The notes below the pieces were generated by a model, which searched no databases, had not been told where the DNA came from, and was given only the letters and a program-made list of their open reading frames with translations. A program made the position numbers and the translations under genes. DNA of 64,000 nt from Arenicola marina (taxonomy: Eukaryota; Annelida; Polychaeta; Arenicolidae): the NCBI GenBank assembly GCA_964019135.1, contig OZ025249.1, positions 31,757,759 to 31,821,758 on the forward strand, read 5' to 3'. Of this stretch, positions 1 through 64,000 are shown one piece after another. Every line of letters begins with the position of its first letter. Positions within the stretch are counted from its first letter, which is position 1.

Positions 1-596
1 CTCTTCGTCCTCTCAGTATTACATTCAAACTGCTCCGCTAATATTAACAATTCTGATTTACGTTTACCGCCACCAAAGGCCAGGGTACCCTCAACCCCTT
101 AGTGTTGGTGGGTACGGCGGGTCTGGAGCTAGCCGTTTGGTGGCTTTAAGTGTCCGCAGTAAAGCACCCTCCCGTGTTTGTCACCGACCTACTTCCCTCC
201 CTCTCCTTTCCCCGTTGGTCGACCCACTGACCCACCCCCGTTCCTTCCTGTTGAGGGATATAGTCACGTTTAACCGTGGCCGTCCCTGGGTGCATCGATC
301 TGCCCGGGGGAAGGAGGGGGGGGGGGTGGACTTGTGCCCAGGGGCTGGCGGGTGAAAAATGGTGCCGAACGAGAGTGTCGCATCGGGTGATTGAAGGGCG
401 CTCTAGGGGTGTGGCTACCCACGGGGGTTTGGTGGAGCGTGGGGAGGTGTGGTAGGAAGGAGGGGAGAGATCCAGGCCCAGAGATCACTGGGTGGGGGGG
501 GGGGGGGTGCTGGTGTGGCCGGCGGGCGATATTGGATACATATATAGACGGGGGTGATTGTCCTACGTCGTTGGACAATCGGCTTCGGTTCCTTCG
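1..596. other. Left-edge unique sequence, no gene recognised
   Basis: The stretch has mixed composition with several G runs (for example near 306-325 and 492-508). The short open frames have no family resemblance. It probably belongs to the upstream intron or 5' flank of the thioesterase gene that follows, because that gene's 5' exons are not visible here. Confidence 0.3.
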
Positions 597-1764
597 ATCC
601 TCTCACCAGCTTGGTCCACTAACAGCCGCCGTCCTGTCATCAGCTTGGTCCACTAACAGCCCCCGTCCTGTCACCAGCTTGGTCCACTAACAGCCGCCAT
701 CCTGTCACCAGCTTGGTCCACTAACAGCCGCCGTCCTGTCACCAGCTTGGTCCACTAACAGCCGCCGTCCTGTCACCAGCTTGGTCCACTAACAGCCGCC
801 GTCCTGTCACCAGCCTCGTCCACTAACAGCCGCCGTCCTGTCACCAGCTTGGTCCACTAACAGCCGCCGTCCTCTCACCAGCTTGGTCCACTAACAGCCG
901 CCGTCCTCTCACCAGCTTGGTCCACTAACAGCCGCCGTCCTGTCACCAGCTTGGCCCACTAACTGCCGCCGTCCTGTCACCAGCCTGGTCCACTAACAGC
1001 CGCCGTCCTGTCACCAGTTTGGTCCACTAACAGCCGCCGTCCTGTCATCAGCTTGGTCCACTAACAGCCGCCGTCCTGTCACCAGCTTGGTCCACTAACA
1101 GCCGCCATCCTGTCACCAGCTTGGTCCACTAACAGCCGCCGTCCTGTCACCAGCTTGGTCCACTAACAGCCGCCGTCCTGTCACCAGCTTGGTCCACTAA
1201 CAGCCGCCGTCCTGTCACCAGCCTGGTCCACTAACAGCCGCCGTCCTGTCACCAGCTTGGTCCACTAACAGCCGCCGTCCTCTCACCAGCCTGGTCCACT
1301 AACAGCCGCCGTCCTGTCACCAGCTTGGCCCACTAACAGCCGCCGTCCTCTCACCAGCTTGTTCCACTAACAGTCGCCGTCCTGTCACCAGCTTGGTCCA
1401 CTAACAGTCGCCGTCCTGTCACCAGCTTGGTCCACTAACAGCCGCCGTCCTCTCACCAGCTTGGTCCACTAATGGCCGCCGTCCTCTCATCAGCTTGGTC
1501 CACTAACAGTCGCCGTCCTGTCACCAGCTTGGTCCACTAACAGCCAACGTCCTGTCACCAGCTTGATCCACTAAAAGCCGCCGTCCTCTCACCAGCTTGG
1601 TCCACTAACAGCCGCCGTCCTCTCACCAGCTTGGTCCACTAACAGCCGCCGTCCTCTCACCAGCTTGGTCCACTAACAGCCGCCGTCCTCTCACCAGCTT
1701 GGTCCACTAACAGCCGCCGCCCTCTCACCAGCTTGGTCTACTAACAGCCGCCGTCCTCTCACCA
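597..1764. repeat. 34-bp minisatellite, about 34 copies
   Basis: A 34-bp unit containing CACCAGCTTGGTCCACTAAC is repeated head to tail with few substitutions; recurring variants are CCTGTC/CCTCTC and CAGCTT/CAGCCT. The alternation of variants suggests unequal exchange or gene conversion. There are no spacers, so this is not a CRISPR array. It lies upstream of the first visible thioesterase exon, perhaps inside an intron. Confidence 0.95.
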
Positions 1765-2763
1765 AAGGTTTAATTAAATGGTCATTCCACCCCAAAGCCT
1801 CTTGATTAATCAAACAGTCAACACTGACAGGTGCCTGTCTCATTTATTAGCCAAATGATATATTGATGTTTTCTTAATCAGACTTTGTCACCATGTAGAT
1901 CCACAATAGTGCTCGCCAGAGATATTCTCTATGAGATTGACGGTATTAACAAAGAGCAAGGCCATCTTCTCCCAGCTCAGCCGAGTCCGCCCGAGGATTG
2001 AATGTCTCCTGGCCTTGACCGATGACCGCCCTCCCCCCACCCCCCTGTACCCTACCGCGGGGAGCTAGGGGTTGAAATGGCCGCCGGGATGTCCGGTGTC
2101 CACAGTCTCATGCGAGACTTGCCAGACACAAGCAACAGGAGACTGGACGCGGCCTGGCGTGTGAGGCTGTCGTACCGGGTCGTGTCAGTGCCCCAAGCGG
2201 TCCCCATCCCCACTCATGCATCCCTCCCCCCCCCCCCCGCCCCCTCCTCGGGCTATGACCGCGCCGCTGACGCTGCCCGCCGCCCCTTTTTTGCGCGACC
2301 CCGCCACGTGGTTACTCTCACTAATGATGAAGCTATTGTTACTCTCATATGGAATCATAAAAATGTAAGTAGTCTGTGACGCGACGCTCACATCGCAACG
2401 CGGGAGTGCGCTTTGTCAAAGTATGGTTGCCTTGGTAACCCTTCCCCCTGTGATTTAGTCGCAACGGGGTCTAGCCTGGGGTCCTCGGGGAGACGGCGGG
2501 CTATAAGCGATTGTCGTCTCCGTCGACACTAGAAAAACGGCGGCAAACACAGCCGGCGAGTAAACCAAATTACTACCTTGGCAATCTGATAAATGGAGCA
2601 TGATTTACGCCCGATGTCATGTAACTGGGTTTGGAACAATGTACAGATAGTGTGTCATTAGTGTCATTAGTGTATCATGCGTCATGGATTTGCATATATC
2701 TTTTCCCTTATGAATGTATGAAACCTGAAAACTTATACTGGAACGACATAGGCATGTGCCCAT
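1765..2763. other. Unique spacer, no gene recognised
   Basis: This is ordinary mixed-composition DNA between two minisatellites, with C-rich runs near 2030-2045 and 2223-2240. The open frames are short and compositionally biased. I looked for the missing thioesterase exons (HGLGD-type motif) and did not find them. Confidence 0.3.
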
Positions 2764-3575
2764 CGTGGCCTCCCAGTGTCCCTCCTGGCCACTGACTATT
2801 GGCCTCCCAGTGCCCCTCCTGGCCACTGACTATTGGCCTCCCAGTGTCCCTCCTGGCCACTGACTATTGGCCTCCCAGTGTCCCTCCTGGCCACTGACTA
2901 TTAGCCTCCCAGTGCCCCTCCTGGCCACTGACTATTGGCCTCCCAGTGCCCCTCCTGGCCACTGACTATTGGCCTCCCAGTGCCCCTCCTGGCCACTGAC
3001 TATTGGCCTCCCAGTGCCCCTCCTGGCCACTGACTATTGGCCTCCCAGTGTCCCTCCTGGCCACTGACTATTGGCCTCCCAGTGCCCCTCCTGGCCACTG
3101 ACTATTGGCCTCCCAGTGCCCCTCCTGGCCACTGACTATTGGCCTCCCAGTGCCCCTCCTGGCCACTGACTATTGGCCTCCCAGTGCCCCTCCTGGCCAC
3201 TGACTATTGGCCTCCCAGTGCCCCTCCTGGCCACTGACTATTGGCCTTCCAGTGCCCCTCCTGGCCACTGACTATTGGCCTTCCAGTGCCCCTCCTGGCC
3301 ACTGACTATTGGCCTCCCAGTGCCCCTCCTGGCCACTGACTATTGGCCTCCCAGTGTCCCTCCTGGCCACTGACTATTGGCCTCCCAGTGCCCCTCCTGG
3401 CCACTGACTATTGGCCTCCCAGTGCCCCTCCTGGCCACTGACTATTGGCCTCCCAGTGCCCCTCCTGGCCACTGACTATTGGCCTCCCAATGCCCCTCCT
3501 GGCCACAGACTATTGGCCTCCCAGTGTCCCTCCTGGTCACTGAGTATTGGCCTCTCAGTGCCCCCCCCCCCCCCA
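2764..3575. repeat. 34-bp minisatellite, about 24 copies
   Basis: The unit contains GGCCTCCCAGTGCCCCTCCT followed by GGCCACTGACTATT and repeats every 34 bp with very low divergence. It ends in a C run at about 3560. The unit has the same length as the array at 597-1764, but neither orientation gives an obvious sequence match. Confidence 0.95.
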
Positions 3576-3914
3576 CGCCTCTCCTGACCCCTGTCCACCT
3601 CGCGATGGCGCAATAACGCCGCCCTACATGGCCCACCCTTAATGTGAGATCATTGACGGCGGCATCTGCGGGGAGAAAGCCTCGTTGTGGTGGTGAATGC
3701 GTCGTGGGCCGCTGTCGCCAGGTCGGCGCGACTTGGGTCGCAAGGCGGGAGGGGGAATGGGGATCGTGTGAGGGCAATATCTACTCCCAATGTGTGCGTA
3801 TTTTTAATATTTCATCACTGACCCCCCAAGTCGGTTTCATTCAGCAATGCCACCCAACTACCCGATACATCCATGCTCCATGATTAGATTATCCCATGCG
3901 TCAATGTCACCAAG

Positions 3915-4135
3915 CTCACCATCGCTATCCCGGCACTGACACCAAGCTATCCCGCCACTGACACCAGGCTATGCTACAACTGTCACCAGGTTATGCTACA
4001 ACTGTCACCAGGCTATGCCACAACTGTCACCAGGCTATGCTACAACTGTCACCAGGCTATGCCATAACTGTCACCAGGCTATGCCACCAGTCACCAAGCT
4101 ATCCCACCCCTGTCACCAAGCTATCCCACCCCTGT
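3915..4135. repeat. 22-bp minisatellite (CACCAGGCTATGC type)
   Basis: About nine imperfect copies of a 22-bp unit built on CTATGCTACAACTGTCACCA run directly into the 28-bp array on the right. Both units contain TCACCA followed by G and CA, so the second array may have grown out of the first. Confidence 0.8.
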
Positions 4136-5112
4136 CACCATGGTCACAGGCCCGCCACCCTATCACCATGGTCACAGGCCCGCCACCCTATCACCATGGT
4201 CACGGGCCCGCCACCCTCTCACCATGGCCACGGGCCCGCCACCCTCTCACCATGCTCACAGGCCCGCCACCCTATCACCATGGAGACGGGCCCGCCACCC
4301 TCTCACCAGGCTGACTTCCCCGCCACCCTCACCATGACCACGGGCCCGCCACCCTCTCACCATGGTCACAGGCCCGCCATCCTCGCACCATGATCACGGG
4401 CCCGCCACCCTCTTACCATGGTCACAGGCCCGCCATCCTCTCACCATGCTCACAGGCCCGCCACCCTATCACCATGCTCACAGGCCCGCCACCCTCTCAC
4501 CATGGTCACAGGCCCGCCACTTCTCTCACCCTGCTCACAGGCCCGCCACCCTCTCACCCTTGCTCACAGGCCCGCCACCCTATCACCATGGTCACAGGCC
4601 CGCCACCCTATCACCATGCTCACAGGCCCGCCACCCTATCACCATGCTCACAGGCCCGCCGCCCTCTCACTTTGGTCACAGGCCCGCCACCCTATCACCA
4701 TGGTCCGGGGCCCGCCACCCTCTCACCATGCTCACAGGCCCGCCACCCTCTCACCATGGTCACAGGCCCGCCACACTCTCACTTTGGTCACAGGCCCGCC
4801 ACCCTCTCACCATACTCACAGGCCCGCCACCCTGTCACCATGCTCACAGGCCCGCAACCCTGTCACCGTGCTCACAGGCCCGCCACCCTCTCACCATGCT
4901 CACAGGCCCGCCACCCTCTCACCATGCTCACAGGCTCGCCGTGGTCACAGGCCCGCCACTTCTCTCACCCTGCTCACAGGCCCGCCACCCTCTCACCATG
5001 CTCACAGGCCCGCCACCCTCTCACCATGCTCACAGGCCCGCCACCCTGTCCCAATGCTCACAGGTCCGCCACCCTCCCACCCTGGTCACAGGCTCGCCAC
5101 CCTCTCACCACG
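4136..5112. repeat. 28-bp minisatellite, about 35 copies
   Basis: The unit is CCCGCCACCCTCTCACCATG plus GTCACAGG (variant GCTCACAGG). Long open frames exist in three frames on the + strand and read as His/Pro/Thr-rich repeats. This is an expected by-product of a stop-free unit, and I do not call a gene. A 13-bp repeat (CCTGAGGCTGAGG, about five copies) follows at 5124-5189. Confidence 0.93.
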
Positions 5113-5123
5113 AGCCGGCCACC

Positions 5124-5189
5124 CCTGAGGCCTGAGGCTGAGGCCTGAGGCTGAGGCCTGAGGCTGAGGCCTGAGGCTGAGGCCTGAGC
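5124..5189. repeat. 13-bp tandem repeat CCTGAGGCTGAGG
   Basis: About five perfect copies of a 13-bp unit lie just after the 28-bp array. Confidence 0.9.
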
Positions 5190-5910
5190 AGCCTCAGGGT
5201 GGCGGACCGCCAGCCTTGTTTGCCAGACGACATTTGTGCGGTGATTGATAGTCAGTACAGTTTCCTGGAGTGTCTTAAGGCGACGCCCGCTCAGGAAGAT
5301 AGTCCGGACTCCTCGCAGCGCCATCTGGCGAATGGGGAAAGCGACACGTGGTGATGAAGGCAAATAACACAGAATGGCCAGGGGGACCGTATTTATTATG
5401 ACTTGGGGCAGAAGTGTCCAGTTGTTTTGATTAGCAAGATGGAATTATTGTAGGGTAGCTCGCGAAGGAGCGGGAATCGATAGGAAAATTCCTCGGAGTG
5501 CGTCGACAAGGCAAGGAGGAAAAATGTCCTTCGTTTTGTTCTCTCTCTCTCTGTCCAATTATGTCTGATATAAAATCGATCGGCGCATTGTTTCTATGAA
5601 ATATGAATGGTTACAAATATGAATACAAAATCATGTCTTTGTTTATCACGTGTAGTTACGGCGGTATCACGTCCCTGAAAGATAAATTGTCTTAGTGAGC
5701 GTCAACATACAGTCGAGCCAACATATGGGTACCTATTTTTGCATGTGATGCTTTTGTCAGGGATAGGTAATTTTATCCGATCAGGTGATCTTTCGAACAT
5801 TTACCTTGACTAGGTTTAGGCCATGTGTCTGCAGCACTAACCCTAACATATGATGTACGATAGCTTACTTGTCACATGACTGATAAACAACATTTGTTTT
5901 GTCGTTCCAG
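5190..5910. other. Intron or flank just upstream of the first visible thioesterase exon
   Basis: Unique AT-rich sequence leads to a pyrimidine-rich acceptor (TTTTGTCGTTCCAG) ending at 5910. No further exon was recognised. Confidence 0.4.
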
Positions 5911-9897
<3,987 letters not shown>

Positions 9898-9984
9898 GTG
9901 GCTCAGGATCTTCACATCGACCCTTCATTGAGTCATTTATGTAGCACACATCTGGACGAGATGGTCACTGGGGCAAGGCAGTGG

Positions 9985-11530
9985 TGATCACTGGAGCCAG
10001 ACTGGGGCGGTCACAGGAGTGAACCAGGGCGTGGGGAGGGGCGGTCAATGGGGCAGGACGGGGGTGAGGGGAGCGCTACAGGCCAATGAACCAGGGATTA
10101 GGGAGGGGGCGGTCACTGGGGCAGGACGGGGGTGAGGGGAGTGCTACAGGCCAGTGAACTAGTAAGTGGGGAGGGGGCGGTCACTGGGACAGGACGGGGG
10201 TGAGGGGAGCGCTACAGGCCAATGAACCAGGGAGTGGGGAGGGGGCGGTCACTGGGGCAGGACGGGGGTGAGGGGAGCGCTACAGGCCAGTGAACCAGGG
10301 AGTGGGGAGGGGGCGGTCACTGGGGCAGGACGGGGGTGAGGGGAGCGCTACAGGCCAGTGAACCAGGGAGTAGGGAGGGGGCGGTCACTGGGGCAGGACG
10401 GGGGTGAGGGGAGCGCTACAGGCCAGTGAACCAGTAAGTGGGGAGGGGGCGGTCACTGGGACAGGACGGGGGTGAGGGGAGCGCTACAGGCCAATGAACC
10501 AGGGAGTGGGGAGGGGGCGGTCACTGGGGCAGGACGGGGGTGAGGGGAGCGCTACAGGCCAATGAACCAGGGAGTGGGGAGGGGGCGGTCACTGGGGCAG
10601 GACGGGGGTGAGGGGAGCGCTACAGGCCAGTGAACCAGGGAGTGGGGAGGGGGCGGTCACTGGGGCAGGACGGGGGTGAGGGGAGCGCTACAGGCCAATG
10701 AACCAGGGATTAGAGAGGGGGCGGTCACTCGGGCAGGACGGGGGTGAGGGGAGCGCTACAGGCCAGTGAACCAGTTAGTGGGGAGGGGGCGGTCACTGGG
10801 ACAGGACGGGGGTGAGGGGAGCGCTACAGGCCAGTGAACCAGTAAGTGGGGAGGGGGCGGTCACTGGGGCAGGACGGGGGTGAGGGGAGCGCTACAGGCC
10901 AGTGAACCAGTAAGTGGGGAGGGGGCGGTCACTGGGGCAGGACGGGGGTGAGGGGAGCGCTACAGGCCAATGAACCAGGGAGTGGGGAGGGGGCGGTCAC
11001 TGGGGCAGGACGGGGGTGACGGGAGCGCTACAGGCCAGTGAACCAGTAAGTGGGGAGGGGGCGGTCACTGGGGCAGGACGGGTGAGGGGAGCGCTACAGG
11101 CCAGTGAACCAGGGAGTGGGAAGGGGGCGGTCACTGGGGCAGGACGGGGGTGAGGGGAGCGCTACAGGCCAGTGAACCAGGGAGTGGGGAGGGGGCGGTC
11201 ACTGGGACAGGACGGGAATGAGGGGAGCGCTACAGACCAGTGAACCAGGGAGTGGGGAGGGGGCGGTCACTGGGACAGGACGCGGGTGAGGGGAGCGCTA
11301 CAGGCCAGTGAACCAGGGAGTGGGGAGGGGGCGGTCACTGGGGCAGGATGGGGGTGAGGGGAGCGCTACAGGCTGGTGAACCAGGAAGTGGGGACGGGGC
11401 GGTCACTGGGGCAGGACGGGGGTGAGGGGAGCGCTGCAGGCCAGTGAACCAGGGATTAGGGAGGGGGCGGTCACTGGGACAGGACGGGGGTGAGGGGAGC
11501 GCCAAAGGCTGGTGAACCAGGGACAGGGCC
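9985..11530. repeat. 68-bp G-rich minisatellite, about 22 copies
   Basis: The unit carries GGGGCAGGACGGGGGTGAGG, GGAGCGCTACAGGCCAGTGA and ACCAGGGAGTGGGGAGGGGG and repeats every 68 bp. The + strand has several GGGG-GGGGG runs per unit, so many G-quadruplexes are possible. It begins about 90 bp after the thioesterase stop on the same strand, so it would be in the 3' UTR if transcription uses the AATAAA at 11779-11784. That is an inference. Confidence 0.95.
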
Positions 11531-14500
11531 GGGCCTTGACAGAGAGCGAGGTAACGACAAAACTTTAGTGACAGAAGCTTTGGGGGATTGCAAAAGGGAT
11601 TAGTAAAGAAGAGATTGATGAAAGTCTTCATGCAAGCTGCCAGGTCCTCTACTGAAATTTGCCAGCGAGATGTATGCTGCAATATAACGAATGAATCGAA
11701 TCCCCACGTGAACCATTGGAACCAGATTTAAACCAGAAAGAAGAATCGGTCATTATTTGACTTGAGGAGGGTTAGTATTAATAAATGTGAAAATCATTGG
11801 ATGGTACCCTTCCCTTTAGACTCGAAGTGTCCTTACTGCTGTCCTCCCCGCTCGCGGCGGTCCTCTGCAATTATCCGCGCGACGAAATATTACAGCCTGG
11901 TTTCCAACTTCCAACTAAAGTCCCTCCCTGAAATCGCAAGCTGCTTGATAAATGACTGTTCTCCCCGTCTTCTGTTTATTATGTAGTTTACCAGATTTAG
12001 CTTACAGCTAATATACCATGTTGGTATTGCGGATACTAGTGGTTGTGTTAGTTGCAGTTAACAATAGTCAACTTGGTGCCTTTATCTTCGTTATGGGAAT
12101 GGTTGGAGACGGGTTACTACCGTCTGTTGACTGTACCTACAGCACGAATCAACGTAAGACTGGCTGGTTAAGTATACAAGGTGTGCAATTCCATTCAACA
12201 CCCAGCTGGTACGATTTGTTCTACACTTCAACCTTCATATTATAATTTATTGGACGGAAAGGCCTGTCCTAAATTATTAGTAGTGTACTACCTCTATTTG
12301 TTCGCTTTGCGTTGTTGGTTTGGTTTCCGCTGTGCTGGGGGATACCATATTGATGTATATGTAGTCAGGATTCAGGATTTTAACTGGAACATAAAGACAA
12401 AGCCTGAATGATATAAGCGTTACATAATTACTATGTATAGGGCCATTGATATTTGGTTATGTCTGTGACCTACATCTTCATGGTTTGAAGCTGGCTTGTA
12501 ACGTTTTCGTATTTAAGTGCTGGTAAACCATCAACCATTGTGAAGCGAGGGTTTACCAGCCTAAACCATCAACCATTGTGAAGCCATGGCGAAGAGTTAA
12601 TGCGAGAGCCCAGCCGCCGAAGCTACTACAAGAGTGGTTGGCTCTGTATCGAAAACTGAGAATAGACCTGAACATGTATACTTACATTGAATAAATCGCG
12701 AAGACCAGAGCACAAGTAGGAAGTCGCTCAAAACAGGTGGATATTTCGGAAGATCTTCGCTGGGCTGAAGTAATCCGCGGGAAGTTAGGATGTTCTCTGT
12801 AATGAGAGGTCTATAAGGGATGCTGTTCGTTGCGAGTTCACATTGTTGATTAAAGGATATTATATAGAGTGTGCGAGCGTTACAGACTGGTGGTTGGTGG
12901 TCATTCACGGAAACGTTCGCTTCGAAGAGGTTCCCATCCAGCCAACCTATTTCTTTAGGCACTGTACCTATACTGCTGTGTGTTCTAGATTAGGCATGTA
13001 CACCCCCTGTAGTTTGATCGTAAATTGTGTTGGCGGTGCAGTAGACGTTGCGGTGAATAGTTGAAGCGGTCCTACAGAGGGAGCTATCGAAATAGTACTG
13101 AAAAGTACTCAATTTGTGGAAAAGATCGATTTGTGTGCATTTTATGCCATTCGAGCAGTCTGCCCATCCTGCCCAGTTTGGTTGGAAGTGTCACCTTCTG
13201 ACATCTAAAATATATCGATGGCACACAAAGCTCTACTGTGTTTTTTTTTTTAATATCATTTATTTCCAGAGGTTTGCAATAGCGAATGCACATGTTAACG
13301 CTTGTCACAAGAGGTCGAATAGTAGTTGAAAAACCTTCGCTAGTCCCAAGAGGCGTATTGGCCTGGTCCTGTTTATCCAACGTGTCAACCGATAGGGCCT
13401 GAAACAGCCTACCTTCCGTCCTAATGTGTCTCTTACGTTCTGTGCTTTCTTTAATGCGTGAAGCCCGTGCTCCATAATTTTGGTAACCCTGCCTGGGATG
13501 GATGCGACCAGAACAAAATGGCGATGGACGAACTTGCCGAATGATGACGTCACAGATGCCAGATCCACCTCCTTCGCGATGAGAACAGATCACGTGGCCA
13601 CTCTTGTCTGTTCTCTCTCTCCTTGTGAGTGTTTCACTTTTTGGCCAGTCTGCGCTGCCTCATCATATGTGATGAATGGTACTGTCTGCATGCATATATA
13701 CTACAGATTTCTACACTTGAAAAGGGAAATCAAATATTGTTCCTCATTGTCAACATCGGATCCAGTTACCTTTCTGTGCAAAGCAGGTTTTATCAGGGTC
13801 GCATTTGTTTTGTTTTACGTGCCAATGTCCCTCATTGTGTTGTCCGGAAGTAAGCGCGGAACGCACGCGGTCTAAATAGACAGACGCCAGTTACGTTCAT
13901 TGTCCCTATTTGCGTTTGGAAAAATGAGTGACTCGCCATAATTTTTAACGATTTGATATAGACCTCATGTTGCAAAGGGTCACGTGGCTAGGTTGCATAT
14001 TGCTAGAGGTCACGTTACTATGTGCATTTGCAAAAAAACCCCAATAAAATCAAAGGTGGTTCATCATATTACTACATATACCGTCACGTCCCTTGTTCGC
14101 TCTGTCCGTATGTGTCGCCCCGGCTGACGAGAACATGCTCTCTCCAGAAGTTTTTAATCTGACACAATTATGTTATTGGAGTAGAGGCTATTTTCAACGG
14201 AATGCTACTTTTTGCGGATGATGAAGAAGCTTTGAATGAAAAGAACCTTGATGAGCCTTCCATTGTGAACGCGTTGGTATGGCAACAGTCAGTTGATGCA
14301 ACCAATACCGCTCGAGCAAGTATTATACCCGCACAGTGGCTTGTCCAAAGAAAAGCACGGCGTTTGTATATAATAGTAAGTAATGCAATGGTCGACAAAC
14401 GAAGAAAAATAAAGATTTATAACTGATCCTACGGTGTGACTTTTATGTGTAGTACTTTTATATTATCCTATCATTCGATTATCGCTTTACAACGCTAATT

Positions 14501-15533
14501 TAGACCAATAACGTCACATACTTAACACACTAACCTGACGTTAGAATTCAAAAGCTCAACTAATTACATTATTAACTCCTCTGAGTGGGCCGCGGCAGAT
14601 ATATCTAACTCGCTGAGAAGAGAAATATATGAATGACAAAGAATTACTTTTATAATATAAAGCTACCGCCTCCGCTACGACCTATTTTTTCCGAATAAGG
14701 ATCGTTCCCAAGAGTATCGATATGATAGCCGGTCATAGCGGACGCGTAACGAGGTTCATCAGACACGGCGCTTACACATCAAACGTAGATCTTGATCTGC
14801 CCTCCGGCAAAGGGCTAGAGGTGTAGATACACATGGAACAGGTCTATAACTTCTCGGGATTTCGGCAGATTTGGGAAATAGCGATAAGGTGTGATGAAAC
14901 CTTGACTGTCTTCTGGTTTGGACTAATAGCCACAAGGCAGTAATTATCTGGAGTGGGTGTGTGTAAACGTTGGCATATCCGAGTATTTGGCCCCTTTTTT
15001 TTGAAGTCACGAATATCTAAGAAAATACGAGAGAAGTATTGAATACCAATTATTTTAGAAGTATATAGAAAAAATGTATTTTTATTTTACAAAGGGGGCC
15101 TGTATCGTCAGCTGGGATTATTTAAACAAAATATCCGCTAATGCGGCCAGTTGCAAGGTGCTTTGCGGAGTTGACCTCATATTGTATCTGGAAATATATG
15201 AATTTTGGATTTCATTCCATTTTGCTTCAGATATTTCAGTGAACGATCGCCACAACTAAAATTTTCGCATGTTCATCATATCATTTATTTTCCAGTAAGA
15301 GTAAGTAGTTTAAAACAAGAAAAGCTAAATCGATTAAACTTTTCGCTCGCGATTTCATAATAAAAAAATGATTCACTTCCCTTATTTTTTGGCAGTAACT
15401 CTGGGAAGCTTTGCACAGGGGTTAAGGAGACCCAGGAGATAAGCAAGCAATCCATCATAACGCATCTCAAATACGATGTATACAGCCATTGTATTAGCAA
15501 AAACAATACATACGTGAATTTTGTTATTGTCGA
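11531..15533. other. Intergenic stretch between LYPLA and POP1, no recognised gene
   Basis: AT-rich unique DNA. Open frames of 120-170 codons occur on the minus strand (12597-12962 and 13084-13593) and a 74-codon frame on the plus strand (14202-14426), but none resembles a known family to me and none has clear splice or repeat support. It contains a short direct repeat, CCTAAACCATCAACCATTGTGAAG, around 12528-12583 (first copy partial). Confidence 0.35.
14202..14426 (+). other. Unrecognised small open frame, protein-like composition
   Basis: A 74-residue frame beginning MLLFADDEEALNEKNLDEPS, acidic at first and basic later (WLVQRKARRL). The frame stays open for about ten codons upstream of the first Met. 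It could be a decayed transposase N-terminus, a small exon or chance. I do not assign a function. Confidence 0.15.
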
Positions 15534-15539
15534 TTTATT
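15534..15539 (-). terminator. Candidate POP1 poly(A) signal AATAAA
   Basis: On the minus strand AATAAA lies about 145 bases after the POP1 stop codon, a usual distance for a short 3' UTR. Confidence 0.5.
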
Positions 15540-15682
15540 AATATTCACGATTTCCGATTCAGCATTCATGCAAGCGTTGTGCGAAGATCGCTTGACAAGG
15601 CAGGATAAATCGGTCATATTAAGACCCACAAAACTGTACATACATTTTGGGGCGAATTTACTTAATTTAATGGAACTAGGGG

Positions 15683-18600
15683 TCAGCTGGGGATGACGGT
15701 AAGGTAGGCGTATCGGTACTGGTAGCTGTTTGAGGTCTTCAGCAGCACTATTGGACCCAGGACGTGGCGGGGGCCAGGACCGGAATTCCCGACCGCCTGG
15801 GCCTCCAGGACCTCGAGCAGGCCTTGAAGGGTTACGAACCCCACACCGAAGCCTTTGCCGTTGGCGAGCGAGAAGCCGCCGTCCTTCACAAAGCCCAGGA
15901 TAGTTCTAGAGGAGGATTCCAGAAGGTTCTCCACCGACGGTGGCTGCAAACTCACATCGACACACGCGCCGGGAGATTTCTTCTTTTTTTTCTTGTCCCC
16001 CTTGGGGGTCTTGTCCCCCTTGGGGTCCTTGGGGGCCTTGGGCGGCTTGTGCATGGGTTCCAGCGGGCCGGCGTGGCGCCCGTCCCCCGCCAATGTGGCG
16101 AGGTCGGCCGGGGTGGGCGCGTGGATGGACGTGTAGGCGACCGGCGACCCTCGAGACACGACAGTCACCTGGACGGGCACCAGACAGCGGGAGTGGGACG
16201 CGGTGGAGGTCCTCAAGTCTGATAGAGCGATGGTGATGGCGCTGGCGGTGGCGGTGGCGGCCTGGGGAGTGACGGCCTGGGGGGTGGCGGCCGGGGGGGT
16301 GGCGGCCTGGATGGCGGCCGCAGTCGGTGGCTTGGTGTCATGGACGCTGGTTTGCGTGAGGGTGGTTCGGGCCGCCTTGGCGATGGGCTGGGGGTCCACC
16401 CCTGCCTCGTCCTCCACAGCCCGGTGTTTCCCCGACCGCTGGAGAGTGGGCTTCCGTCGCCTGGTGCACAACGCATCCAGCTTATGCAGCATACTGGCGC
16501 AGCGCAGCACGTGGAACGTCCCAGCGACTGCACCAGTCTTCATCCCCGCGACTGCACCAGGCACCATGCCAGCGACTGCACCAGGCACCATGCCAGCGAC
16601 TGCACCAGTCTCCATCCCAGCGACTGCACCAGGCACCATGCCAGCGACTGCACCAGTCTCAATCCCAGCGACTGCACCAGGCACCATGCCAGCGACTGCA
16701 CCAGTCTCCATCCCAGCGACTGCACCAGGCACCATGCCAGCGACTGCACCAGTCTCAATCCCAGCGACTGCACCAGGCACCATGCCAGCGACTGCACCAG
16801 TCTCCATCCCCGCACTGTGTGGTGCTGGGCGGTCGGTAGGCTTAGAGCCAGCGGACCCTCCTTCAGGTTTGTCCTGCTCCCTAGGTGGTGCCGCCGCCAC
16901 GAGGCGGTCGGTGCACGCCCCCACCCCAGCCCCCCGGCGGCTCCACTCGACCGTCAGCTCGGCCCAGGGGTACCAGAGCGGGGCGGCCACCCCCAGCTTG
17001 CCGTAGCAGGGCCGTTTGGCGGGGGGCATGCGCTGGTACTTGCCGTAGCGCTGCCGCCACTCGTCCAGCTCCGACTGCCGCCCGGCCGGGGTGTCCGGGT
17101 AGCCGGACGGGTAGGCCAGACTGCCCCTCTCCAGGGCCAGGCGAGTCAGGTCCTGGAGGCCTGCCGTGCGAGCGCCCCGGTAGACGAGCGGCACCCAGAA
17201 GGCCATGCCCCACCCGCCGGGCAGCACCAGGTCCCAGCCGGCTCCGTATCCCAGGCCGCAGGCGCTGTGCTCCCCGCGCGGGCCGCCCCCCGGCTGCTGC
17301 AGCAGAAGGGCCGGAACACGAGACTCCTCCGTTCCCAGGTCCAACACCGACCCTGCGACAGGAGAGATGGGGGGGGGGGGGGGAGAGGGGGAGACGAGAC
17401 GCCATCAGACACGGGAAACACCTCTAAATCAGCGGATTACATCGGCACATCTTATATTAGAATATTTGTACCGATATTAATATATCAATCAAAATTGAAA
17501 GACATTTAAATTTTTACATTTTTAGAAAAGCCTATAGTGATGATTAAGACGATAATACTAACAATACTTGGTACATTCTCTATAGTCCAGCGCATATAAG
17601 GGTTACTGACACTTGATATATGTACCAATCGCTGAAACTTGCAGTTAATCAACAGGACAATGGTCATACCGGGCACGAGATTGTTGGCTCTCCTCTCGTT
17701 GAGCTTATGCTCAGTCATTTTGGTTTCCTTAACCTCTGACCTGACCCAATTCTCCCAGAGTGCAGACCAGTTCGCCGTAGACGGTAAGCATTGAGGTGGG
17801 CTGACTTCTTTCATGAAAGAAAAAAACAAAACCGTTAGTAGCAATGTTGCATGTAATACGAAAGCAAAATCAAATGTTTACGTTAGTCATGTTAGTGGAA
17901 TATAGATAGATGTCCAGAAATATTAGTTACGAAAACTTGTGTACGTAAGAAGGCTAAACTGAACCAAGGAACCTGCCGGGACAAGCGCTTTATAGAGCGA
18001 ACAGGCGTAAAAGCGTCAGCACCGGGCAGGAACAAATATTACTTACAGGGGGGGCCACAAGAAAAATAATTTAAACGTTATAGTCAACAGTGAATGATTA
18101 GTGGGCAGCCTGTTATATGGCTTATATTATAATATAATTTAAACCTGGTATATGGCTTATATTATTATATAATTTAAGCCTGTAATATGGCTTATATTAT
18201 AGTATCATTTAAGTCTGTTATATGGCTTATATTATAATATAATATAAGCCTGTACAATGAGTGTATATTAGAAAGGAATGCCCCCTTTAACGGTAGAAGC
18301 ATCACCTGACTTGGTCTTATTCACGGCCATGGTTTTCTTCCTGGGCAGGAAGAGACGCGGGTCTCGGATAGTGAGGCCGAGGACGCAGCCAGACGGCATG
18401 AGGGCGGGGGTCTCCAGCCCCGCCAGGCGGCGCCACAGGTCGCTCTGATCTTGGTGCACTTTGTACATCCCGCCTTCCCCTTCCGCCTTCAGCCCATTCA
18501 CATCCCCTCCGCTGTCGCTGCCGGCCTCGACGCCGTCCTCGCCCGCGGGCGTCTCCGACCTGTAGTATCGCTGCCACCACCGCGCGTCCTGGCAGGCGTC

Positions 18601-21600
18601 GCCCTCAGCACCCACTCGGCCGTCGGACGTCGCCGCGGGGCTGTCGGCGACCTCGGCGGGCGTCAGCGTCTCGCGTAGCACGGCGTGCGACAGCGGACCC
18701 GACAAACGAAAGCGGCATAGCGTGTCCTTCAGTGACATCACACACACCTCAGCACCGTGAAAGCACGTATTGACCAGTGTCGTTGGGACCTTCGCGCCTA
18801 CCGCTGAACTGCTAGCACCATCCTGGCGACTGGTTCTTTTTCCTTTAGATTTACCGGATCGGTTGCTACCTTTGCCATGTTTGATTGAACTACCGCCACC
18901 CCGCGATGCCTTAGACTTGCACGGATCTACCGCAGCTACGTTCTTCCCCGGGTTCGGGTCCACCGCGGTGCTCTGCACAGCGGTACTTTCATCCGATTGC
19001 ATTTTTTGGGTGCATGCCGAATCATCTTGTACAGTATCTTTTTCGACATCGCGGTCGACTTTTACACCAGTTATCTTGCTGCTTGAATCCACAGCGTCCT
19101 GCGCCACGCCAGGAGTGCTAGATACCTCATTGTGGTCTACGGCAGGTGATGGGCTCCCGACTGCCAGGGAAACGCTTAGCAGTGGCTCCCCCTCTTGGCC
19201 CACAGCGCCCTCTCGTGGTGTCTCCTGGGCATCAAACACCGCCTTGAGCTCTTCCAGAATTTCAGAGTAACAAGCCGGATGGGACCATATCCACAGACGG
19301 CGACGGGCTTCACATGCATCTCCATGGCAACCGCATTGCTGGCGTCTCTCGTCCAAGGCGACATCCGGGTTCTTGGCAGACGTCATGGCCGGTGGTCTCC
19401 ACAGTAAGCGCACTTCGCCCAGAGCTCCCTCTGGGTACAGGCCCCGCCGGTAGAGGACACAGCAACCCTCCGTCCCACCTTCGATGCAAGACTTTGTGCC
19501 AGGAAAGCCGGCTGCGAACGAAATGAAAAACGGGTGATATTTTGTTCATCTTTTGCTCGAAGCAATGAATAAACCAGATTGGCCAAAAAGCAGCCGATAT
19601 TTCTTGGTGACAGACGGTCCACATTACAACAATGATTAATACATGGGTAGCGTGAGCGTTACGACAAACGTAAAAATAAAATTGAAACGTGCGACACCTA
19701 TAAACCCAAAACTGTTACTTACATTAATACTGGTTGCTGAATTGCACAATTTGACCAGTAATAAACATGTGGGTTGTACCATATTAAGGTTACGCACCAG
19801 TCTCCGGACTGCTGAGCTGCCCCAGGCCTCGGATGATACACTGCTCGAGTCCCGCCAACTCGATGCAGCAGTAATACGACAGGTCCTGAAACAGGGTCCA
19901 ATTGATATCACTCTGATGGTGAGACCCATCTCTGGACCACCATTATACTATATTATATTATATCCCATTATATTATATTATATCCCATTATATTATATTA
20001 TATTCCATTATATATTATATTATTATATACATAGGGCCCCTGAGGGGGGTAGCCATGTCGCGTGTCGATTTTAAGAAAAGGTCCATGCCGCGTGTCGATT
20101 TTAAGAAAAGTTTCATGTCGTGTGTCGCTAAGTCTTATGTCGCATGTCGATTCTAAAAATCGCCGTGTCGCCGTGTCGAACAAGCCCCTATGGGGCCCTA
20201 TACATGACAGACTGCAACACAGCATCAGAAGATATACGATCGGCACGAAGTATAATGGCCTGTTGCTGGACAAACAGCCAGACAAGCTAGCACCAAATTT
20301 AGGAAATAACTGAGTGTGCTTGCAAACACATGTGTTAAAAACCGTTATCTACAGAGATATGAATGATTGGTACGTTTCCCCTTGTCATTGCCCAATATGA
20401 CCTCGCATGAGAAAGCGTCCCGCTTAACACCAAAAGTTTTAACTACTTTTGGTCATATCGCGTCAATGGGAGATGGAAGGGAGAGTGGAGCCATGTCCCC
20501 GGGGTTAACCCCCATACTATTTACGAAGAAGGACATGGGATTTTTATCCTGCGACCACACAGACATGGCCACAGCGGGGCTCGAACCATCGATCCACGTG
20601 CCGTTAGGCTGTCAGGTGACCAGAGCACTCAATGCGAGCGCTCTAACCCACTGAGCTACCAGCCCGGCCCCAAAAAGTTTGAGAAAACGTCCTAGGTAAC
20701 TCAAACAAGGTCCCACCAACCTGCAGCAGACAGTATTTGGCCGCCGCCCGGTGGCTGGCCCTCACACCCCGGTCGTTGTGGTGCACTGGGATCTTGTATC
20801 CCCAGTTCTCCATCATGTGGAAGCGCTTGGCGTGCCAGATGTGTGTCTCCAGCCAAACGTATTGCCGTTGTCGGCGTGCGTATTCCTCCAGCAAGTTCCC
20901 CGGACGCCGTCTGTGGCGCCGCGACGGTCTTTTGGTCGGCTGAGAGGCTCGGGAAACCTAGGACAGCATATCAGTGTTGTACTATTATAAACTCCCAACA
21001 AATGAATTGCTTTCCAAGCAATCTGTTTTCCGATATTATAGTTACAACTTTCATTGGATGCAGTACTCAATAATCAGGTTCAAAATAGTAAAAGGACATA
21101 AAGAAAGAAGTCAAAATCAATAAATAATAAGAGGGAAAACGTCTCATAAAGTCATATATATTTATTACAGCTGACTAGTGTTAAACATCCAATATATATA
21201 TACTACTCACAATTTGCTAAGGATCACCTCTAGGCAGAGATATCTGAGTGTATAACAGGTGACTGTGTAATTCTACTATAATACAGATAAACCTTCCCCA
21301 ATCTGTGTCCAATCTGTTACTCGTGTGCCACCATGCATGGTAAAGGCAAACGTCTTTGTATTATAGTAGAATTACAGTCACCAATTACACTCAGATATCT
21401 CTGCATTGAGTTGATCCTTAGCAAATTGTGAGTAGTATATATATATGTCCATACATCCCCAAAATCATTCTGACCTCTCTTTCGGCTTCGCGACGCATAT
21501 TGCGAGGTAGTCGTTTAACATTATGACTGGCAGCCCGACGCCTCATATGCCTTGGCAGCCTTTGTGTCGGGTTGTTCTTCTTCACAGTCCGAGCAGCAGA

Positions 21601-21993
21601 GGCCATGTCTAGCAGCTCCTTGGCATGGGCCTCAGCATATTCCATTATGGACAGTTCTACACAGAAACAATACAGTTCCACCATTCAGTATGTTTTGAAT
21701 ACCATAGATTTCTGGCTAATGAGTTGCACCAGACAATAAATTGTTACCACAGATTGTCAATACTGTTTTCCTTGCAGGCAAGACTCATACACCAAAAATG
21801 AAATAACCAGCCCCTCTATGCCTACACATAGTGGCTTCAGGCATTACCTCATGAATTCATAAACTATGATCACTATGACAAAAAATTGGGCAGCAAAAAT
21901 AGAATACCAACCTCTTGGTGCCATTTCAGTTGCTGCAGGCTCCATCCTCCTTCTCTTCCAAGACTTTCCACGAAAGCTGTTACCACTTGCCAT
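15683..21993 (-). CDS. POP1: POP1, large subunit of RNase P and RNase MRP (complete, seven exons)
   Basis: POP1 is the nuclear scaffold that binds RNase P and MRP RNA for tRNA 5'-end and rRNA processing. Exons (minus): 21993-21912, 21656-21475, 20939-20721, 19885-19798, 19511 to about 18290, about 17811-17681, and 17352-15683. Start ATG at 21993, in GGGAAAATGG. The POP1 domain shows in LPRHMRRRAASHNVKRLPR (exon 2), WLETHIWHAKRFHM (exon 3), DLSYYCCIEL (exon 4) and RRLWIWSHPACYSEILEELK (exon 5). The POPLD domain begins in exon 7 with VPALLLQQPGG and GWGMAFWVPLVYRGAR. The end carries TILGFVKDGGFSLANGKGFG and YQYRYAYLTVIPS, close to the human C-terminus. About 1,200 residues against 1,024 in human; the extra length is low-complexity sequence in exons 5 and 7. 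The exon 5/6 junction is less certain; donor TCAG|GTGATG with an acceptor near 17811 keeps the frame. Exon 7 contains a 24-bp coding repeat. Head-to-head with RIDA. Confidence 0.95.
16540..16830 (-). repeat. 24-bp coding minisatellite in POP1 exon 7, 12 units
   Basis: Twelve 24-bp units encode alternating eight-residue peptides METGAVAG / MVPGAVAG / IETGAVAG in the POP1 frame. Because 24 is a multiple of three, other frames also stay open on both strands. The repeats lie in the non-conserved linker between the POPLD domain and the C-terminal domain, where human POP1 is also poorly conserved. The 48-bp doublet order (ET, VP) suggests expansion of pairs. Confidence 0.93.
17949..18010 (-). mobile_element. 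SINE-B 3'-end fragment in POP1 intron 5
   Basis: GGCTAAACTGAACCAAGGAACC matches the 3' end of the SINE-B copy at 25640 (CTAAATTGGGCCAAGGAACC). The tRNA-like head is not seen. Confidence 0.4.
20032..20200 (+). mobile_element. Nonautonomous DNA element (MITE) with TAGGGCCCC ends, copy 1
   Basis: The ends are TAGGGCCCCTGAGGGG and the reverse complement TAGGGCCCCATAGGGG (14 of 16 match), flanked by TACA on both sides. The interior holds two copies of a 30-31-bp subrepeat with CGTGTCGATTTTAAGAAAAG. It sits in POP1 intron 3. A second copy in the opposite orientation is at 45285-45517. There is no coding capacity, and I cannot assign the superfamily. Confidence 0.75.
20440..20668 (-). mobile_element. 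SINE-A (tRNA-derived) copy in POP1 intron 3
   Basis: On the minus strand it starts with the tRNA-like head (GTAGCTCAGTGGGTTAGAGC, then a B box GGTTCGAGCCC) and continues through GGATAAA(A)ATCCCATG and GTCCCCGGGG to GACCAAAAGTAG. It is flanked by near-identical CCAAAAGTTT at 20430-20439 and CCAAAAAGTTT at 20669-20679, a likely target site duplication. The 3' CCAA tail seen in other copies is missing. Confidence 0.8.
21193..21450. mobile_element. Palindromic MITE in POP1 intron 2
   Basis: Two arms of about 100 bp are inverted copies: CTCACAATTTGCTAAGGATC on the left and GATCCTTAGCAAATTGTGAG on the right, continuing inward through GCAGAGATATCTGAGTGTAT and its complement. The unpaired centre is about 55 bp. 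Flanks are TA-rich, so the target duplication is unclear. Confidence 0.75.
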
Positions 21994-23324
21994 TTTCCCC
22001 TTCACTTGGCAGGGAAGTCCCTGCTAAGATATAAACTATGATAACTAAAATGCAAGTTTGTATGACATATATTGTTGTACATGTGTAGAAATAGGTCTAC
22101 ATCTATACACACAAAATGTTGGTCTATTCCAAATTTATTCTGTTTTTTTTTCTTTCAACCCTCCATTGTCCTTACTGGTACTGCACAACTACAATGTTAC
22201 AAATACCAGGACCACTAGAGCTGGTGCTAAAAGTGCCATATTTTACCATTTAAACTGATGATATAACATCCCTTTAAGCTGCCAAAATTAAACACTGATC
22301 ATATATCAGGTATGTGATTGACCCCTCACTAATAGGGATAAAGTAGGGCGACTTGTGCCAGAAAAGTAGGGGGCGAATTTAGGGAAAGGTAGGGACTCCT
22401 GAAAAAAGAAGTAGGGCATTCTGATGAAAATTAGCTATACCATTTATGCATATTTACCAAGATAACGTTTAGCCTTACCACAAGATTAATCACTTATCAC
22501 TTGAGACCAGGCCAGATAACATGCATTCTAGTACCACAGAGTAGGTATTATACAGTATAATAGCTACTCTATAATACCCACTCTGCGCCAGTGTCATAGG
22601 TTATCAGGCATCAATCAGATGCTTGGGGCATGATGCTGATGTACCCAATTTCCTTCAAACAATTAGTCAAATGTAAATTGAGAGCTCAAACTGTCACAAC
22701 TTAATTGGCTAGCGCCATATTGTTTGTATACACAGCCCACTTTTTACTGGCTAAAATGTTAGAAATTTTAACCAGTAACAAACACATCTGGGTGCTACAA
22801 TTACAATCTGCAGATCAATTATCATTTTACAACAAAATGTCCTGCATTAGGTCAGACTTATCAAAATACTTTTGATATAAATTTCCAGTCAAAGCTTAAT
22901 CATATCCTTACTCAAGTTTCTTTAGATACTTATCATTAAACTATCGCTACATATGACTTTGTCTCGATCACTTTGAAGCAGCCAATCTACCTTATGACAC
23001 CATTAATTATTTCTTATGACATCACCTGGCAAGGGGTGATAGGTCTGAATATCTTTTTTTAGGATTTCATTAAATATATTTTGAAAAACTTTTTTAGTGT
23101 TTTTGTATCCAGGACAATTTTGAATATAACCTTGACTACCAAGTTGCAGTATATATTTTCGTGTATAGGGCACACAATTTTTAACTATCCAACAAAATAT
23201 GCATTTTTCCAGAATCCTTATGTAATTTACTGACCTGGCAGAAAGAAAATACTTTGATTCATTATCTTAACTTGCAATGTCAGGGCTTTTTCTAGCCAAA
23301 TTTATTCGATCAGCGCCAGCCACG
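21994..23324. other. POP1-RIDA head-to-head spacer, POP1-proximal part
   Basis: AT-rich DNA with no recognised gene. The POP1 promoter and 5' UTR should lie in the right-hand vicinity of 21993, but I see no TATA box or CpG-rich block that decides the start. A patch with repeated GTAGGG motifs lies at 22330-22410. Confidence 0.4.
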
Positions 23325-23732
23325 TTAAAGTTGCATGTCGAGCTCTTTCCCGCCAAAACTAAAGAGGTCAAAATACAAAAAAGAGTCGGTCCTTGAATCA
23401 TTCAAGATTGGTTTTGTCTATACTCCACGCATGCCAGACTGCCAAATGGTGTCTCTTAGCCTTGCCCGTGGTATCAATTTACCAAAAATTTTCATTTCAG
23501 TGGTAAACGTCATCAGTTTGTGTGCTTCATGATGCTTTGTTATAAGTAGCAGTGCCGCGACAGAGTGCTGTGGTGTCGCGGGATAGACACGTTTGCCACA
23601 CCACAGCCGAAACAGCAAGGTTTATCATTTTTCTGAATTTATGGACTGGAACAATCAAGTTTTCTGCAAATTTTGATATAAATTTCGCCTGGGCTTAGTT
23701 TTGGCGGGAAAGAACTCGACATGCAACTTTAA
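23325..23732. mobile_element. piggyBac-like nonautonomous element, TTAA flanks, copy 1
   Basis: Inverted ends AGTTGCATGTCGAGCTCTTT and (reverse complement of the right end) AGTTGCATGTCGAGTTCTTT continue into CCCGCCAAAACTAA with only one mismatch in 34. TTAA lies at 23325-23328 and 23729-23732, the target duplication typical of piggyBac-type elements. It is 400 bp long with no transposase frame. A diverged copy is at 52231-52540. The TIR does not begin with CCC as many piggyBac ends do, so the family call rests on TTAA alone. Confidence 0.75.
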
Positions 23733-24063
23733 TATGTGCTGCAACATTGCAAAGACAGCAAATGCTGCCTGGCTCTAACAGCACCCTGTGATAAGTTAGA
23801 GACAGGCCTGGTAAGTGCAGTAGTAGACCTGAATCCATCTAAAGTGACCAATGGATTTGAGCACTCATGATGCATATTCATGGAACCAGTGCATATAACA
23901 GCCATGTATCAAGGCACAGTCACGTTATGTGATGAAAGGGAAGGTGGGGGAAGGCCCTGTATATGTCTATAATAATTCATAAGCCCCTCCCACCCCCCCC
24001 CCCCCACCTTCGTCGCTTTACAGTGCCTGTATATCAGGGCCACCACCAAGGTGAATGTTTTGA

Positions 24064-24315
24064 TTGGTTGGTTGGTTATTCAGGACGCTTTAACCACTTT
24101 TGGTCATGTCGCGTCAATGGGAGAAAGGAGAATAGAGCTATGTCCCCGGGGGTAACCCCTACTCCTTACGAAGAAAGACATGGGATCTTTATCCTGCGAC
24201 CACACAGACATGGCCACAGCAGGGCTTGAACCACTGACCCATGTGCCGTTAGGCTCTCAGGTAACCAGAGCACTCAATGCAAGAGCTCTAGCCCACTGAG
24301 CTGTTGCGCCGGCCC
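24064..24315 (-). mobile_element. SINE-A copy with 12-bp target site duplication
   Basis: On the minus strand GGCCGGCGCAACAGCTCAGT begins the tRNA-like head, followed by the B box GGTTCAAGCCC, the body, and a 3' end of CCAACCAACC type. TGAATGTTTTGA flanks it on both sides (from 24052 and from 24316), which marks target-primed insertion. It lies in the POP1-RIDA spacer. Confidence 0.9.
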
Positions 24316-24587
24316 TGAATGTTTTGAATAGTACTTTTTGTATGGCAGTGTATGCAAACTAAACTTTTAAATGGCTCATGCCATGTTTTACATGTTAGGC
24401 CTATTGTATATTTTTCCAGCATTTGATTTGAGAAGTGGAAACTCTCCGGACATCAAAATTTATGAATTATTTGTTTACTCCACAAGTTGAGGACGAATTC
24501 TATGCATATGCCTTACCTATGAACTGGGGCCTGTCTGAACAATTGTTTATCCGATCTGCAGTTCGATTCCTATCCTCACAACACATG

Positions 24588-24803
24588 CTGGGCTCGCGCT
24601 AGGATATTTTTTTCATTAGCCAATTTGGCTAATTCTGTGGAAAGACATTAGCCCAAATTAGCCAAATATATTGGTTATAAAGGTTATGTGTTTGTAGTTG
24701 AAATTTTATATTAGCCATTTTGGCGAGTGTCCAGGAAGTTCTTATCGCCAAATCCCGAATTTTCTCGCCAAATGGCTATTGGCGAATGCTAACGCGAGCC
24801 CAG
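24588..24803. mobile_element. MITE with CTGGGCTCGCG ends and 5-bp target duplication
   Basis: Ends CTGGGCTCGCGCTAG and (reverse complement) CTGGGCTCGCGTTAG are flanked by ACATG at 24583-24587 and 24804-24808. The interior repeats short TTAGCCA/TGGCTAA and TGGCGAA motifs. It is 216 bp with no coding capacity. I saw no second copy in the window. Confidence 0.75.
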
Positions 24804-25008
24804 ACATGACCTGCCATGCTATTTAACAGAGCAAATGTAAAGGTCATCCAACTGCCACCTGATTAGTTCAAAATCTAGGTCAAGTTGCAAAGTCCATAGC
24901 GTCATTTGACGAGGGTACCGAGGTTGAATGCAATGGTCAAGGGTAATGGTTGATCTGCTGTAGCCTTGACACATGGCTCTCTTGACCTCGCACCTAAAGG
25001 AGACGAGA

Positions 25009-25600
25009 GAGAGCCATGAAGCCAGTTTCGGTTGTGAGCGTTGATTTAAAAATCAGCGCCCTTCGGCCGTCGATTGCAGAAAGTACAGAAATAAACGGTC
25101 CATATCAATTTGTCAAGTTGTTCTTCATACCTTTATAGTTCCAAGGGCAATGAGATTGAAAACAAACAAAATCCACCACGTTTTGTACTGGTGAAAGTTT
25201 TCAACAACAATTTTCAACAACTCTCCCCGCCGCCATGTCGCTGTTACGTCACAGTTCTCGTCGATCTCCCGGCAGACGGAGCTCGTTCCTCGCATCACAA
25301 TTTTTCCTAGGACTATGTCATAAGCGTAACGCCCTCTGCCGGGAGATCGACGAGAACTGTGACGTAACAGCGACACGGCGGCGGGGAGAGTGGTTGAAAA
25401 TTGTTGTTGAAAACTTTCACCAGTACAAAAAGTGGTGGATTTTGTTTGTTTTCAACCTCATTGCCCTTGGAACTATAAAGGTATGAAGAACAACTTGACA
25501 AATTGATAAGGACCGTTTGTTTCTGTACTTTCTGCAATCGGCGGCCGAATGGCGCTGATTTTTAAATCAACAATCGCAACCGACACTGGCTTCATGGCCC
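25009..25600. mobile_element. Long foldback element, arms about 250 bp
   Basis: The left arm runs from GAGAGAGCCATGAAGCCAGT to CTGACGTAACAGCG-type sequence and the right arm is its near-perfect inverse, ending ACTGGCTTCATGGCCCTC. The unpaired centre (about 25275-25340) is short. The same open frame appears on both strands because of the palindrome, so it is not a gene. The arms differ at only a few positions, which suggests a recent insertion or arm-to-arm conversion. Confidence 0.85.
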
Positions 25601-25639
25601 TCCGGCCCGCTCCCCAGGAATGGAATGTTGGTGTTTTAG

Positions 25640-25805
25640 GCCACTTTTGTGCACATACAGGCTAAATTGGGCCAAGGAACCTCCCGAGACGATGAAGGAT
25701 GAAGGAATGAAACATGCCCCAGATTAGGTGCCCGAGCCCGGATTCGAACCCAGGACCTATTGATCTGCGGTCTAGTGCGCTAACCACTACACCAGGGAGG
25801 CCCCC
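25640..25805 (-). mobile_element. SINE-B (tRNA-derived), best copy
   Basis: On the minus strand CCCTGGTGTAGTGGTTAGCG gives the A box and GGTTCGAATCC the B box, followed by GGGCTCGGGCACCTAATCTG and a tail ending AGGTTCCTTGGCCCAATTTA. Other partial copies are at 7885, 17949, 39375 and 58410. It is not a tRNA gene: the cloverleaf does not close and an unrelated body is attached. Confidence 0.8.
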
Positions 25806-26746
25806 CCACTCCCCAGAGCGGATAAGCCAGGGAGGGGCATGCAACAGGGCTAGATCTGCTGTACCCACTTTTGCAGGAGGTGCAATGAATCGGCAATGAT
25901 CGGCTGCTTTCGAAGTGCAGCAAAGCAACATTTGCTTATAGTTTATTTGCAAGTATCTCAGGAAACGTGAGTTGACATATTGACATACACTTATTAGGCC
26001 CTGATTTGAAGTTCACACAGAAAGTATTTTTTTCTTCAAATCAGTGAATATTTTCTTGTAAACGGGAAATTTTGTTGTCCATTGAGTTTCTGTTGCGAAC
26101 ACAGAAAAGTATTGTGGAATTCAAACCTTCACCTTGGTGGTGGTTTTGATGTCTGTATCATATGTCTGTGTATATGCACACACGTGGGATATTTCAGTAA
26201 TCCATCTATTATCGCCCGTTAATGTTTACAAGAGGCTTTCGTCAGTTGCGCTCTGGCCAATGTCAAGGTACGAAGTGCAACACAATATCACATTTAGCAG
26301 GTTACTCATCTCGCATACCCGCAATTTGTCGATATATGATGTTTTCTATCAAAACACTCAGTTTTATACAGTCATAATTTTCTTGTGAGCGCTGTTGAGA
26401 AATACACGACGGAAGCGGCAAAGCAAGGTGAAGGTCGCACTCGTTCACCGCCAGCTTGTTCTCTCAAACCATCATCATAACGTCCCATGTAGGCCACAGA
26501 GTAACTACTCAGCATGTCAAGGCACCGCCTCGCGAATGTGACAGCAAAAGCCACATGACCACACGTCCACAGTGTGACTTACTCTGTTACTGCAATACCC
26601 TCCTTTGAGAACGTTGTTAGCCATGTTGTAAAAGAGCCCCGTAAGCGTGTGGTAAGCCGGCGGCCCGCACTTCGCCCTTGGTGGCCAGCCAGGCTGTGCT
26701 GGATCCGGCTGGATCTTTGGATGGAATGGAAAAGGTAGCAGCAGCC

Positions 26747-29700
26747 ATGGCGAACGTGGTGAGACGTATTATAACAACGAAGGCAGCTCCGGCGCCTGTT
26801 GGTGCCTACAGGTCAGATGTCAACCATGGGCAGCATTGTATTCGTGACAGAGGGGACCCTCTGCCGCCGATAACCTGATATTGATAACCTATACAAAACA
26901 CCTTGTCAAAACCACATCAAACTTTCAAAGAGTGTAACAGTGTAACGTAGTTCTTACCAGAGGGGGGCGGGGGAATCCCCCCCCCCCGCTGATTTACAGC
27001 GCCTGTGACCAGTGCCAGTGGTGACTGAAACAGAAGCTTTCTTTGACTTCGACCAGCATCACCCTGCATAGTTCCATCTCCGAAACCTAGTGGGAGACGG
27101 AACTACACCCTGCCAGGACAGTTGATCTATCTTTGGACAAGTTTAGTCTTTGGGCCTTGGCAAGTTTGGGCTTGGCAGTCACAGCTAATCATGATCATAT
27201 GGGGGGGATTCCCCCCCCCCCCCCCCCGCTGATTTACAGCGCCTGTGACTGAAACAGAAACTTTCTTTGACTTTGACCAGCATCACCCTGCCAGGACAGT
27301 TGATCTATCTTTGGTCTTTGGGCCTTGGCAAATTTTGGGCTTGGCAGTCAAAGCTAATGATCATGATCATATGGTGGGGAGAGGGGGACAAGGGGGAGTT
27401 GTGTTCCCAAATCATGAATAAAATACTAAGTGGTTATTGGTTCATGAAGATCAATAAAAATCAGACCCTGTTCCCAAATCACATCAAATGAAAAAGACAG
27501 ATCACAAGGAATGTGAATACCCCCTGCCCCCCCCTCTCATATAGGGGGGGCCCTATACCTGTAGATTACCTTGTGCAGTTTTATTAATGTGGCTTAATTG
27601 ATGGATTAATGCAATATTAATATATTTCCCAACCTTAGAGGTCAGTTTACTTTAGGATAGGATTGTAGCATAACCAGATATATTAACCTGTTATTTATCT
27701 TGGGGAGGGGGGTACTTTAATATATTGCTGGGTTTTAGGAAGCTTCCACAAAAAAAGAAGACTCTTTTTCATCTCCAAAATCTTATTGGAAAGGGGTAAA
27801 TCATTATCCTATTGACTATTGGTCATATTTCCATACAGGACACTGGCGGTTGTTTGCCCCTAGGATCCTGACTTCCCAGTTATCTTCCTTAACTTTATTA
27901 TTGTTGATTTCACTTGGTTTACATGTGACATATCAGTTCTGAGGGGTAACTGAATATTCTAGTGCTGAAAGAATCTATGCTTTATGACAAAGATCTACTC
28001 TTATCAGCTTACAAGGGTATTTGTTCATAAGAAATGTCAGCTCTCTCATGATCAGATATTACCTGCTGGATATCTAGGGAACCTAGCCCCTACTAGATTT
28101 CTATAATAATAGTGACCCCACCCCCAGGGGCTACACCCTCTTATACATATTTTGAACAATGTCTCATTGCCCCTGTCCTATCTCTCACTGTTCCGAACTA
28201 TATAGCATGCCTATATTTGTTAATGTATTCAATACATGTAATTCATGTCCATTTTCAGCCAAGCTGTTACTGTTGGAAACACCATGTACATGTCTGGACA
28301 GATAGGCTTAGATGCAGCATCAGGTGTATTAGTAGAGGGTGGAGTGGAAGCAGAAACCCATCAGGTACTATTCCTCTGTCACTATGGACAGTATACTGTC
28401 TGCAAGTTATTTTTGTATAAGTATCATGTCAATACAAGTATCATGTCAATACAACTATAGCAAGTAATTACATAATTTAAGTACTAAACAAGCAGTAAAT
28501 AAGTAATTTTGCATTATTTATATCATATTCTCCATTGCATTCAGTTACATGACAGGCTACCCTTGATGAGATTTTCTTTTCACAACACTTTTGTCAGAAT
28601 CTATATACTTACACCTTGAATGTATTTGTGTGTTTTTTTTAATTCCGAATGTATAACTGTAAGTTAACTATATCATTTATATCTTTTTGCATGTGTGGTA
28701 CTTATGCTTTAATATTCCACATTTCCCATATATGCACAGCTGGGAAAACATTTGGTATTACCTTTATATTCTCACCATGCAGGCATTAAAAAATATGCAA
28801 GCTGTGTTGAAGGCAGCTGATGCAGACCTAACCAATGGTAAGACTGAATCTATCTTGTCTCTTTAACTGGATACTTATATTTACAATGAAATCCCTATAT
28901 TTTTGCGACATATATTTATTTTAATAATGGCAATTATACTTTTACAATGAAAACAACTATTTGACATTTAAGATTTTCAACATATTCATGTAAAGTGAAG
29001 GCCGCATCTGTTAATGTGTGCAATAAACTTTGGTCACTCTGTTGAGGGCTCTTCGCGTATGCTTCACTTCCTTTTATAGTTCCATAGATGTAACATAGTC
29101 TGCTCAGATATGGGTTCAGTCTGGGTGTTGGCGGTAGCCATAGAGGCTGGCTTGCAGGACTATACCTTCTACCCAGACCAGGCCTGCATGGAAGGTGGTG
29201 ACTTACTCCATGTTGAAGTTAGGGTTTTTATATACACTTGCAAGAACTAATTCATTCACAACTAGATGTCTAGACTGGCTCTAGACTATTCTGGATCAGT
29301 AAGTTCAGGCCCATCATTAACATATTGTACACTCTAATTCAGTGGTGAAGACGACTGTCCTGTTGGCGGATATCAATGATTCTGCAAAGATGAATTCCAT
29401 CTACATCACGTGTAAGTACAAGTTTTTTTTACATTCCTGGGGTTCTTTCTGTGATTAATTATATTGGTATAGATGTCCCATTACAAAATTGCACTCCTGA
29501 TAAAATCGTATAACTGTTTTGCTCTTGAAAATCTTGGCCGTAATTTGCGCTGCAAATTTGTTTCGATCACAATGCAACCGTGCCTGAATATTCGGCTCAC
29601 ATTCCAGTTCTAATAATATGTTATAACACATCCTTACTCAGCGCGGTTAGCTGAACGAATAAATCACGTAATTGTCTGAGGGTTTTTTTATGGTCCGGCA

Positions 29701-30434
29701 ATATATACCACATCTTCTATGCATTAATTAGATTCGTTTCCTTCATTTATTTCAGATTTTGCCAATCGCCCTCCAGCCAGAGCAGCTTTCCAGGCCGCCG
29801 CCCTGCCCAAAGTAAGTGAAAAATCGGGATACTTTCGTAGATTTATTTGATCCAGCTAGTACAGCTATTTATATTTCATGTCCTGCTCAGTGTGTTACCA
29901 CTGCTGTAATCTTTAATATGGTAACTATTTTATAGTTAATTCGTATCCACCGGCTTGGATCGCCCGTCTTACATGTGTACGTACCTCATATCACCGTCGG
30001 CCGTCTGACATGTCGACTGGGTTTTGATTACAACGGTCCAGCATCATGTGGACATATTTTTAATCAAGGCAATCAGTCATAGTGGCGGATCCAGGGGGGT
30101 GGGGGGGGGGCAGAGGGGCACGTCCCCCCGTTTTCGCTGGAAATTAGCCGGAAAAAAAACGTTCCCCCCCCACCTTTGTCTGAAGAAAGGGGCACAGCAG
30201 GTTGGCAGGTTGGTGGCACAGTCACTATTCTTTCTACACAACCTCACCTTCAGTACTTAAATAAATGGTGCCCCCTTTTTCTTCTATTCCTGGATCCGCC
30301 ACTGATTGAAAAGGTTTGTCATGATGTGTTGTCATGAACCGTGACAAATGTGTTCAACATGCTCCGATTTCCAGGGCGCGCGTGTCGAAATAGAAGCGAT
30401 CGCCGTTCTGGGCAACATCACAGAGGCAGAATGA
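26747..30434 (+). CDS. RIDA: RIDA, 2-iminobutanoate/2-iminopropanoate deaminase (complete, six exons)
   Basis: A trimeric YjgF/YER057c/UK114-family enzyme that hydrolyses reactive enamines/imines made by PLP enzymes, sparing other PLP enzymes from damage. Exons: 26747-26811, 28259-28364, 28783-28837, 29343-29411, 29756-29811, 30375-30434. All introns are GT-AG, phases join, and the sum is 136 codons plus stop (human 137). I chose ATG 26747 for its GCAGCCATGG context and match to the human N-terminus; an in-frame ATG at 26726 would add seven residues. Motifs in order: APAPVGAYSQAV, MYMSGQIGLDAASG, VVKTTVLLADIND and RPPARAAFQ (family Arg-containing motif), then ARVEIEAIAVLG with the active-site Arg/Glu region. 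AATAAA follows at 30751. It is head-to-head with POP1, as in human. Confidence 0.96.
26962..27385. repeat. Direct duplication of about 200-230 bp in RIDA intron 1
   Basis: Two copies (about 26962-27200 and 27206-27385) share GCTGATTTACAGCGCCTGTG, TTTCTTTGACTT(C/T)GACCAGC, CCAGGACAGTTGATCTATCT and GATCATATGG, each starting at a C run. The right copy lacks a middle segment. Confidence 0.8.
30081..30303. mobile_element. MITE with AGTGGCGGATCCAGG ends in the last RIDA intron
   Basis: A perfect 15-bp inverted repeat, AGTGGCGGATCCAGG ... CCTGGATCCGCCACT, bounds 223 bp. No clean target duplication was seen. Related end-like sequences (GTAGGAGCGGATCTAGG, GTAGGGGAAGATCTAGG) occur near 49892 and 50310. 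The end motif resembles hAT-type MITEs (CAGTGG...), but that is a guess. Confidence 0.65.
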
Positions 30435-30750
30435 CAGCTGACCGCTTCCATTTACCTCCGTCATCGGCCATTTCTGGGGTGAAAGATGGGGTTGATATAT
30501 GTATAAAGAGTTATCAGAAGACTGGATGAAGGTTTATGCAATGGTCTCTACATACACAGGATGTGTAGGTTATATCATGCTCCCCTGTCGCGATAGGGTC
30601 GTTGTGCGGTTTAAACTCTAAGCTATTTGAGGATTCTATAAATATATGGTTTGTTCATTAGGTCCAATTAATAGAAGTGATATATTCTTTTGTGATGGTC
30701 TGATATCTGTAAACTGTGGATTACTTGTGGAGTTTGATGAATTTGCTCAG

Positions 30751-30756
30751 AATAAA
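30751..30756 (+). terminator. Candidate RIDA poly(A) signal AATAAA
   Basis: AATAAA lies about 320 bases after the RIDA stop. Confidence 0.5.
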
Positions 30757-32118
30757 ATACTTTATGAAAGATCACTACCTATCGTGCTTTGTTTATTTTA
30801 TATATGCTAGTGCCAGCTCTTATGCCGACTAGTTCATCAAGACAAAGGAGAACTTTGATTGGGTCATTCGTTGGCAGTCCAGGGGGCGGGGACTCCCATA
30901 AATTGTCCAGACGGAGGGCTCCTCCCGCGTCGGTTGGTAATTGGGTAATTTGGTATTGTCTGTATACAGTACGACACGTGTTGGTATTAATTTTTTGCAG
31001 TATATTATGCCAGTTTAGATGTGTAAACCCTAGCTCCCCTCCTCCACCCACGGCTTTGATTGGTTCACTACTTCGGATTGAAACGAAGTAGAATTATCGA
31101 TGACCTGTATGGGTGAGAGCGAGCGGGGGTGGGGGGGGGGGGGTCCACGAAAGGCCCCTTGCAGACTTCATGAATATATTCCCAAATTATCAATTACATG
31201 TAGTACTATCCGACCTTCGAATAGCATATATATAGTTTATCTTCTGGTCTGAGGCACATGCCCCGCCCTTCATGATACATGTGCCGCAGCCATGTGGTTG
31301 TCAATCAACGCAAAGACATTTTGAAAAGATGAAATTAACTCGGGCATTTATTTCAACCACAACCAATTACAAACGAATTCCCCCCTCCTCTTATATCACA
31401 GATAATGCTTTTATTTTTTTTCTATATTAATACTCTCTCTTCGTTCAAGGAAGAAGTCCTTCAAATACTGATACTAAACAATGTCAGTAACTGAAAAAAT
31501 ATTTCAATCATAATTGGGTACATCTGTGTAAATGGACGGAATGGTATACCGGTGACGCAACGCTGCGCATGTAACAAAATATTAAACGAAACTCAACAAA
31601 ATTCTCATCTTGACCAACCCTCTAAATTTGGTTCCCCATGCTTTGTTCGAAAGAAGTGATCATTGCCACCCATCAGTAACCCTTCGATCGACCTGGCTGA
31701 TGATCAGCATTACCTGGCACTGGTGAGACAGCATGGACACAAGCAAAGGAATGTTGCGCTTGGTCCATATGTAATTAGATATATGTACATAACGTATATA
31801 TATAACATATATATAAGTTGGTTACCGCTTGGCATGACGTATCGTAGACATTCATATTGAAAGTGCACAGAGAGATACAGGTAGCATGGAACGATTGGCA
31901 ATTAATTAAAGCCACCCCTGTTTGGGACAACCACCTGCCTACCCAGCCCGCCTGCTGAATCTCTCTGTGGATATCAGGGGCCGACGGGCGTTAGCCCTAA
32001 CCGGTACATAGCATGGTAATTAAACTACATGGCATTCCTCTGACTATCGCCGATGTGACGGAATCTTAATAATTGCGAGAAGAATATACGGAAGAACTAT
32101 ATTTGATGTTGAATGGTT
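30757..32118. other. RIDA / ERICH5-like convergent intergenic stretch
   Basis: AT-rich DNA with a G run at 31125-31142 and a (TA)-rich tract near 31770-31815. Frames are short and unrecognised. Confidence 0.35.
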
Positions 32119-32222
32119 CTAATGCCATGTCCGCGCGTACGTAGCGTATCTGCAGGAGTCTGAGGGCATCCGGTACACCTGGGTGAGGGGAGAGCCCCCG
32201 GGGCGGGCCCCCGGGGCGGCCC
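32119..32222 (-). other. Candidate terminal exon (possibly of the ERICH5-like gene)
   Basis: A GC-rich island in AT-rich surroundings. On the minus strand an acceptor ...CAACCCCAG ends at 32223, and the following 104 bases read GAAPGARPGGSPLTQVYRMP to TYARTWH and a stop if entered from a phase-1 donor, which is the phase of the exon ending at 37648. The frame agreement is weak support (one chance in three), and intervening exons may be missing. Confidence 0.2.
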
Positions 32223-32439
32223 CTGGGGTTGAACGTTGGGTAGAAGGCGTGGAGGATGGTGGAAGGTGATGTCTCCGGTAGATGGAACTTCGATACGTGA
32301 CGTCAAGCGGCAGCCTCATGTGCAATCCTATTGGGCACTAATCACCTGAAGCAAAACAACCATATGTCATCGTTTAGTACATAGTTCAACTTCATTGAAG
32401 ATTTCAATTTCATTTCAAGATTCGAAAAAAAATCAACAA

Positions 32440-34380
32440 TAATCCATACGAAGCAGTCGTATCAACCTCACAGTATGTATGTTGGCTGGATATATAATAA
32501 ATTTGTGTTGTAAGGGAAAATATTCCATATCTACACCCTTTTAACTTGGACGACAGACAGGAGATGAATTGGTCTTCACCGTGATAAACTCGGATGGGAA
32601 CCAACAAATGTAAGACACTGATTGTGGTTAAATAATCTGTAAACAGTATTGACATGATACTTGTATTGACATGATACAGTGATGTTTCAGAAAAAAAAGT
32701 CTTTCACGTTTCACGTGCTTTTCAAGAATTAGAACTAAGCTTACACAAGTGCGAAAAGATGAGCACTGATAAATGCATTTATCTCCGGATGGTAATATTT
32801 TACGCAAAGATCGGCCAAATTAACTTGTTCGGCGGTAATGCGTGGCCTGAAGGAGGAGGCCCATAACGTTGCCCGCTGTTCATTTGCTCATTGTGCAGAA
32901 GAGTATTCTGTCCGGCGTAACAATAAAAATGATCATAGCCCATCGTGCTTACGTACTCGCCCCCCCCCCCCCCCCTCCCACCCTTCCTCTTCGCAACCCG
33001 CCATATAACCACTGATAAAATTAGAAACTCGACAAACCTTGATGTTCCTCTGCTGTATTATCTCCCCCCCTCCCCCACTGCTCGTAACCCGCCATATAAC
33101 CACTGATATTACTCGCAACTCGACAAACCTTGATGTTCCTCTGCTGTATTTTCTTGTGCTGCTCGGATCGAGATAGGAAAGGAGAATGTCAATCATTACT
33201 TGAAGCAAAGAAATAAAGCGTGAAGCGAACGCTATGCGTTAAGAACAAAGCAAAGATGACTAAGTAACACATATATATGTACAGATGTGGCGTCACACGT
33301 GAGCCAACACAACGAGTATTATTTATGACACACTACGATCTGTGAATCTGTTACATACGAGCAGCCCATAGGCTAAATGTCATCGCTAAAGTTTGCGTTT
33401 ATGTAAATTAGCTCGTTATATATAATACACTTGTGGTTGTAAGGAAACTATATCATGCACCCTTCCCCCTTACAGTTTGGGCAACAGACGGGAGATTATG
33501 AATCTGTCTTCCACGGGGATAAAGTCGGATGGGAACGAACAAAGGTAAACCCACTACATTAGTGGTGGGGGTGCGCCGCCCAGGCCATGGAGGGCATATG
33601 GAGAGCGGGAGAAAAGTGCGAGATTTTGGGGTCATTGAGAGATACATTTTTGGTTAGAAAAGGCGTCTAAAATAGACACTGACAGTCATGGCAATGTAAA
33701 TGGAGGTTATTTATTTTAACGCTTTCGACATCAACTGAAATATATAGCCAAGAGCGGCAATGTTGGACCCATATCGGAGCGGACTACGTTACGTCTATGG
33801 AACTACAATTTTGCTAAAACTTCAGTCTCAGATGGGCACATGGAGAGAAATTTTACATTTCTGTTCAGAAGATTGAGAGAAAAAAGGCGAAAAAAGGGGT
33901 CATTTGGGCGGCACATATGTATACATGTAACTATATTTAACTATATGAATCTTATGATAAGGCATTTATCTTCCGAATATCATATTATTCGCAATTCTGG
34001 GCCAAATTAACTTCTTCTGTGGTAATTTCTGGTCTACGGGATGCCTGTAATGCTTTTCGCTGGTCATTTGCTCATTTTGCAGAAGACTATTCTGTCCGGC
34101 GTAGGCTACCAATAAAAATGACTATATAAATCCATCGTGCTGGCGTACTCGCCCCCCTCCCCGCACAACCCGACTCGTAACCTGCCATATTACTCGCAAC
34201 TCAACAAACCTTGTTGTTCCTCTGATGTCGTATTTCCTTGTGCTGCTCAGATAAAGATAGGAATAGAGATTGTCAATCATTAGCGTAAATAAGAAAACAA
34301 AACGCGAAGCAAAATCTATAGATCTGAATTAGTACTTAAGTAGCACCAAGTAAAATAGTTCTAACTATATATATATACAA
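32440..34380. repeat. Diverged tandem duplication, unit about 950 bp
   Basis: The segments 32440-33330 and 33410-34380 share, in order, a ...CGGATGGGAAC(C/G)AACAAA block, GGCCAAATTAACTT, CATTTGCTCATT(G/T)TGCAGAAGA, ATTCTGTCCGGCGTA, a C-rich run, CCGCCATA/CTGCCATA, AACAAACCTTG(A/T)TGTTCCTCTG and GATAGGAA. In the left copy a CCGCCATATAACCACTGAT...CTGCTGTATT part is itself doubled. No coding frame is conserved between the copies. Confidence 0.75.
33555..33700. repeat. Dispersed repeat, copy 1 (partner at 50565-50700)
   Basis: Both places share GCCGCCCAG(G/A)CCATG, CATATGGAGAGCG, TGCGAGATTTTG(G/T)GGTCATTGAGA and AAAATAGACACTGACAGTCA. It may be an old transposon fragment; no ends were identified. 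Confidence 0.65.
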
Positions 34381-35415
34381 GTTAGTACAAGACATGTAGA
34401 AGCAATAAGTATTAACAGCATATAGACACAGCCTGGGGGTGGGGGGGTGGGACGGGGGGTATCGAAATATCGACAGCGGAATGTGACATTCGAAGACAAT
34501 AAGCAAACACTGTGAAAATCAACATAATTGATAGCCTGTACTTTCATATTATTCTTTTGTTTGTAACTTTAAAAAAGAGACGATTTACGGAACCACAGAC
34601 AAAAAGGTGTCCATTTTTTTCATTTGACAGGTTATAAATAGCTTACTATGATGAGCCGTTCGTGCCATAACAGAAAGTTCTTAATGGGTAAAAACGTGTA
34701 CTATTATTGCGAGTACCAATCCGTTGTTATTTGGTGTAACTATTTAGTACATTCGTTATGTCCGAACAACAAAGTTCAATTAATAAATAAGCAATCATTC
34801 TTGCTGGGCGGTTTCTACCTGTTGTCATGTGTCACCGGTGTATGTATGTTGTCATGTGCCACCGTGTATGTCTGGTGGCCTTGCCTTATATCGATTTGTT
34901 TGGTGCGAAGTTACGTTATCCATTACCAATCCGTATTGGCAGTATTGCAATGACGTTTTTCTTTACGCCACCACCAACCTAAGAATAATACTTTGAGAGT
35001 TTAATGTAACAGTGAATCCGAGGTCTTTTTTATAGCCCCCACAGTGGCAGAGGTCACTGGCGTTGATATAATGGCAAGACGTGCTTTGTGGCCGTCGTGA
35101 CGGTGTTGGTCCGGGTTATATGACCAGACTGGTTCCCTGGTTGGCAGCCGTTGAAGCACAGTGCGCCAGGAACAAGCCAATTATCGCTTATAGTTCTCTT
35201 GAACATGTTGAAGGGGAAATTACACCCCTCGACCAGCTAGTTACCGATCAATATTTGGATGGTAACTAGGACCAGTAATGGCAGCAGGCCTCTTGAGGTA
35301 CGAGCCCGTGTCTACAACGGGTACGTGTCAGCGTAAAGCAGATATGTTAGAGCCAGCTTAGATAATCAACATATCCGAGTGGCGTATCGTGATTCCGTGT
35401 GGTGATCAAGTGCGT

Positions 35416-35905
35416 TCAATACCTGACACCCATATACCTGACAACGGTTCCCATACCTGACACCGGTTCCCATACTCGGCCTGACAACGGTTCCCATACC
35501 TGACACCGGTTCCCATACTCGGCCTGACAACGGTTCCCATATCTGACATCGGTTCCCATACCTGACATCGGTTCCCACACCTGACAACGGTTCCCATACC
35601 TGCCATCGTTTCCCATACATGCCATCGGTTCCCATATCTGACATCGGTTCCCATACCTGACATCGGTTTCCATACCTGACATCGGTTCCCACACCTGACA
35701 ACGGTTCCCATACCTGCCATCGTTTCCCATACCTGCCATCGGTTCCCATATCTGACATCGGTTCCCACACCTGACAACGGTTCCCATACCTGCCATCGGT
35801 TCCCATACCTGCCATCGGTTCCCATATCTGACATCGGTTCCCATACCTGACATCAGTTCCCATACCTGCTATCGGTGCCCACACCTGACTGGCATCGGTT
35901 CCCAT
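35416..35905. repeat. 19-bp minisatellite, about 25 copies
   Basis: The unit CGGTTCCCATACCTGACAT repeats every 19 bp, with variants (ACAACGG, CCATCG). All three minus frames are open for 140-180 codons because three units make 57 bp without a stop; I reject these as genes. Confidence 0.93.
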
Positions 35906-36699
35906 ACATGGTTCGCCATGCCTGGCTCACCGTATCTCGTTTACTCGTCTTGTTCAACATGTATGCTTGACCAATAAATGACCTTTCGAACTTCTGCACT
36001 TCTCTCATCGAGCAACATTTCATTGTAAATCCATAAAGTTCGACTAGGAGTGTAGTCATTTATAGTATGCTAATACCATAATCCAGGGTGTGGTTACTAG
36101 GCATGGAAGCTAGGGCCGGGGAGGTCACATTGGGCGCCATACGTGTTTTTACACCCCACCCTACCCCCTCCCCACCCTCTCCCCACCCTGTGTTAATGAT
36201 CGGGTGAAGGCTGGGGGGCTACCCCCCCCCCCCCACACACACACACCTCCGACCCCCGTGGTTACCCCTTGGGGAGGCAGTAGAGCTTGACACCCATTTA
36301 TCCGAAGTAATCCTCTGTTTTTTTCTCTACCTTGCCTTGGTTTATTTTGACTACCGATACCAACATTATTCATACTACTTCGCCCTTGTATCCGCCGCTA
36401 CCGTACTTTTTTTAACACCTACGAAGAGTTTTTTTTCGTCCACGTGTACATTTTTCTGTATAAGGTAAGCCAACGGATTGAACTAGGGGTGGAGGGTGAA
36501 AATGGGATGGTTCCATGGAGGAGGAGGGGGGGGGGGGGTACTTTAATCCGGGAGGTGGTGACCCTCTCAGGTGCTTAATCACGAATATCCCGCTCCTACA
36601 CCTCCCCCCGAGACACACACCCGTAGCAACGACAGGCAAACCTCTAGTCAGGAAACCAGTTCTTGACGATGGGTTGCTGATTAAGAACCCATAGAAACG

Positions 36700-36955
36700 T
36701 CCGCACATGACGTACGGGGAGGGGGTTGCGGGGGGTGGGGTGGGGGCCGTCGGTGTGCGCTACCACGACGTACGGGGAGGGGGTGGCGGGGGACAAGGGT
36801 GGGGGCCGTCAGTGTGCGCTACCACGACGTACGGGGAGGGGGTGGGGGGCGGGGGGCAAGGGTGGGGGCCGTCGGTGTGCGCTACCACGACGTACGGGGA
36901 GGGGGTGGGGGGCGGGGGGCAAGGGTGGGGGCCGTCAGTGTGCGCTACCACGACG
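36700..36955. repeat. About 60-bp G-rich repeat, four copies
   Basis: The unit contains CGACGTACGGGGAGGGGGTG, a G-rich middle and GGGGGCCGTC(G/A)GTGTGCGCTA. It could form G-quadruplexes on the + strand. Confidence 0.88.
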
Positions 36956-37647
36956 TCCGTACTCGCTGGCTTGGATGAACGGCCACATTCACTCAGATTC
37001 ATTACATCATCAACTTGAAGGGCTGTCCTTACATTTTTCCCTGCCATAATGGCCTCCCGCCAATAACCCTCCCTTTGTTCTATATCAGGTCTCGTCTTGC
37101 CAACAATTAATGGCGAAACTGATACTATTTATAGCATGAAATGTCCGCCATACGTCATTTCATGACGACGACCTAGCTAAAACATTGATGCAAATCTTCT
37201 AGTCATCAGAAACTGCTAACATCATTACATGTTGTGGCAGTCATTTAATTATAGTTTGTTATAATGTAGTTATAATTCTAAATATGAAACATGACTTAGT
37301 ATGGCATCATTTAGAAGACAATTAATCACGGGAATTTTAGCTGCTTTGTCGTGTAAATGCTTTGTAGGTTTCTTGATTTGATAAATTACTTTGTACTTGG
37401 AGATTGCTGGGTTCAAATGAAGAGAAAGAATAAAAAGTTATAAATTAATAAAATAACGCCTGCACAATTTGTCATATTATTCAGGTGAGAAAAAGGAGAA
37501 CAAGAAAACTCGCAAACTGCTTTAAGTTGCTGTTTGACAATTAGATTCCACACAAGTCGTGAATAAACCTCAACCGTGATACTATCTTCCACCAGGTGTC
37601 GCTGTAAACCATGTGGTTCCGAGTACCGTCTCTAGGCGGACGCCTAC

Positions 37648-40600
37648 CTTTCGTTGTGTCGTTCTCTTTCTGTTCCGCCTCCTGTTCCCCATCCTTTGCG
37701 TCGCCCTCGTTTTGTTCAGTGGCTAATGGATATCCAGCACAATATACCGGTTACTCTCACGTCATTAACAATTCAATGCAGTAGAAGTAAACTTTGGAGT
37801 CCTGTGCGTAAGTCGCAGATCACGGCAAGTCCCACCAGCGATCGCGCATATGTGCGAGTGCACATCGGCCAGAATTGTGCAATTGGTTAAAAGGTTAAAG
37901 GGAAATTAACCCTTTCAGGTCGCAAGTCCTCGGTGCGGTGTATGCCTCTCTGTGACGTCATAGTGCAAGATTAATTAAGAGGAGAACGGGTGGGTTTGTA
38001 AAGTAAGGTTATTCAGCAACAGACAAGGAGGGTTGGCTAAGGTCATCGATGTGTGCTCGAATATCCAATAAAACTAATGTGTATTATTGCTGGGAGGGAT
38101 GGGCCGGTTTACCATAGAAGTTTCAGGCTTTGACTGATAAAACCTCAACCGGACGAGTTAGGGACGCTGATACCTTCCAATGACAGCACCTTTGTGCGAG
38201 TGAGAAATGTCTCATGCATGTGCGAAAAAACCCCAAAAACTGAATGCAATCACGCTTAGTGGGGGATTAGGAACATGCAAGTTCTGGATGAGCGCGCCAA
38301 ATAGTTTTAGCATCAAACGAAGCTCATGGCAACAACACAACACAAATATTCAATTATATTACTTTAAAGGAAATATCTACGGTGGCGCCATGTTCAGTTC
38401 TGCGAAAACTTCATGGCGGTCGGTCACTCAAAAATGTATAAGTTGCTTTTGGGGTCAGCATTGTGTAAATAAAAAAGTTGATGATGGCCAAATAGAGAAA
38501 ACTGTTCTGATGTTCCTGGCTCGCTTATGGTCAGTCAGAACAAATCCCATAGCCAGACATTTGCCCTATTTGTCTAAGGCCCCTGAATGGGATCGCTTTG
38601 GACAATCCGCTGTAACGGCCCATTTTTCCAAGAGTCATACACGTGCAAATATACTTAATCTGTGCTTAATCACAAGAGGAATATATCTTCCATGCACAAA
38701 TATGAACTATTTCGCAGAATTGTATCTTGCTGATTATTGACAGTAACCGATTTTTGTTTCATCCATCGGTTAGATGAAACCAACTACATTGGGGTTGACA
38801 TAATTAAGCAATGTACAAGTTAGAAGGCATTGAAAGTTAAATATCGGACATTCGCTCAGATGAAAGGGTACAACATAGCATGGCTATCAATGTTGACTTA
38901 TATGGAATATACAAAGTCGCCACTGATGCTTTTACGTGATTAGACTACCACAGGAAACTACGTACTGCAATATGTACAAATAATGCACTACAACTAGACA
39001 ATGTACATATACGTCAGTATACATTAGCGACCGAAGCAGACCACTTGAAGAAGGCAACCTTCCCACATGATTGAAATATACACCATAAGATAATACATAA
39101 ATTTGATATAATATCGCTTCTTCAAGATACCACAACTGTCGGTCGGAGTCTAGGATTTCCAGGGTAACCAGGTGTGTCACCCGAGGTCCAATCACCATGG
39201 TTACCATGCATTACACGTGCGATCGGTCGTCCTACCTGCGTCTCCATTGGCTCCCTTGTCGGCGTCACCACCCTCCCCCTCAGCCTTTTGATCTGTAAGT
39301 CAAGAAATAAACAAAATCACGAGTCTTTTATATAACCATACCAGAACTATATATTTAGATCTCTTTTTGATTTTAGGCCCGTTGTGTGCTTAATTAGGCC
39401 AAGGAACCTTTGGACATAATGGCTGATTTTAAAGAAATACGGCCCCAGGTTAGGTCGCCAGGACCGGGTCTAGAACCGGGGAACTATTGATCTGATTACT
39501 TGATATTTTCATTCTTTCGTCATTTTGTCCCTTCTAGATCGCCGCCCCACCCACCCCACCCACCCCTACCCCGCAGTCTGGTTCCCTTAGTAACCACCCA
39601 CCTGAACGCTGAGCACTATGTCTGAATTACACCGTCTACACCGTCTACACTCGAGTATAAATAATTCATTTCCTAATTTAGTAACGGGAAATCGATTGAT
39701 TATGTTCATTCAATACCATAGTTCACACATACCCAGTCACGCCGCTTAGTTGCTACGCCGTAGCTATAATTACATATGCAATGAGGCGGAATGGTGGGGG
39801 GGGGGGTGGGGGGGGGGGGGTACGTGGGAGCGGTCGAGCGGTGCATGGCGCAACCCACTACTCGAATCACTGATTTCGGCTTTTGGTTTGGCCGCGCCGA
39901 ACACTTAATTGGTAAACATATATTCTTCCCTTGAGTCGGCGGAACAGACCTCATTGCAACGGCGGGCAGAATGTTATTCATAGAATGTACCAGTGTGTAA
40001 TCAATAGGGCCAGAGGGGTCCCGATACCATGGTACCGGTAACAACACCAAATCTGCTGTGCCATTTCAGTCAGGATTGGTAGGCGAAGTGTTCCTAGAGG
40101 AACCACTTATCATAAGGAAACTCTTTCGAATGATATTAGACAAATGCGTGTCAGCTTATCAATAAACCTTGCCGGCAAATTAATTTTAATTTCTTATTCT
40201 CATCCTGTACGATGGAGAAGACATGGGAAATTATGGACGTCATGCCTAATCACTGACTCGCCCAACTCGCCCCACAACCAGCGTACATGACATAGAACTG
40301 TTGTTCACGCCCGTTTCGACCGCTAACTTCGTATCTAAGCTAGAGACCCACGTGTCATTTGCAGACAATTACGCCATGCAACATTTAACAGAACACCAGC
40401 GAGTTCCTCCTAAAATTTACTTGTCTCCTTGTAGGGCAGGGCCGAAGAGTAACGGATAAGTTTTAATTTATTATAATTATAATTATATTGCCAACAATAC
40501 TGGCTGTTACATGTACATAAATGGTATGAAGTTGGTTTTGCACTTAATTAATAATGACTGTACGACACTTATTTTCATTGCTCGTAAACTGACAATCAGT

Positions 40601-41200
40601 CATTATACTTACATGCGCCATCTTAGATCTTTTACATTTTAGAATCAAGACTAAAAGTATCTCAAAATTATGATGCATATATGTTTTATATCTCTGAGAG
40701 TCTGTAAAAGAACAATTTCAACATAAAACTGCGCGATTTATTTATATCGCTTGCTTTAAATTAGCGTGTATAGGTGGGGTTTATCTGCTCGGGACTTTTA
40801 CTGACATGATCACCTCGGCCTGTATTTATAATTTGCACAGAATACAAGCTTCCTTAAGGCATATCAGATAGAATCGAATCGAATCTGGATAGAAGTTTTC
40901 CGGCAAAAAGACAAATTTCCATTCGCTTTCCATGCATGATTATTTGTATCATGCATACTGCCACGGCGAGTATGGAATGCTATGTCCTTAATATGCAAAT
41001 GTACTTTTATACACATATCCCTGTGCAGAAAGAATCTTCATGATTTAATGATCTCCCCCTTTCTTCTTATTATCCAGTCGCTCGACTGACGATAGATATA
41101 TTGAGGAGATTGGTTACTCACCAGCCGTGTCGCCGTCATTTCGGTCCTCTGGTTTGTTCTGCTGCTGAGTATCAGTACTCTTGCTGCCGTTACAACCCAT
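37648..41200 (-). CDS. Small acidic MGC-start protein, ERICH5-like (at least three exons)
   Basis: Exons (minus): 41200-41122, 39292-39236, 37722-37648, each joined in phase 1 with GT-AG borders. The start MGCNGSKSTDTQQQNKPEDR has the Met-Gly-Cys signature expected of a dually acylated (myristoyl/palmitoyl) membrane-anchored protein. Exons 2 and 3 add short hydrophilic Glu/Asp/Lys/Gln-rich peptides (DQKAEGEGGDADKGANGDA; TEQNEGDAKDGEQEAEQKEN). ATG 41200 stands in CATCGCCATGGG. Human ERICH5 also begins MGC, is Glu-rich, and lies tail-to-tail with RIDA, the orientation seen here. Sequence similarity beyond that is not decisive because such proteins are low-complexity. The 3' end was not found: a phase-compatible candidate exon is at 32119-32222. 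The short phase 1-1 exons could be added or skipped without frame change. Confidence 0.6.
38207..38740 (+). other. Unrecognised 177-codon open frame
   Basis: The longest non-repetitive plus-strand frame in the region (begins MSHACAKKPQKLNAITLSGG). It has normal amino acid composition but no motif I know, no signal peptide and no clear splice context. It lies on the opposite strand within an intron of the ERICH5-like gene. It could be chance or a small intronic gene. Confidence 0.2.
39375..39500 (-). mobile_element. SINE-B degenerate copy in an ERICH5-like intron
   Basis: TTAGGCCAAGGAACC, CCCCAGGTTAGGTCGCC and GAACTATTGATCTG match the SINE-B body in the minus orientation. The A-box end is missing. 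Confidence 0.55.
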
Positions 41201-41639
41201 GGCGATGTTTGTATATTTCTTTAAATCGGACAGTGACGATACAAATTGCCCCGGGAATCCACGACCGCTCTATATCGACTGAACAAGTGTGGTGTCTTGA
41301 CTCTTGGATGGGTGGAATCGATCACTGGAGATGGTGAGAGATTAAAGGCGTGGCTTGTATCCCCTGGTAGCCTGTGCTGGTCGGTGGACGGTGCGGTCTG
41401 TCTGGGGCAAGGGGTGGCTGCTGCTGAAGTGAACGCCAATGGACGAAGTGTCGGCGACACTTTCCGCCAGGTAGAAATACCCCTCGCAGGTGTCGCCACC
41501 AGTCGCGGTCGTCACCAAGGAGTTGTTGTTGGGGTTGCGCGCTCGGGGAACTGGCCGGGGGACACGTTTTACCAGCTCGTTTTTTTGTTTATGACGGGGC
41601 GGAGTGGCTTCGATGGGTGGTCGGTAGATGGGCCAAGAC

Positions 41640-42100
41640 GTGAGTGGTTAGGGAGTATAGGGGTTAGATGGTGGGTGGTGGTAAGAGGGTGTGTCCGGGG
41701 AGGGGGTGGGGCATGCTAGGGGGTGGGGGTGGGGAGTTGAGGGTGCAGGTGACTGACAGGTTTATGGGTAGACGCTTGTAGCGATTATGGACGGGTATGA
41801 CATATAGGAAGTGGTATGCTATGGTTTAGGATTGTAATGTAGTCGTTGGTTACATGACACCAGCTAGACGTTCATCGGAGGAGAGTGTGTGCCGGGGGGG
41901 GGGGGGGAGGGGGGAGGGACGAGGAGGGAGAAGGGAGATGGAGGGTGGGGTGGTGGGGGGTGGCCAGGAGGGAGAGGGGAGAAGGGGGGTGGCCAGGAGG
42001 GAGAGGGGAGAAGGAGGGTGGTGTGGTGGGGGGTGGCGAGGAGGGAGAGGGGCGAAGGAGGGTGGTGGGGGGCGGGGGTAGCAGGGTGAGAGTGACAAAA
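41640..42100. repeat. G-rich purine tract upstream of the ERICH5-like start
   Basis: Imperfect repeats of GGAGGGAGAGGGGAGAAGG and GGTGGTGGGGGGTGG. The plus strand is almost purely purine at 41896-42080, so H-DNA or G-quadruplex structure is possible. The tract lies 0.4-0.9 kb upstream of the ERICH5-like ATG. Open frames on both strands here are low-complexity by-products. Confidence 0.8.
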
Positions 42101-42895
42101 AGCTAGCAGTAGAGGGGTAGTCGCCCTAGTAACGCTCGTCGTAACAGTCAATCATGTTAACGCACGTCATGACCGTCGAGTTGGAACAAGGAAGATATAA
42201 TTCGTGCCGCACTTATATCGACCGGAATGGACGCTGAAAGGTGAAGAGGTTGTCAGGGGGGTCAGTGGCGGAGGGTGAAGGGGGGGGGGGGGAGTCGGAT
42301 GGTATGAAGGCGGAGAGGGCTAACCTACTAATACACTTAATCCAGAACTTAAAGCTAGGTATGTCTTATTTTCTCAGGTGTCTCAAGGGGCCTTCCATAA
42401 TCAGCATTAAGACGTTCTCACCCACTACCACCCCCTACCTTGCTCATATCCCGCCCAACTACGTCCCACACAAGAGACACCAACAACATGTACGTCTGAG
42501 AAGATAAAAGAGTATTAACAGATTAAAGCTTGATAAGCAGATAAACTCAATGTTAATTAATTTCAGCATAATAAGCTCCCATGACAAGGTAATCAACGTT
42601 CGCTAGGGTGGTTGTACTAGATGGTAGCAACCATAACAACCAGTATTTCCTATAGCCTATATCTCACATAATATTACCCACGGACAATGCTTCCAACAAT
42701 GACCAGTTTTGTGACTCGTCGCTCTCAATATTGGAAGCAAATTTCCCCGTCTCCAATAAGAGCTACATGAAATAATTGATTTAAATTAATGCAGTAAATA
42801 ATAGACGTGAGTAGTATGTGAGCTATCCTGAAGGAAACACTGAAGTTTCGGACTCGCCGTTTTTAATTTCAGTTAATTGAGCCTGTTCAACCAGT

Positions 42896-43157
42896 GGTAT
42901 TGGTTGGTTGCATATTCAGGACGATTTAACCAATACTGGTCTTATAGCGTCAATGGGAGAAGGAAGGGAAGAGCGGAGCCATGTCCCCGGGGGTAAACCC
43001 CTACTCTTTGCTAAGAAGGAAATGGGATCTTTATCCTGCGACCACACAGACATGACCACAGCGGGGCTCGAACCGCCGATCTACGTTCCGTTTGGTTCTG
43101 AGGTGGCCAGTGCTCAATACGAGCGCTCTAACCCACTAAGACATCGGACAGCCCGAC
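42896..43157 (-). mobile_element. SINE-A copy
   Basis: On the minus strand a decayed tRNA-like head (CTTAGTGGGTTAGAGCGCTC), the B box GGTTCGAGCCC, the GGATAAAGATCCCAT and GTCCCCGGGG body and a CCAACCAA 3' end. The flanks do not give a clean duplication, so this is probably older than the copies at 24064 and 51621. Confidence 0.8.
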
Positions 43158-43329
43158 CAATGGCAAACATTCTCTGTTGGGACAAAGTATGGCATCCCTG
43201 CACGTGGATACCCGTGTTCACTCACAAATCAGCCCAGGGCCAAGGAACCGTGCGCCTCGGGTGAGCCACTTCCCACTGTCCGCCTCCCTCCTATATATTT
43301 TAAGACACCCATAAATGAATAAAAGACAT

Positions 43330-43445
43330 ATATTCTAAATCAATTAACTATAATTCTAAATCAAATAACTATAATTCTAAATCAATTAACTATAATTCTA
43401 AATCAATTAACTATAATTCTAAATCAATTAAATATAGTCTACTAA
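43330..43445. repeat. 21-bp AT-rich tandem repeat, about five copies
   Basis: AATTCTAAATCAATTAACTA plus T repeats every 21 bp. Confidence 0.9.
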
Positions 43446-44929
43446 AAAAAAATATATGTAATTGATTTAAATGTATCTTTTACTCATGTAGAGATGCGAA
43501 ATTCATTTGGACAATTCTGGTGATGTGTGCAAATATTAATTATATCTTTATTTATATGCAAATACTCTAGTAAAGTTTACTCGTCATAGATGTCCTTTAG
43601 TTAACGGTTGAAATAGTGACGTTCATTTCGGCGCGTACTGATGACGTAATAGCGTCGTTATTAAATTATATGTTTCTTATATCCCGACCGACCAACAGTT
43701 ACGGTGCCACGCCCGAAGACCAACAAGGCTATAATTCTTTTGCGACCGACTGTCCAACGAGGCGACCGACCCGGGAAAAGTACAGAGTCACGCCTAGCTC
43801 TTGGGCGTTTCAAAACTTTATCTACGCCACGGGCGCGGTGCGGATCCCAGTTAGTTAGTGAGAGACGGTGCGAGCGGGGGTAAAACGCACTTCTGTCAGT
43901 AATGGCTGCCTTTTTGACCGTCCGACCCGACTTTTTGAGATGACCAGGCGCATGCGAAACATACTATTCAATAACAGGGCCTTAGTGGGTTTACGGAAGT
44001 CCACGCAATGACTCCATTCTCGTTGGTCTTCATGTGTACATTTTCACGTGTTGGGTTGACAGTGATATATCTACACCTAGCGTACGTCAAGTGTTAAAGT
44101 TACGGCAGATAATAAAAGGGAGGGAAGATTGGGGGGTGGGGGTAAGACAAGGGGTGGGGGAAAGAGAATGAGAGGGTGGGGGGGGGGGGGGGGGGGAGGG
44201 TAAGACAAGGGGAGATGGTGGTGGGTGCTGGCGGGGCACGCATATGGACCGCCGCCCAATACGTGACCACTGATCACCAAGTCTGTCATGTTTCTGGACC
44301 AACCCATGGTGATGGCGCGTGTTGTCCACACTAAGATCTTACATGCAACTTTTTTCACATGTGACATTAGTAACATTGTGTCCGTGTTGCCCCTGTGGGG
44401 GAAAGATGGGGGGGGGGGGGTACGTGTCCGTATGCGTCCTTTCTTATTTAGTAGGACAACAGCAGTCTCCCTAGATATAGGCTGTCCAGCTCTTTATATT
44501 TCGCATATAACAGTAAAACTGTAACCTCGTTCCCAGTTACTGGAGTGGCAGGCTACTAGGCATTCAACAAACATTAAAGTCGTTGGGTATTATCCTGCAA
44601 TGAAACCAGGCTTACTTCGAGTGAGAGTCATTTGGCGAATGACGTTATCGATTTACACAAATCGATGTATAAATCACAGCTGAGATTCTATTCCCAATTA
44701 AATTCTATAAATAGTCAACTTCTTCAGTTCGGCGGACCTTCGGCAAGCTACATCCCAGCGACAGTCTCGAATGCCAATATTCCGGTCACAACGCCTCATG
44801 TACAGCTGGTTATGCATCATTAGCTTGGACGATAGTGGTTTAAACACTCGTAAGTACTAGAGATTATGTAAGGTACTATACGATCACATAGATAATCTAA
44901 TGAGGTATATTATTAATATAGATTCAACA
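43446..44929. other. Intergenic stretch, no firm gene
   Basis: G-rich runs at 44100-44215 and 44405-44420. A plus-strand frame at 44632-44823 begins MANDVIDLHKSMYKSQLRFY and ends PHVQLVMHH; the first half could form an amphipathic helix. It looks protein-like but has no recognised family and no start or splice support, so I leave it as a weak candidate exon. Confidence 0.25.
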
Positions 44930-45640
44930 ACAGCGATTATGGAAGAGACGAGTCCACAACCAGCATTGTGAGAGCGACGAATCAATAACTACCATTATAA
45001 GAGCGACGAATCAACAATCGCGATTATGATAACGACGAATCAACAGTCGCCATTACGAGAGCGGCGAATCAACAACCGCCATTATGAGAACGACGAGTCA
45101 ACATTCGCCATTACGGGAGCGACGAATCAACAACTACCAGTATGAGAGCGACGAGTCAACAACCGCCATCATGAAAGTGACGAGTCAACAATCGCGATTA
45201 TGAGAACGAGTCAACAGTCGCCGTTACGAGAGCGACGAATCAACAACTACCAGTATGAGAGCGACGAATCAACAATTGCAATTATAGGGCCCCATAGGGG
45301 TTTTTTCGACACGGCGACACGGCCATTTTGAAAATCGACAACGCGACATTGGGGTTGTCTTAGAATCGACATGCGACATAAGACTTAGCGACACGCGACA
45401 TGGACCTTTTCTTAAAATCGACACGCGACATGGACCTTTTTCTTAAAATCGACACGCGACATGGACCTTTTTCTTAAAATCGACACGCGACATGGCTACC
45501 CCCCCTCAGGGGCCCTATTATGAGAGCGACGAAGCAACCGGCAGACGCCATTATGCGAGCGAAGAGTCAATATTCGTCGTTATGAGGGCGACGAGTCGAC
45601 AGTCACCATTATGGGAGCGACAAGTCAGTCAACATTACAT
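44930..45640. repeat. 29-bp minisatellite interrupted by a MITE
   Basis: The unit is GAGAGCGACGAGTCAACAAC plus CGCCATTAT. About 11 units lie left of the element at 45285-45517 and about four right of it, with the reading of the array continuous if the element and a three-base duplication are removed. Confidence 0.9.
45285..45517 (-). mobile_element. MITE with TAGGGCCCC ends, copy 2, nested in a minisatellite
   Basis: Ends TAGGGCCCCATAGGGG and (reverse complement) TAGGGCCCCTGAGGGG; orientation opposite to copy 1 at 20032. TTA flanks both sides. The interior has three to four tandem copies of a 31-bp subrepeat with CGACACGCGACATGGACC against about two in copy 1, so the inner repeat number is variable. 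Confidence 0.8.
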
Positions 45641-48539
45641 TTTTTTTCATTTTTTATTTTCTATTTACCACACGCGGTGTGTGGTAAATCGACGCTGACC
45701 GCGCCAGGTAAAGCGCCACAGTTAGCGGACAGCTATGTGCAGGATTCGCGGCCGGGTTTATGTTAGGGGCGTATAAGGTATTATATAAGTGCAACTTGAA
45801 GGTTGGTAAGTCAGCGTCCATATAGATATTGGCAATGCGTGCATTGCACAAACTACCTGCACGATGCAAGAACGATGCATACTAAAGTGTTATATACACA
45901 ACAACGCATGTTCGTAAGCATCGTCACGCATACCAGGATGGCTTCGTATTATGACTGTGGTGCGGCTTACCTGATCTGAATACCGAAAACCAGTCTGTTA
46001 TTAACTTAACCTTACCTCCTAGGTGAGACGGAATAAAACTCCGGCCTAAAATCGGCATTTGTTTGGGTCGTGTTTTGACAACAATGTCGACATACCCCTT
46101 GAGTAACCTTACTCAGAAGGACAAATCTCGACGGCAAAGAGTACTAATAAGTATATGACCCCCCCCCCCCATCCTTCTCATCTCGTACCCTATATGGTCT
46201 ATATGGTGCAGCCCCCAGCTGACAAAACAGACCTTCCCTTGTCAGATATGCTGCCCGTAAGCAGAGTGTTTTAGTTTCAGGCCTGACGTAGTGGTGAGAA
46301 AACATGTCCTTCGAGGACTCGTTGTGACATGTGGCTACACGCTGTCTCGTCATAAATTACACAAATTTTTCAGGCTGGACACCCCCGTCCCCCAAATTTT
46401 TGCCATTTTTTCAACGCAAAATTTAGGCCATCTGAGGTGTAGGACTCAGCTTTCATGCGAAGTCTTACTGTCGAACACAGCCAAAACCCGCTCTATATAA
46501 ACGCACATTTTCAAAGCCGATCGCAAATTTAAAATATCCGCTCTATAGGGATATCTATTTTATCGTAAATGTTCGCTCTATAGTGGTATCTTTTTCATCA
46601 CAAATATCCGGCATCAAGGCACCCGCGGACCCCTCCACACCCACCCACCCACCCACCTCCTCTATTTGCGTCTTCTGACGAGCTGCTGGAAGGAATGACC
46701 GGAGCTGTCTCCTATGTTTCTGACTTTTTCGAAATCTGCCTGGCTTTGACTTCTGGTGAAGACCGTAGCGGGGCATTGTCGGTTACTTAGCTTTGTTTTT
46801 CTACCTGTACCTGTACCTTTTGGGAGTGAGGATGTACCCAAAGGAGACACGATGTCGCTTGCCGCCTGGGAAACACAGCTCTCCCCCTTCTTCAAGCTCC
46901 CTGGGATGCACTTCTCGTCATTGTTCAAGCTCCCTGTGATGCACAACTATCCCTTCTTCAAACTTGCTGGGGTGTTTGATTTTCTCTGCTTCAAGCTCCC
47001 TGTGATGCACATCGTTTTCTTCTTCAAGCATATTCGGGATCATGAAAGATGTTCCGATTCAGTGGACATATCATCCAGTTTGCTTAAGAGAATCGTTACT
47101 GTTATAGTACACCTATTAAATAGGATGTGGGTAAAACGGCCCACTAGGTCATTTTGCCCCAAACAGCGTGGGTCATTTTGCCCCTGTTAGTAACCTTAAC
47201 ATTTGACCTGATTTACGTCTGGGGCTTGACTTGGACTTTGATTGTGTTAATTCATCAAAATGTTCCCCCAAACTAGTATCCACTGAGTTCTATTTCCTTC
47301 CAGTGTTTACCATAGATGGCAAGAGCCCAGAATCTTTTATTTCGATAATGAAGTCAGCTGTCTGCTTCAGCGCCCCTGTAGATTTGTTATAGTATCACGT
47401 AACAAACAGGAACGCATATTCAATACAGCTGGGCCACGGCGCAATTGCGCGATATTGTGGTGGGCCATATGACCCCGATGGGTCATTTTACCTCATGTTG
47501 CCCTACCTCATCTCAAACCAAGGCGAACTCAGACACAATTTGATTTGCCAAAGCGTCATATTCACTCCTCGTCACAAACCTGCCGCTAATTAATAGACCT
47601 CCGAACTAACGCCATACAATTTGCCCCAAGTAAAATTACGTCAAATATAACCAACAAAATCATCCTTCATGTGCAAAAGTGAAAAGCGGTTCTAATCAAA
47701 TAAATATTTTGATGATATTGATAGATTTGAGACCATATTAGTTTCGCATAATATATTTAATTGATCGAGGTCAATCTTTTTTAATTCATCGAAAACATAA
47801 GAAGTCTTATTCAAGTCATAAGAAGTCTTAGTTGACAGTTTGCAAGGAATGCTCCACGCCTAATTATCGACTCTATGTATGGACCTGTATGAGGGTATCC
47901 GCCCAGTAGATCTACCGTAACCATGGAGCCCGCGGGGGGCTATGGTGGCCATAACCCGGTTCGACTGTGTGTATAAATATTGATGTTTAGATTCCAGTGA
48001 GTGCCTTAGTTGGATCGATAAATTACCGACACTATATGGCTTCATAGTGAGAGGGTGAAAGTCCGACTAAGAGCTACTAACCACCACCTTGGCGATATGC
48101 AAGAATATTGGCGGTGACTTAGATCTACCAAATACAACAAACACGAATAAAATATATTTAATATTAAAGTTTCTACATAATGTTAAATAAGGGACCCCTT
48201 TCCCCCGGTTTTCCGGCTGTCGATAGACACCGTGTATTTTGCACAGCGCGCCGGATGGATCTCAAGTATGACAGACTGTAACTTTTCCAGAAATTCCACA
48301 ATTTAATCGACTATATACGCATCTTATCTTCGCGCAGATCTACCTCTATGCTGGTCTAGATAGGCATGATGAAACAAAGTTATAAAATATATATAATTGA
48401 CGGGGGTAGGGAGGGTGGCTACCAATCATTATTTATATTTCCACCGTGACAAATACCGGTTTGATTTATCTCAATCTGCAACGTTTCACTGTTTAATAAG
48501 TGAGAGGTTCTATGCAAATGAAGGATGCCCCACCCCCAA
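45641..48539. other. Intergenic stretch, no firm gene
   Basis: Contains a 16-bp perfect palindrome-like ACCACACGCGGTGTGTGGT near 45667, four imperfect repeats of CTTCAAGCTCCCTGTGATGCA at 46886-47030, and CA(C)CCACCCACCC at 46640. The 94-144-codon frames over the 46.9-kb repeats on both strands are not convincing. The phrase GGGTCATTTTGCCCC recurs near 47147 and 47170. Confidence 0.3.
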
Positions 48540-50240
48540 CATGGTGTGTCTCCCTCTCTGAACTTGGGGTACAACCCCAAGTTGGGTTTATCCCCTCCCC
48601 TAACAACTGGATTGTCTCCCCTCCCTTACCTTATGGTGCCTCCCCAACCCTAACTTTAGGTGCCTACCCTCCCGTAACTTAGACTTTCACCCCAACGTTT
48701 TAATTTGGGGTTTTCCCCTAACTCAGGGTGTCTCCCGTCCCATAACTTGGGGCATCACCCGATCTTAGGATGTCGACCCTCCCCTAATTTGGGGTTTTCC
48801 CCTAATTTACGGCGTCTCCCAACTCCTAACGTGGGGTGTCTCCTCTCCCCTAACTTAGGGTGTCTCTCCTCCCCTAACTTGGGGTATCACCTGACCTTAG
48901 GGTGTCTCCCCTCCCCAAACTTGGGGTATCACCCGACCTTAGGATGTCTCCCATCCCCTAACTTAGGGTGTCTCCCATCCCCTAACTTGGGGTATCACCT
49001 GACCTTAGGGTGTCTCCCCTCCCCTAACTTGGGGTATCACCTGACCTTAGGGTGTCTCCCCTCCCTTAACTTGGGGTATCACCTGACCTTAGGGTGTCTC
49101 CCCTCCCCTAACTTAGAGTATCACCTGACCGTAGGGTGTCTCCCCTCCCCTAACTTGGGGTATCACCTGACCTTAGGGTGTCTCCCCTCCCCAAACTTGG
49201 GGTATCACCCGACCTTAGGGTGTCTCCCCTCCCCTAACTTGGGGTATCACCTGACCTTAGGGTGTCTCCCCTCCCCTAACTTGGGGTATCACCTCACCTT
49301 AGGGTGTGTCCCATCCCCTAACTTGGGGTATCACCTGACCTTAGGGTGTCTCCCCTCCCCTAACTTGGGGTATCACCTGACCTTAGGGTGTCTCCCCTCC
49401 CCTAACTTGGGGTATCACCTGACCTTAGGGTGTCTCCCCACCCCTAACTTGGGGTATCACCTGACCTTAGGGTGCCTCCCCTCCCCTAACTTAGAGTATC
49501 ACCTGACCTTAGGGTGTCTTCCCTCCCCTAACTTGGGGTATCACCTCACCTTAGGGTGTCTCCCCTCCCCTAACTTATGGTGTCTTCCTTCCCCTAACTT
49601 CGGGTAGGACCCCAAATGGGGGTCAAACCCGCTCGGGGCCTCTCCCCTTCAAAAACTTGGGGTACCACTTCTAACTTGGGGTCTCCCCTCACTTATTTTG
49701 GGGCAGCTCCGAAATTTTGAATGTCTCTCCTCCCTAAACAGGGCGTACCACCCCAACTTGGGGTGCGTCCCCTCCGCTAACCTACGGTGTCCTCTCTCCT
49801 AACGTTGGGTAGCGCCCGAACTTGGCTTGTGCACCTCCCTTTCTACCACTGTGTGTGGCCTACGACCCCCTAACAAATATCTCTACAGTAGTAGGAGCGG
49901 ATCTAGGAATTTAAAAACGGGGGTGGAGAGTGCAGTTGGGCCACCTCCTAATTTGAGGCATCTCCCCTCCCCTAATTTGGGACATCTCCCCTCCCCTAGC
50001 TGGTGTCTTCCCTCCCCTATCATGAGGCACCATCCGAATTTGGGATGTCTCCCTGCCCCCTTGGGATGCCCCCCTACCCTAACTCAATGTGTCTCCCCTC
50101 TCCTAACTGGGCGTAACGTCCCAACTGTGTCTCTTCTCTCCTAACTGGGCGTAACGTCCCAACTGTGTCTCCCCTCTCCTAACTGGGCGTAACGTCCCAA
50201 CAGTGTCTCCCCTCTCCTAACTGGGCGTAACGTCCCAACT
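48540..50240. repeat. 42-bp minisatellite with degenerate flanks
   Basis: The core (about 48820-49600) repeats TAACTTGGGGTATCACCTGA plus CCTTAGGGTGTCTCCCCTCCCC every 42 bp; the edges decay into half units. A 300-codon frame results because 42 is a multiple of three and the unit lacks stops in that frame; I do not call it a gene. A second tandem motif (CTCCTAACTGGGCGTAACGT, about 35 bp) takes over at 50100-50240. Confidence 0.93.
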
Positions 50241-50564
50241 TGGTTTGTGCAAGACCCCTCCCGGGCGTATCGGCCTAGCTACGATGCTCTGCCAGATCGT
50301 TCTACAGTAGTAGGGGAAGATCTAGGGATTTGAAAAGGGGGAAGTCACTGATAACTTGCGATCGGAGGGGGGTGGGGGGGGGGGTGACCGGCGATATCCA
50401 CCAATGTTTCTTTTACGACAAGCGGGGTGTTTTAGCCCCCCCCCCTATCTATCTCTCGTTCACACTGGAAATATGGGTTGTAGGTCACAATTCGTAGTGC
50501 GGGTCACAACTGCCAGGCCGTCTTACCTTTTCGCCCGGGGGGTGGGGGGGGGGACACTACTCTA

Positions 50565-50700
50565 GAACCGTGGTAGGGGTATGCCGCCCAGACCATGTAA
50601 GCCATATGGAGAGCGAGAGAAACATGCGAGATTTTGTGGTCATTGAGAGAGAATTTTTTGCTTAAAAAGGCATCCAAAATAGACACTGACAGTCATGGCA
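50565..50700. repeat. Dispersed repeat, copy 2 (partner at 33555-33700)
   Basis: Shares the CATATGGAGAGCG, TGCGAGATTTTG and AAAATAGACACTGACAGTCA blocks with the copy at 33555. Both copies have the same orientation. Confidence 0.65.
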
Positions 50701-50929
50701 TGTCATGACAGCCTGGGCCTTTTCGTTTATGTAAAATTACGTTGCTTCTGATGGGGTAAAAAGATAAACTAAGCCACCCCCTTAAAAATATGTTCCCATG
50801 AATAGATTTTGGTAGATTTTGGATATGTCTCTCCTAGATCCCTAAGGAATGAGAAAAAACAGGTTTGATTACTATTGCAATTAATTTTGGGTATATCCAT
50901 CCCTAGGTTGCCTGGACTAACTCGATGGG

Positions 50930-51125
50930 ATTGACACCACAATAAGTACAGCCGAGAAAGCCAACGACGTCGAGAGAGAAGAGAACATCTTGGGACATGG
51001 TCTCCGATTAAAAAGAGCCCATCGCCCCAGCTGACGGACACCATATATATCTCTGTCTACAGCAGATGGTAACTCCTCTCCCATCATTACCAAGTGGCTC
51101 ACTGCCTTTGTCTTTGGTATTCATT
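50930..51125 (-). pseudogene. Possible decayed first exon of a membrane transporter-like protein
   Basis: On the minus strand one frame begins MNTKDKGSEPLGNDGRGVT and a second, overlapping frame continues DRDIYGVRQLGRWALFN, then a hydrophobic run SLAFSAVLIVVSI. Read as one exon it would need a frame shift between the two. A hydrophilic N-terminus, a Tyr-Gly motif, Trp and Phe-Asn and then a membrane helix recalls the start of SLCO-type and other MFS transporters. This is a weak resemblance; chance is quite possible. Confidence 0.2.
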
Positions 51126-51409
51126 ATCTATACGAATGCACTGGTAGTAAACTGAAAAAAAAAAAATTTATGTTAGACCTAGCGGCGTACTATTGACATA
51201 AGTGTGCGTTATTTAAATAAAGACAGACAATACAGCGCGATATATTGGCGACGAACAGATCGTTGCATACGTAGCCTATCGTAGCCTATCGTGCTTAATC
51301 CTACTTTACTCCTATCAGACTCAGTCATATAAGCGACACGATATAATCGACAGAACCAATTAAGGCGAGGTCAATCCGGCCTAATATTATCACAACTGTC
51401 GTTCTTCCA

Positions 51410-51480
51410 TGTTAGAGCGAGCCAGTTTCCACATAGCTCACATATGACTCACGTCTATCATATCCAACAATGGGCCATCA
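51410..51480. repeat. Dispersed repeat shared with 58850-58925
   Basis: GTTCTTCCATG(T/C)TA(G/T)AGCGA, TTCCACA(T/A)(T/A)AG and ATGACTCACG(T/C)CTA(T/C)CAT occur in both places in the same orientation. No ends were identified. Confidence 0.55.
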
Positions 51481-51620
51481 GAAGCCACACTGTCAAAAAA
51501 GTTGCCTAAGAACACGCCATATTACGTGTACGATAAGTGTATATTATTAGCCACCAACTACGTAAATACATTAATATCCTTTCAAATAGTTTACTCGGAG
51601 ATAACTCGCTGTCATTAGAG

Positions 51621-51876
51621 GGGCCGGTCGAGTAGCTCAGTGGGCAATGGCGCACGCATTGAGTGGTCACCTGAGAGCCTAACGGCACGTGGATCGATGG
51701 TTCGAGCCCCGCTGTGGCCATGTCCGTGTCACAGGATAAAGATCCCATGTCTTTCTTCGCAAAGAATAGGCCTAAATTTTCCCGGGGACATGGCTCCGCA
51801 CTCCATTCCTATTTTTATTGACGCGTTATGACCAAAAGTGGTTAAAGCGTCCTGAATATACAGCCAACCAATCGTT
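51621..51876 (+). mobile_element. SINE-A reference copy with perfect target site duplication
   Basis: Starts GGGCCGGTCGAGTAGCTCAG (A box TAGCTCAGTGG) with B box GGTTCGAGCCC about 50 bp on, then the family body (GATCCCATG, CCCGGGGACATGG, ACCAAAAGTGGTTAAAGCGT) and a CCAACCAA 3' end. TGTCATTAGAG flanks both sides (from 51610 and from 51876). The copy shows family A in full and proves spread by retrotransposition with help from a LINE. Confidence 0.92.
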
Positions 51877-51984
51877 GTCATTAGAGCTCCAGTATTACGG
51901 TCCTCATGCAGTGTAATTGACACAATAGCGAGTTGCTGTTGCATGGAACCTCGTAAATCATAAAGCCGGACTGATGCCTTGTTA

Positions 51985-52130
51985 CAACTTCCGACACTGA
52001 AAAAGCGATATCGACACAGATTTTAAGAAAAAAAAGACACTGAACTGAGCCAAATAGCGACACGGAACTTCGTGAAAAGTCGACATTCGACACTGAGAAT
52101 TTTGAAAAATCGACACTGGACACTGCCCCC
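51985..52130. repeat. CGACACTG-type subrepeats, possibly a degenerate relative of the TAGGGCCCC MITE
   Basis: Three or four imperfect copies of CGACACTG...TTTTGAAAAATCGACA resemble the internal subrepeats of the elements at 20032 and 45285, but the TAGGGCCCC ends are absent. A C run and (AC)n follow at 52127-52152. Confidence 0.35.
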
Positions 52131-52230
52131 CCCCCTCCCACACACACACACTTCTAGACCCCTTTTATTTTAGCGAATGCACTCCAGCAAAGACCTTGCT
52201 GCAAGACCCCAGCGCCTTCACGAGCATCAG

Positions 52231-52540
52231 TTAAAGTTACTTTTCAAGCTCTTTCCCGATAAATCTAGAGAGGTCAAAATGCAAATAAGAATCTGTCCTT
52301 GAATCATCCAAAATTTCTTTCGTCTATATTCCAAGCATGCCAGACTACCAAATGGAGTCTCTTAGCCTTACCCGTGATATCAATTGACCACAAGTTTTCA
52401 ACACCTTTGCCGTATCACAGCCGAAACGGCGATGTTAATTAGGTTAATTATAAAATGAAACAATCGAGTTTTTTGCAAATTGTGATATATATGTCGCCTG
52501 GGCTTAGATTTAGCGGGAAAAGCTCGACAAGCAGCTTTAG
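52231..52540. mobile_element. piggyBac-like nonautonomous element, copy 2 (older)
   Basis: Colinear with 23325-23732: TTAAAGTT...CAAGCTCTTTCCCG at the left, GCATGCCAGACT(G/A)CCAAATGG and GTCTCTTAGCCTT inside, and CGCCTGGGCTTAG...GCGGGAAA near the right end, finishing TTAG where the other copy has TTAA. It lacks about 100 bp of the middle and is more diverged. Confidence 0.75.
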
Positions 52541-52773
52541 CTGCGACATGACTCACTAGAGGGCGGTACCGGTTCTTTTTGCACACAGTTTTCAAATTTC
52601 CGTCTGTGAGATATTGGAATGAGGAACGTGCGAGTCGGGTTAGCAAACAAGAGTTTGTACTCAAAGTATGCTATAATGAACTGTAAGTGTTTGATATTTT
52701 GCTGTCTATAAGTTCTTATAAGTTCGTCTTAATTATGATGAGACGCAGTGATGAAGTCGAATGAAGTTGTTTT

Positions 52774-53055
52774 TTGCAAACACACGGACAAGCAGTCGCC
52801 GTGCATATGACCGTCCCACCATGCCAACATCTGCTTTCCTTTCTGTTCTCTATCATTTGTTTTCTAACAGAAACGGCCGAGCGATATACAATTTTACATG
52901 GAAAGCCCTCTACACATGCAAATCGAGATATCACGCTGTTAAAAAAGGAATGCAAACCAGATGACAGATCAAATAAGGGGTTTACAACAAAATCAAGAAA
53001 AGCCAAAGCAACTCCACTGTCCAAAACCGTACAAATGATTGGAGGTGTTTCTTGA
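52774..53055 (+). other. Weak candidate terminal exon or small secreted peptide
   Basis: From ATG 52807 the frame reads MTVPPCQHLLSFLFSIICFL and then a hydrophilic, Lys-rich 60 residues ending VQMIGGVS. The first 20 residues resemble a signal peptide. Alternatively the pyrimidine-rich TTTGTTTTCTAACAG before 52871 is a splice acceptor and this is the last exon of a plus-strand gene. A 158-codon minus frame overlaps. No family recognised. Confidence 0.2.
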
Positions 53056-53488
53056 TGAATGGCCTTGAGTTGGATCGGCGGTATGCAACCCCCCCCGCCC
53101 GAATTAATTAGTCGAACAAAAAGCGTTAGAACCTCCGACAATACCTGACGTTGGGGTATAGTTTTGTCCCCGAACATTCTAATCCAATCCACAATCTGGG
53201 GGCCAGCTTAATGGAACCATATTGAAAGGACCAGAATTGCACAAATCCCGTATAGTAGGCTTCTTATAAAGCTACATGCATCAGATAATCCAAGTAATCC
53301 GAATTACGCGACATTTATTAAGAATGCAAAATTACATTTTATGAGTTGTAAGTTTTGTAATTGTGGCGTTTGCAAGTATCGCCACACACACTTCATACAC
53401 TAACTCATGTATGATGGCTGAAAACTACTAGGAAAAGTTGTATTATACAGGCGGCGCAAGGTTGAAAAGTTAGCCGTAATATCACCTT

Positions 53489-53588
53489 GGCCCGTAAGTT
53501 CGCAACGGCGATATTTCGCCCCGCTCCATGCTAATGTCCTATTCTAGAGCGAAATATTTGGCCCCCGCCGTTTCGAAATTACGGGCCC
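53489..53588. mobile_element. Short hairpin MITE, copy 1 (100 bp)
   Basis: Ends GGCCCGTAAGTTCGCAACGG and (reverse complement) GGCCCGTAATTTCGAAACGG enclose GCTCCATGCTAATGTCC; CTT lies on both sides. A partner copy is at 56278-56370. Confidence 0.7.
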
Positions 53589-54044
53589 TTATTACGCCGA
53601 TATAAACAACGACCCATGGCCACCCACATCATTGCCCGTTTGACAGCAAACAGAAACCGACGAATAGTTCGCATCACATTAAAATGATTCTGACAAATAC
53701 AGGATAAAAATAGGATAAAGCCGCTGATGAACATCACGAGAACAATTTAACGAGACTCAATCCGCCGTGAACGTACCACCCTCCGTGCCAGAGGCACATG
53801 GCAGGACGTACACGTTTGCATAATGACAAAAAGATGTTTCTCCAAAAGGTCACCCACGGGTACGCGTCATTATTTTGATTTTTAAAGTCATTTTTGAAGG
53901 CGGAAACATTATGCAGTAAACTATTATTATATTTTACATCTTCGTGTGGACGCAGAAGGGCCAGGATTTTGTATACTAACCCAATAGGATCATAACGGGG
54001 TACGTTATGATCGATGCCGGGTGCCTCCCATGGTAGCAACCTAC

Positions 54045-54157
54045 CAGACGCGCACGGGGTTCTCCTGCCCACCGAGCCGTGTATTTAGGGAGTTCGCACC
54101 GATCGGCGTCGTTGGCCTCGGAGACGTCACCAGACTCACCCCCGCCATGCCACACAT
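54045..54157 (-). CDS. Candidate first exon of an unrecognised minus-strand gene
   Basis: From ATG 54157 the frame reads MCGMAGVSLVTSPRPTTPIG and ANSLNTRLGGQENPVRV to a donor CGTCTG|GTAGGT (phase 2). GC-rich coding-like sequence, Ser/Pro/Thr-rich and ending in a basic stretch. No downstream exon joined convincingly. It lies about 450 bp downstream of a poly(A) signal on the same strand. A plus-strand frame at 54079-54342 (ending RNLKVPRRERNRKIQDEL) overlaps it and is the alternative reading. Confidence 0.3.
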
Positions 54158-54370
54158 GTACCGACAACACCGGATTGGATGAAGAATTTCGTCTTGATTA
54201 TATGATATCCTTATACAAACATCATAATGATGTATGCTTAAAAAGTAATAGGCAACTTCTTGAAGAATATTTCGTCAATATCAGAAGAAACTTGAAAGTC
54301 CCCAGACGCGAAAGGAACAGGAAAATACAGGATGAGTTATAAATGTAAGTAAAAGAAAGCATAGATGTAT

Positions 54371-54540
54371 CCACGAGCGCTTAAGTCTATTAATCACAAT
54401 CCGCCACGATATGTCATAAAGCAACCGTACATGTTACTCCCCACTATTAATAAAATATTAACATTGGGGAGTAACATGTACGGTTGCTTTATGACATATC
54501 GTGGTGGATTGTGATTAATAGACTTGAGCTCTCGTGGATG
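54371..54540. repeat. Near-perfect hairpin palindrome, arms about 75-80 bp
   Basis: GGTTGCTTTATGACATATCG on one arm and CGATATGTCATAAAGCAACC on the other; arms stay paired from ATCCACGAG outward ends to GGGGAGTAACATGTACGG. The loop is about 22 bp of AT-rich sequence. Very few mismatches, so recent. No clear target duplication. Confidence 0.85.
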
Positions 54541-54607
54541 TATCAACAGAACATTATTGACAAGACAAAAATGACGCATACACATGTTGTGCATTGTAAA
54601 ATAACCT

Positions 54608-54613
54608 TTTATT
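54608..54613 (-). terminator. Candidate poly(A) signal AATAAA of the 55-kb minus gene
   Basis: AATAAA on the minus strand lies about 165 bases after the stop at 54776. Confidence 0.45.
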
Positions 54614-54775
54614 GAGTTTTTCTTTACAAATTACAGTTTCAGGGTTACTTTTTTCCGTATCACTACACTTTGTACACGGTAACAAAAAAAATGTGGGAGC
54701 GATTGACAACTGTATGTACAGAAGAGAAAAAAAAAACATGCACATGTTTTGTTTGAGTCGACAGGCAGACAGACC

Positions 54776-55018
54776 TCATACTTCTTCACACCCACATTCA
54801 CATTTAGCCCTGACACAGCAACACAAGCAGGCGACAGTGGACATCAGCACGGACAGCAGAACGAAGGGACAACAGGAGTCCATCCCATAGAACATGTTAA
54901 AATCACACCGATCCCTTCTTGCTGATGGGGTCGCCGTGAGTGGAACAGTATTGTCGGACAATAGTTCACGGTCATAGAACAACATCTGTGGCAAAGCGAG
55001 TCCGTTACACATTTCGGT
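54776..55018 (-). CDS. Candidate terminal exon of a single-pass membrane protein
   Basis: An acceptor TTCTATTTCGCAG at 55019 opens an exon of 80 codons, phase 0, ending in TGA. It starts TEMCNGLALPQMLFYDRELL, continues with a polar part (DRCDFNMFYG) and then a hydrophobic helix CPFVLLSVLMSTVACLCCC followed by a short Cys-rich tail RAKCECGCEEV. This layout suggests a lumenal or extracellular part, one membrane span and a short cytoplasmic tail that could be palmitoylated. A poly(A) signal follows. Upstream exons were not found, so the family is unknown. Confidence 0.4.
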   Translation of the reverse strand, partial: TEMCNGLALPQMLFYDRELLSDNTVPLTATPSARRDRCDFNMFYGMDSCCPFVLLSVLMSTVACLCCCVRAKCECGCEEV

Positions 55019-56277
55019 CTGCGAAATAGAACATTGTTCGAAAATACGGGCTCCTGGAGAGTACAGTGATCGAATGCCACAAGGTGAGAGTCGAGAAATT
55101 AAGAAACATTACAAAATATCAGAACAAAAAATATACCTTTTCCCCTGATATTTTATTTTACTTAACGACCCCAAGATGATTATTCTCCGAATGCACTTAA
55201 ACGGAACCGATCATTTTTAACAGCAATATGAATGACGTCAGTAAGAAATTTAGATAAAAAGTTTTTGACTTGTTAATTAAATAAAATTTGCAGGATATAG
55301 TAAATACAAGTGTTTGAATATCAACTTTTTTAGTTTTTTGGTCTAGCGATGCACCGCTCCTCCGCTTAACTCCGTCGCTATGTGTAGGAGATAATGCAAA
55401 CCGAAGTTACATAAACATATCGAGTGACGTCATTGCCCTGAAGTGACGTCATTGTCACGAAGTGATGTTCCCACCGAATACACCAGAAGCACATTACATC
55501 AAGAACAAAGCTCAAGGGTTTCAGTATTTGCATCCGCCTAGAATCAAGTCCTACCATCAAACAATTTTTCCCCGACACGCATATACTTATATGTAGCGAT
55601 TACTTGGCCAATTGCGAAATTAATGTCTCACATGTAGGATCTATTTCCTATACATATATAAGTGTATACATATATATTATTATTTTTCTTCTCCCAGACA
55701 TATAGAATATATGTATATAATAAGCGTAAAAAAACACGAACGCAGCCTTCCAGATAGTGAGTGGCAGTCTGGGTATAAGCCAGCCACCAGGCTGAAGCGA
55801 CAAGCTCAACCAGTTGGGGTTTGGAAGCCCCGAAACCTTCGGCTGCAGGCCACATCGTCAATGCACGACTTTTTACATGGACTGATTACATCAATTAACG
55901 CACGCAGTAGCCGTTCGGAGAGCAGTGCGTGGACTATTCACCAATTTAACGCTCAATTACAAGAGAGGCAATAGTGCCTATTCCTGTGATTTCTGAACCA
56001 CGTGGCGTGTTCCCGCTATCAACGCCATTCAATGAAGGTGTGGAGAGGACTGCTTTACTCCAGTAGTGGCGAGGTGCTGGCAGCCACAGGTGACAATAGC
56101 ACATTGGCGCCGTGTGCAGAGTGTATGTTGTACAGCTAGTATAATCCCGGCGCCCATCTCACCCACCCACTCACTGACTCACTCGCTCGCTCGCTTGCCT
56201 CTGACCACGCCGACAGCGGTCTGAGTGTCACAATGCACCCCTAAAGGATCTTCTCTCCAGAGATCTGGACCAGAAAG
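55019..56277. other. Intron or flank right of the 55-kb exon, no recognised gene
   Basis: AT-rich, with two TGACGTCA sites at 55425-55455 (GTGACGTCATT twice, 18 bp apart). A plus-strand 87-codon frame at 55711-55974 is unrecognised. Confidence 0.3.
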
Positions 56278-56370
56278 GTCGAAACGGCGGGGCCGAATAT
56301 TTCGCTCCATGCTAATATCCTATTCGAGGGCGAAATATTCAGCCCCGGCGTTTCGAATTTACGAGCCCAG
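56278..56370. mobile_element. Short hairpin MITE, copy 2
   Basis: GGTCGAAACGGCGGGGCCGA and the inverted AGCCCCGGCGTTTCGAATTT enclose GCTCCATGCTAATATCCTAT, matching copy 1 at 53489. Confidence 0.65.
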
Positions 56371-56379
56371 GTAATCCCT

Positions 56380-56750
56380 CGCCAGGCATGACGTCATCTA
56401 CTGCCGCGCATGACGCCAAATACTGCCAGGTATGACGCCAAATACTGCCAAGCATGACGTCACATTCTACCAGGCATCACGGCACATACTACCAGGTATG
56501 ACGTCATCTACTGCCAAGCATGACGTCACCTACTACCAGGTATGACGTCATCTACTGCCAGGCATGACGTCATCTACTGCCAGGCATGACGTCACCTACT
56601 GCCGCGCATGACGTCACCTACTGCCAGGTATGACGCCAAATGCGGCCAGGTATGACGTCATCTACTGCCGCGCATGACGTCTTCTATTGCCAAGTATGAA
56701 GTCATCTACTGCCAAGTATGACGTCATCTGCTTGGTGTGACGCCATTCCC
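56380..56750. repeat. 22-bp minisatellite carrying ten perfect CRE sites
   Basis: The unit TGACGTCATCTACTGCCAGG plus CA repeats about 16 times. I count ten intact TGACGTCA palindromes; other units read TGACGCCA, TGACGTCT or TGAAGTCA. TGACGTCA is the binding site of CREB/ATF-family bZIP proteins. The 22-bp spacing is close to two DNA turns, so sites would face the same side. It lies upstream of the 55-kb minus exon and downstream of PHACTR. Confidence 0.88.
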
Positions 56751-58075
56751 TGGGCGCCAAGAACACGGTACACCCAAACCACTGGCTCATTAGCACGCTT
56801 CAGCTTGCACGCACGCACGTCCCGACTCGCACAGAGGAAACAGAGGTCACAACTGCATGTGAAATGAAGTGAAGACGTTCCGCGGAGTACCTACACACAT
56901 GCAAAAATAATTCTCCTCTTTTTTTGTCGTTTTGAAAGGTGGCGCAATATTTACTCTGTACAAGGCGACATTTGAATACCTTGAAAGCGAATCAGTGACA
57001 TGACAACTGAATACATGAACAGTAAGCTGTAAGTAACAGGCGTCTTGGTTGTCAGTTCAGTCCGAGTAACGAGTCATTAGTCCCCGTGAGCGTGCGCGTC
57101 TCAAGAGTCCGGCGGAAACCATGGCAACCGTAGAGCGGCAAACACGTGCAACGAGAGAGAATGTCACAGGCGCCCTCTACCGATCACAGTGGTCTCCAGG
57201 GTGACGATAAACCCGGTTCGCTGCCCAACAAATGGCGCAGTTCACACAGGTCCGCAAGCAATGCCCTTTCCGTCACCACGGCTTCACGCACTTTCCACAG
57301 CGTTGGTAAGAAGAAACAGCTCCAGCTTCCAGTTTTTACTGCGACGTGACACCAACATTGCATCAAGTATCCTTTCCGTCTAATTGTCAAAGCGAGTTTT
57401 CGTGACTGAAGGTATGATTTTTGAAGATCCTTGCTGGTTAGTTGTGGAACGCACAGAACCACGCCAGGAACACCTCTAATCCATCCACATCGGTCTCTTT
57501 CAGAGATTTCCACGTGGGGAGTTTCAGGAGTTTTCAATCACTAAAATCCGGATGGAAGCTGTTGATGTAATGGTTCGCAAAAACTTTAGAAGCTCCTTGA
57601 ATCACTTTAGACGCTCCTTAGCAGACAAGCAACCACCCCAACCTCCGGCCATGGACAGCCTGTGATTGAAACATTCGTTTCGTGCCCGCCGCTGATTGGA
57701 CAGATCGCCATTTGGTTGGCTCTGATTGGACCGTTCGTTTTTGACCCATCCTCTGATTGAAGTGTGCACTCTCAGCGAGCCCGGCTTTCAGATCACTTCA
57801 CTCTGCCGAGAATCTGTTGTGAAAAGGCATTGAATCACCACACACATGTCCGGACAGTCCACAGCAGCCAGGAGAGACGTTCCACAAGATCCAGACACGT
57901 ATCATCTGGCCCATCCACGTTCCGGAGGTTACAATTCCCGGGCTCGTAGGGTGGCTGGAGGTTCACTCACCGAGGAGCTCGGAGCGGTGTGCCAGTCCGC
58001 ACACCCGAGCCTCCCGCAGTGGTGGCGCCGCCTGGTGTGTAGGTGGCGTGCGGTGCTTCCCCGGAGAATGATCCT
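56751..58075 (-). other. Probable PHACTR 3' UTR and flank
   Basis: Lies just after the PHACTR stop on the minus strand. No AATAAA was found close by. A strong donor-like CCTCG|GTGAGTGAAC occurs on the minus strand at about 57974, 100 bases after the stop. The 60-117-codon frames here (for example 57184-57537) are not recognised. Confidence 0.35.
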
Positions 58076-61000
58076 TCACGGCCGGTGGAACCTGCAAGAC
58101 ACGGACAGAGCGCCTGGTTAGCAAATTATAAACGTCAAACTCAAGGCACTTCTCCGCACTATAATGCGGCATTACTTGAAACTCAACGGCAAACCACGTG
58201 ATCAACCCACGTCAATCGGGGACAGCAGCACCACCTGGTGTTCAAATAGTCCTCGCTACTCAGCCTGGGTGACGGCATTACGGGCAGATGGTGTGGGGGT
58301 GGGGGTGGGGGGCAGAGGATAGGACAGATATGCTACAATATGCCAGATAATGTCTTTCTACTTGACTTTTGTAGACAATGTCATGATTTGTTGCTAACAA
58401 CAGAAGTGTCGGTAAACAGGTTTGAGCTGTAGATTACCAGGTCGTGGGTTCGTGCCACAGGGACATTTTCATCTAATCCCATTTCATGTCCCGTGGGGTT
58501 CCTGGACTCAATTTAGCCTTCGTGCCCAACAATACGGCCTAAAGCATTTTAATAAATTGTTCACTTTTACTTCATAGACATATGGCGGGTGTGGACCGCC
58601 AGGGCAGGCAGGTGACCCTGACCTTGTGTAATGCCGACTCTCGTCGTGGACTGCCATCTCTGAACTCTTGTACTCGTTGAGTTCCTTCCGGATACTCGCC
58701 TGGATCGGAAACAAATCAGACATACAATCTGGATCAACCAAATATATATATATATTTTATTAATAATTATTGCTTGCAACAAAATAGCAGGGAATAATTA
58801 TACAACAAAAATGCAACCAAACCTTTACAAGTAAGATTGGATCGTTCTTCCATGCTATAGCGAACCATTGTTCCACAATAGCCCACGTATGACTCACGCC
58901 TACCATTTACTACAACAATCCATTTCGTGGACTCTAGCATGAAAGAGGGATCCAACATGGTTGTCATTAATTATATTATATCTTTTACACCCGTGAAATT
59001 TTAGGTGTAAACCAGAAAAATAAAATGAAAAATAAACAGATAGTTCAGAGTGCTGACCTTGTCCCTGGGAGTGAGTCGGGTCCAGGGTTTGTCGGCCTTT
59101 CGGTCGTACTCGTGCGCCTCGGTCACCTCGAAGTAGTCGCTAAACTTGATGATCTTTCGGTCACGCAGTTCCTCTAACGTGGGCCGGAAACTCAACTGTA
59201 TAAGAGACAGAGGGCGCCGGGAGTTAATAACGCCAGAGCGAGACTCTCGGCCACCACCACGTGGCGTCTGTACGAGACCTTCTTACAGGCGGCAAATCTT
59301 TAATGACTGCCATTAGCTGCTAGACTTTTTGCCATGTAAGAAAGTAATTGGTGATAATAATCAGTCATTATCTTCAACAGGGGGCATATTAGCCTACTTT
59401 GTATGTGTGTATTCACTTTATTTCTTCACTGGCTTCTCTCCAGGACCTACCTTTCGTATCAACGTTCTCTTTTTCTCCTCCAAATCCTTTTTCATTTCCT
59501 CCAATGTGGTAGCTACAAAGATTATACGAAAATGTCGGTGCATGCTCTTTCCAGCCTCATTACTAAGTGAAGATTGTTACAGCAGCGAATAAATTCTGCT
59601 TTAATGTTTTTAATGTTAAATTTTTAATGTACCGGTAAACAATTTCTTCGTTTTACGGCCCTGTATTAAATGAAGTGAGGTCTTGTTCTAGACGTTCATC
59701 AGCTTACTGTGTAAAATATTTCTTTGTTCTAGCTCCTCTTGTGACGGTCGTAAACTAAGTCGTCTGTAAGAGAGACATGACTGCTGTCAACGACAAAATA
59801 CAAACATGCATTTCAAGTAGTATAAGATGTGCTGTTACTGTTACCGATGTTACTGTTACCGATTATCAGACCTGTAAATTGTATGTATTATTAAAAATAG
59901 GAATAATAATAACAAGTAGGCATATAATATAAAAGTAGTAATTGTCATAATTTTACTCCTTCGTCACTAGACGTATTCCACGGACTATGCAAACCGACAG
60001 CAACTTTTGACGTAGATGTCTGCAGACCTTATAATATATTTACAAATATATTAGTGTACAAATAATCGATATGATATCAGTACCTGTTGAGTTTGGTGCC
60101 AATAAATATCCGCTCCTGCAGTTTTTCGTTATCACTTTTCACTGGGAGTATATTTCGCTCGATGAGTTCGCGCCGTTGCGGTCTTTGGTTGAGGAAGCGC
60201 GCCAGGCTGTCTTGGCGCTCGACCTTGGCGGCGAGAATGCCTGGAACAGACAGGAGTAATGACATGTAATATGGAGGCCAATGTGCACAAACATGTATAG
60301 GCCAGAGTAATGGTGGCCATTTAATATGGAGGCCAATGTGCACAAACATGTATAGGACAGAGTAGTGGTGGGCATTTAATATGGAGGCCAATGTGCACAA
60401 CCATGTATAGGGCAGAGTAATGGTGGCCATTTAATATGGAGGCCAATGTGCACAAACATGTATAGGCCAGAGTAATGGTGGGCATTTAATATGGATGTCA
60501 ATGTGCACAAACATGTATAGGCCAGAGTAATGGTGGCCATTTAATATGGAGGCCAATGTGCACAAACATGTATAGGCCAGAGTAATGGTGGCCATTTAAT
60601 ATGGAGGCCAATGTGCACAACCATGTATAGGACAGAGTAGTGGTGGGCATTTAATATGGTGGCCAATGTGCACAACCATGTATAGGGCAGAGTAATGGTG
60701 GCCATTTAATATGGTGGCCAATGTGCACAAACATGTATAGCCCAGAGTAGTGGTGGGCATTTAATATGGAGGCCAATGTGCACAAACATGTATAGGACAG
60801 AGTAGTGGTGGGCATTTAATATGGAGGCCAATGTGCACAACCATGTATAGGACAGAGTAGTGGTGGGCATTTAATATGGAGGCCAATGTGCACAACCATG
60901 TATAGGGCAGAGTAATGGTGGCCATTTAATATGGAGGCCAATGTGCACAAACATGTATAGGCCAGAGTAGTGGTGGGCATTTAATATGGATGTCAATGTG

Positions 61001-62900
61001 CACAAACATGTATAGGCCAGAGTAGTGGTGGGCATTTAATATGGATGTCAATGTGCACAAACATGTATAGGCCAGAGTAGTGGTGGGCATTTAATATGGT
61101 GGCCAATGTGCACAAACATGTATAGGACAGAGTAGTGGTGGGCATTTAATATGGAGGCCAATGTGCACAACCATGTATAGGCCAGAGTAGTGGTGGGCAT
61201 TTAATATGGATGTCAATGTGCACAAACATGTATAGGACAGAGTAGTGGTGGGCATTTAATATGGATGTCAATGTGCACAAACATGTATAGGACAGAGTAG
61301 TGGTGGGCATTTAATATGGATGTCAATGTGTACAACCATGTATAGGACAGAGTAATGGTGGGCATTTAATATGGTGGCCAATGTGCACAACCATGTATAG
61401 GGCAGAGTAGTGGTGGGCATTTAATATGGTGGCCAATGTGCACAACCATGTATAGGGCAGAGTAATGGTGGCCATTTAATATGGTGGCCAATGTGCACAA
61501 CCATGTATAGGGCAGAGTAGTGGTGGGCATTTAATATGGTGGCCAATGTGCACAACCATGTATAGGAGAGAGTAATGGTGGGCATTTAATATGGAGGCCA
61601 ATGTGCACAACCATGTATAGGGCAGAGTAATGGTGGCCATTTAATATGGAGGCCAATGTGCCCAACCATGTATAGGACAGAGTAATGGTGGCCATTTAAT
61701 ATGGAGGCCAATGTGCACAACCATGTATAGGACAGAGTAATGGTGGCCATTTAATATGGAGGCCAATGTGCACAAACATGTATAGGACAGAGTAGTGGTG
61801 GGCATTTAATATGGAGGCCAATGTGCACAACCATGTATAGGACAGAGTAGTGGTGGGCATTTAATATGGATGTCAATGTGCACAACCATGTATAGGACAG
61901 AGTAGTGGTGGGCATTTAATATGGTGGCCAATGTGCACAACCATGTATAGGAGAGAGTAATGGTGGGCATTTAATATGGTGGCCAATGTGCACAACCATG
62001 TATAGAACAGAGTAGTGGTGGCCATTTAATTTTTTGAGGCCAATGTGCACAAACATGTATAAAATGAAGTAATGGTGGGCATTTAATATGGTGGCCAATG
62101 TGCACAACCATGTATAGGACAGAGTAGTGGTGGGCATCTAATATGGTGGCCAATGTGCACAACCATGTATAGGACAGAGTAGTGGTGGGCATCTAATATG
62201 GTGGCCAATGTGCACAACCATGTATAAAATAGAGTAATGGTGGGCATTTAATATGGTGGCCAATGTGCACAACCATGTATAGGACAGAGTAGTGGTGGGC
62301 ATTTAATATGGTGGTCAATGTGCACAACCATGTATAGGGCAGAGTAGTGGTGGGCATTTAATATGGTGGCCAATGTGCACAACCATGTATAGGACAGAGT
62401 AATGGTGGGCATTTAAAATGGAGGCCAATGTGGACAACATGTGTAGGACAGAGTAATGGTGGCCATTTAATATGGAGGCCAATGTGCACAACATGTATAG
62501 GACAGAGTAGTGGTGGTGTATAGGACAGAGTAATGGTGGGCATCTAATATGGAGGCCAAAGTGCACAACATGTATAGGACAGAGTAATGGTGGGCATCTA
62601 ATATGGATGTCAATATGGACAAACATGTCTAGGATAGATTAATGGTTGGCATCTAATATGGAGGCCAATGGGTACAAATCTGGTCGGGCTTTCACAGCGT
62701 TAGGTATAGCGAAGACGAGATTAACGCGAGATCCGCAGAGACGAGATTAGCGCGAACTCCACAGGGACGAGTACTTACTTTCCCGGTCCCGGTCGTCATA
62801 TTGCACCTCGCCGTCTGAGTCTGAGTCGTGCAGGTTGTCATAGTCAGGGTCATAGGCGTGAGGGTGGTTTTCCTTGTTACTCTGGTCCACCATGTGGGCT
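58076..62900 (-). CDS. PHACTR: PHACTR (phosphatase and actin regulator), 3' seven exons
   Basis: PHACTR proteins bind G-actin through RPEL motifs and protein phosphatase 1 through the C-terminus, tying actin state to dephosphorylation. Exons (minus): 62900-62779, 60240-60084, 59763-59708, 59512-59451, 59195-59058, 58699-58623, 58091-58076; GT-AG borders and phases all agree. The first is acidic ([20 protein letters not shown]). Then RPEL 1 ([20 protein letters not shown]), RPEL 2 ([17 protein letters not shown]), a charged helix ([19 protein letters not shown]) and RPEL 3 ([20 protein letters not shown]). The end has DYDR-type [38 protein letters not shown] and, across the last junction, RHYTRFHRP and stop, the classic PP1-contact tail. 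About 210 C-terminal residues are visible; the N-terminal RPEL and the 5' exons lie to the right of the window. The tiny last exon (16 bp) needs splice evidence to be seen. I cannot say which vertebrate paralogue (1-4) it corresponds to. Confidence 0.94.
58410..58540 (+). mobile_element. SINE-B degenerate copy in a PHACTR intron
   Basis: GTAGATTACCAGGTCGTGGG TTCG-type B box followed by a body ending GGGGTTCCTGGACTCAATTTAGCC matches the 3' half of the family (AGGTTCCTTGGCCCAATTTAGCC). It lies between the last two coding exons. Confidence 0.55.
60265..62665. repeat. 55-bp minisatellite filling a PHACTR intron, about 43 copies
   Basis: The unit GCCAGAGTAATGGTGGCCAT plus TTAATATGGAGGCCAATGTG and CACAAACATGTATAG repeats every 55 bp, with a few alternating variants (GGAGGCC/GGTGGCC/GGATGTC; AAACATG/AACCATG). 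It starts only about 25 bp from the acceptor of the 60240 exon and ends about 110 bp from the donor at 62778, so the intron is nearly all repeat. The left edge CAGACAGGAGTAATGACATG resembles the unit's GACAGAGTAATGG. Confidence 0.96.
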
Positions 62901-64000
62901 CTGGGTGAGGGAGAGAAAGCATGGCTTGTTATTATACTGTATCATGTGGGCTCTGGGTGAGGGAGAGAAAGCATGGCTTGTTATTATACTGTATCATGTG
63001 GGCTCTGGGTGAGGGAGAGAAAGCATGGCTTGTTATTATACTGTATCATGTGGGCTCTGGGGTGGGGGAGAGAAAGCATGGCTTGTTATTATACTGTATC
63101 ATGTGGGCTCTGGGGTGGGGGAGAGAAAGCATGGCTTGTTATTATACTGTATCATGTGGGCTGTGGGTGAGGGAGAGAAAGCATGGCTTGTTATTATACT
63201 GTATCATGTGGGCTGTGGGTGAGGGTGAGAAAGCATGGCTTGTTATTATACCGTATCATGTGGGCTCTGGGGTGGGGGAGAGAAAGCATGGCTTGTTATT
63301 ATACTGTATCATGGGGGCTCTGGGGTGGGGGAGAGAAAGCATGGCTTGTTATTATACTGTATCATGGGGGCTCTGGGGTGGGGGAGAGAAAGCAGGGCTT
63401 GTTATTATACTGTATCATGTGGGCTCTGGGGTGAGGGAGAGAAAGCATGGCTTGTTATTATACTGTATCATGTGGGCTCTGGGGTGGGGGAGAGAAAGCA
63501 TGGCTTGTTATTATACTGTATCATGTGGGCTCTGGAGTGGGGGAGAGAAAGCATGGCTTGTTATTATACTGTATCATGTGGGCTCTGGGGTGGGGGAGAG
63601 AAAGCATGGCTTGTTATTATACTGTATCATGTGGGCTGTGGGTGAGGGAGAGAAAGCATGGCTTGTTATTATACTGTATCATGTGGGCTCTGGGGTGGGG
63701 GAGAGAAAGCATGGCTTGTTATTATACTGTATCATGTGGGCTGTGGGTGAGGGAGAGAAAGCATGGCTTGTTATTATACTGTATCATGTGGGCTCTGGGG
63801 TGGGGGAGAGAAAGCATGGCTTGTTATTATACTGTATCATGTGGGCTCTGGGGTGGGGGAGAGAAAGCATGGCTTGTTATTATACTGTATCATGTGGGCT
63901 CTGGGGTGGGGGAGAGAAAGCATGGCTTGTTATTATACTGTATCATGTGGGCTGTGGGTGAGGGAGAGAAAGCATGGCTTGTTATTATACTGTATCATGT
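62884..64000. repeat. 52-53-bp minisatellite duplicating a PHACTR 3' splice site, about 21 copies, runs off the window
   Basis: Read on the minus strand, each unit has a pyrimidine tract and AG (CTTTCTCTCCCTCACCCAG) followed by AGCCCACATG, the first bases of the PHACTR exon at 62900, then ATACAGTATAATAACAAGC. The unit nearest the exon is the real acceptor; the others are copies upstream in the intron. Plus-strand frames of up to 346 codons over the array are by-products. Confidence 0.93.

Follow-up and report, generated by a model that had tools for sequence, protein, structure and literature searches.

Tandem duplications of intron/exon borders, so-called mirages, have been described in amphioxus for the genes Adh3, globin, TnC and PGBD5, and according to the accessible text of the two reports they comprise many copies that carry splice signals (PMC3087553, PMC3902484). 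In the accessible part of the first of these papers, data on Adh3 together with RT-PCR on globin transcripts suggest that splicing is left undisturbed by mirages (PMC3087553). This precedent for minisatellites at exon borders had already been named, correctly, in the initial annotation of the DNA studied here (PMC3087553). The array which we describe at an exon of a predicted PHACTR gene resembles the amphioxus cases Adh3, BflGb6, BflGb9, PGBD5 and TnC, as far as the accessible text describes them, in being a tandem minisatellite laid over a border, at either the 5′ or the 3′ end, with splice signals and exonic bases copied along. It differs in its host, which is an annelid and not a cephalochordate, and in its size: BflGb6 is given with 3 and 6 units in two haplotypes and PGBD5 with 2 to 7, whereas we count 192 units here and 83 in an array at a myosin donor.

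A splice-like sequence is also copied in tandem in the gain of introns by tandem genomic duplication of AGGT-containing sequence, as described in the accessible text of PMC3443670. Unlike there, no new intron would arise at our locus, the copies lengthening an existing predicted intron. Intron gain between duplicated AGGT sites does not describe this locus, where all copies fall within a single predicted intron and contain no donor-like GT. For annelids, repeats have been described in earthworm metallothionein genes, with monomers of 178 and 181 bp on average, and no splice-border array is described in the accessible part of that paper (PMC12783039). Among the matches listed from the open-access literature we found no report of border-spanning arrays in annelids; the array would thus represent a known kind of structure, in a phylum where this search found it unreported.

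The predicted PHACTR gene

The stretch of DNA that was analysed, termed the window, comprises 64,000 nucleotides (C2:31757759-31821758, in a genome of 867 Mb). Exons and splicing are predictions from the sequence, obtained by a coding and splice scan which takes exon phases into account. On the minus strand, RPEL repeats were detected in several exons, and two joined C-terminal exons match the solved PHACTR chain 6zee with an E-value of 4.2e-28. Both results bear out the assignment to PHACTR, a regulator of actin and phosphatase, made in the initial annotation. The exon next to the array, here called exon X, was recovered by the scan together with known PHACTR exons; it gave one chance-level match (E 0.42) when compared alone with the PDB and no match to Pfam. 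The gene model is incomplete, as exons 59708 and 59195 do not join in phase. All features are listed in Table 1.

Table 1. Positions of the predicted PHACTR features and of the two arrays, in window coordinates
Feature	Position	Strand	Remarks
Predicted upstream exon, outside the window	85760-85452	-	coding and splice scan
Predicted upstream exon, outside the window	75684-75264	-	ends with 2 nt of a codon
Array, part inside the window	62891..64000	-	52-53 bp units; runs on to 73022; overlaps the first 10 bases of exon X
Acceptor AG predicted to be the true one (last unit, next to the exon)	62901..62902	-	phase fit; score 4.94, rough consensus matrix
PHACTR exon X	62779..62900	-	begins A/GCC CAC ATG GTG GAC..., ends GAA A/gtaagt; 122 bp
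Exon X donor GT (GTAAGT)	62777..62778	-	score 5.7
Second array, 55 bp x 41, next intron	60263..62516	-	stops 22 nt before the RPEL2 exon; acceptor outside
Next PHACTR exon, RPEL repeat (RPEL2)	60084..60240	-	begins with 2 nt of a codon
PHACTR exon, RPEL repeat	59708..59763	-	
PHACTR exon with RPEL repeat; C-terminal region begins	59058..59195	-	joined with the next exon matches 6zee
Predicted PHACTR C-terminal exon	58623..58699	-	joined with 59058..59195 matches 6zee

The position of the border follows from the exon phases. The upstream exon 75684-75264 closes with an incomplete codon of two bases, which a start of exon X at AG/A GCC CAC ATG would complete, so that the true acceptor is probably the AG that comes first in the last unit. 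The far end of exon X is likewise in phase with the next exon (60240), which opens with two bases of a codon. A stricter exon scan missed this upstream exon; its sole strong candidate was 85760-85452, the phase of which fits the second AG (AGAG/CC). With looser thresholds exon 75684-75264 was recovered, having the top score of that scan. The resulting predicted intron (75263-62901) measures 12,363 bp, and the array accounts for 82% of it (10,122 bp).

Extent and structure of the array

On the minus strand the array covers 10,132 bp (62891-73022 in window coordinates), and its far end corresponds to C2:31830780. Applied to the window and flanking DNA, Tandem Repeats Finder reported 192.2 copies with a period of 53 bp, and splitting of the array yielded 192 units. 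Of the 191 intervals between them, 135 measure 53 bp and the remaining 56 measure 52 bp; 38 distinct unit sequences occur among them. The initial annotation had recognized the array but counted about 21 copies, as the window cuts through it.

On the strand of the gene, each unit reads in the order TATAATAACAAGCC, pyrimidine tract, CCCAG, AGCCCACATG and ATACAG. The element AGCCCACATG constitutes the first ten bases of exon X, which form the overlap between array and exon, and the last unit is the same as the others up to and including these exonic bases. The earlier description of the unit, with its pyrimidine tract, AG and the ten leading bases of the exon, agrees with this content. The motif TAATAAC, which resembles the consensus of a branch site, is present in exact form in 176 of the 192 units. 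A form with displaced AG, CCCACAGCCC, was found in 19 of 192 units; such units had been noted before, though they are interspersed and do not strictly alternate with the other form. A 28-nt core of the unit was found in 135 exact copies genome-wide, and the array likewise contains 135, so the unit is local to the PHACTR gene. In all, the array is a tandem minisatellite of 52-53 bp units within a predicted intron, its unit covers the border predicted from the exon phase together with exonic bases and splice signal, and AG signals are retained in many copies, as in mirages.

Origin and growth

We think it likely that the array is a mirage which originated from the 3′ splice border of the PHACTR exon and was amplified to 192 units, with the last acceptor being the one in use. 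A tandem duplication would first have copied the border of exon X, and duplication of single units and of blocks would then have amplified the array. A duplication across one border would leave a complete and well-placed splice site, and would for this reason be tolerated, so that the array can grow within the intron. The same 13 bases, CAGAGCCCACATG, are found at the start and at the end of the array, and when the flanks of the array are joined, a continuous acceptor with a score of 3.35 results. For comparison, in the intron outside the array only 4 of 86 AGs reach a score of at least 2.5, the best one 4.4. Block duplications within the array are a trace of past rearrangement: a run of 19 units recurs identically 37 units away, whereas shuffling (n = 200) gives runs of at most 6.

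This structured order also bears on the copy number. Long arrays are difficult to assemble, and an assembly artefact might have raised the number of units; we give this almost no credence, as the 38 distinct unit sequences follow a structured order that includes block duplications, the flanks on the two sides differ, and over the 152 kb examined the sole run of N is found at a distance of 26 kb.

The order of events might also have been reversed, with an unrelated intronic minisatellite existing first and the exon border shifting into its last unit later on. The small number of shared exonic bases, only 10, would fit such a capture, and there are arrays which lie near borders but exclude them, such as the one at 60263-62516 and those at the myosin loci L053, L056, L066, L068, L074 and L076. 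We regard capture as very unlikely, however, since the joined flanks yield an acceptor, and since two myosin arrays (L062 and L079, see below) contain copied coding sequence of up to 49 nt, growth there having gone from exon to array. For exon X, of which 10 bases are copied, the direction from exon to array would follow by analogy with these cases and from the joining of the flanks.

Decoy acceptors and choice of the splice site

A ladder of decoy acceptors upstream of the exon had been proposed from the window, and it is indeed present, comprising 191 decoys instead of about 20. The border AG is retained in all 191 upstream units. Both AGs of the sequence CAGAG, the second of which sits 2 nt further, are found in 160 units, only the first in 5 and only the second in 26. 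Scored with weight matrices for acceptors and donors that represent a rough consensus and were not trained, the decoys have a median of 4.32 compared to 4.94 for the true site; 179 of 191 score at least 3.5, and 33 of 191 are at or above the true site. As the decoys come this close to the true site, strength does not explain the choice between them. In contrast, a donor scan over the intronic part of the array gave no score above 0 for any of its 194 GTs (maximum -0.49), while four PHACTR donors score from 0.97 to 5.75. Recursive splicing at an AG/GT in each unit was rejected, the units reading ACAG/TATAA.

In large introns, sites closest to each other across the exon are favoured, according to the accessible text of PMC9225289. 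We infer that exon definition would select the acceptor copy adjacent to the exon, as donor-like GTs are missing from the array. In the long intron, exon X would be recognized jointly with its downstream donor, and with neither a donor nor an exon body behind the upstream copies, the spliceosome would use the exon-adjacent acceptor. All 351 AGs in the searched stretch of the 191 decoy units lead to a premature stop when read in the phase of the upstream exon into exon X. Given these stops and the 0 of 194 donor-like GTs, we consider it more probable that the last acceptor is used than that the choice is regulated, splicing being predicted here. Some use of decoys is nevertheless plausible, since their scores are near that of the true site and the distal copies are transcribed first.

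Such use could also serve a function. In a splicing rheostat, some transcripts would take decoys, gain a premature stop and be degraded, and the length of the array would tune the output of PHACTR. The AG in 191 of 191 decoys, the TAATAAC in 176 of 192 units and the premature stop behind each of the 351 decoy AGs examined are in line with this idea. Retention of the AG is, however, expected anyway in a homogenized array, a donor-like GT is missing from all 194 candidates in the array, and amphioxus mirages are reported, in the accessible text of PMC3087553, as not disturbing splicing. We therefore consider a rheostat unlikely and prefer the reading of a mirage in which the last acceptor is used.

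Border arrays elsewhere in the genome

A census was carried out on myosin-head exons (PF00063), which were found by protein match alone and cover 53 of 77 rows. Donor junctions were set by hand for 51 of the 53 exons and located for 48. On the acceptor side, 43 of the 53 were placed, one of them (L057) 6 nt off, with no array nearby. The flanks of the second batch measure only 120 nt. Six of the 48 placed donors lie inside arrays. The largest of these consists of 83 units of 28 bp, with 82 donor copies that deviate at no more than one base. The others have 6.6 units of 37 bp with 7 donor copies, 11.7 units of 32 bp with 12 copies, at least 5.7 units of 62 bp with at least 5 copies, and at least 3.9 units of 42 bp with at least 3 copies, in addition to a weak repeat of 2 units of 19 bp (L066). 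The 62 bp and 42 bp arrays (L062 and L079) copy 49 and 37 nt of coding sequence, respectively, and hence grew from the exon. Of the 43 placed acceptors, one lies clearly in a border array (L078, 2 units of 81 bp), and another (L061) overlaps a weak repeat of 2.7 units of 15 bp. The PHACTR gene has a further case outside the window, at 115327-115557, where 2.6 decayed copies of a 93 bp repeat extend over the donor of the RPEL1 exon (115512). Between the copies of this repeat, ATGCAG sites resembling acceptors are present.

No enrichment of arrays at the borders was found in this sample. At donors, arrays were seen for 6 of 48 at position 0 versus 11 of 48 at +90 (5 versus 11 of 48 for arrays of at least three copies), and at acceptors for 2 of 43 at position 0 versus 10 of 43 at -90 (0 versus 6 of 43 for at least three copies). 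Arrays of at least three copies make up 19.6% of the window. Border-spanning arrays are apparently common in this genome, which we read, from small numbers and hand-placed junctions, as rich in minisatellites and tolerating such arrays without any targeting. A more far-reaching proposal would be that exon/intron borders are recurrent starting points of minisatellites throughout the genome, and that some arrays, such as the 192 acceptors and the 83 myosin donors, are rheostats of unproductive splicing in which copy number sets output; to this we attach little probability.

Two further myosin loci deserve mention. At L059 (C7:32811923-32814621; 473-708 on the gene strand), an array is made up of units in a row that resemble micro-exons, each with an acceptor-like CCCCACAG, a copy of 10-12 nt of exon and the donor AG/GTACGT. 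At L080 (C1:64331977-64332327), a 53 bp array of 2.3 copies ends within the pyrimidine tract of a myosin acceptor; its nearer copy has no AG at the place of the acceptor, and the farther copy reads CCCCAGACC.

Mitochondrial gene order and the origin of the DNA

The mitochondrial contig of the assembly (C762) carries, on one strand, nad4L, nad4, tRNA-Val, nad1, nad3, nad2, cox1, cox2, nad6, cob, atp6 and nad5. Here, nad2, which matched only a domain shared among NADH-oxidoreductases, and nad6, without a Pfam match, were named by reading. The rRNAs were not found, nor were atp8 and cox3, whose expected place is the seam of two pieces. According to the accessible text of PMC2639372, annelid mitochondrial genomes are marked by a single strand carrying every gene, by nad6/cob following cox3, by atp6 lying between cob and nad5, by exchanged positions of nad5 and nad4L/nad4, and by nad3 standing between nad1 and nad2. 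Syllid annelids deviate from the usual order (PMC4505326, accessible text). The contig fits each of the annelid features that are visible in it, with the nad5-nad4L join assuming a circle. The gene order thus identifies the window as annelid and not as amphioxus DNA. Between atp6 and nad5, a region of about 1.1 kb lacks a long open frame (L021:3062-4186); in Clitellata, Maldanidae and Terebellidae the major non-coding region lies at atp6-nad5, according to the accessible text of PMC2639372.

Other loci

Within the window, a repeat of 24/48 bp, both multiples of three, lies at 16519-16817 between predicted coding segments of the minus strand and may itself be coding. At a distance of about 4 kb there is an exon with a match to POP1_N (PF06978). 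An exon similar to acyl-protein thioesterase (Abhydrolase_2, PF02230) was found on the plus strand at 7665-7843. Outside the window, contig C3 contains dozens of protein-kinase matches between about 14 and 57 Mb, in open frames of about 250-380 amino acids (120 of 1191 candidates scored), suggesting a large intronless expansion.

Implications

With the array at the PHACTR gene, a structure described from amphioxus is extended to a distant phylum and to a size far beyond the examples compared, as these are given in the accessible text of the amphioxus papers. Border arrays constitute a natural experiment in which the spliceosome chooses one site among near-identical neighbours. They are at the same time a trap for gene prediction, and they show a route by which introns can grow harmlessly.
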